The notes under the pieces were generated by a model, which had not been told where the DNA came from, did no database searches, and was given only the letters and a program-made list of their open reading frames with translations. The position numbers were made by a program, and so were the translations under genes. A stretch of 64,000 nt of DNA from Gemmatimonadota bacterium (GTDB lineage Bacteria; Gemmatimonadota; Gemmatimonadetes; Gemmatimonadales; Gemmatimonadaceae): NCBI GenBank assembly GCA_027307165.1, contig DAHUXM010000034.1, positions 1-64,000 on the forward strand, read 5' to 3'. The number at the start of each line of letters is the position of its first letter. The first letter of the stretch is position 1. Of the stretch, positions 1 through 64,000 are shown piece after piece.

Positions 1-1
1 G

Positions 2-157
<156 letters not shown>

Positions 158-169
158 CAGGATCGTATA

Positions 170-478
<309 letters not shown>

Positions 479-485
479 AACTACA

Positions 486-1169
486 ATGATTGGAATCATC
501 GGCAGAAAGCTGGGCATGACCCAGATATTCAACGAGCAGGGCCAGCAGATTCCCTGCACGGTCGTAGAGGCGACACCCAATCCGGTGTTGCTCGTGACCA
601 GCAAGGAAGAGTCGGGCTTCGCGTCGGTGCAGCTCGGTTTCGGCACGCAGCGCGTTGCGCGCGATTCGAAGCAGAACGAGCGCACGCCGCGCGGCCACCG
701 CGCGAACAAGGCTGAGATCGGTCATGCGAAGAAGGCCGGCCTCGACGCGCCACCGCACACGCTCAAGTCGTTCCGCATCGACGACGCGCCTGGCAAGGAT
801 CCCGAGATCCCGACTTATAACGTCGGCGACATGATCGACATTTCGATCTTTGCGCCGGGCGATACGGTCAAGGTCACGGGCACCACCAAGGGTCGCGGCT
901 TCCAGGGCGTCGTGAAGCGCTGGGGCTTCGGCGGCGGACCGAACACGCACGGCAACACCAAGCATCGCCGTCCTGGCTCGATCGGACCTGGTACGGATCC
1001 GTCCCGCGTCATCAAGGGCAAGAAGATGCCTGGCCGTTATGGTGACGAGCGCCACACGCAGACGCATCTCCGCGTCGAGAAGATCGACATGGAGCGTAAC
1101 CTGATCTACATCCGCGGCAGCATCGCCGGTCCCCGCAGCGGGATCGTGATGATCCGCAAGCAGGCTTAA
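486..1169 (+). CDS. rplC: 50S ribosomal protein L3
   Basis: L3 nucleates 50S assembly and reaches towards the peptidyl-transferase centre. The frame is open further upstream, but the true start is the ATG giving [15 protein letters not shown], the standard L3 N-terminus; a longer start would overlap rpsJ. The 227-residue product contains the conserved [20 protein letters not shown] loop. It sits between rpsJ and rplD in the normal order, two bases before rplD. Confidence 0.96.
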
Positions 1170-1171
1170 TC

Positions 1172-1945
1172 ATGGCTGACACAGAAAACACCGAACAGGA
1201 AGTGATTGCGCGTACCGCGGCTGCGTACACCGGCGGTGGCACGCAGCGCGATGCAGTAACGCTTCCGACCGATCTGTTCGACGGCACCATCAACTTCCCG
1301 GTGATGCATCACGCGGTCAAGGCGTATCTCGCCAACCAGCGTCAGGGCACCGCGTCGACCAAGACGCGCGGCGTGGTTACAGGTGGTAATCAGAAGCCGT
1401 GGAAGCAGAAGGGGACCGGTCGTGCTCGTCAGGGCTCAACGCGTGCTCCGCACTGGGTCGGTGGCGGTACGGTCTTCGGTCCGACGCCGCGCGATTACAC
1501 GATGGGCACGAACAAGAAGGTGAAGGTTCTCGCTCGCAAGAGCGCTCTAAATGCACGCGCTTCCGAAGATTCGCTGTTCGTGATCGATCGCTTCGACTAC
1601 GACGCGCCCAAGACGGCGCAGTTGCTCGGATTGCTCGAGTCGCTCGGTGTGAACGGGAAGAAGGTTCTCATTCTCACCGATGGCGTGAACAGGAACGTGT
1701 ATCTCAGCTGCCGCAATCTCCCGAGCGCGCACGTGATGCCGTTCTCCGACGCTTCGACGTACCACATTCTGTGGAGCGACGTCGTGCTCGTCGAGTCCGG
1801 CGCGATCGGCCAGTCTCTCGCTCCGGTTGCCGAGGGTGAGAAGCCCGCGCGCAAGACCGCCGCGAAGAAGGCACCAGCGGCAAAGAAGACTGCCGCTGCC
1901 AAGAAGACGACGGCCAGAAAGACTTCGGCCAAGAAGGAGAAGTAG
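1172..1945 (+). CDS. rplD: 50S ribosomal protein L4 with Lys/Ala-rich C-terminal tail
   Basis: L4 lines the exit tunnel and in some bacteria represses its own operon. The core is recognisable from QRQGTASTKTRGVVTGGN and KPWKQKGTGRARQGS. At 257 residues it is about 50 longer than usual: an N-terminal lead of about 25 residues precedes the core, and residues 221-257 form a lysine/alanine tail with repeated AAKK units. Similar tails occur on L22 and, as a head, on L5 in this operon. The last codons also contain the AAGGAGA ribosome-binding site of rplW. Confidence 0.95.
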   Translation: MADTENTEQEVIARTAAAYTGGGTQRDAVTLPTDLFDGTINFPVMHHAVKAYLANQRQGTASTKTRGVVTGGNQKPWKQKGTGRARQGSTRAPHWVGGGTVFGPTPRDYTMGTNKKVKVLARKSALNARASEDSLFVIDRFDYDAPKTAQLLGLLESLGVNGKKVLILTDGVNRNVYLSCRNLPSAHVMPFSDASTYHILWSDVVLVESGAIGQSLAPVAEGEKPARKTAAKKAPAAKKTAAAKKTTARKTSAKKEK

Positions 1946-1948
1946 CAC

Positions 1949-2236
1949 ATGGCAACAATGTTCCGCACCATCGTTCGTCCGATCATGACCGAGAAGACTT
2001 CGGCGGCCTATCAGGATCGCCAGGAGTACACGTTCGAGGTCTCGCCTGACTCGAACAAGACGGCGATCAGACAGGCAATCGAGAAGCTCTTCGGCGTGAC
2101 CGTGACTGGCGTGCAGACGATGAACTGCCGCGGCAGAACACGTCGCGTCGGCCAGTCGGTCGGCAAGCGCGCGAATTGGAAAAAGGCCATCGTGACGCTG
2201 AAGCAGGGCGACACGATCGACATCTTCGAGGGTTAA
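1949..2236 (+). CDS. rplW: 50S ribosomal protein L23
   Basis: L23 sits at the polypeptide exit and is the docking site for trigger factor and SRP. The 95-residue protein has the family motif RPIMTEKTSAAY near the start, YTFEVSPDSNKTAIRQAIEKLFGV in the middle, and normal length. A clear AAGGAGA ribosome-binding site (1934-1940) lies inside the end of rplD. Confidence 0.95.
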   Translation: MATMFRTIVRPIMTEKTSAAYQDRQEYTFEVSPDSNKTAIRQAIEKLFGVTVTGVQTMNCRGRTRRVGQSVGKRANWKKAIVTLKQGDTIDIFEG

Positions 2237-2245
2237 GCAGCCACC

Positions 2246-3079
2246 ATGGCAATTCGTCAGTTCAAGCCGGTCACGAAGAGCTCGCGTTTCCGCTCCGTGT
2301 CGGATTTCGCCGAGATCACGCGCAGCACGCCTGAGAAGTCGCTCATCGAGCCGCTTCCCAAGTCGGGGGGGCGTGACAATCACGGCCACATAGCGATGCG
2401 TCGCATCGGCGGCGGTCACAAGCGTCAGTATCGCAAGATCGATTTCAAGCGCAACAAGTTCGCGATGCCCGGAATCGTGGAGCACATCGAGTACGATCCC
2501 AACCGCTCGGCGCGTATCGCGCTGGTGCGTTACGAGGACGGCGAGAAGCGCTACATCCTGCATCCCAAGGGACTGAGCGTCGGCGATACCGTGATTTCGG
2601 GACCTGGTTCCGATACGCGTATCGGCAACGCGGTTCCGCTGCGCGAGATGCCGCTCGGTACCGACGTGCACAACATCGAGCTCAAGCCCGGCAAGGGCGG
2701 CCAGATGGCGCGCTCCGCGGGAATGTCGGCGCAGGTCGTGGCGAAGGAAGGCGAGTACGTGACGCTCAAGCTCGGTTCGTCCGAGGTTCGGCTGGTTCAC
2801 GGGATGTGCATGGCGACGGTCGGCATCGTCGGCAACGCCGAGCACGAGTTGTTGTCGCATGGAAAGGCAGGCAAGTCGCGCTGGCTGGGCAAGCGTCCGA
2901 AGGTGCGCGGTGAAGTGATGAACCCGGTGGATCACCCGCATGGTGGTCGTACGCGCGGCGGACGTAACGTCGTGTCGCCATGGGGCAAGAAGGAAGGCGT
3001 GAAGACACGCCATTCGAAGAAGCCGTCAACACGGCTAATCGTGCGCGGCCGTCGCCGCGGTAAGGCGACGCAGTCTTAA
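2246..3079 (+). CDS. rplB: 50S ribosomal protein L2
   Basis: L2 is a core 50S protein needed for subunit association and peptidyl-transferase activity. The 277-residue product has normal length and contains the highly conserved [11 protein letters not shown] loop with its key histidine, plus [15 protein letters not shown] and GQMARSAG. It follows rplW by 9 bases and precedes rpsS. Confidence 0.97.
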
Positions 3080-3094
3080 GACGGGTAATCGAAT

Positions 3095-3403
3095 ATGGGA
3101 CGTAGTGTTCGCAAGGGTCCGTTCGTACACGAATCGCTTATGTCGAAAGTCGACGCGATGAACGGCCGCAATGAGAAGAAGGTCATGAAGACGTGGTCGC
3201 GCGCGAGCACGATCCTTCCTGACTTCGTTGGGCACACATTCGCGGTGCACAACGGCAACAAGTTCATCCCGGTCTATGTGACGGAGAACATGGTTGGGCA
3301 CAAGCTTGGCGAGTTCTCGCCGACGCGGCTCTTCCGTGGTCATACCGGCAACAAGGCGACGGACAAGAAGGCGGCGGGCGTGCCGGCCAAGGGTGGCAAG
3401 TAA
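3095..3403 (+). CDS. rpsS: 30S ribosomal protein S19
   Basis: S19 is a head protein that contacts S13 and the A-site region. The N-terminus [17 protein letters not shown], the [22 protein letters not shown] segment and the GEFSPTR motif identify it. The length of 102 residues is slightly above the usual 92 because of a short basic C-terminal end. rplV starts one base after the stop codon. Confidence 0.96.
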
Positions 3404-3404
3404 C

Positions 3405-3890
3405 ATGGCCGCAACTCCTGTGATGACCGAGCGTGCACGCGCGATTCAGCGCACTACGCGCCAGTCGCCGTACAAGATGCGCCTCGTGATCGATCAGATC
3501 CGTGGCAAGAACGTGAGCGACGCGCTTGCGCTGCTGCGCTTCTCCAAGAAGCACGCGGCCAAGCAGATCGAGAAGACGCTGTCGTCAGCCGTGGCGAACG
3601 CCGAGTACAAGGCGCGCCTTGCCAACGAAGCCATCGATCTCGACCTGCTTGTGGTGTCGCATGCGGTGATCAATGAAGGTCGGCCGATCAAGCGGTTCAT
3701 GCCGGCGGCGCAGGGTCGCGCCACTCCAATCAGGAAGCGCACGAGCCACGTCGACATCATCGTTTCGGAGCGCGCGGCGAAGCCGAAGCCCGTAGCGAAG
3801 AAGGCCGCGGCCAAGAAGACTGCTGCCAGGAAGACGACTGCAAAGACTGCCGCGAAGAAGACGGCCAAGAAGACCGAGGGAGAGAAGTAA
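3405..3890 (+). CDS. rplV: 50S ribosomal protein L22 with Lys/Ala-rich C-terminal tail
   Basis: L22 binds 23S rRNA early in assembly and extends a loop into the exit tunnel. The frame stays open into rpsS, but the ATG one base after the rpsS stop gives the expected start, followed by [20 protein letters not shown]. Residues 1-123 are the normal L22 core, ending in the [11 protein letters not shown] strand. Residues 124-161 are an added alanine/lysine tail resembling histone H1 C-terminal tails. The stop codon overlaps the rpsC start by one base (TAATG). Confidence 0.95.
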
Positions 3891-4549
3891 TGGGACAGAA
3901 GACACATCCAATCGGCTTCCGCCTTGGTGTCTCGAAGAACTGGCGGTCGCGCTACTACGCGAATCGCGACATGCCTGCGATGCTCAAGGAGGACGCACTC
4001 CTCCGCAAGTATCTGCACGCGCGTCTCGGCCACGCCGCGATCTCCGACGTCACGATCGAGCGCAAGCCTGGCAAGGTAGTGGTGACGATTCACACCGGTC
4101 GTCCGGGCGTCGTCATCGGAAAGAAGGGAACTGAAGTCGATCAGCTGCGTGACGAGCTGAGCCGTCTGTCGGGCAAGGAAGTCGGGATCAACGTCGAGGA
4201 GATCAAGCGTCCTGAACTGGATGCGCAGCTCGTCGCCGACAACATCGCGAATCAGCTTGCCCAGCGCATTTCGTTCCGTCGCGCGATGAAGCGCGCGGTG
4301 CAGAGCTCGATGCGGATGGGCGCTCAGGGAATCAAGGTCAAGTGCGGCGGCCGTCTTGGCGGCGCCGAGATCGCGCGTGTCGAGGGATATCACGAGGGTC
4401 GTGTTCCTCTCCAGACGCTGCGCGCCGACATCGATTACGCGACATCAACCGCGAAGACGACCTACGGCACCATTGGTGTGAAGGTCTGGATCTTCAAGGG
4501 TGAGATCGTTGAAGATCGTCGTGGCAAGACTTACTCGACGGATGCGTAA
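3890..4549 (+). CDS. rpsC: 30S ribosomal protein S3
   Basis: S3 lies at the mRNA entry channel and takes part in mRNA unwinding. It begins with the family signature [13 protein letters not shown] and carries the KH-domain GXXG loop in [16 protein letters not shown]. The [21 protein letters not shown] block marks the C-terminal domain. The length of 219 residues is normal. The stop codon is part of the TAAGGAGA ribosome-binding site for rplP. Confidence 0.97.
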
Positions 4550-4561
4550 GGAGAATTAGAG

Positions 4562-4990
4562 ATGCTCAGTCCGAAGCGGGTAAAGTTCCGCAAGATGTTC
4601 AAGGGTCGCACGAAGGGATTGGCGACCCGTGGATCGAAGGTTTCGTTCGGCGATTTCGGCCTCCAGGCACTGGAGCCAGGCTGGGTCACGAACCGGCAGA
4701 TCGAAGCCGCTCGTGTGGCGCTCACGCGTCACATCAAGCGCGGCGGAAAGGTGTGGATTCGCATCTTCCCCGACAAGCCGATTACGAAGAAGCCGGCAGA
4801 AACGCGCATGGGCAAGGGAAAGGGCTCACCCGAAGGTTGGGTTGCCGTTGTGAAGCCTGGCCGTGTGATGTTCGAGCTGGAAGGTGTGACGCTCGAGATC
4901 GCGCAGAAGGCGATGGCGCTTGCTGCGGCGAAGCTCAGTGTGAAGACGAAGTTCGTGAAGCGTGAGGAGGCGCATTCAGATGAAGGCTAA
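4562..4990 (+). CDS. rplP: 50S ribosomal protein L16
   Basis: L16 organises the A-site tRNA region of the 50S subunit. The protein starts [16 protein letters not shown] and contains [19 protein letters not shown], the conserved segment near the tRNA elbow. The 142-residue length is typical. A strong TAAGGAGA site lies at 4547-4554. The 3' end overlaps rpmC by 11 bases. Confidence 0.97.
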
Positions 4991-5177
4991 CGAAATCCGC
5001 GAGATGATCGATTCTGACGTCGTCGCGAAGATCAACGAGCTGGAGGAAGAGCGCTTCCGACTGACGTTCCGCTCTGGAACCGAGACGTTGGAAAATCCGC
5101 TACGCCTGCGGTTCATCCGGCGCGACATCGCGCGGCTCAAGACGGTGCAGAACGAGAGGAAGCAGAAGAATGGCTGA
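4980..5177 (+). CDS. rpmC: 50S ribosomal protein L29
   Basis: L29 is a small helical protein at the exit-tunnel rim next to L23. I chose the ATG at 4980 (MKANEIREM, 65 residues) over an upstream start at 4962, because GTGAGGAGG (4962-4970) is a near-perfect ribosome-binding site 9 bases ahead and 65 residues is the usual length. The protein ends [15 protein letters not shown], typical of L29. It overlaps both rplP and rpsQ, which suggests translational coupling. Confidence 0.94.
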
Positions 5178-5478
5178 TATGACTAACGGCGCCGGTTCGT
5201 CCCAGGGCACACCGTCCGGGACGGAGACACGTAACGCGCGCAAGGTGCGCACGGGTACGGTCGTGAGCGACAAGATGGAGAAGACCGTGGTGGTCGCCAT
5301 CGAGCGCCGCGTGAAGCACCCTGTTTATGGCAAGATGATGACGCGTACCAAGAAGCTCAAAGCTCATGACGAGGAGAACTCGGCCAAGCTGGGCGATACG
5401 GTACGGATCATGGAGACGCGCCCGTTGTCGAAGGACAAGCGCTTCCGAGTGGTCGAGATCGTCGAGCGCGCACGCTAA
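5170..5478 (+). CDS. rpsQ: 30S ribosomal protein S17
   Basis: S17 is a primary 16S rRNA-binding protein. The OB-fold core runs from about residue 24 ([19 protein letters not shown]) through [10 protein letters not shown] and [16 protein letters not shown]. About 20 Gly/Ser/Thr-rich residues precede it, making 102 residues against the usual 80-90. The start overlaps rpmC by 8 bases. Confidence 0.95.
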
Positions 5479-5490
5479 CGAGATACTGCA

Positions 5491-5859
5491 ATGATTCAGC
5501 AAGAGTCCATGGTGAAGGTTGCCGATAATTCCGGCGCGAAGCGGGCGCTCGTCATCCGTGTGCTGGGCGGTACTGGCCGGCGCTACGCGGGTCTTGGCGA
5601 CGTCGTGATCGTGGCGGTGAAGGACGCCCTCCCGAACGGAACGGTGAAGAAGTCGGATGTGGCACGTGCGGTGGTAGTGCGCACCGCCAAGGAGACGCGG
5701 CGGAAGGACGGCTCGTACATCCGCTTCGACGAGAATGCGGTCGTGATCATCAACGACGCTGGCGAGCCGCGCGCGACGCGCGTGTTCGGACCGGTCGCAC
5801 GTGAGATCCGCGACAAGAAGTACATGAAGATCGCCTCGCTGGCGCCGGAGGTTCTGTAG
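5491..5859 (+). CDS. rplN: 50S ribosomal protein L14
   Basis: L14 lies at the subunit interface, where it binds the silencing factor RsfS. The start [18 protein letters not shown], the [20 protein letters not shown] block and the end [13 protein letters not shown] are diagnostic. Length is the standard 122 residues. Confidence 0.97.
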
Positions 5860-5860
5860 C

Positions 5861-6265
5861 ATGCGCGTGTTGAAATATCGGAAGACGAACAGAAACCGCC
5901 TCACCACCGATCGTCACTCGGCGAACGCGGAACGCAGCAGCGTTCACGTTGCCAAGGGCGACACTGTCCGCGTGATGCGCGGCGACGACAAGGGCAAGGA
6001 GGGCACGGTTCTCCGTGTCTTCACAAAGAAGAACCGCGTCCTCGTGAAGGGCGTGAACATCGTGAAAAAGCACCGTCGCGCGACGAGTGCAGAGGAAGAG
6101 GGTGGCATCCGCGAGATGGAAGCCCCGTTTGCTGCATCGAACGTGATGCTCATCGATCCGAAGTCAGGCAAGCCGACGCGCGTCAAGGCGCGTACGGACA
6201 AGGACGGAACGAAGGAGCGCGTCAGCGTCAAGAGCGGCGACTCGATCCCGATGGCGTCCCGTTAA
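5861..6265 (+). CDS. rplX: 50S ribosomal protein L24
   Basis: L24 starts 50S assembly by binding the 5' end of 23S rRNA. The KOW motif is visible at HVAKGDTVRVMRGDDKGKEG, followed by VLVKGVNIVKKHRR. At 134 residues it is longer than the usual 100-110, through a basic N-terminal lead of about 25 residues. It begins one base after the rplN stop. Confidence 0.95.
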   Translation: MRVLKYRKTNRNRLTTDRHSANAERSSVHVAKGDTVRVMRGDDKGKEGTVLRVFTKKNRVLVKGVNIVKKHRRATSAEEEGGIREMEAPFAASNVMLIDPKSGKPTRVKARTDKDGTKERVSVKSGDSIPMASR

Positions 6266-6277
6266 GGAATAGAGCAA

Positions 6278-7042
6278 ATGGCAAACAAGCAAGACAACAA
6301 GAAGGGCGGCGCAAAGGGCGGCAAGGGTGGGGCGAAGGCTGGCGGAAAGTCGCCTGCGAAGTCCACACCGCCAAAGACGTCATCCAAGAGCTCGACCAAG
6401 GCGTCAGCCGGTCGCGGCGCAGAGCGCAAGCAGCTGCTGCCGACGGAACACGCCGGCGCAGAGCTGCCGGTTCCGGCGCCGCGTCTGCGCGAGCATTACA
6501 AATCGACGGTGCGGACGCGTCTCACCAAGCAGTACGGATTCGGCAATCTGCACGAGGTCCCGACCATCGAGAAGATCGTGATCAACTGCGGCGTTGGCGA
6601 AGCGATTCGCAACTCCAAGGTGCTCGACATCGTGGTGGACGAGCTGGCGCTCATAACCGGTCAGCGGCCCGTGCGGCGCAAGGCGAAGAAGTCGATCGCG
6701 AACTTCGGTCAGCGCGAAGGCCAGGAGATCGGCGCGTCGGTGACGCTGCGTGGTCCGCGCATGTGGGAGTTCCTCGATCGTCTGGTGACGGTCGCGATTC
6801 CGCGCATCCGCGATTTCCGCGGCCTCAACACACGCGCGTTCGACGGACGCGGCAACTACACGATGGGCGTCAAGGAGCAGATGATCTTCCCCGAGATCAA
6901 CTACGACATGGTAGATGAGATCCACGGGATGGACATCACGTTCGTCACGACGACGAACAAGGACGATCAGGCTCTTGCACTTCTCCGCGAGCTCGGCATG
7001 CCGTTCCGCGGTGAAGAAAAGCCCGTCATCGTACACGGTTAA
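6278..7042 (+). CDS. rplE: 50S ribosomal protein L5 with Gly/Lys-rich N-terminal extension
   Basis: L5 anchors 5S rRNA in the central protuberance and contacts P-site tRNA. The core starts near residue 68 (RLREHYKSTVRTRLTKQYG) and includes the P-loop region RRKAKKSIANFGQREGQ and the IPRIRDFRGL strand. The first 67 residues are an unusual Gly/Lys/Ser-rich head, so the protein is 254 residues instead of about 180. The ATG at 6278 is the first in-frame start, 12 bases after rplX, and no start at the core boundary has a better ribosome-binding site. Confidence 0.94.
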   Translation: MANKQDNKKGGAKGGKGGAKAGGKSPAKSTPPKTSSKSSTKASAGRGAERKQLLPTEHAGAELPVPAPRLREHYKSTVRTRLTKQYGFGNLHEVPTIEKIVINCGVGEAIRNSKVLDIVVDELALITGQRPVRRKAKKSIANFGQREGQEIGASVTLRGPRMWEFLDRLVTVAIPRIRDFRGLNTRAFDGRGNYTMGVKEQMIFPEINYDMVDEIHGMDITFVTTTNKDDQALALLRELGMPFRGEEKPVIVHG

Positions 7043-7054
7043 CCGAAGCATACA

Positions 7055-7360
7055 ATGGCGAAGACTTCCAAGATCAAGAAGAACGAGCAGCGTCGTGCAA
7101 TCGTCGCGAAGTACGCGGCGCGTCGTCGCGAGCTGAAGGCGATAATCAAGAATCCGGCGTCGACGCCGGATCAGCGCGCAGACGCTTACGCCGCGATTCG
7201 CAAGATGCCGCGCGACGCGTCGGTAGTGCGCATCCGCAATCGCTGCGAGTTCAGCGGACGACCGCGCGCGTACCTGCGTCAGTTCGGACTCGCGCGTATC
7301 GCGTTCCGCGACATGGCACTCGCGGGGTTCATCCCGGGCGTGCGCAAGGCGAGTTGGTAG
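7055..7360 (+). CDS. rpsN: 30S ribosomal protein S14, zinc-independent type
   Basis: S14 completes the head of the small subunit. The sequence [14 protein letters not shown] and the [23 protein letters not shown] end identify it. It is 101 residues, the long form, and it lacks the two CxxC pairs of the short zinc-binding type, so it should not need zinc. It is followed by a 253-base gap with palindromic repeats, the only sizeable gap within the ribosomal run. Confidence 0.96.
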
Positions 7361-7386
7361 CCCCAAAGTACCAGGCAGAGTTAGGA

Positions 7387-7518
7387 GGGCAGGCACGGGG
7401 GCCTGCTCGTACAGAGATGGTCGGCAGTCGTAGGGGCAGGCGCCCCTACCCCTCTTAAGGAATGCGCAGAGTCAAGAAGGGCAGGCGCGGGGGTCTGCCC
7501 ATACAAGCTGGCCGGCAG
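7387..7518. repeat. Two direct repeat copies with palindromes, inside the ribosomal operon
   Basis: The rpsN-rpsH gap holds two imperfect copies of a roughly 40-base unit, at 7387-7427 and 7479-7518. Both start GGGCAGGC, continue with a G-run, and end CGGCAG. Each copy holds a stem (7389-7394 with 7401-7406; 7479-7484 with 7495-7500). Between them is a perfect 8-base-arm palindrome, GTAGGGGC/GCCCCTAC, at 7430-7449. A similar palindrome occurs at 28447-28475, which points to a dispersed REP-like family. Confidence 0.75.
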
Positions 7519-7530
7519 GGAAAGAACAAG

Positions 7531-7549
7531 GCGAGGCACACGGCCTCGC
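7531..7549. other. Short stem-loop upstream of rpsH
   Basis: GCGAGGC pairs with GCCTCGC around a 5-base loop, ending 64 bases before rpsH. No T-run follows on the + strand, so it does not look like an intrinsic terminator. It may be part of the same repeat insert or a processing or stabilising hairpin of the operon transcript. Confidence 0.45.
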
Positions 7550-7613
7550 TGTATACCCAAGCAGCCCCGCACGTCCGAACACCGGATACGACGGGACGAG
7601 GTAGAGCAGAACG

Positions 7614-8018
7614 ATGAGTATGACAGATCCGATCGCGGATATGCTAACGCGGATCCGCAATGCGTGCCGGGCGAAGCATCGCCGCGTCGACATGCCCGCG
7701 TCAAAGGTGAAAACGCAGATCGCGCAGATCCTGAAAGAGAATTCCTACATCCAGGACTACCGCACCCTCGAGACCGAGGAAGGGCGGCAGATTCTGCGCG
7801 TGATCCTCAAGTACGCAGCTGGCACGGGCCAGCCGGTCATCCGTGATCTGCAACGCGTCTCGACTCCCGGTCTCCGACGCTACGTCGGTGTCACCGAGAT
7901 CCCGCGCGTTCGCAACGGACTTGGCATGGCGATCCTCAGCACGTCGCAGGGTGTCATGTCCGACCGCCAGGCGCGACAGCATCGCACCGGCGGCGAACTC
8001 GTCGCGCTAGTCTGGTAA
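7614..8018 (+). CDS. rpsH: 30S ribosomal protein S8
   Basis: S8 binds the central domain of 16S rRNA and in some bacteria represses the spc operon. The start [15 protein letters not shown] and the end [22 protein letters not shown] are characteristic; length is 134 residues. A second ATG two codons downstream is equally possible. It restarts the ribosomal run after the repeat-containing gap. Confidence 0.96.
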
Positions 8019-8029
8019 GCGAGCCAACA

Positions 8030-8569
8030 ATGTCACGTATTGGAAAGAAGCCAGTCCCGGTCCCCGCGAACGTAACGGTGACGGTCGACGGCAACAATGT
8101 GAAGGTCAAGGGTCCCAAGGGAGAACTCGAGCGCACCCTCCACTCGGACATGAAAGTGTCGATGGAAAACGGTGAAGTGGTCGTGGCGCGTCCGTCGGAT
8201 GAGCAGAAGCACAAGGCGCTTCATGGTCTCAGCCGCACGCTCGTCGCGAACATGGTCGAGGGTGTATCATCAGGTTTCTCGAAGACGCTCGAGCTGGTCG
8301 GCGTTGGTTACAAGGCCGAGGTGCGGCCTTATGGCCTGCAGCTGGCTCTCGGCTTCTCGCATCCTGTCGAGTACAAGTCGCCCAAGGGAATCAAGCTGAG
8401 CGCACCGCAGCCGACGCAGATCGTCGTCGAAGGGGCGAACAAGGAAGTCGTGGGCCAGGTTGCCGCGGAGTTGCGCAGTCTGCGTCCGCCCGAGCCATAC
8501 AAGGGCAAGGGAGTCAAGTATCAAGGCGAGCAGGTTCGCCGTAAGGCCGGTAAGGCCGGGGGCAAGTAA
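8030..8569 (+). CDS. rplF: 50S ribosomal protein L6
   Basis: L6 lies near the factor-binding centre of the 50S subunit. Two tandem L6 folds are visible, starting [17 protein letters not shown] and ending in the conserved [17 protein letters not shown] block. Length 179 residues is normal. Confidence 0.97.
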
Positions 8570-8572
8570 GCG

Positions 8573-8920
8573 ATGAAAAAACCGCAGACCCGCGAGCAGT
8601 ACCGCGCCCGTCGTCACTTTCGCGTTCGCAAGAAAGTGAATGGCACGGCCGAGCGTCCGCGTCTGGTCGTGTTCCGTTCCGAGAAGCACATCTATGCGCA
8701 GCTCGTGGACGACAACACTCAGCACACGCTCATGACCGTTACGGACGGCGGAATCACCGGGAAGAAGGTCGAGAAGTCATTCGAGGTCGGCAAGAAGATC
8801 GCGGCGCGCGCCAAGGAAGCGGGCGTGACCAGCGTCGTCTTCGACCGTGGTGGATATGTGTATCACGGCCGCGTGAAAGCGGTGGCCGACGGTGCCCGCG
8901 AAGGCGGGTTGGAGTTTTAA
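8573..8920 (+). CDS. rplR: 50S ribosomal protein L18
   Basis: L18 binds 5S rRNA together with L5. The [19 protein letters not shown] segment, the [16 protein letters not shown] strand and the [20 protein letters not shown] end are standard. The length of 115 residues is normal. The stop overlaps the rpsE start by one base (TAATG), implying coupled translation. Confidence 0.96.
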
Positions 8921-9744
8921 TGGCTGACGAACAGAAGCAGGGCGGAGCGCCAGCCGCGAGCGGCGGCGCAGGCAGTGGCACCACCGGTGGCACCACCGGT
9001 GGCAGCACCGGCGGACCCGGGCGCAGCGCGCGCTCCGGCGGCGGCCAGCAGCGTGGTCGCGGCGGACAGGGCGGCGGCGGACGTGGTGGCGCTGGTGGTG
9101 GTCGCGGAGGCCAGGGCGGCGGTCAGAGCCGCGGCGGTCAGGGCGGCGGCCAGGGTGGTCGCGGTGGCCCCGGCGGCGGACGTGGCCCCGGTGGCGGACG
9201 TGACGGTGGACGCGGCGGCCAGGGTGGTGAGGGCGGCAGCGATCTCATCGAGAATGTCGTCGCGATCAATCGCGTCGCCAAGGTCGTGAAAGGCGGACGG
9301 CGTTTCTCCTTCAACGCACTCGTAGCAGTCGGTGATGGTCAGGGACGGGTCGGATTCTCGACCGGCAAGGCGAACGAAGTTTCCGAAGCGGTCCGCAAGG
9401 CCGTCGAGGCAGCTCGCCGCCGCATGGTCGCGGTTCCGATGACCGGCGGCACGATTCCACACGCCATCGTCGGCCAGCATGGTGCAGGAAAGGTTCTCAT
9501 GAAGCCAGCAGCACCAGGAGCGGGTGTAATCGCCGGTGGTGCGGTGCGCGCAGTCATGGAATGCGTCGGAATCACCGACATCCTCACCAAGAGCCTCGGC
9601 TCGACCAATCCGCACAACATGGTTCTCGCCGCGCTCGACGCGCTGGCGAAGCTGACAACTGTAGAACAGATCGCGCGCGAGCGTGGCATCGAGCAGAGCT
9701 CGCTCGGCTATCGCTCTCGTGCCAAGACGAAGGTGGTTGCGTAA
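8920..9744 (+). CDS. rpsE: 30S ribosomal protein S5 with long Gly/Arg-rich N-terminal extension
   Basis: S5 acts at the mRNA entry site in decoding accuracy. The normal core begins at about residue 108 ([20 protein letters not shown]) and includes [18 protein letters not shown] and the [19 protein letters not shown] helix. Residues 1-107 are an unusual Gly/Arg/Gln extension with many RGG and RGGQGG units, resembling eukaryotic RGG boxes. The protein is 274 residues instead of about 166. Both neighbouring genes overlap by one base, which fixes the reading frame and the start at 8920. Confidence 0.95.
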
Positions 9745-10004
9745 TGGCCAGGACTTTCGTGTGGCACCCGACGAGGGGGCCCAAGACGACGGACAAGCTT
9801 CAGGCCCCCGGCAAGGGCAGGATCGAGATCAAGCAGGTTCGCAGCAAGATCGGGCATTCGTGGCGCATGCGCCGCACGCTCGAGGCGCTCGGACTCAAGC
9901 ACCCGCATGACGTGGTGATTCATCAGGATTCGGCGGCACTGCGCGGACAGATCAAGCGCGTGCGCCATCTCGTGACGATCGCCGCGGCCAAGGACGAGGC
10001 ATAA
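9744..10004 (+). CDS. rpmD: 50S ribosomal protein L30 with N-terminal extension
   Basis: L30 is a small 50S protein. The core IEIKQVRSKIGHSWRMRRTL and ALRGQIKRVRHLV match the family. The chosen ATG overlaps the rpsE stop by one base (TAATG) and gives 86 residues, about 25 more than usual, with a lead of TFVWHPTRGPKTTDK before the core and a short acidic tail. A longer frame upstream would run through rpsE and is rejected. Confidence 0.93.
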   Translation: MARTFVWHPTRGPKTTDKLQAPGKGRIEIKQVRSKIGHSWRMRRTLEALGLKHPHDVVIHQDSAALRGQIKRVRHLVTIAAAKDEA

Positions 10005-10007
10005 CCA

Positions 10008-10463
10008 ATGGCTAAGAAAATCGGTCTCCACAACCTGTCGTCCGCACCGGGATCGTCGCGCAATCGCAAGCGCATCGGTCGCGGCCCGGGCTCCGGCACG
10101 GGTAAGACGTCGGGTAAGGGACACAAGGGTATCAAGGCACGGTCGGGGCACCATGGACCGGGCGGCGGCAAGCCACAGTTCGAGGGCGGTCAGATGCCGC
10201 TCACGCGCCGGCTGCCGAAGCGTGGCTTCACGAGTCCGTTCCGGGTCGAGAGCCAGGTCGTGCGGCTCGGTGACCTCGCAAGGTTCGAAGGGAAGGAAAT
10301 AACGAACGAGCTGCTGGTGGAAGCGGGCATGATCCACGGCGGCAAGGGACCGGCCAAGGTTCTGGCCAACGGAGAGATCACGCAGGCTGTGACGGTCCGG
10401 GGGCTCAAGGTCAGCAGCGGTGCGCGCGAGAAGATCGTCGCCGCCGGCGGTACCGTCGCGTAA
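10008..10463 (+). CDS. rplO: 50S ribosomal protein L15
   Basis: L15 is a late-assembly 50S protein. The glycine-rich N-terminus [18 protein letters not shown], then [15 protein letters not shown], and the [22 protein letters not shown]-terminal fold identify it. The length of 151 residues is normal. It begins 3 bases after rpmD and precedes secY by a 165-base leader. Confidence 0.96.
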
Positions 10464-10593
10464 ATTTCCGAAAGGGGCCGCAGCATGGCCACCAACTTTG
10501 TGTAATGCGTCGAGTGCGGCGGCTTTGGCCGTCCGCGCCGGCGCTTCGCGATTCTGCCGCGTGAGCGCGATGGAATCGTCCTACGGCAGTTTC

Positions 10594-10610
10594 GGGTGGC
10601 ACTGCCACCC
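10594..10610 (+). other. Inverted repeat in the secY leader
   Basis: GGGTGGCA and TGCCACCC flank a single C, so the RNA could form a short stem a few bases before the secY ribosome-binding site (GAGGAGA, 10614-10620). The 165-base rplO-secY gap otherwise holds only a six-codon ATG frame at 10485. The stem might modulate secY translation, but there is no direct evidence. Confidence 0.4.
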
Positions 10611-10628
10611 ACTGAGGAGACTCTACTA

Positions 10629-11960
10629 ATGGCGCAGACAAATCCCGCATCGGCGGTCGCGGACATCACGCGCAACACCGAGCTGTGGGATAAGATCAAG
10701 TTCACCTTCCTCTGCCTCGTCCTTTACCGGCTCGGTTCGCACATCACGGCGCCGGGAATCGACGTGGTGGCGCTCACGGATTTCTTCGCGAACAAGGGTG
10801 GTGGAGGATTGCTCGGGCTGTACGACCTGTTCGTCGGAGGCGGTCTCTCCCGCGCAACGGTGTTCGCGCTCGGAATCATGCCGTACATCTCCGCGTCCAT
10901 CTTCATCCAGATCGCCGGTGCAGTGTTGCCGCAGGTCGAGAAGATGCAGAAGGACGAGGAAGGTCGAAAAACCATCAACCAGTGGACGCGATACATCACC
11001 ATCGCGCTCGCCGTGGTTCAGGGATGGGGCTTCGCGCTGTTCACCTCGTCGCTCCAGAACGCCGTCATCACGCCGGGCTTCATGTTCAAGCTGCAGATGG
11101 TTCTGTTCCTCACCACCGGCGCGATCTTCGTCATGTGGCTGGGCGAGCAGATCACCGAGCGCGGTCTGGGTAACGGTGCCTCGCTCATCATCTTCTTCTC
11201 CATCGTCGAGCGCTTCTGGCCCGGTATTCTCGACACGTTCAAGTTCGTGACGACGCAGGCGATCGGACCATTCTCTCTGATCATACTCGGCTTCGTCATG
11301 GTTGCCGTCGTCGCCGGTACGATCGCGATCACGATCGCAGCGCGGCGCATAATGATTCAGATTCCGCAGCGCACCATGTCACGCGGGCGCCAGCGAGAAG
11401 CATCGCGGAACTTCATCCCGCTCCGAATCAATACCGCGGGCGTGATGCCTATCATCTTCGCGCAATCGGTGATCGTGATTCCAGGCGCGTTCGCACAGTT
11501 CAGCGGCAATCCGTTCATGCAGCAGATGTCGGAGCGTATGCAGCCCGGAACATGGCTGTACTTCACACTGCTGGCTATCCTCATCATCTTCTTCACCTAC
11601 TTCTACACCGCGATCATCTTCAACCCGGTGGACATCGCCGAGAACCTGAAGAAGCAGGGCGGATTCATTCCGGGTGTGAAACCTGGCGCGAAGACAGCCG
11701 AGTACGTGGATACGGTGATATCCCGGATCACGCTTCCGGGCTCGATATTCCTCACGTTCATCGCTCTGCTTCCAATCTTCATCGCGGACGCGATCAACGT
11801 TCCGTTCACGTTCGGCGGCACGTCGCTGCTGATCGTTGTCGGTGTCGCACTCGATACGATGGCGCAGATCAATCAGCACATGCTGCTCCGCAAGTATGAC
11901 GGGTTCATGAAGAAGGGGCGTGTACGATTCCGCGGGCAGAATTCGTTCGCCGGTTACTGA
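10629..11960 (+). CDS. secY: Preprotein translocase channel subunit SecY
   Basis: SecY is the membrane channel of the Sec system, working with SecE, SecG and SecA. The 443-residue protein has about ten hydrophobic segments and conserved blocks such as LGIMPYISASIFIQ, WLGEQITERGLGNGASLIIF and INTAGVMPIIFAQS. The ATG at 10629 is preceded by GAGGAGA; an in-frame ATG at 10596 lies upstream of that site and is unlikely. As usual it closes the spc ribosomal genes and is followed by adk. Confidence 0.97.
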   Translation: MAQTNPASAVADITRNTELWDKIKFTFLCLVLYRLGSHITAPGIDVVALTDFFANKGGGGLLGLYDLFVGGGLSRATVFALGIMPYISASIFIQIAGAVLPQVEKMQKDEEGRKTINQWTRYITIALAVVQGWGFALFTSSLQNAVITPGFMFKLQMVLFLTTGAIFVMWLGEQITERGLGNGASLIIFFSIVERFWPGILDTFKFVTTQAIGPFSLIILGFVMVAVVAGTIAITIAARRIMIQIPQRTMSRGRQREASRNFIPLRINTAGVMPIIFAQSVIVIPGAFAQFSGNPFMQQMSERMQPGTWLYFTLLAILIIFFTYFYTAIIFNPVDIAENLKKQGGFIPGVKPGAKTAEYVDTVISRITLPGSIFLTFIALLPIFIADAINVPFTFGGTSLLIVVGVALDTMAQINQHMLLRKYDGFMKKGRVRFRGQNSFAGY

Positions 11961-11975
11961 CGTCGCGGTGCAATT

Positions 11976-12629
11976 GTGATAATAGTTCTGCTCGGACCAC
12001 CGGGCGCGGGGAAGGGAACTCAGGGCGAGCTGCTTGCAGCTCGCCTTGGCATTCCGAAGATCGCCACCGGCGATCTGTTTCGCGCCGCTGTGCGTGAAGG
12101 CACGCCTCTCGGACTCGAGGCCAAGCAGTTCATGGATCGAGGCGATCTCGTTCCCGATTCGGTGATTCTCGGAATCCTTCGCGACGCGATTGCGTCCCCC
12201 GAATCCGCGCGCGGTGCAATTCTCGACGGCGCAGTCCGCACCGTACCTCAGGCGGAAGGTCTCGCCGAGGAGCTCGCGAGCATCGGCCGCAGGGTCGACG
12301 CGGTGTTGCTATTCGAGGCGAATCACGCTGAATTGATCCGGCGCCTCAGCTCGCGCACGACCTGCGACGTATGTCAGACGCCGTTCAGAGGCCTGGAGCC
12401 TGGCACCGCGTGTCCACGGGGCGACGGGGGCCGTCTCATTCGCCGCCAGGACGACGAGCCTGAGGCCATTCAGAATCGGCTCAACGTCTACGAGGAGCTC
12501 ACCGCGCCCGTAGTCGAGTGGTATGATTCGCATGGTATTCCAGTGCAGCGCATAGACGCGATCGGCGAAGTCACGGACGTTACGGCCCGGGCGGCGCAGG
12601 CGCTCCAGAGCGTCCAACTCGCATCCTGA
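11976..12629 (+). CDS. adk: Adenylate kinase with Cys-containing LID
   Basis: Adenylate kinase converts ATP plus AMP to two ADP. The GTG start gives MIIVLLGPPGAGKGTQ, whose GPPGAGKGT is the P-loop, and TGDLFR follows in the AMP-binding part. The LID carries C130, C133 and C146 with D150 as a possible fourth zinc ligand. The usual DGFPRT motif reads DGAVRT (residues 84-89): the arginine is kept but F-P is replaced by A-V. Total length is 217 residues. Confidence 0.93.
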   Translation: MIIVLLGPPGAGKGTQGELLAARLGIPKIATGDLFRAAVREGTPLGLEAKQFMDRGDLVPDSVILGILRDAIASPESARGAILDGAVRTVPQAEGLAEELASIGRRVDAVLLFEANHAELIRRLSSRTTCDVCQTPFRGLEPGTACPRGDGGRLIRRQDDEPEAIQNRLNVYEELTAPVVEWYDSHGIPVQRIDAIGEVTDVTARAAQALQSVQLAS

Positions 12630-12657
12630 CGGCGCACGCAGTGAGAGGAAGCAGTCG

Positions 12658-13416
12658 ATGATACAGCTCAAATCAGCAAGAGAGATAGAGATAATGGCGC
12701 GCGGGGGGCAGATCCTCGCCGCTGCGGTGCGTCTCGCTGAAACCGACACGCGCGCGGGAATGTCGACGCTCGACGTCGACCGCATGATCGAGGAATTCAT
12801 ACGCTCGCACGAAGGCGCACTTCCGTCGTTCAAGGGGCTTTACGGATTCCCCGCGAGCGTGTGCGCATCGATCAACGAAGAGATCGTGCACGGAATCCCG
12901 AGTGCAAAGCGCGTCATTCGCGATGGCGACATAGTGTCGATCGACGTCGGCGTACTGCTCGAAGGTTATCACACGGATGCAGCCACAACGGTCGCGGTCG
13001 GTAATGTCGGTGCGGAGTCATTGCGGTTGCTCGACGTAACGCGCAAGGCGCTGGCCGCTGGCATCGCAGCTGCACAACCGGACAATCACGTCGGCGACAT
13101 CGGCGCCGCGGTACAGGAAGTGGTCGAGCGCGCGGGCTTCAACGTCACGCGCGACCTGGTCGGGCATGGAATCGGAACCACGTTCCACGAAGACCCGCAG
13201 GTTCCCAACTACGGCAAGCCCAAGCGTGGCGTGAAGCTGACAGCCGGCCTTACGATCGCAATCGAGCCCATGGTAATGATCGGCAGCCACAAGACTCGCC
13301 AGCTGCCGGATCAGTGGACTGTCGTGACGGTCGATAAATCGCGTGCAGCACACTTCGAGCATACAGTCGCCATCACTGCGCAGGGCCCACGCGTGCTGAC
13401 GCAGTTAGCGGCGTAA
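12658..13416 (+). CDS. map: Methionine aminopeptidase, type I
   Basis: This enzyme removes the initiator methionine from new proteins using two metal ions. The 252-residue protein shows the type I pattern: the DVGVLLEGYHTDAA metal-binding aspartates, GHGIGTTFHEDPQVPNYG with the histidine ligand, IAIEPMV and FEHTVAIT with the glutamates. There is no N-terminal SH3-binding or zinc-finger extension. It is the last + strand gene of the ribosomal block and faces the minus-strand ftcD across a 57-base gap. Confidence 0.95.
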   Translation: MIQLKSAREIEIMARGGQILAAAVRLAETDTRAGMSTLDVDRMIEEFIRSHEGALPSFKGLYGFPASVCASINEEIVHGIPSAKRVIRDGDIVSIDVGVLLEGYHTDAATTVAVGNVGAESLRLLDVTRKALAAGIAAAQPDNHVGDIGAAVQEVVERAGFNVTRDLVGHGIGTTFHEDPQVPNYGKPKRGVKLTAGLTIAIEPMVMIGSHKTRQLPDQWTVVTVDKSRAAHFEHTVAITAQGPRVLTQLAA

Positions 13417-13473
13417 AACCAGCGTGCGCGCGGCATAAGCTCGCAGCATAGCTCGCGTGCACGCGTGGCGGCG

Positions 13474-14988
13474 TCAGATCGCCGCCCACACCCTCTTCGC
13501 CACCGATGCAGCAAGCGCCTCCGTCTCAGCCGAGAGCGCGATTGCCTCTTTAACAGGTCCCTCCGCATCGGTGCTGTCGCGTAGCGCGCTCGCATTCACA
13601 CGGACGTTGTAGGCCGCCCCGGTGCATGCGGCCCTCGCCAGCAGGGCTGCAACACCTGCGTCGCTGATTGCGTTGGAGTTACCACGTTCCGCGACAGCGC
13701 TCACGAGGACCACTGTCCGAGCTGCGCAACGTGCCACCGAGAGCGGGACGTCGATCGCGCCGAGCAAAGCGTCGTGCATCGCAACATTTCGCGCAACGTT
13801 CTCGTACGGAGTGCGATGTGGCAATCTGCGCGCATCGGTGACGCGTGCGTACGCCTCCGCGTCGCGCCGCGCGAGTGTCTGCAACTCGTGCGAAATGTCC
13901 AGTGCGTCACGCTGGATCTCCCGCATTTTGGCGTCGACCGTCGCATACCGATCGCGTCCGATGGTCAGACCCGCGACCATGCTCACCAGAGCCGCGCCCA
14001 GCGCGCCGGCGATCGCCGCGACGCTACCTCCGCCCGGGACGGCATCCGCGCTGGCGACGCTTTCCAGATAATCGGACATCGATTGCTCGCGGCGTTTCGC
14101 GAACACGGCGCGTTCGAGTACGTGTGCGCTGATGTCGTCTCGCAGCCTCAATGCTCTGGACGACAGCTCGAACGCAGCACGCTCCGGCAGGAGACCTATC
14201 AATTCGCTCCACACGATCTCCAGACCACGCTCGCGCGCCTCGTGCTCCACTGCGGCATAGGCAGTTGCGAGCGAGGTCTGCTCGATGTCGGCCAGATTCA
14301 TCGACACCTGAGCCTGGCCATTCACTTCGAGTCCGAGAGCCTTTACCGCTCGCAGCCCGCCACTCGACTCGCGAACCGCGCGTGCAATGTCCCTGGCCGC
14401 GCGCAGGTTGCCGCTGTCCCCAATGTATGCGTTGAAGGCGATCAGAAACGGACGCGCGCCGATTGCAACCGCACCCGCAGTGGGATGCACGCGCGCAGGT
14501 CCGAAGTCCGGTGCCCGGGCAGGATCCGATGTGATCGCAACGCGCAGCGATTCGAAGCCGCCACGTCGTACGTCCGCAAGATTGCGTCGCGACGCACGAG
14601 TTGCAGCTCGCTCGTAGAGATAGACCGGAATCCCCAGCTCGTCTCCGACTCGCTGCCCGACTTCGCGCGCAATCGCAATACAGTCGTCCATCGTCGCACC
14701 GTCGAGAGGGACGAACGGAACCACATCCGCCGCACCGATGCGTGGATGCACGCCCTCGTGTCGTGTGAGGTCGATGTGGTCACGCGCCGCGCGGATCGCG
14801 GCAACTGCGGCATCGGCCATGCTTTCTGCAGGCGCAACAAAGGTGATGACCGACCTGTTGTGCGAGGCATCCGAAGTCACGTGCAGCACGGAGACCCCCG
14901 GCACCGCGGCTATGCGATCGCGAATCGCATCGACCACCGCGAGGTCGCGCCCTTCGGAAAAATTCGGGACGCATTCTATGAGCTTCAT
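13474..14988 (-). CDS. ftcD: Glutamate formimidoyltransferase / formimidoyl-THF cyclodeaminase (bifunctional)
   Basis: The two activities transfer the formimino group of formiminoglutamate, the end product of histidine degradation, to tetrahydrofolate and then deaminate it. The first ~300 residues are the transferase (KLIECVPNFSEGRD, HNRSVITF, HEGVHPRIGAADVVPF). The rest is the cyclodeaminase (SADAVPGGGSVAAIAGALG, NAISDAGVAALLA). Both lie in one 504-residue frame, as in the vertebrate enzyme. The ATG at 14988 gives the family start MKLIECVPNFSEG and overlaps the upstream phosphatase by 4 bases. Confidence 0.93.
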   Translation of the reverse strand: MKLIECVPNFSEGRDLAVVDAIRDRIAAVPGVSVLHVTSDASHNRSVITFVAPAESMADAAVAAIRAARDHIDLTRHEGVHPRIGAADVVPFVPLDGATMDDCIAIAREVGQRVGDELGIPVYLYERAATRASRRNLADVRRGGFESLRVAITSDPARAPDFGPARVHPTAGAVAIGARPFLIAFNAYIGDSGNLRAARDIARAVRESSGGLRAVKALGLEVNGQAQVSMNLADIEQTSLATAYAAVEHEARERGLEIVWSELIGLLPERAAFELSSRALRLRDDISAHVLERAVFAKRREQSMSDYLESVASADAVPGGGSVAAIAGALGAALVSMVAGLTIGRDRYATVDAKMREIQRDALDISHELQTLARRDAEAYARVTDARRLPHRTPYENVARNVAMHDALLGAIDVPLSVARCAARTVVLVSAVAERGNSNAISDAGVAALLARAACTGAAYNVRVNASALRDSTDAEGPVKEAIALSAETEALAASVAKRVWAAI

Positions 14989-15836
14989 GTTCCAGAACCT
15001 TCCGCGCCATGCAGCACGTCGAGCAGCCATCCGTGCATCGCAGGATTACCAGCCACGAGCGGAGCCGTTTCGATCGTGGCCGGCATGCCGTCGATGCCCG
15101 TGACGATTCCGCCGGCTTCACGTACCAGCAGAATGCCGGCCGCCATGTCCCACGGCGACAGGCGTAATTCCCAGAAGGCATCGAACCTTCCGCCAGCGAC
15201 CCACGCGAGGTCGATCGCAGCCGAGCCGGCTCTCCTGATTCCCGACGTGGTCCGGGCGATCGGAACGAACTGGCGCGCATAACGCACCGCATCTGCATTC
15301 TCGCCGAACGGAAAGCCGGTGCCGATGAGCGCCTTTTCCGGATCCGAGATCTGCGACACGTGCAGAGGTATTCCGTTAAGTCGCGCGCCCATGCCGCGCA
15401 CCGCGGTGTACAACTCGCCGTGCGGAATGTCCAGCACCAGTGCGACGATCGGCTCCGTGTCGTGGATTGCGGCTATCGAAACTGAATACGCCGGGATCCC
15501 GTGCAGGAAATTCGTGGTGCCGTCGAGCGGATCGACGACAAACGCGAGTCCGCGTGGAAGCGGCTCATCGCGCCAACTCTCCTCGCCCAGTACGCGCAGG
15601 TCCGGGAAATCGGCGTTCAGCGCGTTGGTGATCTCATGCCGGATCAGCGTTTCGGAGGAGGTATCTATCTCGGTCAGGTAATCGGCCAGACCCTTCGACT
15701 GCCAGACGAGGTCGCCGCGGCGCGTCGCACCGGCCGCGATTACACCTTCCGCCGCGCGTGCCGCAACGATCATCGCGTCGAGGATTTTCGCGATGATCTC
15801 ACCAGTATATGGAACAGCTGCCTGACTTGTGGTCAT
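14985..15836 (-). CDS. Inositol monophosphatase family protein
   Basis: Enzymes of this family remove phosphate from inositol or related sugar phosphates using Mg or Li-sensitive metal sites. The three metal-site motifs are present: GEESW, DPLDGTTNFLHG and WDMAAGILLVREAGG. The 283-residue length is usual. An upstream start at 15983 would run through trpS on the other strand, so the ATG at 15836 is taken. It starts only 18 bases from the divergent trpS start and overlaps ftcD by 4 bases. The substrate cannot be told from sequence; SuhB- and HisN-type roles are possible. Confidence 0.9.
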   Translation of the reverse strand: MTTSQAAVPYTGEIIAKILDAMIVAARAAEGVIAAGATRRGDLVWQSKGLADYLTEIDTSSETLIRHEITNALNADFPDLRVLGEESWRDEPLPRGLAFVVDPLDGTTNFLHGIPAYSVSIAAIHDTEPIVALVLDIPHGELYTAVRGMGARLNGIPLHVSQISDPEKALIGTGFPFGENADAVRYARQFVPIARTTSGIRRAGSAAIDLAWVAGGRFDAFWELRLSPWDMAAGILLVREAGGIVTGIDGMPATIETAPLVAGNPAMHGWLLDVLHGAEGSGT

Positions 15837-15854
15837 CGCTCGTATATTTGGCGT

Positions 15855-16829
15855 ATGGCACGTGTATTCAGCGGCATTCAACCCTCGGGTGAGCTGCACA
15901 TAGGAAACTACCTCGGCGCAGTGCGCAACTGGGTCGAGCTGCAGCACCGATACGAGTCGTTCTTCTCGATCGTGGACTACCACGCGATAACGGGCATGTA
16001 CGAGCCGGCGGATCTGCGCCGCCGCACGCGCGACATGGCAATCTCGCTACTCGCGTCCGGGATAGATCCCGAAAAGTGCACCTTGTTCGTTCAGTCCGCG
16101 GTCTCCGAACATACCGAGCTGGCGTGGATTTTCAACACCGTGACTCCGCTGGGTGAGCTGGAGCGCCAGACTCAGTTCAAGGACAAGTCGAGCCGTCAGG
16201 AGAGCATCCTCGCGGGGTTGCTCAACTACCCGGTGCTTCAGGCTGCGGACATCGCGCTGTATCAGTCTGATCTCATCCCCGTGGGCGAGGATCAGGTGCA
16301 GCATCTGGAGCTCGCGCGCGAGATAGTCCGCCGCTGGAACTCCAAATTCGGCATCGATTTCTTCGTGGAGCCCAAGCCACTGCTCACTCCGACCAGGCGC
16401 ATCATGGGGCTGGACGGCCAGGCGAAGATGTCCAAGTCCCTCGGTAATACGATTGGTCTGCTGGAAGAACCGGCAGCGATCTGGGAGAAGCTGCGTCCCG
16501 CGGTCACCGACCCCGCCCGGGTAAAAAAGACCGATCCCGGCACTCCGGAAGTCTGCAACATCTACCACATTCACAAGGCGTTCAGCTCTTCTGCAACGGT
16601 CGAGCACGTGGCGCAACAGTGCAGCAGCGCCGGCTGGGGTTGCATCGATTGCAAGCGCGTCCTGCAGGCCTCGATGGAGACCGAGCTGGGGCCGATTCGC
16701 GCTCGCGCCGCGGAGCTTCGTGCAGCGCCCGCACGTGTCGAGGACGCTCTGTTGGCGGGCGCTGCGAGTGCGAGGGCAATCGCCAGCGAGACGTTGACCG
16801 AGACCAAGCAGATCATGGGTCTCCGCTAG
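15855..16829 (+). CDS. trpS: Tryptophanyl-tRNA synthetase
   Basis: TrpRS charges tRNA-Trp. The class I signatures are clear: HIGNYLG for HIGH near the start and AKMSKSLGN for KMSKS. The ATG at 15855 gives MARVFSGIQPSGELHIG, the expected N-terminus; a longer frame to 15501 would run back through the divergent phosphatase gene. The length of 324 residues is normal. The M28 peptidase gene begins 3 bases after the stop, so the gas-vesicle genes may be read through from here. Confidence 0.96.
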   Translation: MARVFSGIQPSGELHIGNYLGAVRNWVELQHRYESFFSIVDYHAITGMYEPADLRRRTRDMAISLLASGIDPEKCTLFVQSAVSEHTELAWIFNTVTPLGELERQTQFKDKSSRQESILAGLLNYPVLQAADIALYQSDLIPVGEDQVQHLELAREIVRRWNSKFGIDFFVEPKPLLTPTRRIMGLDGQAKMSKSLGNTIGLLEEPAAIWEKLRPAVTDPARVKKTDPGTPEVCNIYHIHKAFSSSATVEHVAQQCSSAGWGCIDCKRVLQASMETELGPIRARAAELRAAPARVEDALLAGAASARAIASETLTETKQIMGLR

Positions 16830-16832
16830 CGA

Positions 16833-17978
16833 GTGAGCGGTACCGCGGAAGGCCAGGCCCTGCTCGCGGGCATTGGCGGAACGGCGCGTCCGGCAGGATC
16901 TGCCGCCGAGTCGGCCGCTCGGAGCATTTGTGCGACGTGGCTGACCGACGCTGGTTTCGTGGTGGAGGAACGCCATTTCGACTACTCTGCGTTCCCCGGG
17001 ACGTGGGGAACGCCGATCGCGGGGCTGGTGCTCCTCGCCGCAGCGATCGTCGCCGCAATTGGGATTGTGCGCGGGGGAGCGGCGACTGACACGGCCCTGG
17101 CAGTCGGAATTGCGCTGGTCGTTGCCGTTTCCGTGTCGGGATGGTGGCTGGGCCGGTATGGCACGCGCCGACTTCCGTTCGCGCGCAGGTTCGGGGTCAA
17201 TCTCGAGGGTCGTCGCGGTGTTCCTTCCGTGTGGCTCGTGGCCCACCTGGACAGCAAGAGCCAGCCGGTCTCGCTGCTGATTCGAGCCGCCGCCGCGGTG
17301 GGAGTTCTGGCCAGCTGGGTCTGTCTGATTCTGGTTTGGACCGGTTCTCGCATCTTGCCCCTGCCGGGTGCGCTGCTGCTTGGTGCGGCCACCTGCGGAG
17401 CCGTTGCTTCTGTGCCATTATTACTTTCGTGGGTTGGCACACGCGGTAGCGGGGCGCTGGACAATGCCAGCGGGGTCGCAGCCATTCTGAGGGCCGCGAG
17501 CATCATCGACCGGGCGATCCCCGTCGGAGTGCTCATAACTTCCGCGGAGGAACTGGGCCTCGCCGGTGCACGTGCCTGGGTGCAATCGAAGGGCCCTGGC
17601 GTGGTGATTAACTGTGATGGTGTGGATGACCGGGGCGCGCTGACAATTACAGCCACTGGCGCCGGACGTCATCTATTGCAGTCTTTGCGCAGGACTGGGA
17701 TGCTGGGCTTCGACGCTCGAATTCGCCGAGGACTTCCAGGGATCCTTGTGGACTCGACGGCATTTGCGGATGAGGGATGGGCGGCGTGCACTGTCAGCCG
17801 GGGAACGCGTTATTCGCTTGCCCGGGTGCACACTGCGCACGATACTCTGGACAGAATGTCCGGCGTCGGCGTCGAAAGTGCGGCCGGTGTGATTGCTTCA
17901 CTCGTCGGCGCAATCGTTGCAGCGCGTAACAGCTCGAAGGGGGTTTTCGACGGAAATGGAACGACAGCCATTGAGTGA
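16833..17978 (+). CDS. Membrane-anchored M28-family zinc peptidase
   Basis: This is an M28-type zinc exopeptidase-like protein. The metal and catalytic motifs appear in order: VAHLDSKSQ (His and Asp), GALDNASGVAAIL (bridging Asp), SAEELGLAGA (catalytic Glu and a Glu ligand) and the late RVHTAHDT histidine. Unusually, about four hydrophobic stretches are embedded: two before VAHLD and two between VAHLD and GALDN, so the catalytic domain seems threaded by membrane segments. It has a GTG start and 381 residues. It sits between trpS and gvpF and overlaps gvpF by 23 bases. Confidence 0.8.
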   Translation: MSGTAEGQALLAGIGGTARPAGSAAESAARSICATWLTDAGFVVEERHFDYSAFPGTWGTPIAGLVLLAAAIVAAIGIVRGGAATDTALAVGIALVVAVSVSGWWLGRYGTRRLPFARRFGVNLEGRRGVPSVWLVAHLDSKSQPVSLLIRAAAAVGVLASWVCLILVWTGSRILPLPGALLLGAATCGAVASVPLLLSWVGTRGSGALDNASGVAAILRAASIIDRAIPVGVLITSAEELGLAGARAWVQSKGPGVVINCDGVDDRGALTITATGAGRHLLQSLRRTGMLGFDARIRRGLPGILVDSTAFADEGWAACTVSRGTRYSLARVHTAHDTLDRMSGVGVESAAGVIASLVGAIVAARNSSKGVFDGNGTTAIE

Positions 17979-18816
17979 CGACAGAATGAGCGCGCTCGAC
18001 GCATCGCTTTTCGACGCCAGCAGCGAATCCGACGTTGCGGGCGATTCGCTCGCGGTCGCGCCGGCCGAAGGCAAGTACGTCTACTGCATCATCCGGCATC
18101 AGGCTCCGCGGGATTTCGGTGACATAGGCATCGGTGGCGGCGCCCGCGTTTACACCGTCCATCATGAGGATCTGGCCGCCGTGGTAAGCGACACGCCGAT
18201 CGTGATCTACGATCCGACGCGTGAGAACGTGCTCGCACACGAATTCGTGAATGAAACGGTTATGCGCGAGTTCACCGTCATCCCGATGTCGTTCGGAACG
18301 GTCTTCCGGTCGGAAGAGGATGTGGGACAGCTGCTTCGCTCCACGTACGAAGCGTTCACCGACGTTCTCGAAAAGATGAAGGACAAGATCGAGTTCGGTG
18401 TGCAGATCCGCTGGGATCGCGATCGGGTCGTCGAGAGCATCGAGCAGGACAATGACGAGATTCGAAAGCTGAAGGACGAGATCACGCGCAACGCGTCGTC
18501 CTCTACCTATTTCGCTCGCATGCAGCTCGGACGGTTGATCGAGGGTGCGCTGGAAGACTGTGCCAGCCGGTACGTCGCCACTGTCCACGAGGAGCTCAAG
18601 CGGGTTTCAGTCGCGAGCAGGAGCAACAAGGTCATCGGCGACCGGATGATCATGAACGCCGCGTTTCTGGTGAACCGATCGGGTGAGAAGGCGTTCGATG
18701 AAGTCGTGAAGGAGCTCAGCCGTCGCTACGAGCACCTTCTCGCGTTCAAGTACACCGGACCGTGGCCGCCGTACAATTTCGTCAACATCAAGCTCAAGCT
18801 GGAGAAGGCCAACTAG
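17956..18816 (+). CDS. gvpF: Gas vesicle protein GvpF/GvpL family
   Basis: GvpF/GvpL proteins are accessory factors for gas-vesicle assembly, and GvpF is known to bind GvpA. The family is seen from GKYVYCIIRHQ near residue 40, FTVIPMSFGTVFRSEEDV, the central helical FGVQIRWDRDRVVE region and the C-terminal FKYTGPWPPYNFVNI motif. The ATG at 17956 lies 12 bases after AAGGGGG and overlaps the peptidase gene by 23 bases; a later ATG at 17986 lacks a clear ribosome-binding site. About 286 residues. gvpG follows after one base. Confidence 0.9.
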   Translation: MERQPLSDDRMSALDASLFDASSESDVAGDSLAVAPAEGKYVYCIIRHQAPRDFGDIGIGGGARVYTVHHEDLAAVVSDTPIVIYDPTRENVLAHEFVNETVMREFTVIPMSFGTVFRSEEDVGQLLRSTYEAFTDVLEKMKDKIEFGVQIRWDRDRVVESIEQDNDEIRKLKDEITRNASSSTYFARMQLGRLIEGALEDCASRYVATVHEELKRVSVASRSNKVIGDRMIMNAAFLVNRSGEKAFDEVVKELSRRYEHLLAFKYTGPWPPYNFVNIKLKLEKAN

Positions 18817-18817
18817 C

Positions 18818-19123
18818 ATGGGGCTGCTGTCGTCCATCCTCCTTGCACCATTCACCGGGCCGTGGGACGGCACGATGTGGACGCTGGACAAGGTGCGTCG
18901 CGCGGTCGAGGACGAGCTGACGGACGACTCCACGATCAAGGAAGACCTCATGCGCCTCCAGCTGGAGCTCGAGGCTGGTGACATCGACGAGGATGAATAT
19001 CTGGAGCGCGAGAAGGCAATAATGCTGCGCCTCCGCGAGGTGCGTGCGTGGCGCGAGCAGTTGGGAATGTCAGTCGGTGGTGGCCCCGTGCGCGTCGCGC
19101 GTGACGACGACAACGCGCGTTGA
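18818..19123 (+). CDS. gvpG: Gas vesicle protein GvpG
   Basis: GvpG is a small, mostly helical accessory protein in gas-vesicle operons. This 101-residue product starts GLLSSILLAPFTGPWDG, typical of the family, followed by a charged helix with the block EDLMRLQLELEAGDIDEDEYL and a C-terminal helix. It sits between two GvpF/L genes, the same arrangement as gvpF-gvpG-gvpL in Bacillus. The stop overlaps the TTG start of the next gene by 4 bases. Confidence 0.88.
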   Translation: MGLLSSILLAPFTGPWDGTMWTLDKVRRAVEDELTDDSTIKEDLMRLQLELEAGDIDEDEYLEREKAIMLRLREVRAWREQLGMSVGGGPVRVARDDDNAR

Positions 19124-19902
19124 CGGGGACGGTCGAGTATGTCTACTGCGTCGTGCCGGCGACGTTCGTGCTGAGTAACGCGCCGCGTGGAATCGATCGC
19201 GCTCCGGTTCGAAGCATCGTGCACGCCGATGTCGCCGCGCTCGTGACGGCGCTTGACGCAAACGAGTACTCCGGCGACGCACCGTCGGAGCGCATGGGCG
19301 ATCCGGAGTGGCTCACGCCCCGGGCATTCGCACACGACGCGGTCATTACATGGGCCGCGGATCGCGGCGCCGTCGTACCTTTTTCGATGTGGGCGATGTT
19401 CAGCGACGAGCGCGCCGTGTCGGAGATGCTGGACGACAGGCATGATGAATTTCGCGTGATGCTGGATCGAGTGAGTGGTGCACGCGAGCTATGCGTGCGC
19501 ATCTCCGCCGATCAGGCCGCGCTCGCCAATGCCGCCGAACAGATGGATGCCGGGCTGGGCGAGCTCGAGCGTCAGGCTGACGCGGCCTCGCCTGGCCAGG
19601 CGTACCTTCTGCGCAGAAAACTCTCTGAGCTGCGCAGATCCGCGAGCCGCGATGCCGGATCGCGAATAGCGGAGCTTGCGCACGCCGCGCTGGCCGATCG
19701 CTCGCGCGAAAGCGTGGCACGCGCCAGCTCGGCATCGAACGAGCAAGGGGTGCTCCTGGACGGCGCGTATCTGGTCGACAACGACCACTACGATTCGTTC
19801 AGATCAGCCCTGACCGAACTCATCGCGACATACGGGCCGGCTGGATTGAGTTTTGATTTCACCGGACCGTGGCCGCCCTACCACTTCGTCCGTGGTCGCT
19901 GA
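19120..19902 (+). CDS. gvpL: Gas vesicle protein GvpL/GvpF family, second copy
   Basis: This is a second GvpF/L-family protein of 260 residues, starting with TTG inside the gvpG stop (TTGA overlap). The N-terminal strand VEYVYCVVPATFVLS and the C-terminal FDFTGPWPPYHFVRG match the upstream copy, while the middle differs, with an alanine-rich helical region (ANAAEQMDAGLGELERQADA). By position it corresponds to gvpL of Bacillus-type operons. Confidence 0.87.
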   Translation: MTGTVEYVYCVVPATFVLSNAPRGIDRAPVRSIVHADVAALVTALDANEYSGDAPSERMGDPEWLTPRAFAHDAVITWAADRGAVVPFSMWAMFSDERAVSEMLDDRHDEFRVMLDRVSGARELCVRISADQAALANAAEQMDAGLGELERQADAASPGQAYLLRRKLSELRRSASRDAGSRIAELAHAALADRSRESVARASSASNEQGVLLDGAYLVDNDHYDSFRSALTELIATYGPAGLSFDFTGPWPPYHFVRGR

Positions 19903-19945
19903 GTCCGACTCACGCGACGACCCGCTGGAGGGGTCTTTCGAGGAG

Positions 19946-20566
19946 ATGCAGGTAGGTCAGCCGGCAACTCTGCTGGGTGACGAGCCGCTCGACCTCAGCG
20001 ATCTGCTCAATACGGTCCTCGACCGGGGTGCGGTAGTGCACGGCGAGGTCACGATCGCCGTCGCGGACGTGGATTTGATCAAGCTCAACATCGGGTTGCT
20101 GCTCCAGGCTGTCGCGACGGCTGAGCGGAGGATGCGAGCCTCGCCCGAGCCGTCACGGTCGATCGCTGGTAGTTTTGGGTCGATTCCGCGTACTGCTGCG
20201 CCGATACTTGCGAGAGCAGAGCGAGGAGATACGGAGCCGCCAGCGCTCGTCGAGACGGAGCAGCCGACCGGGCAATCACTCAACAGCGTGGCTCAAGGTT
20301 TACCCGAGCGGATCAACGCCGACGCGGCCGGTCCTGAAACCGGGCTCGCACGGCTGGTGTTGACCTTGATCGAGGTGCTCAGGAAGGTTCTGGAACATCA
20401 GGCTGTCCGGCGCATGGAGGGTGGACGGCTGACAGATGAGGAAGTGGAGCGGTTGGGACTGGCTCTTGCGAGGTTGAATGATAGAATGAGTGAGCTCAAA
20501 CGCGTTTTCGGCCTTTCGGAGGAAGATTTGCAAATTGACCTTGGTCCACTGGGGCGTGTGCGATGA
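19946..20566 (+). CDS. gvpK: Fusion of a GvpA/GvpS-like domain to GvpK
   Basis: This gene seems to join two gas-vesicle proteins. Residues 14-60 are a GvpA-family fold (LDLSDLLNTVLDRGAVVHGE, then IAVADVDLIKLNIGLLLQAV). Residues 61-120 are a variable linker rich in Pro, Glu and Ser. Residues 120-203 match GvpK (RINADAAGPETGLARLVLTL, IEVLRKVLEHQAVRRME, LTDEEVERLGLALARL, ending IDLGPLGRV). In Bacillus-type operons gvpS and gvpK are adjacent separate genes, which suggests a gene fusion. I chose the ATG at 19946, 11 bases after GGAGGGGT; GTG 19892 or TTG 19853 would lengthen it into gvpL. Confidence 0.82.
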   Translation: MQVGQPATLLGDEPLDLSDLLNTVLDRGAVVHGEVTIAVADVDLIKLNIGLLLQAVATAERRMRASPEPSRSIAGSFGSIPRTAAPILARAERGDTEPPALVETEQPTGQSLNSVAQGLPERINADAAGPETGLARLVLTLIEVLRKVLEHQAVRRMEGGRLTDEEVERLGLALARLNDRMSELKRVFGLSEEDLQIDLGPLGRVR

Positions 20567-20575
20567 GGCTGCCAA

Positions 20576-20878
20576 GTGCCTGAACTAGTCTCCCCATCAC
20601 GCAGCACCGGGCTGGTCGAGATTCTCGACCGCGTTCTCGACAAGGGACTGGTGATCGCCGGCGACATCAAAATCAATCTCGCCAACGTCGAGTTGCTCAC
20701 GATTCAGATCCGTCTGCTCGTCTGCTCCATCGACAAGGCGGAACAGATAGGTATGAACTGGTGGCGGTACGACCCGCGTCTGACGAGCCAGACGGCGCCT
20801 GCCGTCGCGGCGAGCGATCTCAATGATCGGCTCGACCGCATCGAGCGTCAGCTCGCCAAGTTGTCTTCATCTGACTAG
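20576..20878 (+). CDS. gvpJ: Gas vesicle protein GvpJ-like (GvpA family)
   Basis: A GvpA-family minor structural protein. The core [20 protein letters not shown] then [20 protein letters not shown] is close to GvpJ, and the IGMNWW sequence after the core corresponds to the IGMDWW found in Bacillus GvpJ. A C-terminal tail of about 35 residues ([18 protein letters not shown]) is probably helical. It has a GTG start and 100 residues. In other organisms GvpJ is a minor, essential component thought to act in nucleation. Confidence 0.85.
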
Positions 20879-20886
20879 GAGGAGTC

Positions 20887-21183
20887 ATGGCCGTTGAGCG
20901 GTCACCGAGCGGAAGCTCACTTATCGACATTCTCGACCGGGTTCTCGACAAGGGAATCGTAATCGACGCGTGGGTACGCGTCTCGCTCGTTGGAATCGAC
21001 CTCGTAACCGTGGAAGCACGAATCGTGGTCGCATCGATCGAGACGTACCTGAAGTATTCGGAAGCAGTCGGCATAACGCAGCCAATGTCGCGTCCCCGCG
21101 AGCTGGCGCAGGCCGACGAGCTCGAACGCGTACAAATCGAGAACGCAGAGCTACGGCGTCGCCTTGACCAGCTCGGCGCGTGA
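20887..21183 (+). CDS. gvpA: Major gas vesicle structural protein GvpA
   Basis: GvpA polymerises into the gas-filled protein shell. The signature [19 protein letters not shown] and the [21 protein letters not shown] helix are nearly textbook. GGAGG sits just before the ATG at 20887. The protein is 98 residues, about 25 longer than classical GvpA, because a charged helical tail ([20 protein letters not shown]) follows the core. It is unusual for gvpA to be last in its cluster. The kinase gene overlaps its end by 20 bases. Confidence 0.92.
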
Positions 21184-23446
21184 CCGTACGACGGTAGATG
21201 CACGCGAGAGTGATTCCGCCGCGTGGCTGGAATCACTCCTCGCTGATGTGGCAGCGTCTCCCGATTTCGGATCGGCAGCTGGATTGTTGCTGGCGCGGTT
21301 CTGCGGCCTCGTTGGATCGAGTCGCGGATACGTTCTGGTACTTGACGCCGCGGCGAGCCAGCTCGTGCCATCAGTCTCGCTCGGCTACGAAACGCTCGAC
21401 GCGCCGACCGCGCGCACGATGGACGATCCGAACGATCCGTTCGTGGTTGCGTTGCTCGGCATGCAGGTCGTTGCATGCTCGCACGGCGTTCCGCGCCCGG
21501 GTATTTCGCGCCGGACGCGGCTCATGGCCGTGCCATTTCCGCAGTCTCGCGTCGTCGACGCACCGCGTTTCATCGATCGTGCAGATGCCGATCGGCGATT
21601 GTCGAGTCCATGTTCGATAGCTGCCGTCGACTCATCGCGCGAGTGGCAGGAGCGGCCCGACCACGCGGCACTCTCGCCTTATGGTGTGTTCGTCCTGGAG
21701 ACGGAGTCGCTTCCGGCCACTCTGGATCGGATCGTACGCGCGGCGCAGCTCGCCGGTCCGATGCTGTCCCGGCTCGCCGCCTCGGACGCGCATCGCGGTC
21801 GCGCCGAGGAATTGGCGGACCAGCGCGCAGTGCTCACATCGATCGTCAATTCGCTGCCTGATCCGATCGTCATCATCGACGGCGAGCGGCAGATCGTTGT
21901 GCAGAATCAGCGCGCCGAGCATCTGTTGAGCATGCGCGAGCGCGATTCCGAGGGCCGCCGCCGCGCAGTTGAAATCAACAACCTGCTGCTTACGTCGCAC
22001 CTCTCCAAGGACGCTGCGCCCTCTGGTACCAATGTCGCTGCGGAAGCGCGTGAGCTGAACATGGTGGATCCGGATGATGGGACAGATCTGCTGTTCGAAG
22101 TTCTCACGCAACCGCTCGACGAGAACGACAATGCGATAGTGTCGGTGCTGCGTGATGTGACGGATCTCCGTCGCGCAGCCAACGAGCTCGAGTTGCAGGT
22201 GCAGCGTGTACGACTCGCGGAGTACGAAGCAAAGCGCGAGAGTGATCGTCTCAATCTGATTCTCACGAATGTTGCCGATCCGATCCTGGTCACCGACGAT
22301 CGTGCGAACATAATCCTCATGAATCGGCAGGCCGAGCTGCTGTTCGGGTCTGCGACGCCCAACATCGGCTACGCGACCGGGGACCGTTCCGCCGCGGTTC
22401 GTGCCAACGATACAAGGTTCACGACGTTCATATCGGATTTCAGCCTGAGCCCCGAGTCTGCGCGGCGCGAGGACATGGAGCTTCTGCAGCCCGGTAATGA
22501 GCCGGTGACGATTCCAATGGAAGTCGTCGCCGGCAAGATCCTCGACCGGCGCGGTGAGCCGCTCGCGATCGTTTCAGTGCTGCACGACCTCACGGAACAG
22601 GCGGAGAACGAGCGGCTGTATGAAGAGCTCAAGAATTTCAGCAACGAGCTCGAAGCGCGCGTTCGTGCGGCAACCGCCGATCTCGGCGAGCAGAACGTCC
22701 GGCTGCAATGGCAGTCACGCGAACTGGAGAAAGCCAACAGGCTCAAGTCGGAGTTTCTTGCGAGCATGTCGCACGAGCTGCGCACGCCTATCAACGCGCT
22801 GATCGGTTACACTGCGCTCATGCTTGACCGGATCTACGGCGATCTGAATGACCGACAGGAAGAAGGCCTCGTTCGCATCCGTGCGGCGGCACAGCATCTG
22901 CTCGCGCTCATCAATGACATCCTGGACCTCGCGAAGATCGAAGCGGGCCGCATGCCGCTGCATCTGGAAGACACGGTGCTTCAGGAGCTGATACGTGAGG
23001 CGTCGGTGCAGATCGATCCGCTCATCAAGAAGAAGGGACTGACGTACCGCTGGCTCGGCCCCGATGAGCCGCTTCACATGATGACCGATCGTACCAAGGT
23101 CAAGCAGATCATGCTGAACCTGCTCTCCAACGCAGTGAAATTCACCCACTCGGGAAGCGTCACCCTCACGGCGCGGCAGGAGGACGATCTGGTTCGGTTG
23201 GACGTGGCGGATACCGGCATCGGCATCCGTAAGGAAGACCTGTCCGCCATATGGGACGACTTCCGGCAGGTGGACCAGTCGCGCACACGCGAGTTTGGCG
23301 GGACGGGGCTGGGCCTCAGTATCACGCGAAAGCTGTCCGGGGCGCTCGGGGGTCGCGTGACTCTCAGCAGCGAGTACGGGAAGGGATCCACGTTTACCAT
23401 CTTTCTGCCGATCCGCTCCGAGCCGCACAGCGAGCGGGATGGCTGA
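21164..23446 (+). CDS. Cytoplasmic PAS-domain sensor histidine kinase
   Basis: A hybrid-free histidine kinase of 760 residues with no transmembrane segment. The N-terminal ~200 residues look GAF-like ([19 protein letters not shown]). Two PAS-like domains follow at about 222-335 ([20 protein letters not shown]) and 360-480 ([20 protein letters not shown]), then a coiled coil and HisKA with SHELRTP, the phospho-accepting His at about 537. The ATPase shows [15 protein letters not shown] and GGTGLGLSI. The TTG start overlaps gvpA. It may sense a cytoplasmic signal relevant to the vesicle genes, but no response regulator is next to it. Confidence 0.9.
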
Positions 23447-23467
23447 GGTCCGGATGGATTCCTCACG

Positions 23468-23495
23468 TTGACATGCCCGCCCCGACACGTAGATT
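23468..23495 (+). promoter_or_regulatory. Candidate sigma-70 promoter upstream of purA
   Basis: TTGACA at 23468-23473 is a perfect -35 box and TAGATT at 23490-23495 is a good -10 box, with a 16-base spacer. The predicted start is near 23502, directly before the stem of a terminator-like hairpin. It would serve purA and glyS. No other convincing promoter lies between the kinase gene and purA. Confidence 0.6.
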
Positions 23496-23503
23496 AACAA
23501 CAC

Positions 23504-23531
23504 GCCCCGCCGCGCCAGACGGGGCTTTTTT
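23504..23531 (+). terminator. Intrinsic terminator after the gvp-kinase genes
   Basis: GCCCCG (23504-23509) pairs with CGGGGC (23520-23525), followed by a run of six T. This should end the trpS-gvp-kinase transcript before purA. It lies immediately downstream of a candidate promoter, so it could also act as a leader attenuator for purA. Confidence 0.85.
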
Positions 23532-23557
23532 GTGTTTATGGGGTCGCCGGGGTTGAC

Positions 23558-24838
23558 ATGTTTGATGCGAATACACGCACCGTCGTAGTCGTCGGGGCGC
23601 AATGGGGAGATGAGGGAAAGGGCAAGCTCGTGGACGTGCTCTCGGAGCGCGCCGACTGGGTAGTCCGATATCAGGGAGGCGCCAACGCCGGCCACACAGT
23701 GGACCTGGGCGAGACGTCCTTCGTACTGCACCAGATTCCGAGCGGGATCCTGCACCCGGGGGTTCGCTGCGCCATCGGGAACGGTGTCGTGCTGGATCCC
23801 GAAACTCTCTTTACAGAGATAGACGAGCTGGTCAGCGACGGGGTGGACGTCGAGGGCAGGCTGTACGTCAGCGAGCGGGCGCATCTCGTGCTGCCGTATC
23901 ACAAGCTGGTCGATTCCAGCAGCGCCGCGAGTCGCGCGATCGGAACCACGGGGCGGGGAATCGGGCCTGCATACGAGGACAAGATCGCGCGCCGCGGCGT
24001 GCGCGTACTCGATCTGCGCCATCCGGCTTCTCTGCGCCCGATTGTCGAAGCCGCCGTCGCCCACGCCAATGCGCAACTTGCCGCGTGGGGCGTCACCGAG
24101 CGCGCTTCAGTTGCGGATACGATGACGCTGCTGGAACGTCTGGCGCCGCGGCTGCTCTCTCTTGCGGATGACGTCGGGCTCGCCATTCATCGCGCACAAC
24201 GTAGCGGCGCGGCGGTTCTGCTCGAGGGAGCGCAAGGCTCGCTGCTGGACGTCGATCACGGGACGTATCCGTTCGTCACGTCCAGCACAACTACATCGGG
24301 CGGTGCAGCTGTCGGAGTCGGCATCGCGCCGAGTTCGCTGGACAGTTGCCTCGGCGTCGTCAAGGCGTACACGACACGTGTGGGACAGGGGCCGTTGCCA
24401 ACGGAATTCGCCGAGCCGCTTCAGTCGGAGATGCGCAAGCTCGGGAATGAATTCGGCGCGACTACGGGACGTGCGCGGCGCTGCGGCTGGTTCGACGCAG
24501 TAGTCGTGCGCTACGCGGTGCGCGTCAACGGACTCACGGACCTTGCGGTTACCAAGCTCGACGTGCTGGATACACTGGACGAGGTCAGACTCTGCACCGC
24601 GTATCGCGTGGGCGAGGACGTGTTCACCGAATTTCCCGGCGATCTCACCATGCTGAGTCACGCAGAGCCCGTTTACGAAACGTTCGCCGGCTGGCGCACG
24701 TCGACGGCTGACGCGCGCACGCTGGAAGATCTTCCAGCCGCTGCGCGTGCGTATCTCGACAGAATCGAGCAGCTTGTCGAAGCGCCAATCACCTATGTCA
24801 GCGTCGGAACGCGACGCGACCAGATCATCGGATTGTAA
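23558..24838 (+). CDS. purA: Adenylosuccinate synthetase
   Basis: PurA makes adenylosuccinate from IMP, aspartate and GTP in AMP synthesis. The P-loop-like GAQWGDEGKGKLVDVL, the QGGANAGHTV block and GTTGRGIGPAYEDKIAR are all family hallmarks. The length of 426 residues is normal. glyS follows after 3 bases, so the two are co-transcribed. Confidence 0.97.
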   Translation: MFDANTRTVVVVGAQWGDEGKGKLVDVLSERADWVVRYQGGANAGHTVDLGETSFVLHQIPSGILHPGVRCAIGNGVVLDPETLFTEIDELVSDGVDVEGRLYVSERAHLVLPYHKLVDSSSAASRAIGTTGRGIGPAYEDKIARRGVRVLDLRHPASLRPIVEAAVAHANAQLAAWGVTERASVADTMTLLERLAPRLLSLADDVGLAIHRAQRSGAAVLLEGAQGSLLDVDHGTYPFVTSSTTTSGGAAVGVGIAPSSLDSCLGVVKAYTTRVGQGPLPTEFAEPLQSEMRKLGNEFGATTGRARRCGWFDAVVVRYAVRVNGLTDLAVTKLDVLDTLDEVRLCTAYRVGEDVFTEFPGDLTMLSHAEPVYETFAGWRTSTADARTLEDLPAAARAYLDRIEQLVEAPITYVSVGTRRDQIIGL

Positions 24839-24841
24839 AGA

Positions 24842-26185
24842 ATGAATTACCCGGACGTGATGGAGAAGCTCGTATCGCTGTGCAAGCGGCGCGGCTACAT
24901 CTTCCAGTCATCCGAGATATATGGCGGTACCGGATCCGTGTGGGATTACGGTCCGCTGGGGGTCGAGCTCAAGAAGAACATCAAGGACCGCTGGTGGCAC
25001 GCGATGGTCCGCTCACGCGACGACGTCGAAGGCCTGGATGCAGCGATTCTCATGAATCCGCGCGTGTGGGAAGCAAGTGGCCACGTCGCCGGATTTGTCG
25101 ATCCGCTGGTCGATTGCAGGGCATGCAAGGGGCGCTTTCGCGCCGACAAGCTCGAGGACGCGCGCTGTCTGCGCAAGCCGAGCAAGCATCCCGGCGAGTT
25201 CGCGGATTGCCAGCTTACGGAGCCGCGTCAGTTCAACCTGATGTTCAAGACGTTCATGGGCGCGGTCGAGGAAACAGCAGCGACGGTTTATCTGCGCCCT
25301 GAAACGGCGCAGGGAATCTTCGTGAATTTTCTGAACGTGCAGCAGTCGATGCGCAAGAAGGTGCCGTTCGGAATCGCGCAGATCGGCAAGGCGTTCCGCA
25401 ACGAGATCACGCCTGGGAATTTCATATTCCGGACGCGTGAGTTCGAGCAGATGGAGATGCAGTTCTTCGTCGACCCCGACAAGTCGTCCGAGTGGTTCGA
25501 CTACTGGAAGGGCGAACGCATGGCGTGGCATCGTTCTCTCGGTCTCACCGAAGCGCGGCTGGAATTCCATCAGCATACTCCGGCGGAGCTGGCGCACTAC
25601 GCAAAGGCTGCGTTCGACGTGCAGTTCGACTTCGGTGGCACGCTCGGCTTCCAGGAAATCGAAGGCGTGCACAATCGGGGTGATTTCGATCTGAAACAGC
25701 ACACCGAGTTCTCCGGGAAGAAGCTGGAATACTTCGACCAGGCGGCCAATCGTCGCTACATCCCGTGGGTAGTGGAAACGTCTGTCGGTGCTGATCGCGT
25801 CACGCTTGCGGTGCTCGTCAACGCATACCGTGAGGAAAGTGTTCCGGGTGAGGACGAGGGGCGTGTCGTGCTAGGCATCGACCCCGCACTCGCGCCTATC
25901 AAGGCCGCGGTATTTCCGCTGACCAAGAAGGACGGCCAACCGGACATGGCGCACGCCATTGCCGACGGCCTGCGGCCGCAGTTCCCCGTCGATTACGACG
26001 AATCGGGCAGCATCGGCAAGCGTTATCGCAGACAGGACGAAGTGGGAACTCCGTTCTGCATAACCGTCGACAGCGAGTCAGCGGCAGACAACTCCGTTAC
26101 CGTCCGCGACCGTGACACGCTGGCGCAGGACCGCGTGAGCACCGGCGAGATCGCGCGATACCTCGGCGACCGGCTCGCGCGATGA
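24842..26185 (+). CDS. glyS: Glycyl-tRNA synthetase, single-chain (dimeric) type
   Basis: GlyRS of the homodimeric class II type, not the alpha2-beta2 type of E. coli. The N-terminal GGTGSVWDYGPLGVELKKN and the class II motif FRNEITPGNFIFRTREFEQ are clear, with GRVVLGIDPALAPIK near the anticodon domain. A short CxxC-containing insertion (CRACKGRFRADKLEDARC) may bind metal. Length is 447 residues. The following peptidase gene overlaps by 4 bases. Confidence 0.95.
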   Translation: MNYPDVMEKLVSLCKRRGYIFQSSEIYGGTGSVWDYGPLGVELKKNIKDRWWHAMVRSRDDVEGLDAAILMNPRVWEASGHVAGFVDPLVDCRACKGRFRADKLEDARCLRKPSKHPGEFADCQLTEPRQFNLMFKTFMGAVEETAATVYLRPETAQGIFVNFLNVQQSMRKKVPFGIAQIGKAFRNEITPGNFIFRTREFEQMEMQFFVDPDKSSEWFDYWKGERMAWHRSLGLTEARLEFHQHTPAELAHYAKAAFDVQFDFGGTLGFQEIEGVHNRGDFDLKQHTEFSGKKLEYFDQAANRRYIPWVVETSVGADRVTLAVLVNAYREESVPGEDEGRVVLGIDPALAPIKAAVFPLTKKDGQPDMAHAIADGLRPQFPVDYDESGSIGKRYRRQDEVGTPFCITVDSESAADNSVTVRDRDTLAQDRVSTGEIARYLGDRLAR

Positions 26186-27690
26186 ACCTGGAACGGTTGC
26201 GGGCACGCGCGCAATCGTTCACGCAGGACGTCGCACGCGAGAGTTATCTCGCCTACTCGGGTCTCAAGCCGGAAGCAGCGCTGCAGACAATCTACGAGCG
26301 GTACGCCGACATACTGAGCGACGACGCTCTATCGGAGTGCATCCAGCGATTCCGTGATGCCCCGCACGACTCGGAAGACGCACGAGCAGCACGCATGATG
26401 CTCGAGTGGCAGGTCGAGTCGCGCGTCGGCCGGCAGCTTGCCGCACTGGACGAGCGTGAAGTCGCGCTCGAGCATGCCGGCGTCATTCGAGTGGCTGACG
26501 GGCGCGTCATCCCTTACCAGCGCGTGGCGATCGACATTGCGAACAGCGGTGACGTGACGGATCGGAGAGCGATCGATGAGGCGCGCGCGCGGACGGTCGA
26601 GGAGTCATTCGCGCCGCTGCGACTCGAGCGACTTCAGCGCGAGCGCGATGCGGTCGAGTCCCTCGGCATTGCCGCTGGATACAACTCGACGTTCGAGGCA
26701 CTGAGCGGCATATCGCTAACCACGCTCGCGGCAGAGTGCGAGACGTTTCTCCACGACACCGAGGCAATGTGGAATTCGGTGCTGGACGAGCGGCTCAGGG
26801 CATTCGGTGTTCCGCGCGGCGAAGCGACGCGGGCAGATTCGCTCGCGCTGTTCAGGCTGCGCGAGTTCGACGATGCATTTCCCGAAACGTCCATGGAGAG
26901 CATCATCCGGCGCAATTGCGCGGAGATGGGCCTCGATGCGAACGCCACCGGACGCATCACGTTTGACATAGGCGATCGGCCCGGCAAGCGACCGCGCGCG
27001 TTCTGTTCGCCGGTGCGCATTCCTGACGAGGTATATCTCGTGCTGCGCCCGCACGGCGGGCAATCCGACTACGGCACTTTTCTGCACGAGCTCGGGCACG
27101 CACTCCATTTCGGAAACACGCGCGCGGATTATCCGTTCGAGTATCGCTGGCTTGGCGACAATTCAGTTACCGAGAGCTACGCAATGCTGTTCGATCACCG
27201 GATGCAACAGCGCGCGTGGCTGCAACGCTACACAGGACTTGATAGAAACCGCGCCGGCGCGTTCCTGCGACTTGCGGGCTTCGAGGAATTGCATTTCGTC
27301 AGGCGCTACTGCGCGAAGCTGCTTTACGAGATACAGGTCTACAGCGGCGCAGTGGACTGGAACGCGCTTCCGGACATCTACGTCGAGATACTCGCCGCCG
27401 CGACGGGATTCCAGTATCGACCGGCCGATGCGTTCATCGACCTCGATTCGCGTTTCTATTCCACGCGGTATCTGCGCGCGTGGCAGCTCCAGGCGGTGCT
27501 GGACGAGGGATTGGTCGACCGGTTCGACGATGACTGGTGGCGCAATCCCGCGGCAGGCCCCTGGATAGTCTCCGAGCTGTTCGCCGAAGGGCAGCGCGAG
27601 AGCGCGAGCGAGGTCGGACTGCGCGCTTCGGGCGCTCGAATCAGCTTCGCGCCGCTCACGCGAAAAATCGAGTCGCTGCTGGAGTCCTGA
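26182..27690 (+). CDS. M3-like zinc metallopeptidase (HEXXH)
   Basis: A 502-residue protein with the zinc-binding motif HELGHALHFG at about residues 301-305 and a downstream ENSVTES-like segment (LGDNSVTESYAMLFDH) supplying the third glutamate ligand. The mostly helical character and this arrangement resemble oligopeptidases of family M3 or M2, but the N-terminal half is divergent. No signal peptide is seen, so it is probably a cytosolic peptidase. It follows glyS with a 4-base overlap. The exact family assignment is tentative. Confidence 0.75.
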   Translation: MNLERLRARAQSFTQDVARESYLAYSGLKPEAALQTIYERYADILSDDALSECIQRFRDAPHDSEDARAARMMLEWQVESRVGRQLAALDEREVALEHAGVIRVADGRVIPYQRVAIDIANSGDVTDRRAIDEARARTVEESFAPLRLERLQRERDAVESLGIAAGYNSTFEALSGISLTTLAAECETFLHDTEAMWNSVLDERLRAFGVPRGEATRADSLALFRLREFDDAFPETSMESIIRRNCAEMGLDANATGRITFDIGDRPGKRPRAFCSPVRIPDEVYLVLRPHGGQSDYGTFLHELGHALHFGNTRADYPFEYRWLGDNSVTESYAMLFDHRMQQRAWLQRYTGLDRNRAGAFLRLAGFEELHFVRRYCAKLLYEIQVYSGAVDWNALPDIYVEILAAATGFQYRPADAFIDLDSRFYSTRYLRAWQLQAVLDEGLVDRFDDDWWRNPAAGPWIVSELFAEGQRESASEVGLRASGARISFAPLTRKIESLLES

Positions 27691-27729
27691 CTCTGGCAGC
27701 CCACGGGCGTCGCTGGTTAGATTTCGCCC

Positions 27730-28065
27730 ATGGCGCAGACAGACAGAACTCTTCAGGAGACGCTCACTCCGCTCTCCCCGGCAGAGGTGCTTGATGCAGC
27801 CAAGCACTTCTTTTCGCGACGCAATTCGATCTATACCGCCTTCCTCGACATGGAAGGACCGACGTTCGTTTCGATGCGAGGCATGGGCGGCGAAGAGCTG
27901 GTCATCGGCGTGATGCAGCGAGACGGACTCACCGCTGTATCGGGATCGTCGTACATGTTCGATGGACAGGTAGCGCGGTTCCTTTCCTCTCTGCCGACCG
28001 CCGATCCGCCAGGAGTCGGGGCGATACCCCTCGAGCTCCCAGAATCGTCGACGGTGACGGCATGA
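27730..28065 (+). CDS. Small conserved-looking protein of unknown function
   Basis: I do not recognise this 111-residue protein. It has a helical start (PLSPAEVLDAAKHFFSRRN), then beta-rich segments (FVSMRGMGGEELVIGVMQRD) and a proline-rich end. It overlaps the next gene by 4 bases (ATGA), which suggests a coupled pair. No signal peptide or membrane segment is visible. Confidence 0.65.
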   Translation: MAQTDRTLQETLTPLSPAEVLDAAKHFFSRRNSIYTAFLDMEGPTFVSMRGMGGEELVIGVMQRDGLTAVSGSSYMFDGQVARFLSSLPTADPPGVGAIPLELPESSTVTA

Positions 28066-28394
28066 GCGCGACGTTCGCGAACTCGCTGCGCGCGAGAGAC
28101 GGCGTGGTTTCGATCGGTGAGTCCACCGCTGGCAACGTGCTCAGCTTCCGCGTGCAGGCGCAGGAAGTATGGGACGTTGTCCGCATCGACGCGCGCCCGT
28201 CGGAGTCGATTCGCACGGCCAAGATGTACGCGCTCAACACACTCATCCCCGACGCGCTGTTCCCCGATGAGTTCTCGGTCAAGCTGAACGGCTGCGAGAT
28301 ATTCGACGAGTCGATTTCGCTGTCCAGAGCCGGAGTGCTGGATGGATCGACGTTGTTGGTCGCGCGCCGGAGGCGCCGTCCGGTAAGGTCGTAG
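28062..28394 (+). CDS. Small protein with a possible ubiquitin-like beta-grasp fold
   Basis: A 110-residue protein translated together with the upstream gene. From about residue 36 (VWDVVRIDARPSESIRTAKM) it shows the order strand, strand, helix expected of a beta-grasp domain, and the end (ISLSRAGVLDGSTLLVARRR) resembles the last strand of ubiquitin-like proteins. There is no di-glycine end and no E1, E2 or deubiquitinase gene nearby, so conjugation is not supported. The fold suggestion is an inference from pattern only. Confidence 0.6.
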   Translation: MSATFANSLRARDGVVSIGESTAGNVLSFRVQAQEVWDVVRIDARPSESIRTAKMYALNTLIPDALFPDEFSVKLNGCEIFDESISLSRAGVLDGSTLLVARRRRRPVRS

Positions 28395-28446
28395 GTGTGA
28401 CGATGGTGCGGATCGGGCGTCGACGCGTCCCGGCGCGCATCGATTC

Positions 28447-28475
28447 GTAGGGGCGGCCTCCGTGCCCGCCCCTAC
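28447..28475. repeat. Palindromic GTAGGGGC repeat
   Basis: A 10-base-arm palindrome, GTAGGGGCGG and CCGCCCCTAC, surrounds a 9-base loop. It matches the arms of the palindrome at 7430-7449 in the ribosomal operon, so the two are probably members of one REP-like family. It lies between the ubiquitin-like gene and the HDAC-family gene. No T-run follows, so a terminator role is less likely. Confidence 0.7.
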
Positions 28476-28502
28476 GGCGGGCAAGGCACCGGGCCTGGCT
28501 CT

Positions 28503-29474
28503 ATGACATGCACGCACACGGGCCATATGCATCGCACCGCGTTCATCTCCCACTCCGATTGCGGACGTCACGACACGGGATGGGGACATCCGGAACACGT
28601 CGGACGCCTCGTCGAGATCATGCGCGCGGTGCGGAACGACTTCGATCTGTTCCAGCAACTGGAGCACGTTGAAGGGCGTCACGCAACGGTCGACGAGCTG
28701 TCACTCGTGCACGACCGCAGCTACGTCGAGTCTGTCCGCGCACTCTGCGCCGCCGGTGGCGGACGGCTCGACATCGACACTGTCGCCAGCGAGGGCTCGT
28801 GGGACGCGGCGACTGCAGCTGCCGGCTGCGTGCTCGACGCCGTTGACATGGCGATGGACGGACGCGCCACTCGCAGCTTCTCCGGCATACGCCCGCCGGG
28901 CCACCACGCAGTCCGCGACCGCGCGATGGGTTTCTGCATCTTCGGAACCGTCGCGCTCGGTGCGCACTATGCCCGCAAGGTCCACAGGCTCGAGCGCGTT
29001 CTGATCGTCGACTGGGACGTCCATCATGGCAACGGCACGCAGGCGCTGGTGCAGGATGATCCGGCGATTCGGTTTCTGTCCATGCATCAGTGGCCATTCT
29101 ATCCCGGCACCGGCGCGGCATCCGACCACGGGCCGCATGGAACCGTGCTGAACGCTCCCATGGCCGGCGGCCTCGATCCGATGCAGTATGTCGAGACGTT
29201 CGAGCGTTCGTTCGACAACTTGACCGACGACTTTCAGCCCGAGCTGGTCCTCATCTCTGCTGGTTTCGACTGCCTCGCGGGCGACGCGATAGGCGGCTTT
29301 ACGCTGGAGATGGAACACATAGACCGGCTGACGCGATTCGTTACTTCCCGCGCAGACGCTGTCTGTGGGGGAAGGGTCGTGAGCGCGCTGGAAGGCGGTT
29401 ACACGCCGCTTCGACTGGCAGAGGCGGTGGTTGTTCACATGCGTGCACTCGCCGGCCTGCCGCCAGCCGGATAG
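28503..29474 (+). CDS. Histone deacetylase-family (acetylpolyamine-like) deacetylase
   Basis: Bacterial members of this zinc hydrolase family remove acetyl groups from polyamines, lysines or small amides. Motifs seen: RPPGHHAV (the histidine pair), DWDVHHGNGTQ (metal ligands), SAGFDCLAGD, and LEGGYTP with the catalytic tyrosine. About 323 residues. A later ATG at 28527 (MHRTAFISH) fits the family N-terminus equally well. The methyltransferase gene follows after 10 bases. Confidence 0.88.
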   Translation: MTCTHTGHMHRTAFISHSDCGRHDTGWGHPEHVGRLVEIMRAVRNDFDLFQQLEHVEGRHATVDELSLVHDRSYVESVRALCAAGGGRLDIDTVASEGSWDAATAAAGCVLDAVDMAMDGRATRSFSGIRPPGHHAVRDRAMGFCIFGTVALGAHYARKVHRLERVLIVDWDVHHGNGTQALVQDDPAIRFLSMHQWPFYPGTGAASDHGPHGTVLNAPMAGGLDPMQYVETFERSFDNLTDDFQPELVLISAGFDCLAGDAIGGFTLEMEHIDRLTRFVTSRADAVCGGRVVSALEGGYTPLRLAEAVVVHMRALAGLPPAG

Positions 29475-29484
29475 CTTTCGACAG

Positions 29485-30306
29485 ATGCCCGAAGGGAACA
29501 GAACGACCCCGGCGCCGGCGGTGCTGCGGCTGGTGCAAATGGCGATCATCGACCGCTGGCGAGCTACGGGAGAGGATCTCTACCGTGAGGTCGCCCGGCT
29601 CGCCGACCTCGAGCAGGGGCAGGACGTCGTCGTGTCCGGTTGCGGGCGCGGCGTCACCACGGAATGGCTGGCGCTCCGCACGGGCGCATCGGTAACCGGC
29701 GTCGATCCGGACGACGAGGACATCACGCAGGCCGAGGAGCACGCGCGCGAGACCGGCCTGGGTATCAGCTACCAGCATTCAGAGCTGGATGACCTGCCGT
29801 ACGAGACGGGCGTATTCGATGCGGCCATCGGCGAGCCGGAAATCGCCGCTGCTGCGAGCACTGGACGGGCAGTGGCCGAGCTCGCGCGCGTTACCAAGCC
29901 CATGGGCGCAGTAGTGCTGCTCCAGCTGACATGGAGCTCCGACCTCTCGGCGTCGCGCCGGGAGCTGGTCGTCGAGCGTCTGGGGCTTCGCCCGCGCATG
30001 GTGGTCGAGTGGAAGCAGATGCTGCGCGAGGCTGGCGTCGTGGACATCCAGGTGAAGGACTGGACCAACGAGTGCGACGACGAGCTGGTACCGGACGGCG
30101 CTGATGCATCTCCGCGCCTGAACTGGCAGGCGAAGGTCCAGATCATGGGTCGGGCGCTGCGCAGGTCGGGTTGGGCTGAAGCGCGCCAGGCGCTCGTTCG
30201 CGAAACTGAATTGCTGCGCGATCTGTCGCGCGAGCGGTCGATGAACTTCTCCATCATCAAGGGAGTGAAGTGGCCGCACGCCATGCCGGCGATCGCGCAT
30301 GGCTAG
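29485..30306 (+). CDS. SAM-dependent methyltransferase, unknown substrate
   Basis: A Rossmann-type methyltransferase of 273 residues. Motif I is VVVSGCGRGVTTEWLAL followed by VTGVDPDDED, and FDAAIGEPE with LARVTKPMGAVVLLQ are the later strands. The ATG at 29485 is chosen because the longer frame would overlap the deacetylase gene. It overlaps the GvpF-like gene by 8 bases, so the two are probably co-translated. The substrate is unknown. Confidence 0.78.
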   Translation: MPEGNRTTPAPAVLRLVQMAIIDRWRATGEDLYREVARLADLEQGQDVVVSGCGRGVTTEWLALRTGASVTGVDPDDEDITQAEEHARETGLGISYQHSELDDLPYETGVFDAAIGEPEIAAAASTGRAVAELARVTKPMGAVVLLQLTWSSDLSASRRELVVERLGLRPRMVVEWKQMLREAGVVDIQVKDWTNECDDELVPDGADASPRLNWQAKVQIMGRALRRSGWAEARQALVRETELLRDLSRERSMNFSIIKGVKWPHAMPAIAHG

Positions 30307-30679
30307 CGCCAGCGGCAAGTCGGGTCTGCGCTTTTACGGCGTGATCGACGCCGACGCGGGCGATCCGGCGTTGCTCGAGCAGCAGAGCGTGCAGCTCGTC
30401 AAGTATCGTGATCTCGCTGCCGTCGTTGCGATTTCTCCGTACGTTCGCAGTGAGCCCAGCGACGCCGATCTTTCGGATTATGTCCGCGTGGTGGATGCGT
30501 TCAGCGCCAAGGGCACGATAGTTCCCGCGCCACCGGGGACGATATTCCGCGATGAAGTGGTGCTGGCTCGCTGGCTGGATGTTCACTACGGCAAGTTGCA
30601 CGAGGCGATGGCCATGATCGAACAACGTGAAGACGATCGTCCTCCCTACGATTACGTCCGCATGGAACTGGGCGCCTAG
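30299..30679 (+). CDS. Lone short GvpF/GvpL-like protein
   Basis: A 126-residue protein resembling only the N-terminal part of GvpF/GvpL: LRFYGVIDADAGDPALLEQQ, a KYRDLAAVVA strand, then TIVPAPPGTIFRDEVVLARW, corresponding to the FTVIPMSFGTVFRSEEDV region of the cluster's gvpF. The large helical and C-terminal PWPPY parts are missing. It lies about 9 kb from the main cluster, between a methyltransferase and a protein kinase, with an overlap at one side and no gap at the other. It could be a shortened regulator or accessory protein. Confidence 0.7.
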   Translation: MASASGKSGLRFYGVIDADAGDPALLEQQSVQLVKYRDLAAVVAISPYVRSEPSDADLSDYVRVVDAFSAKGTIVPAPPGTIFRDEVVLARWLDVHYGKLHEAMAMIEQREDDRPPYDYVRMELGA

Positions 30680-31687
30680 GTGTTCTGTCCCGGGTGCGGA
30701 TCATGGAACCGCGGCACTGCAGCGCGCTGCACTCGTTGCGACGCGGCGCTTCCCGCTGTGGCCGCGCGAGAGGAGCGGCCGGACGCCGACATCACGTCGC
30801 TCAGGCACGTTATCGGCGGCCGGTACAGCGTCTCGCACCGCATCGGCGACGGCGGAATGGCGACGGTGTACTACGCCATGCACAACGCGCTGGACAGGCC
30901 GGTCGTGCTCAAGGTGTTGCATCCGCATCTCGCGCGCGACGCAGACATGCGGGAGCGGTTCAGGCGCGAGGCGGAGACCGCCGCGCAACTGGTGCATCCG
31001 CACATCTGCAATATCATCGACTTCGGCATGACGGAACGGCACGTGTACACGGTGATGCCGTATCTGTCGCGCGGCACGCTGGGGGATCGTATCTCCGGCC
31101 GGCGCTCGCTCCCACCGGAACGCGTCGCGGCGGTGTGTGCGCAGGTTTCCAGCGCGCTCGACTACGCGCACCGGCATGGAGTGGTGCACCGTGACATCAA
31201 GCCTGACAACGTCCTCTTCGACGAGGACGAGCACGCTGTGGTCACCGACTTCGGGATCGCGACCGCGCACTTCCGCGGTCGCATGACGGGAACGGGACAC
31301 GTGATGGGCACGCCACACTACATGTCGCCGGAGCAGGCGCGTGGTCGTCTGCTCGACGGCCGAAGTGATCTCTACACGCTCGGCATCGTCATGTACGAAA
31401 CGCTGGTTGGATTCGTGCCGTTCGACGGCGCGGACATCTATTCGATAACGTCGAAGCACCTGGAAGAGGTGCCTGTATCACCTGACATCGTCGACTCGCG
31501 TGTGCCGCCCGCACTTGCTGCGGTCGTGATGCGTTGTCTCGCCAAGGATCCATCGGCGCGGTATCAACGCGGCAACGACGTGGCTGACGCGCTGATCCAG
31601 TATCTCGCGCAGACTGGCGCACCCAACCCGGAAAAGCGCAACGGCTGGTTCGCACGCACACTGCCGTCCTTCGTTTCCACGTCCTGA
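30680..31687 (+). CDS. Zinc-ribbon Ser/Thr protein kinase
   Basis: A 335-residue Hanks-type kinase with no membrane segment. The N-terminus has a zinc ribbon (CPGCGS and CTRCDA within the first 22 residues). The kinase domain shows GDGGMATVYYA, VLKVLHPH with the ATP lysine, HRDIKPDNVLF, DFGIA and MSPEQARG. The GTG start immediately follows the GvpF-like stop codon, suggesting a shared transcript. The zinc ribbon may bind a partner or nucleic acid. Confidence 0.88.
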   Translation: MFCPGCGSWNRGTAARCTRCDAALPAVAAREERPDADITSLRHVIGGRYSVSHRIGDGGMATVYYAMHNALDRPVVLKVLHPHLARDADMRERFRREAETAAQLVHPHICNIIDFGMTERHVYTVMPYLSRGTLGDRISGRRSLPPERVAAVCAQVSSALDYAHRHGVVHRDIKPDNVLFDEDEHAVVTDFGIATAHFRGRMTGTGHVMGTPHYMSPEQARGRLLDGRSDLYTLGIVMYETLVGFVPFDGADIYSITSKHLEEVPVSPDIVDSRVPPALAAVVMRCLAKDPSARYQRGNDVADALIQYLAQTGAPNPEKRNGWFARTLPSFVSTS

Positions 31688-31697
31688 ACGTCGTTCG

Positions 31698-32726
31698 ATG
31701 AACCTCACGTGGGAGCGAGTCTCCCTCCGCACCAGGCGTCCGTTCGTGATCGCTCGCTGGGGATATGCCGGGCACGAGAACGTGATCGTCACCATCACCG
31801 ATGATGACGGCGTGAGCGGTATGGGCGAAGCTGCACCCAATCGCTATTACGGCGAATCACCCGATACAGTCGTCGCTGCCCTGGAGCGGTACAAGCCCAT
31901 AATCGAGTCAGCGCAATCGTGGTCGCTCGAAGCAACTGACGTCGCGCTCACGACTGCGCTGCGCGGCAATGCCTCCGCTCGTGCCGCTGTCAGCTCCGCG
32001 ATGCACGACCTTCACGCGCGCAAGGCTGGGCTCCCGCTGCATAAGTTGTGGGGATTGAGTGCGGACGCGAGCCCGCTTTCGAGCTTTACGATCGCGATCG
32101 ACGATGTCGAGGGGTTGCGCCGGCGAGTGAGCGATGCGGCGGAATATCCGATTCTCAAGATCAAGCTCGGAACCGATCGCGACGAAGAGATCGTGCGCAC
32201 GGTGCGCGACGCAGCTCCCGACAAGGTGTTGCGCGTGGACGCCAATGCGGCGTGGAGCCCGCAGCAGGCGATCGAGCGGGCCGCGATGTTGCGCGACAAC
32301 GGCGTCGAATCACTCGAGCAGCCCGTCGCCGCCGCAGATGTCGAGGGCATGCGCTTCGTACGCGAACGCTGCGGGCTCCCTGTGATCGCTGACGAATCCT
32401 GCCTCGTCGCCGCCGACGTGCCACGTCTGGCCGGATCGTGTGACGCGATCAACATCAAGCTCGCAAAGTGCGGCAGTCTTCGCGAAGCGATCCGGCTCGT
32501 TCATGTCGCGCGCGCACACAACCTCGGCGTGATGGCCGGATGCATGATCGAAACGTCGCTCGGTATATCTGCCATAGCGCAGATCGCGCCGCTGCTCGAC
32601 ACTGCCGATTTCGACGGCGCCGCGCTGCTTGCCGAAGATCCCTTCGAAGGCGTAACGATTGCGGACGGGCGAGTGGGGCTTGTGGACTCGCCGGGCCTCG
32701 GCGTTACCCGGCGGCGATCGGCGTGA
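31698..32726 (+). CDS. Dipeptide epimerase (enolase superfamily)
   Basis: This fits L-Ala-D/L-Glu epimerases, which process peptides from murein recycling. It shows the enolase-superfamily set: LKIKLGTDRDEE near residue 153 with the KxK pair, then LRVDANAAWSP, LEQPV, IADESC, NIKLAKCG and CMIETSLGISA. The CMIETSLG stretch is diagnostic of dipeptide epimerases rather than o-succinylbenzoate synthase, which is the main alternative. Length is 342 residues. The priA start overlaps its stop by 4 bases. Confidence 0.85.
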   Translation: MNLTWERVSLRTRRPFVIARWGYAGHENVIVTITDDDGVSGMGEAAPNRYYGESPDTVVAALERYKPIIESAQSWSLEATDVALTTALRGNASARAAVSSAMHDLHARKAGLPLHKLWGLSADASPLSSFTIAIDDVEGLRRRVSDAAEYPILKIKLGTDRDEEIVRTVRDAAPDKVLRVDANAAWSPQQAIERAAMLRDNGVESLEQPVAAADVEGMRFVRERCGLPVIADESCLVAADVPRLAGSCDAINIKLAKCGSLREAIRLVHVARAHNLGVMAGCMIETSLGISAIAQIAPLLDTADFDGAALLAEDPFEGVTIADGRVGLVDSPGLGVTRRRSA

Positions 32727-34996
32727 CGGACCAGGCGCGGCGTCTGGTGGAGGTCGCGCTGCCAGTGCCGCTCTTCCAGACTTTCGTCTATTCACTGGAC
32801 GGTGAGTACGAACACGAGGCACGAATCGGCAGCCGCGTCCTCGTTCCATTCCGCAAGCGACAGGAGATCGGGATAATCGTCGCATTCGACGCTGCGCCAC
32901 CGGCTCGCGGTGTAATCAAGGCTGTGTCTGGGGTGCCTGATGCGGGCCCTGCGCTGGACGAAGGGCTACTCACACTGTCGCGCTGGATTTCGGAGTATTA
33001 CGTCGTCCCGCTGGGGATCGTGATGCGCACCGTTCTCCCAGCCCTGTTGACTGGCGCCGCGCAACCGCATCCCAACGTGAAGACGCGGCGCATCGTGCGC
33101 ATCCGGGACGACATACCGACATTACTTCAGAGGGAGAAGGCATTCGCGCGCGCACCGCAGCAGCGCGCGCTGTTCGAGCTCATCGAGTCGCTCGGCGGCG
33201 CAACGAGCGTGGAGCACCTTCTGCAGCAGCTCAAGTTTTCTCCGTCGGTGCTCAAGGCGCTGGAGAAACGTGCGCTCATCAGCATCGATCGCGAGCGTGT
33301 CGAACGAGATCCGTTCGCAACGCGCGTCGGGCGAAGCGAGCCACGGCACGTGCCGACGCCCGAGCAGCTCGCGGTGATAAAGCGGATGGGAACCGCGCGG
33401 CCAGGCGAGGTGTTCCTGTTGCACGGTGTGACCGGCAGCGGCAAGACGCTGGTGTACATCGAGCTGTTGCGAGAGATCGTCGAGCGTCGCGGCAAGACGG
33501 CCATCGTGCTGGTGCCGGAGATTGCACTGACTCCGCAGACCGTCGATCGGTTCCGTGCGGTATTCGGCGACGATGTTGCGGTGCTGCACAGCGCGCTGAG
33601 CGACGGCGAGCGATATGACGCATGGCTCGCACTAAAGCGCGGGGAGAAGCGAATAGCCGTAGGCGCGCGGTCGGCCGTGTTCGCGCCCCTCACGAACATC
33701 GGTGCGATCATCGTCGATGAGGAGCACGAGTCCAGCTACAAGCAGGGCGAGACGCCGCGGTATCATGCGCGTGAGGCTGCCATCGTGCGCGCCACCCAGG
33801 AAGGCGCCGTGGTGGTGCTCGGCAGCGCGACTCCTTCGCTGGAAAGTTGGACCAACGGGGCCGCGGCCAAGTTCACGTTGTTGTCGCTGCCCGATCGAGT
33901 AGGTGGCGCGACGCTGCCCACTGTTGCTGTCGTGGATCTGCGCAAGGCGGTGGTCGACTCTGCTGCCACGGCGGGGGAGGATGACTATCAGAGAGTCGTG
34001 ACCGGGCCGCTCGACGCCGCTATTCGAGCGAGACTCGATCGCGGAGAGCAGAGCATCCTGCTGCTCAACCGCCGTGGCTACTCGGCGTTCGTGCAGTGCG
34101 AGAACTGCGGCAACGTCGCGACGTGCCCCAACTGCAGCATAACTCTCACGTATCATCGGTCTCCCGAACGGCTGGTCTGTCATTACTGCATGCATCAGGA
34201 GGAGCCGCAGCGCGTGTGCAATCGTTGCGGTGGAGCAACGCTGCGACGCCGCGGACTCGGCACCCAGCAGGTGGAGCGCCTGATCTGCGAGCGCTTTCCG
34301 TCGGCGCGTGTTGCGCGCATGGATGTCGACACGACGTCGGGGAAGTGGGCGCACGCGGAGATCCTGGATCGCGTCGGCGCAGGTGAGGTTGACATCCTGC
34401 TGGGCACGCAGATGATCGCGAAGGGGCTTGATTTCCCCAATGTTACGCTTGTCGGAGTGATCGATGCCGATGTCGGTATCAACCTGCCGGACTTTCGTGC
34501 GAGCGAGCGGTGCTTCCAGCTTCTGAGCCAGGTGGCCGGACGCGCGGGCCGCGGCGCACGCGGCGGCGAAGTACTTATTCAGACGCGGGTGCCGAGCCAT
34601 CATGCGGTGAAGTGCGCCGTGACTCATGACTACATGTCGTTCGTCGCTGAAGAGTTGGCCGGACGAATACAACCTGTGTATCCGCCGAACAATAGGCTCG
34701 CGAACATCGTGTTCAGCGGCAGCGTCGAGTCTGGTGTCGCGGACCTTGCGATTGCTGGCGCGGGCTGGCTGCGCCGTCTGATTCGCGTGCGGGAAAGTCC
34801 CGGGCTCACGATAATCGGGCCAGCGCCATGCGCGATCGAGCGCATCAAGACGCGCTGGCGCTGGCACGTATTGCTCAAGAGTGAGCACCCGCACGAGCTC
34901 ACGCGGGTGGGCCGATATTTTCTGGAGCGATTTGCCGTGCCGGCCAGAGACGGGCTGCGAGTGACGTTCGATCGCGATCCGGTAACTCTGCTGTGA
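32723..34996 (+). CDS. priA: Primosomal protein N' (replication restart helicase PriA)
   Basis: PriA restarts collapsed replication forks. The helicase motifs are present: GVTGSGKTLVYIELLRE (Walker A), DEEHESSYKQ, GSATPSLES and QVAGRAGRG. The zinc region has eight Cys in CENCGNVATCPNCS and CHYCMHQEE / CNRCGG. The GTG at 32723 overlaps the epimerase stop (GTGA) and begins TDQARRLVEVALPVP, the normal PriA start, giving 757 residues. The longer frame back to 32468 lies inside the epimerase and is not real. Confidence 0.94.
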   Translation: MTDQARRLVEVALPVPLFQTFVYSLDGEYEHEARIGSRVLVPFRKRQEIGIIVAFDAAPPARGVIKAVSGVPDAGPALDEGLLTLSRWISEYYVVPLGIVMRTVLPALLTGAAQPHPNVKTRRIVRIRDDIPTLLQREKAFARAPQQRALFELIESLGGATSVEHLLQQLKFSPSVLKALEKRALISIDRERVERDPFATRVGRSEPRHVPTPEQLAVIKRMGTARPGEVFLLHGVTGSGKTLVYIELLREIVERRGKTAIVLVPEIALTPQTVDRFRAVFGDDVAVLHSALSDGERYDAWLALKRGEKRIAVGARSAVFAPLTNIGAIIVDEEHESSYKQGETPRYHAREAAIVRATQEGAVVVLGSATPSLESWTNGAAAKFTLLSLPDRVGGATLPTVAVVDLRKAVVDSAATAGEDDYQRVVTGPLDAAIRARLDRGEQSILLLNRRGYSAFVQCENCGNVATCPNCSITLTYHRSPERLVCHYCMHQEEPQRVCNRCGGATLRRRGLGTQQVERLICERFPSARVARMDVDTTSGKWAHAEILDRVGAGEVDILLGTQMIAKGLDFPNVTLVGVIDADVGINLPDFRASERCFQLLSQVAGRAGRGARGGEVLIQTRVPSHHAVKCAVTHDYMSFVAEELAGRIQPVYPPNNRLANIVFSGSVESGVADLAIAGAGWLRRLIRVRESPGLTIIGPAPCAIERIKTRWRWHVLLKSEHPHELTRVGRYFLERFAVPARDGLRVTFDRDPVTLL

Positions 34997-35784
34997 CCGC
35001 GCATCATCTGCGAACGTCACGTCGCGGCCGCGCGTTGCTCCTTGTCGGAGCGGCGCTCGCGTTTGGTGTCGTTGCCTGTCCGTCCGCAAAGCCATCGTAC
35101 GTGGCGCGAGATCCTGTCCTGCGCGCCCTTCCGTTGTATTTCTATCCAGCCTCCGATTCCGCGAAGGCGGTTGTGATATTCTTCGGCAACGACGTTGGAT
35201 TCTGGGATGCGCACGACCGGCTCGCGCGGCGGCTTGCATCGAACGGCTATACGGTCATCGGCGTCGACGTAAAGAAGTACATCGAACGGCTGCCGGAGCC
35301 GTACGTCAGTCGCGAGGCAGCATTCGACTCGTCAATCGATGGCGTCATAGCGCGCGCAGTCAGGGAGATGGGGGCGACTTCACTTCCACTCGTGCTTGGG
35401 GGACACTCATTCGGCGCGGATCTGGCCCTTTGGACCGCGGCGCACGCGCCGCCTCCGCACACGGTCGGAGTGCTCGCACTCGCGCCCACAGCGCGCAGCC
35501 ACTTCTACGTTACGGCAATGGATCGCGCCAACATCAGTGAGCCCGACGAACCGGGAAGCTTTGCGATATCGGACGAGATTCGCTCGGTGCCGGCAACCAT
35601 GCGGATCGCTCTACTCCGCGGATCTGGCGACCGCCGCAGAGGGATCGATTCCGCGCTCGAAGCTGCCGGGAAACCGAGGCTCAGGTATTCCGTGATCCCG
35701 TTCGCCTCACATTCACTGAAGTCGTTGACGCTGGCCGGTCCGATGGCGCAGCGCGCCGTGGCGTGGATTGTCGGCGGTGAGTGA
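34993..35784 (+). CDS. VirJ/AcvB-like alpha/beta hydrolase, secreted or lipoprotein
   Basis: An alpha/beta hydrolase of 263 residues. A hydrophobic N-terminal segment ends in VVAC, a possible lipobox. The rest matches the VirJ/AcvB pattern: VVIFFGNDVGFWDAHDRLAR, VIGVDVKKYIERL and the nucleophile elbow GGHSFGADLAL. In Agrobacterium VirJ-related proteins act at the envelope. The GTG start overlaps priA by 4 bases. The function here is unknown, and it is followed by a 513-base non-coding stretch. Confidence 0.7.
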   Translation: MTAHHLRTSRRGRALLLVGAALAFGVVACPSAKPSYVARDPVLRALPLYFYPASDSAKAVVIFFGNDVGFWDAHDRLARRLASNGYTVIGVDVKKYIERLPEPYVSREAAFDSSIDGVIARAVREMGATSLPLVLGGHSFGADLALWTAAHAPPPHTVGVLALAPTARSHFYVTAMDRANISEPDEPGSFAISDEIRSVPATMRIALLRGSGDRRRGIDSALEAAGKPRLRYSVIPFASHSLKSLTLAGPMAQRAVAWIVGGE

Positions 35785-36297
35785 CACTGTGCGAATGTTA
35801 CCGACAAGCCCGTAATTTTCCCACCCAGTTTCCGTCGTCATGCCGGTGGGCCCTTGAGGCGTACACGGACATCATCGGGCACTTCATGTATTCCTCGAAT
35901 ACCGGACTCGTACGTCGAGGCAGAGAAAGAGGTGCCAGATGGAGGCGCGTCAACCCGCCGCCGAGCGGCAGAACTGCACCGCCCATCCTACCAGAAGCTC
36001 CGCTTGTCACGCGGCAACTTACAAGACGTGGAAAGATCGCATCGCTTTGCTTGCGATACCGTGATAAGTCCCGACCGTGCGCTGGCTCGTTACGCGGATG
36101 GCACACAGTCCACGGCACCGGCAAATGCGACGCACGTAACATCGGGCACGCCTTACCTGGGAACCGGAGGAGCGGTGTGCCGGCGCGACCAGCGCCGGCC
36201 GTGAGCGCTGCCGCTGATGTGGACTCTGCGCAACAGTCTCCGGGTCCCGGTTATGTGAATGTCACAAGAATGCAACCAGCTTGAGGGGACAGTGATC
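35785..36297. other. 513-base stretch without a supported gene
   Basis: Frames on both strands are open (one of 167 codons on +, one of 114 on -), but neither has a ribosome-binding site, a recognisable domain or consistent codon bias. Composition resembles the surrounding intergenic DNA. It contains a 21-base stem-loop at 36179-36199 and the ribosome-binding site of the next gene at about 36282-36287. It may be a decayed gene or a long leader. Confidence 0.5.
36179..36199. other. Stem-loop with 8-base arms before the frameshifted gene
   Basis: GCCGGCGC and GCGCCGGC pair perfectly around a 5-base loop. There is no following T-run, so it is not a standard terminator, though it could stop or stabilise the transcript from priA or mark a leader. 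Confidence 0.5.
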
Positions 36298-36871
36298 GTG
36301 CCTCGATTCATATCGTGGGTCGTTGTCGCAAGTTGCGGAGTCGGATGCATGCTGGCTGCAGCGTCGCCGGCGTCATGTCAAACTTTCTTCGAGCTCGGCG
36401 CCGGATGGAGCTACCTGGCGGCACCCGTAGCGCCACAGGTGGGCACGTACGGGCACGCGGTGAACGGACGACTCTCGATCGGCCGAACAGTCGCGCCGCG
36501 CGTGCGTTTTGCGGTTTGATGTTAAGGGGCTGCAGTTTGATCAGAACGTTCAATACTTTCCGCCCTGTCCCGCTCCTGGTTGCACGCGTACCTACTATCG
36601 GGCGCAGTCCAACGACATCGTCGGCGTGATCGGCAATGGGCTGCTCGACGTCGATCGGCGCGGAATCTTTTACCTCATCGGTGGGGGTGGCGTCTGCGGG
36701 GCTTTCGTCCCATCCGTGGAACGACACCTCGGCGTGTCAGGCGGAGCAGGAATCACGCTGCCGGTGCGCACGGACTTGCGGATTTTTGTAGAAGCGGCCG
36801 GGCATCACCTTTTTGGTCGCACCGCCGGGCCGTCTGGGTTTGTGCCGATCACGATAGGCTTGCGTTACTGA
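36298..36871 (+). pseudogene. Outer-membrane beta-barrel-type protein, interrupted by a frameshift
   Basis: The GTG at 36298 follows GAGGGG and gives a clear signal peptide (PRFISWVVVASCGVGCML, cut after ASC). The mature part starts with the barrel-like FFELGAGWSYLAAPV, but stops after VAPRVRFAV. In the +1 frame the same kind of sequence continues from about 36509 (RFDVKGLQFDQNVQYFPP) to the end IVLITIGLRY-like FVPITIGLRY with a terminal aromatic residue, as in outer-membrane proteins. One base change in the GTTTTGCGGTTTG stretch would restore a single frame of about 190 residues. It may be a true pseudogene or a sequencing error. Confidence 0.75.
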
Positions 36872-36924
36872 GTCTCTTCACGGAGCGATTGCTACCGGCG
36901 CGCCCGTACGCCACCTTTCTCTCC

Positions 36925-37320
36925 ATGAACGAAACCACAGAACGTTTCTTCCGCGAGATCTCCGATCGCGTCGGCTATGACCAGGTCGCGGAGCTGTACC
37001 TCTTTCCTGTCATCCGTCAGTCAGGCGTCGAGGCGGCGGTCGCCGTCGTAGCGGCGTATCCGGATCCTTCCGTCGAGTCACACGAGCCCCGGCACGTCGT
37101 CTATTCCGCGAGCTATCGCTCGACGGTCAAGGGAACAGACCGTGGAAAATGGACTGTCGACATCGTCGCCGAGGCGGACGCGCCGCTCGTGACGATAGAG
37201 GAAGTAGTTCGCGGAGTCGTTCAGCGAAGCGGCGAACAGTTTCAACCCGAGCAGTTCACCGGCGCGGAGTTCAGAGCGATCGTACCAGCTCCACAAGTCG
37301 CGCAATCGGAACCGGCTTGA
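36925..37320 (+). CDS. Unrecognised 131-residue protein
   Basis: I do not recognise this protein. It begins MNETTERFFREISDRVGYDQ and contains mixed alpha/beta segments (AELYLFPVIRQSGVEAAVAVVA and RHVVYSASYRSTVKGTDRGK). There is no signal peptide or membrane helix. The 3' end overlaps the 3' end of the convergent response-regulator gene by 50 bases. The ATG lies 53 bases after the frameshifted gene. Confidence 0.6.
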   Translation: MNETTERFFREISDRVGYDQVAELYLFPVIRQSGVEAAVAVVAAYPDPSVESHEPRHVVYSASYRSTVKGTDRGKWTVDIVAEADAPLVTIEEVVRGVVQRSGEQFQPEQFTGAEFRAIVPAPQVAQSEPA

Positions 37321-37630
37321 GCAGCACGTCGACGCAACCAGCCTCGATGCACCGCTCCCGAAGCTCGTCGTCGTCGTGGCCAGTAAGCGCAATTGTGCTG
37401 CGCGGTGCGTGATCGTCCGCACGCAGACGCTCGAGAATCGTCAGACCGTCGCCGTCGGGTAGTGTGAGATCGAGCAGCATCGCTTCTGGTGCGCGCGCAG
37501 TCGCCGTTGCTATTGCATCCTTGACGGTCGAGGCGACATCCACGTCGTAGCCGCTCTCCTCGAATAGCAGTCTCAGCGCCGACGCGACGATCGCGCTGTC
37601 TTCAACGATGAGCAGACGCGTTCGTGGCAC
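37271..37630 (-). CDS. Single-domain response regulator
   Basis: A 119-residue receiver domain with no output domain. The acidic pocket ED (LLIVEDSAI), the phospho-accepting Asp in LLDLTLPDGDG, the Thr in ALTGHD and the Lys in LLKPVP are all present. The start is GTG and overlaps the end of the kinase gene upstream on this strand by 29 bases, so the pair is probably translated together. Confidence 0.9.
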   Translation of the reverse strand: MPRTRLLIVEDSAIVASALRLLFEESGYDVDVASTVKDAIATATARAPEAMLLDLTLPDGDGLTILERLRADDHAPRSTIALTGHDDDELRERCIEAGCVDVLLKPVPIARLVELVRSL

Positions 37631-38423
37631 TGGGAATAGTAAGCGTGAAGCGAGCGCCCTCGCCGGGCTTGCTCTCCACCCAGATGCGTCCGCCGTGCAA
37701 CTCCACCAGCCTGCGCGCGATCGTCAGTCCGAGTCCGGTTCCGTGGTGCAGTCGCGACGCTGACGAGTCGACCTGAGCGAATTCGTCGAACACTAGCTCC
37801 TGGTGCTCCGGCGCGATTCCGATTCCCGTATCACCGACCTCCACGAAATGCGCGGCCTGATTGCCATCCTCACCATACCATGCGCGAACCCATACGTGTC
37901 CGCCATCCGGCGTGAAGTCGATCGCGTTGCCGATCAGGTTGTTGAGGACGTGCGTGAGCTTCTCGCGATCTGCCGTCAGAGTGGGAAGTGACTCCGGTAT
38001 CTCGGTCGCGACCGAGAGGTTGCGTCGTCGCGCGATCGCCTCGTTGATGGCACTCGCCTGGCGCACCACATCTCCAAGGTCGAAATCGGTCGCCACGAGT
38101 CGCAACCTGTTCGCCGTCGCCTTCGCGTAGGTGAGAATCTCACCGACCATGTCCAGCAGTTGCCGTCCGCCGGAAATGATTCCGCCCACGCTTTCGAGCT
38201 GACGTGGCGACATCGGTCCCAATATTCCGTCGCGCAGAATTTCCGCGTGCGTGATGATCGCGGTGAGGGGCGTACGCAGGTCGTGCGAGATGTTGGATAA
38301 GAACTGCGTCTTGAGAGCGTCGCGCGAGCGCAGCTCGGCGAGCTCTCGGCGGGCCTGCTGCAGCTCGGCCTCGAGCGCCGCGGCACGAAGATCAAGGGCT
38401 GCCGCGGATTCCGTTACGTGCAT
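37602..38423 (-). CDS. Sensor histidine kinase, soluble
   Basis: A 273-residue histidine kinase with a coiled coil (LRAAALEAELQQARRELAEL), HisKA with FLSNISHDLRTPLTAI (phospho-accepting His), and a HATPase with NNLIGNAIDFT, DTGIGIAPEH and HGTGLGLTIARRL. No membrane segment or sensory domain is visible, so the input comes from another protein. It feeds the overlapping single-domain regulator. Confidence 0.9.
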   Translation of the reverse strand: MHVTESAAALDLRAAALEAELQQARRELAELRSRDALKTQFLSNISHDLRTPLTAIITHAEILRDGILGPMSPRQLESVGGIISGGRQLLDMVGEILTYAKATANRLRLVATDFDLGDVVRQASAINEAIARRRNLSVATEIPESLPTLTADREKLTHVLNNLIGNAIDFTPDGGHVWVRAWYGEDGNQAAHFVEVGDTGIGIAPEHQELVFDEFAQVDSSASRLHHGTGLGLTIARRLVELHGGRIWVESKPGEGARFTLTIPSATNASAHR

Positions 38424-38456
38424 ATGCCGGAAAGGTAAACCACGGGCGCGGCCGCC

Positions 38457-40238
38457 TCAACCAACGGCGGTTTCGACCTCTTCCACGAGTTGCTGGCGGC
38501 GTAGCAGCGCCCAGTAGCGCCCCTCGGCGGCCAACAGATCTGCATGGGTTCCACGCTCGACGATCCGGCCGTTGTCCAGCACCAGGATCATCGCCGCGTC
38601 GCGCAGTGCGCTCGCCCTGTGCGATGCTATTACGGCAGTACGCCGCGAGAGCGCCGAGCGCAGGCCGGCCAGTATCTGGGCCTCCGTATGCGTATCGACG
38701 GCGGAGAGCGCGTCGTCCAGAAGAACGATCGCCGGCCGTCTCGCAAGCGCGCGCGCCAGAGTCGCACGCTGTTTCTGTCCGCCGGAGAGATTGATTCCGC
38801 GCTCGCCGAGTACGGTTTCGTAGCCGTCGGGGAAGGCCGCGATAGCCTCGTCCAGCTGCGCGATCTTCGCGGCGTCGCGCCACGCTTCCGGGTTGTCCCC
38901 GGGGCCAAGCCCGTATGCCAGATTTGCAGCGATCGTATCGCTGAAGAGCAGGCTTTCCTGCGGAACGTAACCGATCTCGCGACGCAGCTCGTCCAGTGGG
39001 ATGCGGTCGATCGGAACACCGTCGATCAGAACCTGACCGCGTTGCGGGTCGTACACACGAGCGATCAGATCGATGAGCGCACTCTTGCCGCTTCCAGTCG
39101 CTCCGACGATGCCGGCGGTTGCGCCTGACGGTATGACGAAGCTCACATCATCGAGAACCCAGCGCGGCTCGTCAGTCCCCGTAGTGGGGAAGTGGAAGCT
39201 CACGTTGCGGAATTCGATCGACCTTCCATCGCTCGCGGGTGGAAGATGCAGCACCGGGTCGTGCGTTACGATGCGGGGCTGCTCGTCCATTATGTGAAGC
39301 AGCCGGCCCATGGATGCATCGCCGCGCTGGAAGAGATTGATTACCCAGCCGAGTGCGATGAGAGGCCACGTCAGCATCGTGAGATACATCCCGAATGCGA
39401 CGAATGCACCAATGGAAATGACGCCGCGCAGCGCGAGCACGCCGCCAGCGCCGAGCACGATTACGGCACCCACGCCAGCCAGCATCGCGAACAGGGGATG
39501 CATGACTCCCCACAGGCGCACGAGCGCCATGTTGCGCGTGAGGTACTCTTCATTCAGCTCACCGAAGTGTGCAATCTCGGAGTCTTCCTGGCGATACGCG
39601 CGCACGATCCGGACGCCCGTCAGGTTTTCCTGAGCGTGTGTGGTGAGGGACGAGAAGTGCTCCTGCACCGATTCGAAGCGCGTGTGGATCAGCTTGGCGA
39701 GTCGCACGCTGATGATGGGCAAGACAATCATCGGGCAGAGCGCGAGCAGCGTGAGCCTGCCGTCGATGCGCGACATGAAGTACAGCGCGAAGATCCCGCC
39801 GAATATCGTATTGGTGAGATACATGATGGCCGGTCCGGCCGTCATCCGCACCGCGCCCAGATCGTTGGTCAGGCGCGCCATTATGTCGCCGGTCCGCGTG
39901 CGCGTGAAGTACGACGCGTCCAGCGCTTCGAGATGCTCGAACAGCTGGTTCCGAAGGTCGTACTCGACCCACCTGCTCAATCCGTTCATCCACTCGCGCA
40001 TCCCGTAGCGCAAGGCGCCGCCAACCAGGGCAGTCCCGACGAGGGCTCCCGCCAGCGCCCAGACGGAACTGACAGCAACGCCCGCCCGAATCGCATCGAT
40101 TGCGCGCTGCAATATCCATGGTATCACAGATGTGATGCCAGCCGCCAGGACCACAAACGCAAGCCCTGTAACGAGTTGCGTCCTGTAGGGCCGAAAGTAC
40201 GGGGTCAGGCGGCGAAGATTGGGAAGCAAGTTTGGCAC
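38457..40238 (-). CDS. ABC exporter, fused membrane and ATPase domains
   Basis: A half-transporter of about 593 residues with an MsbA-like layout. Six membrane helices lie in the first 310 residues (for example LVTGLAFVVLAAGITSVIPW), with the ATPase afterwards: Walker A GATGSGKSALIDL, Q-loop YVPQESLL, signature LSGGQKQR, Walker B IVLLDDALSAVD and the H-loop IASHR. The GTG at 40238 is preferred because the longer frame would run into the divergent lipoprotein gene; nearby TTG starts are possible. The substrate, lipid or drug, is unknown. Confidence 0.88.
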   Translation of the reverse strand: MPNLLPNLRRLTPYFRPYRTQLVTGLAFVVLAAGITSVIPWILQRAIDAIRAGVAVSSVWALAGALVGTALVGGALRYGMREWMNGLSRWVEYDLRNQLFEHLEALDASYFTRTRTGDIMARLTNDLGAVRMTAGPAIMYLTNTIFGGIFALYFMSRIDGRLTLLALCPMIVLPIISVRLAKLIHTRFESVQEHFSSLTTHAQENLTGVRIVRAYRQEDSEIAHFGELNEEYLTRNMALVRLWGVMHPLFAMLAGVGAVIVLGAGGVLALRGVISIGAFVAFGMYLTMLTWPLIALGWVINLFQRGDASMGRLLHIMDEQPRIVTHDPVLHLPPASDGRSIEFRNVSFHFPTTGTDEPRWVLDDVSFVIPSGATAGIVGATGSGKSALIDLIARVYDPQRGQVLIDGVPIDRIPLDELRREIGYVPQESLLFSDTIAANLAYGLGPGDNPEAWRDAAKIAQLDEAIAAFPDGYETVLGERGINLSGGQKQRATLARALARRPAIVLLDDALSAVDTHTEAQILAGLRSALSRRTAVIASHRASALRDAAMILVLDNGRIVERGTHADLLAAEGRYWALLRRQQLVEEVETAVG

Positions 40239-40294
40239 ACCGATTGCGCGTTGAACGGGACTGACCCTGATAAAGCCATTTTTAGAGGAGCCCC

Positions 40295-41170
40295 ATGTCA
40301 AAATATATGCAGCGTGCGCGTACGTTAGTTGCGGTCCCGGCAGTACTGGCGCTGGTCGCTCTTGCCGCATGCAGCGGTGAGAAAAAGAACGACACACTCG
40401 CACAGGACTCGACGCTCAATCGCGACATGCAGCTTGCGAACGCGGACACCGCGGCAAAGCCGGCACTGAACGATGTGCCAGCGACAAAGACGCCGGCTCC
40501 CGCTCCGTCGGCAAGCGCCACGGCGCCTCGCTCGACGCCGGCAAGATCGGCGCCCGCGCGAGCGAAGCCAACCACTCCAACAAAATCCACGACGGCGAGT
40601 GGCAATACGGTGACGCGCACGCCCGGAACGGCTGAAACGCCGCTCGGTACGATCGCTGCCGGTACGTCGATCGCGCTCACGTCCAACTCGCGCATCTGCA
40701 CCAATACGAATCACGTGGGCGAGACTGTAACGGCAACCGTTGCAAACTCGGTCACCGGTTCCAACGGTGCGACGATCCCGGCCGGCGCAAAGGCTTCGCT
40801 CGAGATCACTCAGCTCAAGCGCAGCGAGAATATCAACGACAAGATCGAAATGAGCTTCCGCGTGAAGTCCATCAGCTTCGGCGGACATACCTATCCGGTG
40901 ACTGCATCGGTCAGCTCCGCGCAGGTTGATCGCGTCAAGAATCAGCCGACCAGCAAGGACGTGCAGAAAGTCGGAACCGGCGCCGCTGTTGGAGCGGTGG
41001 TTGGACAGATACTCGGTCACAGCACCAAGTCGACCATAATCGGCGGTGCGGTGGGCGCGGCTGCGGGTGCCGGAGCGGCTGCCGCCACGGCCAATTACGA
41101 AGGTTGCGTCCCGAACGGCGGCAACATCACCATCGCGCTGCAGGATCCGATTCAGGTCCACACCAGCTGA
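40295..41170 (+). CDS. Lipoprotein with C-terminal glycine-zipper segment
   Basis: The signal peptide ends in the lipobox LAAC (residues around 26), so this is a lipoprotein. A Pro/Ala/Thr-rich linker of about 80 residues follows, then an unknown beta domain (GTIAAGTSIALTSNSRICTN) and a glycine-zipper-like stretch (GTGAAVGAVVGQILGHSTKS). Length is 291 residues. GAGGAG lies just before the ATG. It is transcribed away from the ABC exporter and ends at a strong terminator. Confidence 0.8.
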   Translation: MSKYMQRARTLVAVPAVLALVALAACSGEKKNDTLAQDSTLNRDMQLANADTAAKPALNDVPATKTPAPAPSASATAPRSTPARSAPARAKPTTPTKSTTASGNTVTRTPGTAETPLGTIAAGTSIALTSNSRICTNTNHVGETVTATVANSVTGSNGATIPAGAKASLEITQLKRSENINDKIEMSFRVKSISFGGHTYPVTASVSSAQVDRVKNQPTSKDVQKVGTGAAVGAVVGQILGHSTKSTIIGGAVGAAAGAGAAAATANYEGCVPNGGNITIALQDPIQVHTS

Positions 41171-41195
41171 TCGGCTGCTCGGTCCCAGCAAGACC

Positions 41196-41233
41196 ATGAA
41201 AAAGCCCCGCTCCCCCGAGCGGGGCTTTTTCAT
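41196..41233. terminator. Strong bidirectional terminator between the lipoprotein gene and murQ
   Basis: GCCCCGCTC (41204-41212) pairs with GAGCGGGGC (41217-41225) around CCCC, extended by an A-run and T-run on either side. The symmetric A- and T-tracts should work in both directions. It separates the lipoprotein gene from the murQ-anmK unit. Confidence 0.92.
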
Positions 41234-41272
41234 ACATGGTTGCCGTCGTCGCGGTGCGGTAACTTTCCCGTC

Positions 41273-42190
41273 GTGCTAGATCACAGAGCAACCGAGCAGC
41301 GCAATCCGCGAACCGCGAACATCGACCTCGCGCCCGCGCAAGAGATCGTCGCGCTCATGAATCATGAAGACGCCACGATCGCCGGGGTGGTGGCAGGCCA
41401 GAGGGAAGCGATCGCGCGTGCGGTCGATACCGCCGCATCCACCTTTCGTGCTGGCGGTCGTCTCTTCTACGTCGGCGCGGGCACATCGGGCAGGCTGGGC
41501 GTGCTGGACGCGAGCGAATGTCCGCCGACCTTCGGAACCGATCCCGAGATGGTGCAGGGAATCATTGCTGGCGGTGCGCCGGCCCTCACACGCTCGCAGG
41601 AGGGCGCCGAGGACAGTCCTGCAACGGGCGCGAAGGAGATGGACACGCGGAACGTCGGCCCACTCGATTTCGTGGTCGGCATCGCTGCGTCGGGGACAAC
41701 GCCATTCGTGCACGGCGCGATTCATCGCGCGCGAGAGTTGGGTGCGCACACGGCAATCGTTGCCTGCACTCAACCGCCAGCTTCACTGCTTGTGGATTGC
41801 GACATCGCGATTGTGCCAGTTGTCGGCCCCGAAGTCGTTACGGGATCCACCCGCCTCAAGGCCGGAACTGCGACCAAGCTGGTGCTCAACGCCATCACGA
41901 CCGGCGCGATGATTCTGCTTGGCAAGACGTACGGTAACCTGATGGTCGACATGCGCGCGACGAACGCCAAGCTCACCGATCGCGCCGAGCGAATCATGAT
42001 CGAGGTGACGGGCGTCTCGCGCGAGCGTGCGCGGGAGCTGCTGGCCGGGGCTGGCGGACTCGTGAAGACAGCGATCGTGATGCAGATGATGAGCATCGAT
42101 CGCGTCGCAGCGGAGCGCATGTTGGCGGAACACGGTGGAGTGATCCGGCGCGTCGTTCCGGGAGCGGCGCCGCCCGTTGTAGATGAGTGA
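41273..42190 (+). CDS. murQ: N-acetylmuramic acid 6-phosphate etherase
   Basis: MurQ removes the lactyl ether from MurNAc-6-phosphate in cell-wall recycling. The SIS-type fold shows GAGTSGRLGVLDASECPPTF, GIAASGTTPFV and GSTRLKAGTATKLVLN. The GTG at 41273 gives LDHRATEQRNPRTANIDL, matching the family start, rather than the TTG at 41240. It has 305 residues. anmK overlaps its stop by 8 bases. Confidence 0.94.
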   Translation: MLDHRATEQRNPRTANIDLAPAQEIVALMNHEDATIAGVVAGQREAIARAVDTAASTFRAGGRLFYVGAGTSGRLGVLDASECPPTFGTDPEMVQGIIAGGAPALTRSQEGAEDSPATGAKEMDTRNVGPLDFVVGIAASGTTPFVHGAIHRARELGAHTAIVACTQPPASLLVDCDIAIVPVVGPEVVTGSTRLKAGTATKLVLNAITTGAMILLGKTYGNLMVDMRATNAKLTDRAERIMIEVTGVSRERARELLAGAGGLVKTAIVMQMMSIDRVAAERMLAEHGGVIRRVVPGAAPPVVDE

Positions 42191-43328
42191 CGCTGACGGA
42201 ATCGCCACCGGGGCCGCGGACGGTATCTACGTTGGCCTGATGTCCGGCACGTCGCTGGACGGAATTTCTGCGGCCGTCGTGCGCTTCGCCGGCGCCGGCG
42301 AGCGAATCGAGCACGAGCTGTTGGCGTTCCGTGGCAGCGCATACAGTGGAGAACAGCGCGAGCGACTCGCGTCGGCGATGAATTGCGCAACCGCCGAGGA
42401 ATATTGTGCGCTGTCATTCGATCTGGGAGAGTGGCTTGCTGCCGCGGCGCTCGCCGTCATCGAGAGTGCGCACATCGACTCGCGAGTGGTTCGCGCGATC
42501 GCCTCGCATGGTCAGACGCTGTGGCATTCACCGCGTCGCGCAACGTGGCAGGCCGGTGAATCCGCGGTAATCGCGGAGCGCACCGGCGTCGACGTCATAT
42601 CGGATTTTCGTGTTCGCGACGTTGCCGCAGGCGGTGAGGGTGCGCCGCTCGTTCCAATTGCGGACGCGCTGCTGTACTCGAGCAGCAACGAGTGCCGCCT
42701 GCTCCAGAACATTGGCGGCATCGGGAACGTGACGGTTGTCCCGCCAGGCGGGGACGTCGCGAGCGTGCGCGCGTTCGACACCGGACCAGGGGTGGTGTTG
42801 ATCGATCATCTCGTGCGCAAGCTGTATCCCGGCGTTCGCTTTGACGAGGGTGGCGCTATCGCGCGATCCGGGAATGCGCACGCCGCTGTGGTTGCGACCC
42901 TTCTGCGTGATCCGTACTTCGTACAACCACCGCCCAAATCAACCGGCCGCGAATACTTCGGTGGCCCGTTCGCCGATCGGCTGCAGTCGCTCGTGAATGG
43001 TCCAAGCGCGGATGTTATCGCAACCGCGGTCGCATTTACAGCCGCGTCGATCGCGGATGCGGTGCGACGCTACGTGCACGAGTCGTATGCGGAGATGGTC
43101 GTGTCCGGCGGCGGTGCGCGCAACGATTCATTGATGGATGCGCTGCGCGGCGCCATGCGGCCAGCACGTGTTACATCATTCGATGATCTGTACTACGATG
43201 GCGAGGCAAAGGAGGCTGTGGCGTTCGCGCTGCTCGGATATCTGCATCTCGCCCGCGTGCCCGGGAACGTCACCGGAGCCACCGGCGCACGCGGTCCGAG
43301 AGTCCTGGGGAAGTTGACTCCCGCGTAG
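42183..43328 (+). CDS. anmK: Anhydro-N-acetylmuramic acid kinase
   Basis: AnmK phosphorylates 1,6-anhydro-MurNAc to MurNAc-6-phosphate, the substrate of MurQ, so the pair forms a two-step pathway. The ATP-binding LMSGTSLDGISA near the start, SHGQTLWHSP, NIGGIGNVTV and DTGPG are family motifs; 381 residues. Overlap with murQ shows co-translation. The last 59 bases overlap the convergent phosphatase gene. Confidence 0.94.
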   Translation: MSDADGIATGAADGIYVGLMSGTSLDGISAAVVRFAGAGERIEHELLAFRGSAYSGEQRERLASAMNCATAEEYCALSFDLGEWLAAAALAVIESAHIDSRVVRAIASHGQTLWHSPRRATWQAGESAVIAERTGVDVISDFRVRDVAAGGEGAPLVPIADALLYSSSNECRLLQNIGGIGNVTVVPPGGDVASVRAFDTGPGVVLIDHLVRKLYPGVRFDEGGAIARSGNAHAAVVATLLRDPYFVQPPPKSTGREYFGGPFADRLQSLVNGPSADVIATAVAFTAASIADAVRRYVHESYAEMVVSGGGARNDSLMDALRGAMRPARVTSFDDLYYDGEAKEAVAFALLGYLHLARVPGNVTGATGARGPRVLGKLTPA

Positions 43329-44205
43329 TTGTCGCCGGCGGCGGTGGTGGCTCGTTCGGATCTGCGGGCTCGAACCGCGCCGCAACTACTGTGATGTTGT
43401 CATGGCCACCGCGCGAATTGGCGCACGACACGAGTCGCTCGCACACGGTCTCCATGTTGTCGTCCGCGAGCGCGATCCGCGCTATGTCATTCGCGCCGAC
43501 GAGATTGGACAGTCCATCGCTGCATAACACCAGAACGTCGCCCACTTCCGCCTGCTCGCGATACATGTCTGGAATGACAGTAGCCTCGGAGCCGAGTGCC
43601 TGCAGGATTATGTTGCGACGGTCGCTGTGCGCCGCCTCGCCTTCGGTCATCTCGCCAGCATCGATCAGCCGCTGAATCAGCGATTGGTCCTTGGTGACCT
43701 GCCTTGCCTCGCCGCCGCGAACCAGATATGCGCGACTGTCGCCGACCTGCGCGATCGTGATGACCGAGTGGTGTACCAGCGCGAGTGTCGCGGTAGTGGC
43801 CATGCCGCGATGTTGTGGATTGCCGGACGCGTAGGTGAAGATCACGTGGTTGGCCGCAGACATCGCCGCGCGCAGTGCGGCCTCGACCCCCGCCGGTGTG
43901 CGAGGCCACTCGGACTCGTATCTCCGGCGCAGCTCGATGAACATCGTGTCTGTCGCCATGAGACTCGCGATCTCGCCGGACGCGGCGCCACCGACGCCGT
44001 CCGCTACCACCAGCAGCGCGGGCGTGTGAGGAACTGTCAGCGTGGTGGTGGCCCCTTTCATTACCACCGCATCCCGTCCCAGCGCAGCGACGAGATAGGA
44101 ATCTTCGTTGAGGTTCCGGACCCGCCCGACGTCGGTGCGGCCGCCCGCGACGACGACCAGGCCGCGCGGCGCCGCCGGTGGATCAGGAATTTCACGAACA
44201 GGCAT
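43270..44205 (-). CDS. PP2C-family Ser/Thr protein phosphatase
   Basis: A PP2C phosphatase of 311 residues with the metal-site motifs RNLNEDS, VVADGVGG, GDSRAYLVRGG, CSDGLSNLV and GGHDNITVV. It has a proline-rich C-terminal tail and no membrane segment. ATG 44205 is chosen; a GTG at 44223 is possible. It is a natural partner for Hanks-type kinases such as the zinc-ribbon kinase in this window, but no link is proven. Confidence 0.9.
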   Translation of the reverse strand: MPVREIPDPPAAPRGLVVVAGGRTDVGRVRNLNEDSYLVAALGRDAVVMKGATTTLTVPHTPALLVVADGVGGAASGEIASLMATDTMFIELRRRYESEWPRTPAGVEAALRAAMSAANHVIFTYASGNPQHRGMATTATLALVHHSVITIAQVGDSRAYLVRGGEARQVTKDQSLIQRLIDAGEMTEGEAAHSDRRNIILQALGSEATVIPDMYREQAEVGDVLVLCSDGLSNLVGANDIARIALADDNMETVCERLVSCANSRGGHDNITVVAARFEPADPNEPPPPPATTTRESTSPGLSDRVRRWLR

Positions 44206-44263
44206 GGGGAAGAATACACCCACGGATGCTGACCGTCACTGTCTGTCCCACTACCTTTGTCAC

Positions 44264-45895
44264 ATGCCCCGCTGTCACGTCACACCAGGACGTTTTTCCC
44301 CCGGGGCGGTGCTGGCCGCGGCAGCCCTGGGACTGGCGTGCGCCAAGTCGCCGCCATCTACCGCACCCGCGCCGGTTCCGACCCCGCCAGGCCGCCATGC
44401 TGCGCCCGCCGCGTTGACGATCGCGAGAGCGCCCCTGCCCGCTCCCAATCCCAAGCTCCCGCCAGTCCCCGACGTCGACGGACCGCTCGCTATCAAGGTC
44501 GTCTACCCGCCGCGCAATGCCGTCATCGGGTCCCGCGATTCGAATTTCGTGTTCGGATCGGTGGGGAACGGCAACGCGGGACTGACCATCAACGGCAACC
44601 TCGTTCCGGTGTGGCCGAACGGCGCCTTTCTCGGCTGGGTTCCAAACCCGCCCGCCGATTCGCAGTGGTACGATCTTGTAGCCTACACGCTCCGCGACAC
44701 AGTGCGCCTCCGTTTCCCTGCACGCACGCGAGAAGGTTTGGGGCCGCGAACCCCTGTAACGCCGGAAGTCACCGAGCTCGCGCATCCAGTCGTCGCGGCG
44801 CTGCGGGATGACTCGCTGGACAGAACCGTGAGCGACACCGACAACGTCATCATCGGACGCCCGACGCCGACTGGTGACTATAAGTGGTTTCTGTTCCCGG
44901 GAACTATCGTGCGAGTTCTCGAATATCGCGACGACATGGCGCGCGTGCAGCTGGACAGGGGACAGGACGTCTGGGTAGAGCGGCGCGATGTCAAACCGCG
45001 CCGCCGGGCTAAGTCGGCGAAGCCGCTCCGCGTGACGCATGCATCACTCGCATCGGGGCGCGCGAGCGTGAACCTGGTGCTGCGTGTCGCGTCACCGCCG
45101 GCGTATGTGGTCGCCGAAGATGAACGCGGGCTGACTCTTACACTCTACAATACCACTACATCGACGAAGCTGCGGAAGGTCTCGGATTCGCTCATCGCCA
45201 CCGCCACGCAGTCTCGGGAACGGACTCGGATTGTCTACCACTTCACGCTCACGCGTCCGGTCTACGGGTACGAAGCGCTGTACGCGAAAGGTATTCTCAA
45301 GTTCAGCATCCGGCGGCCGCCGGTTGTCGATCCATCGGAGCCTCTGCGCGGAATGACCATCGTAGTCGACCCGGGCCATCCGCCGATCGGTGCGACAGGT
45401 CCCACCGGTCTGTGGGAGCCGGTACCAACTCTGGCGGTAGGGCTGCGCGTACGCGATCTCCTGCAAGCGCGCGGCGCCCACGTCGTCATGACCCGAACCG
45501 GCGCCGGTCCCGTCGCACTGGGCGATCGCCCTATCTTCGCGCGACGGGCAAATGCCAACGCGTTCGTTTCCATTCACCTGAATGCCGACGCGGACGGTCA
45601 GAACCCGTTCCGCGACAACGGCACGGGCACGTATTACTTTCATCCGCATTCCCGATTGCTCGCGCGCTCGGTCCAGGATTCGCTTGTACCGGCGCTGGGA
45701 CTGCGCGACCGGGGCATTTTCTATCAGAACCTTGCGGTGTGTCGTCCGACGTGGTTTCCCGCCGTACTCGCAGAGGGACTGTTCATCATCATGCCCGATC
45801 AGGAATCAGCGATCAAAACGCCGGAATATCAGGAAGCCTACGCACGTGGCGTCGTAGGGGGATTGGAGAAGTTCTTCGCAACCTTCGAACGCTAG
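44264..45895 (+). CDS. N-acetylmuramoyl-L-alanine amidase, secreted
   Basis: A periplasmic or envelope amidase of 543 residues. A signal-like N-terminus ends GLAC, only weakly fitting a lipobox, followed by a Pro/Ala-rich stretch. The middle (about residues 70-360) has no family I recognise. The C-terminal amidase_3 domain (about 365-543) has VVDPGH, the WEPV glutamate, SIHLNAD and AEGLFIIM as zinc ligands and the catalytic Glu. It is read 1 base before the large peptidase gene and lies beside the murQ-anmK unit. Confidence 0.87.
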   Translation: MPRCHVTPGRFSPGAVLAAAALGLACAKSPPSTAPAPVPTPPGRHAAPAALTIARAPLPAPNPKLPPVPDVDGPLAIKVVYPPRNAVIGSRDSNFVFGSVGNGNAGLTINGNLVPVWPNGAFLGWVPNPPADSQWYDLVAYTLRDTVRLRFPARTREGLGPRTPVTPEVTELAHPVVAALRDDSLDRTVSDTDNVIIGRPTPTGDYKWFLFPGTIVRVLEYRDDMARVQLDRGQDVWVERRDVKPRRRAKSAKPLRVTHASLASGRASVNLVLRVASPPAYVVAEDERGLTLTLYNTTTSTKLRKVSDSLIATATQSRERTRIVYHFTLTRPVYGYEALYAKGILKFSIRRPPVVDPSEPLRGMTIVVDPGHPPIGATGPTGLWEPVPTLAVGLRVRDLLQARGAHVVMTRTGAGPVALGDRPIFARRANANAFVSIHLNADADGQNPFRDNGTGTYYFHPHSRLLARSVQDSLVPALGLRDRGIFYQNLAVCRPTWFPAVLAEGLFIIMPDQESAIKTPEYQEAYARGVVGGLEKFFATFER

Positions 45896-45896
45896 A

Positions 45897-48896
45897 ATGC
45901 CGTTCATCGCTGGATGGCGAAAGATTGTCGTCCGCGTAATCTCGGCATTGGCGATTTCCGTATTCGCCGTAAGCCGCCTTTCGGCGCAGTTGCCCGTGAA
46001 CGAGCGGTGGCGGACGATCGAGACGCCGCACTTCAGAGTTCACTTCACGCCTGCGCTCGAAGCGGAAGCGCGCCACGCTGCCGCGGTCGCCGAGCGCGCG
46101 TACGCGAATCTGGCGACGGAGCTCGTCAAGCCGCGCGGCCCCGTCGACATAGTCGTGAGCGATGGGACCGATGCATCCAACGGATCGGCCACCGTGGTCC
46201 CGCGCCCTCGCGTGATCATGTACGCGCGCCCACCGGTCGACGACCCGTCGCTGGAGAGCTACGACGACTGGACGGTGCTCGTATTGCAGCACGAGCTGAC
46301 GCATATCTTCCATCTCGATCGCAGCCGCGGCTGGTGGCGCGCCGCTCAGTCCGTGTTTGGACGCAATCCGGTTCTCTTTCCGAACTATTACACTCCTTCA
46401 TGGCTGACTGAAGGTCTCGCTGTCTATTACGAATCGCGATTCACGAGCGGCGGCCGTTTGAACGGGAGCTTCGAGAGCGCCGTCGTGCGGTCGGCCGCGA
46501 TCGACCACATTGCCCCGTCGCTGAGCGAGCTGTCGCTCGCAACATCGCGCTTTCCGTACGGGCAGTCGGTGTACGTATACGGATCGTTCCTGTGGGATGA
46601 CATCGCGCGTGAGCACGGCGCATCCGCGATCCCTGCATTCGTCGAGCGTTCGAGCGAGACGATGATTCCTTTCTTGCTCGATCGTGAAGCGAAGCGGGCG
46701 TTCGGCGAGACCTTCACGCATTCCTGGAACCAGTGGCGCGATTCGGTTCTGAGTGCGGTCGACGATTCAGCCGCGCTGCGCCAGCAATCGGCAGCGACTC
46801 CGGCGGCCTTCGCCTCGTCGCGCGCGATCGCGATCCCCAAAGGCGGCCGCTACATCGCCGAGCCGCGCTGGGTCGGCGATTCGGCGCTGATGTTCGCCGC
46901 GAACGACGGCCGCGAAACGCCAGGGCTGTATCTGGCGCGCCTCGGTGAAACACCGGTCCGTCTCTCTCGGCGCAATTCACTGGACGTCAACGATCCGTCG
47001 CACCACGGACTGACAGTATTTTCGCAGGACGATTACATCGATCGCTATCACGTGCGCGGTGATCTGTACGCAACGCGCGCCGGCGTGGAAACGCGCCTCA
47101 CTCACGGCAAGCGTCTGAGCGCGCCGAGCGTGCGGGCTGACGGCGAGATCGTGGCGGTGCAGACCGTGCCAGGCGCAACACGACTCGTGCGAGTGTCGCG
47201 CGACGGAACGCGCATCACACCGATCACAACGGCATCGCTCGATACGCAATGGGCCGCGCCGCGCTGGTCTCCGGACGGAACGCACATCGTCGCAGTGCGA
47301 ATGATGGGTGCGCCTAACGAGATAGTGGTCATGGACAGTACCGGTCGCGTGAAGCACGTTCCGGTCAGGGAGACTGCAGTGCTCCGGTCCCCGGCGTGGA
47401 CGAATGACGGCCGGTCGATTCTCTTCACGTCCGACGTGAGCGGCGCATCGCAGCTTTGCATCGTTCCTGGTGACGGAGAATTTGCCAGCGTGACGCCGGT
47501 GCGTCTCACGGCGGAACCTGGCGGTGTGTATGGCGTCGATGTCGTGAATGCAGGCATGGATTCCGCACGTGTTGCGACGACGGCGCTGCGTGGCGACGGA
47601 TACCACATTCTCGTGTGGACCGTGAACAATGCAGATCTGTCATCGGCCGGCGCCGGTACGTCCGGCGTCCCGTCCCGCGCGCCGGACGTGAAGCCAACCA
47701 CCGATCCGCGCTGGCGTGTGACCGACGATACGAGCCGCGCGCGGCCCTATTCGCCCTGGCGTACACTCGCTCCAGCGTACTGGTCGCCGACATTTGCGCA
47801 GGTAGGCGCGGGCCGCGGCGCGCTGATCGGTGCGCTGACCGGTGGATCGGACGTGATTGGACGTCACTCGTACGTGGCGCAGGTGTCGGTCAACACGCAC
47901 AACAGCAACATCGATGCGTCGCTCGATTACGCCTACAATCGATGGACCAACCCGGGGCTCGCGCTGTCGCTGGAGCAATCGTGGACGTACGCGAACATCA
48001 CCGGCAGCGGGCACAAGGTCGGCGACCTGGGTGAGCGCAGTCGCTTCTTCAATGTGCACGCGACGTTCGCGCGTCCGCGCGTTCGGACCTACTCCGCCAT
48101 CACCGTGGGCGCCGAGCTGGAGAGTGATCGGTACGCATCCAGCCCGGGTGATCTGCTGCGCAGGCTGGATTCCTTCTTTTCGGCGACGCACAACTATCCG
48201 TCGCTCGTCGCCGGCTTCGTGTTTTCCAACACGCAGTCGCCGGCGTTGAGCATCTCGCCCGAGGATGGCGTGACGTTCTCGAGCTCCGTGCGCCAGCGCT
48301 GGGAGGCTTCGACGGGCGTCGCAGGCCGGAGCGCGGTTGCTGTCGGCGACGCATACAAGTCGCTGGATCTGCCAGGCTTCGCGCATCACGTGATCGCGAT
48401 CCGAGCCGCCGTGGGCTCCGCCGATCACCGGTCGCCGAGCGTGTATTCGGCCGGTGGTGTGAGTGGCGAGTCTTTCGAGATCGTGCCGGGAATAACGTTC
48501 GGCAGCAGCACGCGCACCTTTCCGGCGCGTGGTTTTGCCGCCGGCAGCGAGACGGGAATCGACGCGTCTTCGTTCAGCGCGGAGTACCGCCTGCCGCTGA
48601 CAGCGCCTTCGCGCTCCCTGGGGCTGTTTCCGTTCTTCCTGGACCGTGCGTCGCTGGCCTTTTTCGGCGACGCAGCGCGGGCGTTCTGCCCGTCACGTGC
48701 AACGCCTGCATGCTCACCCTCGTCCAATGCCGGGCCAACGCTCGGATCGGTGGGCGCCGAGCTGAACCTGGACTCGGCGCTCCAGTTCGACGTCCCTTAC
48801 CGGTTCAGGTTCGGGCTCGCACACCCGGTGAGCGGGGCTGCGTACGCTGGCGCGTCGAGTCTGACTGCCTACGCTACACTCGGCCTGGCCTTCTGA
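45897..48896 (+). CDS. Secreted HEXXH peptidase with PD40-like repeats and barrel-like C-terminus
   Basis: A 999-residue envelope protein starting with a signal peptide (VRVISALAISVFAVSRLSAQ). The peptidase MA-like zinc site is HELTHIFHLDRS (His132, Glu133, His136), with TEGLAVYYES about 40 residues later giving the third ligand. PD40-like repeats follow (LDTQWAAPRWSPDGTHIVAV and FTSDVSGASQL). From about residue 620 the sequence is rich in alternating polar/hydrophobic strands and aromatic residues, ending AYATLGLAF, as in outer-membrane barrels. It forms a pair with the upstream amidase. Confidence 0.85.
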   Translation: MPFIAGWRKIVVRVISALAISVFAVSRLSAQLPVNERWRTIETPHFRVHFTPALEAEARHAAAVAERAYANLATELVKPRGPVDIVVSDGTDASNGSATVVPRPRVIMYARPPVDDPSLESYDDWTVLVLQHELTHIFHLDRSRGWWRAAQSVFGRNPVLFPNYYTPSWLTEGLAVYYESRFTSGGRLNGSFESAVVRSAAIDHIAPSLSELSLATSRFPYGQSVYVYGSFLWDDIAREHGASAIPAFVERSSETMIPFLLDREAKRAFGETFTHSWNQWRDSVLSAVDDSAALRQQSAATPAAFASSRAIAIPKGGRYIAEPRWVGDSALMFAANDGRETPGLYLARLGETPVRLSRRNSLDVNDPSHHGLTVFSQDDYIDRYHVRGDLYATRAGVETRLTHGKRLSAPSVRADGEIVAVQTVPGATRLVRVSRDGTRITPITTASLDTQWAAPRWSPDGTHIVAVRMMGAPNEIVVMDSTGRVKHVPVRETAVLRSPAWTNDGRSILFTSDVSGASQLCIVPGDGEFASVTPVRLTAEPGGVYGVDVVNAGMDSARVATTALRGDGYHILVWTVNNADLSSAGAGTSGVPSRAPDVKPTTDPRWRVTDDTSRARPYSPWRTLAPAYWSPTFAQVGAGRGALIGALTGGSDVIGRHSYVAQVSVNTHNSNIDASLDYAYNRWTNPGLALSLEQSWTYANITGSGHKVGDLGERSRFFNVHATFARPRVRTYSAITVGAELESDRYASSPGDLLRRLDSFFSATHNYPSLVAGFVFSNTQSPALSISPEDGVTFSSSVRQRWEASTGVAGRSAVAVGDAYKSLDLPGFAHHVIAIRAAVGSADHRSPSVYSAGGVSGESFEIVPGITFGSSTRTFPARGFAAGSETGIDASSFSAEYRLPLTAPSRSLGLFPFFLDRASLAFFGDAARAFCPSRATPACSPSSNAGPTLGSVGAELNLDSALQFDVPYRFRFGLAHPVSGAAYAGASSLTAYATLGLAF

Positions 48897-48907
48897 TAAT
48901 TTCGCTT

Positions 48908-48930
48908 GGATAGCCCTTTGGGGCATATCC
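48908..48930. other. Imperfect hairpin after the peptidase gene
   Basis: GGAT-A-GCCC and GGGC-AT-ATCC can pair around TTTG, leaving bulged A. No T-run follows. It may stop transcription weakly after the peptidase gene, 12 bases after its stop codon. Confidence 0.35.
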
Positions 48931-49129
48931 TCTGCAGCCACGTGTTTCCGAGCAACGCTGCGCGTGTTACGGGATAGCGGAGAGCGGTTGGGTGATCACA
49001 AAACTGCTCTCGGCGCACGCCAAATATAGTTAAGTGATTGTGCACCAGAGTGTTAGCAGCGGGGTATCAAGACTGGAGTCACAATTATTCGTCCGACCCG
49101 TCAATGTTGACAGGCGATGAAAAAAGCGA

Positions 49130-49153
49130 ACAGTCACAGATGTTCGTGACTGT
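49130..49153 (+). other. Stem-loop in the nrdJ leader
   Basis: ACAGTCAC (49130-49137) pairs with GTGACTGT (49146-49153) around an 8-base loop. It lies about 200 bases before nrdJ and could be a protein-binding site or an RNA element. TCAATGTTGA, a small palindrome, occurs just upstream at 49101-49110. Confidence 0.45.
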
Positions 49154-49350
49154 CAATCTCCAACTCGTTGTGGCTCAATGGGTTAACAATGCACTGGCGC
49201 GCAAACACGTACGGACGTAGTATCACGACCCCTGACCTGATGGCGCAAATACACCGCTCCGGATGGTCTCCCCATGGCAGTCTATGAAGTCACGCTTGGT
49301 GGTACATTCCGCCTGGCGAACCAATCAGCACAGTTTCAGAGAGAGTAGAG

Positions 49351-51855
49351 ATGGCCGACGCGAACAATCAGGAGTCGCTGCCCGATGCGCAGCTGAATCA
49401 GAACGCCCGGACGGTCCTGTCCAAGCGATACCTGATCAAGGACAGATCGGGTACTCCGACGGAGCGTCCCGAGGACATGTTCTGGCGTGTGGCCACGACC
49501 GTTGCGGAAGCTGACCGCCGGTATGGGGCGAGCGCGGGAGCTGTCCATGCTCTGGCTGAGCAGTTCTATCGCCTGATGACGGAGCGTCGCTTCGAGCCCA
49601 ATTCGCCCACGCTGATGAACGCAGGGCGTCCGCTGGGCCAGCTTTCGGCCTGTTTCGTGTTGCCGGTCGAGGATGCGCTGTCCAACGGCCACAACGGCAT
49701 CTACGACACGCTGCGAGCGATGGCACTCATTCACCAGAGTGGTGGCGGAACGGGGTTCTCCTTCTCGCGTCTGCGCGGCAAGGGCTCGATGGTCCGCTCG
49801 ACGACAGGTGTCGCCTCGGGTCCCGTCTCGTTCATGAAGCTGTATGATGCCTCGACCGACGCAGTGAAGCAGGGCGGAACGCGTCGCGGTGCGAACATGG
49901 GGATCCTGCGGGTGGATCATCCGGACGTGCTGGACTTCATCACGTGCAAGGAAGATCTCTCCCAGATCACCAACTTCAACATCTCCGTCGGCATCACGAC
50001 GGCGTTCATGAAGGCGCTCAAGGCGGGCGAGATGTACGATCTGATCGAGCCCTCCACCGGCCACGTCGCCGGCCGGCTCGACGCGAAGCTGGTATGGGAC
50101 AAGATGATCGACGGCGCGTGGCGCACGGGAGAGCCCGGCTGCTTCTTCATCGATGAGGCCGAACGTTACAACCCGGTTCCGCATCTGGGCGCGTACGAGG
50201 CGACCAACCCGTGTGGCGAGCAGCCGTTGCTGCCGTACGACGTCTGCAACCTCGGCTCCATCAACGTCGGCTTCTATGTGAAGGACGGTGTGATGGACTG
50301 GGATTCGATGAAGCGTGACATCTATCTCGCGACGCGATTCCTGGACAACATCATCGACGTCAACAAGTATCCGCTGCCGGAGATCGACGCGCTGTCCAAG
50401 CGCATTCGTCGCATCGGATTCGGTGTGATGGGTTTTGCCGACGCGCTCGTGCGGCTCGGCATTCCGTACGACTCGCCGGAAGGCGTGGAGTTCGGCCGCA
50501 CGCTGCAGGAATTCGTCGACACCGAAGCCAAGCGTGAGAGCGAGCGTCTCGCGAACGAGCGCGGGCCGTTCCCGGAATGGGCACGCTCGATCTTCGGACC
50601 TGATGAAACGTGCGCACGGGACGAAAATGGCGAGCGCCTCCGGCCCAAGCAGCTGCTGCGCAACTGCAACGTTACCACGGTCGCGCCGACCGGAACGATT
50701 TCGATCATCGCTGGCTGCTCGTCTGGAATCGAGCCGCTGTTCGCCGTTGCGTTCATGCGCAACCAGGCCGGCGTGATGATGCCGGACGTGAACGAGGATT
50801 TTGTCGCGGTCGCGAAGCGGGAAGGGTGGTACTCCGACAACCTCATCGAGCGCATCGCGAAGGAAGGACACATCCACTTCGACGAAGTGCCGGAGAAGTG
50901 GCGTCGCGTATTCGTCACGGCGCATGACATCACGCCCGAGTGGCACGTTCGCATGCAGGCCGGTTTCCAGGAGCACTGCGATTCCGCGATCTCCAAGACG
51001 ACCAACTTCCCGCACGCTGCAACGCGTGACGACGTTCGGGCGATCTACGAGCTTGCGTACGATCTCAAGTGCAAGGGAGTGACTGTCTATCGCGACGGCT
51101 CGCGTGACAACCAGGTCCTCTCGACCGGTGCAACGGCGCAGGCCAGCGCGTCGCGTGACGAGAAGACCGACCGCCGCGAGATGGGCGAGCTGCAGGGGAC
51201 GATCGCAGAGTTGACGGCGGAGATGGAGCGGTTGAAGCAATCGTTGTACGATGCGGAGGCCGAGAATCTTCAGCGCCGCGTCAAGCGCTCGCGCCCGGAC
51301 CGCCTGCGCGGTACGACCATTCGCAAGGAGACGCCGCTCGGCACGATGTTCGTCAACATCACCGAAGACGAGAAGGGTCAGCCGTTCGAGGTCTTCATCA
51401 ACCTTGGCAAGGCGGGCGGTGCAGCGATGGCCGACGCCGAAGCGATGGGTCGCATGATCTCGCTCGCGCTCCGGTCGGGAATTCCGCTGCGTGAAGTGCA
51501 CAAACAGTTGCGCGGCATCAGCTCCGATCGCGCGGTTGGACTCGGACCGAACAAGGTGTTGTCGGTTCCGGACGCGATCGGTATCGCGCTCGAGGAATGG
51601 ACGCGCGAGAAGCAGGGTGTTCAGCAGGAGCTGCTCTCCGCGGCGAACGCTGCTGCACAGGCGCCGCGCGCGACCGCAGAAACCATCAAGGCCGCGTCGG
51701 ACGTTGCTGCTGCGCAGGCTCAGATGCAGATGGGTTTCGATACGTACAGCAACAGCGACGGCTTCATGCAGACGTGTCCTGACTGCGGCTCGCAGTTGGA
51801 GTTGGCGGAAGGCTGCGCCAAGTGCCACGTGTGCGGATTTTCGGAATGCGGCTGA
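49351..51855 (+). CDS. nrdJ: Class II (B12-dependent) ribonucleotide reductase
   Basis: NrdJ makes deoxyribonucleotides with adenosylcobalamin and works with or without oxygen. Motifs include [57 protein letters not shown] with the active-site Cys/Glu pair, and [15 protein letters not shown]. The C-terminal end carries CPDCGSQL ... [12 protein letters not shown] for redox exchange. Length is 834 residues. An in-frame coiled insertion (residues about 610-640) lies before the C-terminal part. Confidence 0.95.
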
Positions 51856-51872
51856 GGTAGGCGGTTTTGTTT

Positions 51873-51905
51873 TCGAGACGTGTTGAAGCCAGATCCACGT
51901 CTCGA
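51873..51905. terminator. 10-base stem-loop after nrdJ, possible terminator
   Basis: TCGAGACGTG pairs with CACGTCTCGA around a 13-base loop, ending 50 bases after nrdJ. On the + strand no T-run follows, but a GGTTTTGTTTT run lies on its upstream side, so as an intrinsic terminator it would read best in the minus direction. It may still protect or terminate the nrdJ transcript. Confidence 0.4.
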
Positions 51906-51961
51906 CAACCATTGTGCCAACGCATCGTGTGCTCGACGCCGCGTGCGTGCACCGTGCGCAC

Positions 51962-51982
51962 CTATCCAATACATTTGGATAG
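51962..51982. promoter_or_regulatory. Perfect palindrome upstream of the CHASE3 kinase gene
   Basis: CTATCCAA and TTGGATAG lie around TACAT, 33 bases before the kinase start codon. Its position and symmetry fit a dimer-binding operator, and TAGTAT at 51980-51985 could be a -10 box overlapping its right arm. The binding protein is unknown. Confidence 0.5.
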
Positions 51983-52014
51983 TATGAGCCCGAGCGCCGC
52001 TGATTGACCCCCTG

Positions 52015-53853
52015 ATGGCGAATCCGATCACACCCAAGGTTGACGGCGTTCCGTTATATCCGTCAGAAAACCTGTTCGCCAGGCCGATGTCGCGGTGGCA
52101 ACGGGTGGTCGCGTCGAGTGGTGTCGCCATCGTGGTTCTGGTTATCGGCGTGATTACCTATAACGGCATCGTTCGGGCGCGCGAGGCCGGTGCCTGGGTC
52201 GAGCACACCCACCTGACGATCGATCGTACGCGGGCAACCCTCTCGGATCTCAAGGACGCCGAAACAGGTCAACGCGGCTTCATCCTGACCGGTGATGAGG
52301 CATACCTCACGCCGTACACCAACGCACTCACGGCGCTGGCGGCCGATACGAGTGCGTTGCGACTGCTGACCGCCGACAATCCGGTTCAGCAGCGGTACCT
52401 CGACGAACTAGCGCCTCTCGTAACCGCGCGACTGGCCGAGCTCGATTACTCCATCGATCTGCGGCGCACTCAGGGATTGCCGGCCGCCGTCGCCAGGCTG
52501 CGTACCAACCGAGGCAGGCAGATCATGGATTCCCTTCGCGCGCACGTGGCCACGATTGAGTCCACCGAGCGGTCTCTTCTGGCCACCAGGTCAACGGTTG
52601 AAGAGTACCACTCCGAGATCGTGACACTCGTGCTGATCGGCGGTACGCTCGCAGCGGTTCTGTTCGCCATTGTTCTCAACGGTTTGTTGACGCGCTATGC
52701 CGACGCACAGTCCGCCGCCGCTCGTGCGCTCATGTTGCAGAACGCACGACTGGAATCACAGACGCTCGAGCTGGAGCTGCAGAACCAGCAGCTCCAGGAG
52801 CAGGCGTCCGAGCTGGAGCTGCAGCAGCAGCACCTGCACGAGCAGGCAACCGAGCTCGAGGCGCAGAACGAGCAATTGCAGCAGCAGACGACCGAGCTCG
52901 AGCGTCAGACGGAAGAGCTTCACGTAGTGGCCGAAGAGCTGGAAGGCCGCACGATGGAGTCCGAGCATGCGCGGGTCGCAGCCGAGCAGGCGCAGCTCGT
53001 AGCGGAGTCGGCCAACCGCGCCAAGGCCGAATTTCTCGCGACGATGTCGCACGAGCTCCGCACTCCGCTGAATGCAATCGGCGGCTACGTCGATCTTATG
53101 CAGCTAGGCATTCGCGGCGCGGTGACGCCCGAACAGCTCGACGATCTCGCTCGCATCAAGAAGAGCGGTCGTCATCTTCTCGCGCTGATCAACGACATTC
53201 TGAATTTCGCGAAACTGGAAGCAGGGAAGGTGGACTTCAACGTTGCTGACACATCCGTGCTCGAGCTCGTCGGCGGTGTGGAGGCACTTGTCTCGCCGCA
53301 GATGCATGCCAAGGGAATTCGCGTCGTGTACGAGCGGTGCGAGCCCGACATTGCGACGCGTGCCGACGCGGAGAAAGTTCAGCAGATACTGCTGAACCTG
53401 CTTACCAACGCGCAGAAGTTCACTCCTTCTGGTGGCAGAATCGGTATCACCTGTGCTGCGACCGATGACGCCGTGAGCATTGCCGTCAGCGACACGGGGC
53501 GCGGAATCCCGGCGGACAAGCTTGAGAGTATCTTCGAGCCGTTCGTGCAGGTGGACAGGCATCTCGCGACCGATACCGTTCCGTACAGCCAGCGAGGCAT
53601 TGGCCTGGGTCTGGCCATAAGCCGGGAGCTTGCGCGCGCGATGGGCGGTGACATTACTGCGGAAAGCATTGTGGAACAGGGATCTGTCTTCACGCTCACG
53701 CTGCCGCGCGGCATTCCCGCCGATGTCTTGCCGAATCTTGCCGTAATCGAGCAACAAGGCACCCAAAATGCCGTCGATACCGGTCGGGAGGCCCGCGATG
53801 CGAATAGCGCCGAGGTCAGTTCGCCGGCGCATCCAGAAGGCCTGGATAGCTAG
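52015..53853 (+). CDS. Membrane sensor histidine kinase with CHASE3 domain
   Basis: A 612-residue kinase. A first membrane helix (about 30-50) and a second (about 205-225) flank a CHASE3 sensor domain marked by LKDAETGQRGFILTGDEAYL. A glutamine-rich coiled coil follows with repeated LE(L/A)Q-type heptads (residues about 245-330). HisKA has [18 protein letters not shown] and the ATPase has NLLTNAQKF, DTGRGIP and GIGLGLAISREL. It senses an extracytoplasmic signal; no regulator lies beside it. Confidence 0.9.
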   Translation: MANPITPKVDGVPLYPSENLFARPMSRWQRVVASSGVAIVVLVIGVITYNGIVRAREAGAWVEHTHLTIDRTRATLSDLKDAETGQRGFILTGDEAYLTPYTNALTALAADTSALRLLTADNPVQQRYLDELAPLVTARLAELDYSIDLRRTQGLPAAVARLRTNRGRQIMDSLRAHVATIESTERSLLATRSTVEEYHSEIVTLVLIGGTLAAVLFAIVLNGLLTRYADAQSAAARALMLQNARLESQTLELELQNQQLQEQASELELQQQHLHEQATELEAQNEQLQQQTTELERQTEELHVVAEELEGRTMESEHARVAAEQAQLVAESANRAKAEFLATMSHELRTPLNAIGGYVDLMQLGIRGAVTPEQLDDLARIKKSGRHLLALINDILNFAKLEAGKVDFNVADTSVLELVGGVEALVSPQMHAKGIRVVYERCEPDIATRADAEKVQQILLNLLTNAQKFTPSGGRIGITCAATDDAVSIAVSDTGRGIPADKLESIFEPFVQVDRHLATDTVPYSQRGIGLGLAISRELARAMGGDITAESIVEQGSVFTLTLPRGIPADVLPNLAVIEQQGTQNAVDTGREARDANSAEVSSPAHPEGLDS

Positions 53854-53948
53854 ATCGAAGGGTCCTCGCCAATTCTCGATTTCCAGCGGAGGACGGATGC
53901 CAGACAGGACCGCGGCCAGCAACCCCGCGAAATGCGACGCGCGTGCAA

Positions 53949-54677
53949 ATGGACCTTCTTGCGGATCCGGGTATGGGCGTGCAAACGGATGAGTCGCCCG
54001 AGGAGCTTGCGGTTCATGTAGCCGCAAGCGGTGTCACGCTCGGCGGAACGCTGGGGATCCCGACCCCAGCTGGAACTCTGCCAAGCGGTGTGGTCCTTTT
54101 CGCGCACGGCAGCGGATCCAGCCGGTTCAGTCCTCGCAACAGATTCGTTGCCGATGTCCTGCGCGAAGCCGGCCTCGCCACGTTGCTGCTCGATCTGCTG
54201 ACGCCCGCCGAGGAAGCCGTGGATCTGCGCACCCGTGAACACCGCTTCGATCTTCAGCTGCTGGCGCACCGGCTGGTGGACGCGATCGACTGGCTGTCGC
54301 ACCAGGAGCTGACGAAGGATCTGCCAGTCGGACTCTTCGGTGCGAGCACCGGCGCCGGCGCCGCGTTGATTGCCGCAGCACGCCGCCCGGACAGGGTGGA
54401 GGCCGTAGTGTCACGGGGCGGACGTCCCGACCTGGCCGGTGATGCACTAGCCTCGGTCCGTGCTCCGACGTTGCTGATCGTCGGCGGGAACGACGAACAG
54501 GTAATCGCGCTCAACCGCGCGGCGATGACACAAATGCGTGGCGTCGTACGGCTCGAGATCGTCCCTGGCGCGACTCACCTGTTCGAGGAACGCGGTGCGC
54601 TGGATGTCGTCGCAGATCTCGCGCGCCGTTGGCTCACGGAGTATCTGGCGCCGCCAATCCCGTCGCCGCGCCGCTGA
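53949..54677 (+). CDS. Dienelactone hydrolase-like alpha/beta hydrolase
   Basis: A cytosolic alpha/beta hydrolase of about 242 residues. It shows the oxyanion region LFAHGSGSSRFSPRNRFVAD, the nucleophile region GLFGASTGAGAALIAA (Ser in GAST), then LLIVGGNDEQVI and a late GATHLFEE histidine. An alternative GTG start lies at 53943. Related proteins are sometimes fused to phosphoribosyltransferases; here it stands alone. The arsR gene follows. Confidence 0.8.
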   Translation: MDLLADPGMGVQTDESPEELAVHVAASGVTLGGTLGIPTPAGTLPSGVVLFAHGSGSSRFSPRNRFVADVLREAGLATLLLDLLTPAEEAVDLRTREHRFDLQLLAHRLVDAIDWLSHQELTKDLPVGLFGASTGAGAALIAAARRPDRVEAVVSRGGRPDLAGDALASVRAPTLLIVGGNDEQVIALNRAAMTQMRGVVRLEIVPGATHLFEERGALDVVADLARRWLTEYLAPPIPSPRR

Positions 54678-54708
54678 TCCTGGCCGCGACTGTCCGGAAT
54701 GCCGGTTC

Positions 54709-54736
54709 TTGACATATCAATAAATATTGATACGTT
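54709..54736 (+). promoter_or_regulatory. arsR promoter with ArsR-type operator in the spacer
   Basis: TTGACA (54709-54714) and TACGTT (54731-54736) form a sigma-70 promoter with a 16-base spacer. A perfect palindrome, TATCAATA-AA-TATTGATA, occupies 54715-54732, the spacer and the first bases of the -10. ArsR/SmtB proteins bind such ATCAAT-type sites, so the gene very likely represses itself. Confidence 0.85.
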
Positions 54737-54742
54737 AATGGC

Positions 54743-55090
54743 ATGCCCGCTCAGGCCCCACACTTCAGTGCACGCGCAGCGCAGATATTTCATGCGCTTT
54801 CGGACGAAACCCGCATCGGCATAGTCGAGCTGCTGGTGGGCGGCGAGCGATGCGTCTGCGAGCTGCAGGACACCCTCGATGCCGCGCAGTCGCGGCTGTC
54901 GTTCCACCTCAAGGTGCTCAAGGACGCCGGCATCGTGAACGATCGGCGTGAGGGTCGCTGGTCGTACTACGAGCTGAACCGCGAAGCGTTCGCGGAGGCC
55001 GAGGAGATGGTCCGCGAGCTTCGCCCACGTGGGCGGCGGCCTTCCGTTCGAGTCGCGGCCAACGGCCGGCAGGGTGAGTGCTGTGACTAA
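54743..55090 (+). CDS. arsR: ArsR-family arsenic-responsive repressor
   Basis: A 115-residue winged-helix repressor. The DNA-binding region is ALSDETRIGIVELLVGGE then AQSRLSFHLKVLKDAGIVND, and the metalloid site has CVCEL (Cys37 and Cys39); a further Cys pair (113-114) ends the protein. These features fit arsenite or antimonite sensing. It stands behind its own operator, and a second operator precedes the arsM gene. Confidence 0.92.
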   Translation: MPAQAPHFSARAAQIFHALSDETRIGIVELLVGGERCVCELQDTLDAAQSRLSFHLKVLKDAGIVNDRREGRWSYYELNREAFAEAEEMVRELRPRGRRPSVRVAANGRQGECCD

Positions 55091-55098
55091 TTCTTTTT

Positions 55099-55127
55099 TT
55101 GACCAATCCATCAACATTTATTGATAT
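55099..55127 (+). promoter_or_regulatory. Second ArsR-type operator and promoter for arsM
   Basis: TTGACC (55099-55104) and TGATAT (55122-55127) are separated by 17 bases. Positions 55109-55126 match 14 of 18 bases of the arsR operator, with intact ATCAA and TTGAT halves. It gives the arsM gene its own ArsR-controlled promoter 13 bases before the start codon. Confidence 0.75.
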
Positions 55128-55139
55128 GAGGATCTACAC

Positions 55140-56534
55140 ATGGACACGGTGACTGATCGCGAGCTGCTCAAGGCGAGCGTCCAGGAAAAGTACGGCGCCG
55201 CTGCGTCGCGAGTCACGGCTGGCAGCACGTCTGGCTCATGTTGCGGCTCGAGCGGGTGCTGCGGCGCAACCACCGATGCATGGGATCCGATAACGGCCGA
55301 TCTCTACGATGAAGGACAGACTGCGGGGATTCCGCAGGAAGCGCTCCTCGCGTCGCTGGGATGCGGAAATCCGACCGCGCTGGCACAGCTGAACATCGGC
55401 GAGACGGTCCTGGACCTCGGCTCCGGCGGTGGCATCGATGTTCTCCTCTCGGCCAGGCGCGTGGGATCAACCGGCAAGGCGTACGGGCTCGACATGACCG
55501 ACGAGATGCTGGCGCTGGCAAACGAGAACAAGCGCAAGTCCGGTGCGGAGAACGTCGAGTTCCTGCGAGGCGAGATCGAGCAGATCCCGCTCCCTGACAA
55601 TACTGTCGACGTCATCATCTCCAACTGTGTGATCAATCTCTCGGCGGACAAACGGCGTGTGCTCGCCGAGGCGTATCGTGTGCTCAAGCCAGGCGGGCGG
55701 CTTGCCGTCTCCGACGTCGTCGTGCGCGGCGACGTTTCGCCCGCTGTGAGGCGGAACATGGAGCTCTGGATCGGTTGCGTCGCCGGTGCACTTGGCGAGC
55801 AGGAATTTCTTACGCTGCTGCGCGACTCCGGCTTCGAGAATCCGAGCATCGAACCGACGCGATTCTACAGCTCCGAAGACGCGATGGCCTTTCTGGCGGG
55901 AAGCGGACTGGATGCGCAGTCGTTCGCGCGCGAGATAGATGATAAATTCTTCAGTGGATTCGTACGCGCGACAAAACCGCTGCTGGATGCAAAGGCAACT
56001 TCGTGCTGCGGCCCCGACTGCTGCGGGACAGATGAAGAGGCGCCAATTGCAATGACATCGAAATCGACCAGGAGCATCGTATATCGCTCCGCCGAAGCAC
56101 GGGACAGAGCTGCGGTGGAGAGCCTGCTGGATGATCTCGGACTTCCGGTCGCCGGTGTTCCGGAGGACCTGCGCAACTTCATCGTCGCGACGCACGAGGG
56201 CGACGTCATCGGTGTAACGGGGCTCGAGCTTGCTGATTCGAACGCTGTTCTGCTGCGCTCGGTAGGGGTTCATCCGGCCCATCGGGACAACGGCGTCGCA
56301 CGGCGACTCGTAGCACTGGCGATCGAGGACGCGCGCAGTATGAACATACGCAGTGTGTATCTTCTTACGCCGTCTGCGGAGAAATATTTTGCACGCTGGG
56401 GCTTCATGGAAACGTCACGCGCGGACATTCCGGAGGCGCTTGCTGCCACTTCGGAATTTCAGGGCGCGTGCACCCAGTCAACTACGCTGATGAAGCTCGA
56501 CCTCTTCGACCAACTTGATGCTGTTCATCGATAA
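55140..56534 (+). CDS. arsM: Arsenite methyltransferase fused to a GNAT acetyltransferase (ArsM-ArsN2-like)
   Basis: Residues 1-300 are ArsM, which methylates arsenite using SAM: VLDLGSGGGIDVLLSARRVG is motif I, and the conserved catalytic cysteines are C75, C163 (SNCVINL) and C213 (IGCVAG). CC pairs occur at 34-35 and 40-41 and again around 289-295. Residues 312-464 are a GNAT domain (IVYRSAEARDRAAVESLLDD, RSVGVHPAHRDNGVARRLV, YFARWGF), of the type found in ArsN2 proteins that acetylate arsinothricin. A single frame carries both, at 464 residues. Confidence 0.9.
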   Translation: MDTVTDRELLKASVQEKYGAAASRVTAGSTSGSCCGSSGCCGATTDAWDPITADLYDEGQTAGIPQEALLASLGCGNPTALAQLNIGETVLDLGSGGGIDVLLSARRVGSTGKAYGLDMTDEMLALANENKRKSGAENVEFLRGEIEQIPLPDNTVDVIISNCVINLSADKRRVLAEAYRVLKPGGRLAVSDVVVRGDVSPAVRRNMELWIGCVAGALGEQEFLTLLRDSGFENPSIEPTRFYSSEDAMAFLAGSGLDAQSFAREIDDKFFSGFVRATKPLLDAKATSCCGPDCCGTDEEAPIAMTSKSTRSIVYRSAEARDRAAVESLLDDLGLPVAGVPEDLRNFIVATHEGDVIGVTGLELADSNAVLLRSVGVHPAHRDNGVARRLVALAIEDARSMNIRSVYLLTPSAEKYFARWGFMETSRADIPEALAATSEFQGACTQSTTLMKLDLFDQLDAVHR

Positions 56535-57516
56535 CCGTGATCTCAACGACGCCCGTGTCAATCTGGCACTGGAAGAGCACGTGCTGCGCAACCGGATGGG
56601 CAGCGACGATTACCTGCTGTTCTACATCAACGCACCGTCCATCATCATCGGACGGAACCAGAATACGATCGAGGAGGTAAGTCCATCGGTCGTCGCGGCG
56701 CGCGGGATTACAGTCGTGCGCCGCATTTCGGGCGGCGGGGCGGTGTATCACGATCTTGGCAACTTGAACTTCAGCTTCATGACGCCGTCGGTGCACGGCC
56801 GCTTCAATCGATACGAGCTGTTCACGCGTCCGGTCATCGACGTGCTGCACGAGCTTGGTGTTCCGGCGGAGCTGGGCGGGCGAAACGACATTCTCGCTGG
56901 CGGCCGCAAGATTTCCGGAAACGCGCAGTTTGCGCGCCCGGACCGGATGTTCAGTCACGGCACTCTGTTGTTCGATTCGAATCTCGATGATGTTACCGCC
57001 GCGCTCGTTCCAAAGCCCGGCAAGGTCGAATCAAAGGGAGTGAAGTCCATTCGCAGCCGCGTCGCGAACATAAGTGAATTTCTCGACCACCCGATTACCG
57101 TCATGGAGCTGCGGGAGCGAATAATCGAGCGAATCTTCGGCACGCGCGACAGAAGCAAGGTCCCGACGCTCGAGCTCGACGCCGCCGACTGGGCTGAGGT
57201 GGACGCGCTGGTGAAGCGGAAGTACGGATCGTGGGACTGGAACTACGGAGAGAATCCGCGCTGTAATGTCCAGCGCGCGCACAGGTTTACCGCGGGAGAG
57301 ATAGACGTGCGCGTGAACGTGGAGGGAGGGCGAGTCGCAGCGGTGCGCATCTTCGGCGATTTCATGGGCCGAGAGGACGTCACTGAACTCGAGGCGCTGA
57401 TGCTGGGCGTTCCGTACGACTACGCATCGATCGCCGGGGCGCTGTCGGGCGTGGATCTGGACAGCTACTTCGGCGACATACCGCCCGACGAGGCGTTGGC
57501 TCTGCTGGCAGGCTGA
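56518..57516 (+). CDS. lplA: Lipoate-protein ligase
   Basis: LplA attaches lipoate to the lipoyl domains of 2-oxoacid dehydrogenases and GcvH. The N-terminal ligase domain is clear: LFIDNRDLNDARVNLALEEH, SIIIGRNQNTIEEV, VVRRISGGGAVYHDLGNLNF and KISGNAQFARPDRMFSHGTLL. A C-terminal domain of about 80 residues is present, which fits an autonomous ligase. The ATG at 56518 is preferred over TTG 56515; it overlaps arsM by 17 bases. 332 residues. Confidence 0.92.
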   Translation: MLFIDNRDLNDARVNLALEEHVLRNRMGSDDYLLFYINAPSIIIGRNQNTIEEVSPSVVAARGITVVRRISGGGAVYHDLGNLNFSFMTPSVHGRFNRYELFTRPVIDVLHELGVPAELGGRNDILAGGRKISGNAQFARPDRMFSHGTLLFDSNLDDVTAALVPKPGKVESKGVKSIRSRVANISEFLDHPITVMELRERIIERIFGTRDRSKVPTLELDAADWAEVDALVKRKYGSWDWNYGENPRCNVQRAHRFTAGEIDVRVNVEGGRVAAVRIFGDFMGREDVTELEALMLGVPYDYASIAGALSGVDLDSYFGDIPPDEALALLAG

Positions 57517-59327
57517 TGCGGATGCCGGCGCAGCGATGACACGGTGCGCTCGTAGAGATTGAGTACGTGACTTCGGTTGATGATTCCGAGCAGCCGATTC
57601 GTGTGCCGGTCGACGACCGGAATTGATTCCGCGCCGCGGACTCCCATCTTGCGGATCGCTTCGAGCAGCGAGTCGCCCGGTGAGACGATCTCGGACGGCT
57701 GTGCGATGTCGCTCGCAACCAGCAGCGACCCCAGGTGCTCGTCGTCGCGCGCGAGCTGGCCCAGATCCGCGACTGTTATTACGCCGACGAGCCCGTACGA
57801 CTCGTCGACGACGGGAAAGTACAGCTGGCGCGTGTTGCCGAGATGTGCAAGCAGCTCATCGACGGCGGCTCCCTCGAAGATTACCTGCGGCGCTGATTCA
57901 TACGCGTCGGACACGTGCAGTCCGGCGAGTACGTCGCGATCTGCGCCCTGCTCGATGGACTCGCCGCGCCGGCGCAGCCAGCCGCAGTAGAGCGAATCGG
58001 CGCTGAGCCTGCGCGCGATGGTGTGCGTGATGACGACGGTCAACATCAGTGGAATTACTATCGCGTAGTCGTTCGTCATCTCGAATACGAGCAGTATTCC
58101 CGTGATCGGAGCGTCGGTTGCGCCGGCGATAAGTGCGCCCATGCCGACGAGAGCGTAAGCCTCGGGGTGCAGCCCCAGCGCCGGAAGCGCTCTGGATAAT
58201 GCGACGCCAAATGCTCCACCCGTCGCAGCGCCGATGTACAACGACGGCGTGAACACGCCGCCAGATCCGCCCATGTTGAGCGTAATCGCCGTTGCGACGA
58301 TCTTGCCGACTGCGAGTGCGAGCAACCCATACCACGCCATGTGACCGAATACATCGCTGTGCATGGCGAGGTGGCCATACCCGACCAGCCGGCCGCCCGA
58401 CAGAAAGACCAGAATACCGACCGTCGCACCGCCGACCCACGGGATGAACGAAGGCGGAAGCGGAATCTTCTTCTGAAGATCTCCGGCGCCAAAGTACGTG
58501 CGCACGTAGAGAGCGGCCATCAGTCCGCAAACGATTCCGAGCAAAGGATAGAGCAGCAACAGCTCGCTCGGATGCGCGTATCCGTATTGAGCCGGAATTG
58601 CGAAGGCCGGATGATTTCCGAATACGGAGCGCGACACCACAGCCGCGACGACGCTCGCGACCACGACCGGCGCAAAGGAGCCGGCGGCAAGAGTACCGAC
58701 GACTTCTTCGAGCGCGAAGAAGGCACCGGCGAGTGGCGCATTGAACGCGGCACTGATGGCTGCGCCTGTTGCGCAGCCGACCAGCACCACGACTCTGGAC
58801 GGAGCGAAGCGAAAGGTTCGTCCGAGCCACGATCCGATCATCGCGCCGAGCACGACGACCGGACCCTCGTTACCAGCCGATCCGCCGGCCCCGATCGTGA
58901 TTGCGCTTGCGGCCGTTCGTGCAAGCGCCGGTCTGGCCTCGATGTCTCCGCCACGCCGTACGACGGCGAGCTGCACGTCGGGGACGTTCATTCCTTCGTG
59001 ACCGCGGCCGATGTGGCGCATGACCCACCACGCCACGGCGAGGCCGGCGGCGGTGATTACCGGGCGATACGTGAGCAGGGCAAAGCGGGGGAATTCCGCC
59101 GTTGGAAGACGATAGAAGGCCCAATACGCGAGATCGATGCTCTTGTAGAAGGCGACGACGCCGAGTGCGCTCAGAAGCCCGGTAACGACGGCGAAGATGA
59201 GCAGGACTGCATTCTCGCTCAGCGCCTTTCCATTGAACCACGCGGTTATCGCGACCCATGTCCGCTCGACTGCGAGAGTGGCTCGTTCCGCGAAAATCAC
59301 TGCGGGGCGTGGTGGTCGCTCGGACAT
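57465..59327 (-). CDS. ClC-family chloride channel/antiporter with CBS pair
   Basis: A 620-residue membrane protein with about ten or more membrane helices and two C-terminal CBS domains (about 495-600). Selectivity-filter elements are present: GGSAGNEGPVV with the gating Glu and GGSGGVFTPSLYIGAATG. CBS parts show YGLVGVITVADL and NRLLGIINRSHVL. In bacteria ClC proteins exchange Cl- for H+ or conduct it. ATG at 59327; a TTG at 59336 is possible. The end overlaps lplA convergently. Confidence 0.9.
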   Translation of the reverse strand: MSERPPRPAVIFAERATLAVERTWVAITAWFNGKALSENAVLLIFAVVTGLLSALGVVAFYKSIDLAYWAFYRLPTAEFPRFALLTYRPVITAAGLAVAWWVMRHIGRGHEGMNVPDVQLAVVRRGGDIEARPALARTAASAITIGAGGSAGNEGPVVVLGAMIGSWLGRTFRFAPSRVVVLVGCATGAAISAAFNAPLAGAFFALEEVVGTLAAGSFAPVVVASVVAAVVSRSVFGNHPAFAIPAQYGYAHPSELLLLYPLLGIVCGLMAALYVRTYFGAGDLQKKIPLPPSFIPWVGGATVGILVFLSGGRLVGYGHLAMHSDVFGHMAWYGLLALAVGKIVATAITLNMGGSGGVFTPSLYIGAATGGAFGVALSRALPALGLHPEAYALVGMGALIAGATDAPITGILLVFEMTNDYAIVIPLMLTVVITHTIARRLSADSLYCGWLRRRGESIEQGADRDVLAGLHVSDAYESAPQVIFEGAAVDELLAHLGNTRQLYFPVVDESYGLVGVITVADLGQLARDDEHLGSLLVASDIAQPSEIVSPGDSLLEAIRKMGVRGAESIPVVDRHTNRLLGIINRSHVLNLYERTVSSLRRHPHQPASRANASSGGMSPK

Positions 59328-59414
59328 GATCCGCAATGTAACGGGCGCAGCAAATATTTCGCTTACACGCCGCGTGTTCCGTAACCCACGGCGCCCGAAT
59401 AGCTTGATGGCACC

Positions 59415-60236
59415 ATGACGATCTCTGAATCATCGGTCCCGACGCCGTCCAGCGCCGCGCCGAGTACGGAACCGTACTACGTGGCTGTTGGCCACGAGGT
59501 CGAGATATTCGAGCGATGTCACCGGCGCGGCCTTCCAGTGCTGCTCAAGGGTCCGACGGGATGCGGAAAAACGCGCTTTGTGGAGCACATGGCCTGGCGA
59601 TTGGGCCGGCCGCTCGTCACAGTCGCATGCCACGACGACCTCTCGGCGAGCGATCTAACCGGCCGTTATCTCATTCGTGGCGGCGAGACGGTATGGGTGG
59701 ACGGGCCGCTCGCGGTCGCGGCCAGAATCGGCGCGATCTGCTATCTCGATGAAGTAGTCGAGGCGCGCGAGGATACCGTCGTCGTGATTCATCCGCTCAC
59801 GGACGATCGTAAACTGCTGCCGATCGACAAGACGGGAGAGATGGTCGTTGCGGCGCCGGGCTTCCAGCTTGTTGCATCCTACAATCCCGGTTACCAGCAT
59901 GCGATCAAGGACCTGAAACCAAGCACGCGCCAGCGCTTCGTCTCGCTTGATTTCGATTATCCGGCGGCAGCGATCGAGGCAAGGATCGTCGCGCATGAGA
60001 GTGGCGTCAAGCCGTCGGTTGCAGCGTCGCTGGTCGAAGTCGCGCATCGCGTGCGCCGCTTGCGCGATCAGGGGCTCGCTGAAGGCCCTGGCACGAGATT
60101 GCTCGTTTCGGCGGGACGATTGATTGCGGAGGGAATCGCTACTGAACGTGCGTGCCAGGTAGCGATCGGCGCAGCGCTCACGGACGATCCGGATCTGCTC
60201 TCCGCCATCGGCGACATCATCGACACCACGATGTAG
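59415..60236 (+). CDS. CbbQ/NirQ/NorQ-family MoxR-type AAA+ ATPase
   Basis: This 273-residue AAA+ ATPase belongs to the CbbQ/NorQ branch, whose members activate metalloenzymes such as Rubisco or NO reductase together with a VWA protein. Walker A is GPTGCGKT (46-53), Walker B is ICYLDE (108-113), and the STRQRF and SYNPGYQ loops are typical. The VWA partner follows after 17 bases. No Rubisco or nitrite/NO reductase genes are in the window, so the client is unknown. Confidence 0.9.
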   Translation: MTISESSVPTPSSAAPSTEPYYVAVGHEVEIFERCHRRGLPVLLKGPTGCGKTRFVEHMAWRLGRPLVTVACHDDLSASDLTGRYLIRGGETVWVDGPLAVAARIGAICYLDEVVEAREDTVVVIHPLTDDRKLLPIDKTGEMVVAAPGFQLVASYNPGYQHAIKDLKPSTRQRFVSLDFDYPAAAIEARIVAHESGVKPSVAASLVEVAHRVRRLRDQGLAEGPGTRLLVSAGRLIAEGIATERACQVAIGAALTDDPDLLSAIGDIIDTTM

Positions 60237-60253
60237 GTGCGGCTGTGAATCGC

Positions 60254-62191
60254 ATGCGCGCATTGATGATCAAGTCGTCCCGCAAGCTGGGGCGACCCGT
60301 TGTGCGCGCCGCAAATTGGGTGCGCGCGATGCGCACCACTCCCGAGGTTGCGCTCGACACGGTGCGGCGCCGCCTGGAGCTGTTGCTCGCCGCAACTTAT
60401 GGCGTACGATTCGAGATTGCGCCAGTAGCAGATGACACACCGCGCAACACGTTTCACGTGGGAAGGCGGCGTCCGATCGCGCGACATGAAGGAGTGTCGA
60501 TCAAGCTGCCCGCAACGATGGACGCATCAGATGGTGCGGCTGCCGCGATCGCGCGTTACCGGTTGCTGGCGATCGAACAGGCAGTGCGCATCATGCGCCG
60601 TAGCGCCGCGCTCGCACCCACCGGCAGGAACGCCATCACGCGTGACCTCTACAATCTGCACGAAGCTGCGGAGATCGATGCATCCATCGCGAGCAGTGCG
60701 CCCGGCGTCGCATCGCTGATCGCCGAAGAACGCGCTCGCGCCATTGTTGCGCGCCCGGGCCTTTCCCGGTTGACTGCGCGTGAGCGGGCAGTCGAGCAGC
60801 TCGTGCAGACTGTACTCAGATCCGACCCCGCAGTGATTCCCGAAGACATTCGCGCGGGCGCGTCTCCTGAAGACTCACTTGCGTGGGCACGCGCTCGTAC
60901 GTTGGCCGTCGAGTCGTTGACCGGCCAGTATCGTCCCCTCGAACCGATAGCGGTGTGGGGACAGACGCTCGACGGCGCCGAGCCGGGGACGACCCAGGGC
61001 CCGCAATACGGGGCGCTCGTTCCACCAAGTCCAGGCTACGGTTCTGGAGAAAGCGCTGCGCCAGCGACAGGTGCCGACGATACCCTTCAGGAGCTCACAC
61101 CAACTGGCGACAGTGCAGCCAATTTGCCGGACAATACCGCGGATCAGGACGACCCCGATCACGCGGTGGCTCTGGACGATGCGTCGACGAGCGGCGATTC
61201 CGACCCCGATGGCGACAGTGGTAGCGCGAGACGCACTGGCACGTTGAACGTTACGGACGCTGCGATATTCGAGGCGTCACGATCAGGCGATGGAGTCCTG
61301 TACCCGGAGTGGGATTGCAACGCGTCGGCGTACCGCGAGCTCGGAGCCGTCGTCCACGCGCGGCACGCCGTGCAAGGAGACGTAGCGTGGGCCGACCGAG
61401 TCCTTGGCGAACATCCGGCACTGGTGCGGCGTGTACGGCGGGAGTTCGAGCGGCTGAGGGCGCGCCGCGAGCGCATGCTTCGGCAGCGCGAGGGTGATGA
61501 GCTCGATCTCGCTGCATGCGTGCGAGCACTCGCGGATGCTGCCGCTGGTGATTCGTCGGATGACCGGTTGTACATGTCGGTTCACGCTGCTCGACGCGCG
61601 ATCGCGATCACTGTTCTCGTCGACGTGAGCGCGTCCACGAGAGATGTAGTCGCCGACGGACGCACTGTGATCGATATCGAGAAGACGACGCTGCTCATCG
61701 CGAGCGAGGCATTCGACGCGCTTGGTGATTCCTATTCCATCCTCAGTTTTTCCGGTGTTGGCGCGCCCGATGTACGCATCTCGATATTGAAGGCGTTCAG
61801 CGAATCGAACAGCGAAACCGTTCGACGACGCATTGCCGGGATCGAAGCGGGCGGCAATACGCGGCTGGGCGCTGCGATTCGTCACGCGACGACACAGCTC
61901 GCGGCGCAACCGGCTGGTCATCGTCTGCTGTTGATTCTCTCGGATGGGAAGCCGAACGACGTGGATCGATACTTCACAACGTACGCGGTAGAGGATTCGC
62001 GACAGGCGATATTCGAGGCGCGCGCCGACGGGATCTATCCCTTCTGCCTGACCGTCGACGGCAACGATCCGGATCCATATCTCGCACGGGTGTTCGGTGC
62101 TGCGGGACACACGATACTGCGTAATCCGGAACATCTCCCCCTCGCGCTTCTCGACCTGGTGCGCGATCTCCTGCGCGGCGGTGGCCGATAA
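60254..62191 (+). CDS. VWA-domain partner protein (CbbO/NorD-like)
   Basis: A 645-residue protein with a von Willebrand A domain at the C-terminus. The metal-adhesion site is complete: DVSAS (457-461), NTRLG and the later LSDGKPND. The first part is helical, and an acidic, low-complexity region (about 260-330, rich in Asp, Ser and Pro) precedes the VWA domain. It is the expected partner of the upstream ATPase. A GTG start at 60245 is possible. Confidence 0.85.
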   Translation: MRALMIKSSRKLGRPVVRAANWVRAMRTTPEVALDTVRRRLELLLAATYGVRFEIAPVADDTPRNTFHVGRRRPIARHEGVSIKLPATMDASDGAAAAIARYRLLAIEQAVRIMRRSAALAPTGRNAITRDLYNLHEAAEIDASIASSAPGVASLIAEERARAIVARPGLSRLTARERAVEQLVQTVLRSDPAVIPEDIRAGASPEDSLAWARARTLAVESLTGQYRPLEPIAVWGQTLDGAEPGTTQGPQYGALVPPSPGYGSGESAAPATGADDTLQELTPTGDSAANLPDNTADQDDPDHAVALDDASTSGDSDPDGDSGSARRTGTLNVTDAAIFEASRSGDGVLYPEWDCNASAYRELGAVVHARHAVQGDVAWADRVLGEHPALVRRVRREFERLRARRERMLRQREGDELDLAACVRALADAAAGDSSDDRLYMSVHAARRAIAITVLVDVSASTRDVVADGRTVIDIEKTTLLIASEAFDALGDSYSILSFSGVGAPDVRISILKAFSESNSETVRRRIAGIEAGGNTRLGAAIRHATTQLAAQPAGHRLLLILSDGKPNDVDRYFTTYAVEDSRQAIFEARADGIYPFCLTVDGNDPDPYLARVFGAAGHTILRNPEHLPLALLDLVRDLLRGGGR

Positions 62192-62281
62192 GTGAGAAAG
62201 CGGGACTGACGATCCAAACACCCGTGTGGGCGATGTGACGCCTGGGCTGGCGCCCTGGTCTTATCTTTGAATGCCGTGCCG

Positions 62282-62863
62282 ATGCCGATAACTGCTGAAA
62301 CCGCCCAGGATCGTGCGTGGCACGCTGCGACAGTCGCACGGGTGCTGCGTGGTGACGTGGCGGCGTACGCCGAACTCGTGGCGCGACACCGGGACAGACT
62401 CCTGCGATATGCGATGCGAATGTTGTGTGACGCCGACGAGGCTGATGACGTGACACAGGAAACGTTCGTGCGTGCGTACCGCTCGCTCGCGACGTGCGAC
62501 GATCCGGCACGTTTCGGAGGATGGATCTTCAGTATTCTCGCGAATCGCTGCCGCACTGCCGGAGCCCGTCGCGCAAGACGGGAGGCGGTGTTTGTTTCGA
62601 CGGGCACCGACGTGAACGATTGGCCGGACTATTCGGAGTCCGACAGTGTGGATACGACGACCCCGTCGTTCGAGCGGGTCGAGCAGGCATTGATGGGATT
62701 GAATGCGGCGCATCGCGAAGCATTCCTTCTCAAGTACGTCGAGGACCTGAGTTATGACGAGATCGCCGTGCTCACTGGCGCTGGCGTCTCGGCGTTGAAG
62801 ATGCGCGTGAGCAGGGCGCGGGAGTTTCTGCGTGCGGCTCTGCAGGAGGTAACGGATGGCTGA
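62282..62863 (+). CDS. ECF-type RNA polymerase sigma factor
   Basis: A sigma-70 family ECF factor of 193 residues. Region 2 is ADEADDVTQETFVRAYRSLA with a following FGGWIFSILANRCR, and region 4 is AHREAFLLKYVEDLSYDEIA then AGVSALKMRVSRAREFLR. It probably directs transcription of envelope genes. The overlapping downstream gene encodes a one-helix membrane protein, as expected of a sigma/anti-sigma pair. TTG (62267) and GTG (62276) are alternative starts; no clear ribosome-binding site is present. Confidence 0.9.
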   Translation: MPITAETAQDRAWHAATVARVLRGDVAAYAELVARHRDRLLRYAMRMLCDADEADDVTQETFVRAYRSLATCDDPARFGGWIFSILANRCRTAGARRARREAVFVSTGTDVNDWPDYSESDSVDTTTPSFERVEQALMGLNAAHREAFLLKYVEDLSYDEIAVLTGAGVSALKMRVSRAREFLRAALQEVTDG

Positions 62864-63422
62864 AGATATGGACGACACAGAGGGGCTGGACGCAGCGGAG
62901 CAGCAACTCGTTGCTCAGCTTCGTACGCCGATCGCCGTGGACACCGACGCATTCGATGGACGAGTGATGGCTGCGGTGCAGCGGGAGCGTGCATTCGGTC
63001 GCGCGGGCCGTCGCGCAAGCCATCGCATGGTTGCGGCTACCACAGTCGCTGGTGCCGCACTCGCCGCAGTGATCGCGTTCGTCATGATCGGCGGCGGTGT
63101 CGATCGTACGGCGCCCGAGCATCCGGCGAAGGTCGTACATTCCGCGCTCAGCACGGTTCGCTTCACACTTGTTGCATCGGGTGCGTCGCAGGTGGCAGTC
63201 GCTGGAAGCTTCAATGGATGGAATGCGACGGCGACACCTCTCCGCCGCATCGACAAGAACACCTGGGCCGCCGACATTCCGCTCGGCGCTGGACGATATG
63301 TGTATCAATTTGTAATTGATGGGCACCGCTGGGTTCCGGATCCGCAGGCGCCACGCGATCCCGGTGATGATTTCGGCGCGACTAATTCCGTAGTGACGGT
63401 AGCAGGATCGGGATCGGCATGA
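62856..63422 (+). CDS. Single-pass membrane protein with glycogen-binding-like domain, possible anti-sigma
   Basis: Residues 1-57 are cytoplasmic and helical, 59-79 form a membrane helix, and residues 100-187 resemble a CBM48/AMPK glycogen-binding domain: QVAVAGSFNGWNATATPLRR, NTWAADIPLGAGRYVYQFVI and GHRWVPDP. Overlap with the sigma gene by 8 bases suggests it is its anti-sigma, but no HxxxCxxC zinc motif is present, so this is inferred from position only. The predicted sugar-binding part would face the periplasm. 188 residues. Confidence 0.75.
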   Translation: MAEDMDDTEGLDAAEQQLVAQLRTPIAVDTDAFDGRVMAAVQRERAFGRAGRRASHRMVAATTVAGAALAAVIAFVMIGGGVDRTAPEHPAKVVHSALSTVRFTLVASGASQVAVAGSFNGWNATATPLRRIDKNTWAADIPLGAGRYVYQFVIDGHRWVPDPQAPRDPGDDFGATNSVVTVAGSGSA

Positions 63423-64000
63423 TGAGCAGATTCATTGATACGCTTGTCGCATCGCTCGCAGTCGTGGCCCTGGCGGTTTGCATTGGCAACGTTGCTGGCG
63501 CGCAGGGCGTTGCCGCGCTGCAACAGCTCGATGGCCGAGCGTCGGCCTCGCTCAAGGCTCAGGTGACTTCCGTCGCTGATTCGGTTGCGCACGCGGGTCT
63601 GCCCGTTGCGCCACTCGTGGACAAGGCTCTCGAAGGGATCAGCAAGGGCGCTGACGACAACAGAATCATGATCGCCGTTCGCGGAGTTGCGAACGACCTC
63701 GGCATCGCGCGTCGCGCTCTCGGCCCTTCATCGGATAACGAACTCGCGGCGGCAGTTGCGGCGCTGCGCGCGGGATCGACGCCGCCCGGACTCACTCGGC
63801 TGCGCAAGGAATTGCCGGGCCGCCAGCTCGTTGTCCCACTGTCAGTGCTGGCCTCGCTGATAGTTGACGGGGCACCCGCGCAATCGGCGATCGTTGCTGT
63901 CGTTGCCAACGCCAGGCAACGGGATGATTCCGGTCTGCTTGCATACGGTCGCAGTGTATCGCATGATATTGCCGGTGGCGTTGCACCGTTGACAGCGATT
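63419..64000 (+). CDS. Secreted or envelope protein, 3' end outside window
   Basis: An open frame starts at ATG 63419, overlapping the previous stop by 4 bases, and runs off the window end without a stop (194 codons visible). It has a signal peptide ending near AGAQG, followed by a mostly helical, alanine-rich region (LQQLDGRASASLKAQ, then VDKALEGISKGADDNRIMIA). I do not recognise the family. It is probably the third gene of the sigma unit. Confidence 0.7.
   Translation, partial: MMSRFIDTLVASLAVVALAVCIGNVAGAQGVAALQQLDGRASASLKAQVTSVADSVAHAGLPVAPLVDKALEGISKGADDNRIMIAVRGVANDLGIARRALGPSSDNELAAAVAALRAGSTPPGLTRLRKELPGRQLVVPLSVLASLIVDGAPAQSAIVAVVANARQRDDSGLLAYGRSVSHDIAGGVAPLTAI

Follow-up and report, generated by a model that had tools for sequence, protein, structure and literature searches.

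The gas-vesicle cluster of a soil bacterium of the Gemmatimonadota contains a single open reading frame in which a GvpA-family domain is followed by a GvpK domain. The locus raises the question of whether two gas-vesicle proteins are truly joined here and, if so, how the join arose and what the joined protein might do. It lies in a 64,000-nucleotide stretch of contig DAHUXM010000034.1, referred to below as the window.

A first-pass annotation had described a GvpA-family domain and a full GvpK domain in one frame, and a Pfam profile search bore this out within the stop-free frame at 19946-20566 (206 aa). The Gas_vesicle profile (PF00741) matched residues 17-53 at 38.9 bits (E 9e-10), spanning profile positions 2-38 of 39, and the GvpK profile (PF05121) matched residues 122-204 at 105.7 bits (E 1e-30), spanning positions 1-83 of 85; the cut-off is 25 bits in both cases. 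In whole-genome searches the two matches shared a 238-codon open frame, and the three GvpA-family domains and one GvpK domain of the genome were all located in the gvp cluster, with no second GvpK found elsewhere in the source genome. A 50-codon open frame is not rare in itself in DNA of 62% GC; this one is kept open in many genomes with diverged linkers, and chance is therefore excluded.

The annotated start, ATG 19946, did not survive comparison. It is replaced by TTG, GTG or GTC in congeners and was rejected as the conserved start; the upstream GTG at 19892 is kept in all of them and is therefore the likelier one. Translation probably begins at this GTG, which overlaps the TGA (19900-19902) of the gvpF/L gene just upstream, and the residue numbers in Table 1 follow from it. 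In an AlphaFold model of the fusion, K formed a hairpin of high confidence, S was a weakly modelled GvpA-like domain (helix-strand-strand-helix), and the linker between them was disordered; the pTM of the model was 0.41 and the pLDDT of its S domain was low, and it offered no usable placement of S relative to K. A fold search with the model returned no match at E <= 0.001, and a search of PDB sequences returned no GvpK, GvpA alone being matched, for the S domain.

Table 1. Features of the gvp operon and its fusion gene, in window coordinates.
Feature	Position	Strand	Evidence and remarks
gvpF/L paralogue F1	17893..18816	+	PF06386, 262.7 bits; relatives keep the F1-type position and profile
gvpG	18818..19123	+	PF05120, 69 bits
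gvpF/L paralogue F2	19120..19902	+	PF06386, 184.7 bits; copy in relatives of the same layout matches F2 of unfused clusters, not F3
gvpS-gvpK fusion gene	19892..20566	+	Probable GTG start, ~224 aa; PF00741 and PF05121 above cut-off; start kept in congeners
S-type GvpA-family domain, residues 33-79	19988..20128	+	PF00741
Linker, ~50 residues (80-129), A/P/G/S/R-rich, unconserved, low pLDDT	20129..20278	+	
GvpK domain, residues 130-224, and stop	20279..20566	+	PF05121, 105.7 bits; helical hairpin, pLDDT ~90
gvpJ-like gene	20576..20878	+	PF00741, 61 bits; J position after K
gvpA, main shell protein	20887..21183	+	NF006874, 117 bits (cut-off 100)
PAS-PAS histidine kinase, overlapping the gvpA 3' end	21164..23446	+	Pfam; conserved neighbour

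The type of the first domain was examined with S, J and A profiles built from the loci of this analysis, with classes set by gene position and no B. megaterium GvpS among them. The standalone-gvpS profile was the best match for 19 of 19 distinct fused proteins, by ~14-36 bits over gvpJ or gvpA; congener L013, with its identical S domain, stood in for the window protein. The S domain of congener G002 is likewise identical to that of the window protein and, like those of 18 other fused proteins, fits gvpS above gvpJ or gvpA. These comparisons support assignment of the domain to the GvpS subtype, a class defined by gene position and not by the function of its members, and a GvpJ-K or GvpA-K fusion was rejected because the S profile scores best. 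Against the NCBIfam GvpA model the fusion reached 16.6 bits (cut-off 151) and is not the main shell protein; it also fell below the cut-offs of the GvpJ (20.1 against 125 bits) and GvpM (21.2 against 109 bits) models, both of them haloarchaeal exception models. The GvpS and GvpK identities first proposed were right.

Pfam and NCBIfam searches placed F, G, L, S, K, J and A all within 17893-21183, in the order F1-G-F2-(S-K)-J-A and followed by the histidine kinase; gvpF1 probably starts at ATG 17956 or 17986. In the named collection the operon's nearest relatives come from Gemmatimonadota bins, palsa_1236 and fen_1247 among them. The kinase is likely to serve this operon as a sensor or regulator. 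It adjoins gvpA in fused and unfused Gemmatimonadota alike. Across the whole genome (98% complete) no gvpN was detected, the best match scoring 36.5 bits against a cut-off of 266.8, and no full-length third GvpF; ArsA models gave only short, weak matches, of a kind obtained from every control genome. GvpN is needed for elongation in B. megaterium (PMC11223475), and by analogy the vesicles of this gvpN-less system may resemble bicones, or elongate in some other way.

The origin of the fusion was sought among relatives. The commonest order across the scanned phyla is F-G-(...)-F-S-F-K-J-A, with a gvpF/L gene between S and K. Fused and unfused relatives share one locus, trpS-M28 peptidase-gvp-histidine kinase-purA, which in unfused Gemmatimonadota carries F1-G-(ArsA-like)-F2-S-F3-K-J-A and then the same kinase, with purA beyond it where the contig reaches that far. 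The operon of the fused clade has no ArsA-like gene. Profiles for F1, F2 and F3 were derived from the unfused clusters, and in every fused genome the F ahead of G scored as F1 and the one ahead of S-K as F2, with margins of ~74-350 bits. The two remaining F genes are of F1 and F2 type, and F3 is therefore the lost one; the same assignment rejected F2 as the lost gene. As read from these comparisons, an ancestral F1-G-arsA-F2-S-F3-K-J-A cluster lost arsA and gvpF3, and gvpS now reads through the disordered linker into gvpK. The first-pass comparison with the separate, neighbouring gvpS and gvpK of Bacillus is true of Bacillus, in which the two frames overlap by 47 bp (PMC11223475), but that arrangement is not ancestral here, since the relatives have a gvpF between them.

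Two observations concern the genes missing from this operon. In the unfused clusters the ArsA-like gene, named by eye from its P-loop repeats, encodes a two-domain ATPase between G and F2 (L074, 2112-4100; L070, 2353-4227); ArsA-like ATPases have been noted in gvp clusters of other phyla (PMC2963123). A hidden F3 elsewhere in the genome was considered and rejected, as the only third GvpF/L match, at 30335-30628, belongs to a 126-aa, half-length GvpF/L-like protein (30299-30679, + strand; 47 bits to PF06386) of a separate family, outside the gvp cluster. This protein is kept at 61-97% in congeners and has homologues across the Gemmatimonadaceae, some of them in genomes where GvpK was not detected; the family is possibly GvpF-derived with another function.

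GvpK was matched in 40 of 395 sampled genomes of the phylum, and was fused in 14 of these: four of the window's genus (its own genome included, and all four that were sampled), six of genus g5, three of genus g7, and G043. The fusion is thus carried by 13 sampled genomes across three genera, besides G043, which belongs to another family of the same order as the window's genome. A scan of genome contigs gave 14 window-type fused loci (L056-L069), partly from the same genomes. G043 and its congener G041 have closely similar DNA at this locus, but ~610 bp are missing inside F3 of G043, and the linker of G043 includes the surviving 3' end of F3, read out of frame. G043, a draft bin and a single deletion case, is interpreted as a second, independent fusion event.

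Fusions above the Pfam cut-offs were also found in two Patescibacteria loci (L088 and L114), and others on Methylosinus and Methylocella plasmids; no further GvpK was present in 380 sampled genomes of L088's phylum. The methanotroph proteins (WP_142864684.1, L136 4905-5564; WP_197732044.1, L139 4590-5225) are S-K fusions that RefSeq labels GvpJ, an annotation error. Parsimony on the GvpK tree gave five changes to or from the fused state, at least three of which are required by well-supported branches; the count is approximate because only 87 columns underlie the tree and its methanotroph branches are long. S and K are adjacent yet separate in Planctomycetota and some others. The join had been suggested to be lineage-specific: one Gemmatimonadaceae clade does have it, but fusions in other, unrelated bacteria make it recurrent and not one lineage's own. 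The same join appears to have arisen several times, apparently where the gene between gvpS and gvpK was lost. No account of an S-K fusion emerged from a literature search that left out most subscription papers, and what is new here is how the fusion arose. As a side observation, G119, which also has a fused cluster, carries a second, divergent gvp-like cluster (L045, 1115-3665), in which two GvpA-like domains occur and the GvpK is a distant one.

The strongest part of this account is the evolutionary route by which F3 was lost and S and K were joined; any claim of contact between the domains or of an advantage is the weakest. The gene is a genuine GvpS-GvpK fusion in a cluster that lost arsA and gvpF3, and on balance it seems reasonably likely that its product acts early, as a one-chain adaptor for assembly. 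Such a protein would serve as a single nucleation adaptor: its hydrophobic S domain would join or cap the nascent GvpA tip, its soluble helical K domain would dock on a GvpL/F-centred assembly complex, and the join would set a 1:1 ratio of S to K and keep K at the nucleation site, perhaps taking over a task of the lost F3 gene. The recurrence of the join hints that S and K work side by side, and published interaction data are consistent with both acting at one site. In B. megaterium, deletion of S, K or J singly abolishes the GvpA2-GvpL interaction, S presumably lies at the tips of the vesicles and K is soluble (PMC11445434), and tagged forms of both attach weakly to vesicles, from which urea releases them (PMC11223475). 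The GvpL of haloarchaea has J, K and M as binding partners, and GvpM was recovered with CBD-GvpK (PMC7688916). On the other side, the AlphaFold model, with its low pTM and low-confidence S domain, is uninformative on domain contact, and in a split-GFP study the only partner of GvpK was GvpL, which also partners GvpM, with no contact between K and M (PMC7688916). Because the linker is long and not conserved, the two domains may also act independently of each other. Searches found neither expression data nor a report of gas vesicles for these bacteria, and most of the data come from metagenome bins.

A bolder version, rather doubtful at present, is that GvpF3 ordinarily keeps S and K together where nucleation takes place and that the tether makes this chaperone dispensable, leaving a six-gene system without GvpN, ArsA or F3. 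If this were true, the recurrent fusion would identify S and K as direct partners and supply the missing role of GvpK, a protein that none of the four major gas-vesicle genotypes studied can do without (PMC11445434). Repeated independent fusion of K to a shell-like S is natural 'Rosetta-stone' evidence for partnership, and the protein offers a single-chain, easily tagged construct for locating K and testing the S/K/J-L step. The six-gene operon is smaller than the eight-gene minimal set of B. megaterium and would be of interest for ultrasound reporter engineering if vesicles are made.

The strongest competitor, itself unlikely but deserving real weight, is that the fusion is neutral: once gvpF3 was gone, S and K lay next to each other in the same frame, and loss of the stop was tolerated without functional gain because both ends accept fusions. 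B. megaterium vesicles indeed still form with all GvpS fusions and most GvpK fusions (PMC11445434), and several lineages keep the two genes adjacent but separate. The linker described in the first pass as variable, and here ~50 residues long, evolves fast (dN 0.66-0.95 in distant pairs), as a neutral join would allow; yet its frame always stays open, the fusion persists over three genera and it recurs in distant lineages, although persistence is no proof of advantage. It is improbable that the proteins are fused on paper only, with K made also or mainly from an internal start or the linker cleaved to give separate S and K. Most members do have an in-frame GTG or ATG before K, and G043 retains the ancestral K start ATG, but few internal starts have a Shine-Dalgarno-like motif, their positions differ across genera, and comparison of the fusion genes revealed no conserved internal K start with a ribosome-binding motif. 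Very improbable is a decaying, non-functional cluster whose genes are being lost and joined: the arsA-like gene and gvpF3 are missing relative to kin and the genome has no gvpN, but within the genus identity reaches 97-100% for GvpA and 92-98% for J, three congeners have the full set of six genes, and dN of S and K is only ~0.005-0.10 (dS near-saturated), which places both domains under strong purifying selection. An assembly artefact or frameshift, conceivable in draft bins, is ruled out by the same architecture, without a frame break and with both domains significant, in independent genomes from different projects and on two named plasmids.

Among known systems, Bacillus (Priestia) megaterium resembles this locus in that an S-type GvpA homologue is directly followed by GvpK in the order F-G-L-S-K-J, both being essential for vesicles (PMC11223475, PMC11445434); it differs in that S and K are separate proteins from overlapping frames and in the additional gvpN, R, T and U of its cluster. 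In haloarchaea a small GvpA-like M, treated as a GvpS homologue (PMC11445434), and a soluble K each attach to GvpL as part of a complex that forms early (PMC7688916), but GvpM, GvpJ and GvpK are encoded by separate, unfused genes. The unfused Gemmatimonadota loci L070, L074 and L041 have the same gene families and the same histidine kinase downstream, with purA downstream in L070 and L041 and the M28 peptidase upstream in L070; unlike the window, they have gvpF3 between separate S and K, as well as an ArsA-like ATPase, which was read from L070 and L074. On the Methylosinus plasmid a PAS protein and a response regulator lie upstream of gvpA. The proteins of Methylosinus sp. C49 (WP_142864684.1) and Methylocella tundrae (WP_197732044.1, on a plasmid) share the S-K architecture above Pfam cut-offs, but are alphaproteobacterial, have a divergent K and lie in clusters with gvpN and gvpH/Hsp20; these fusions are probably of independent origin.
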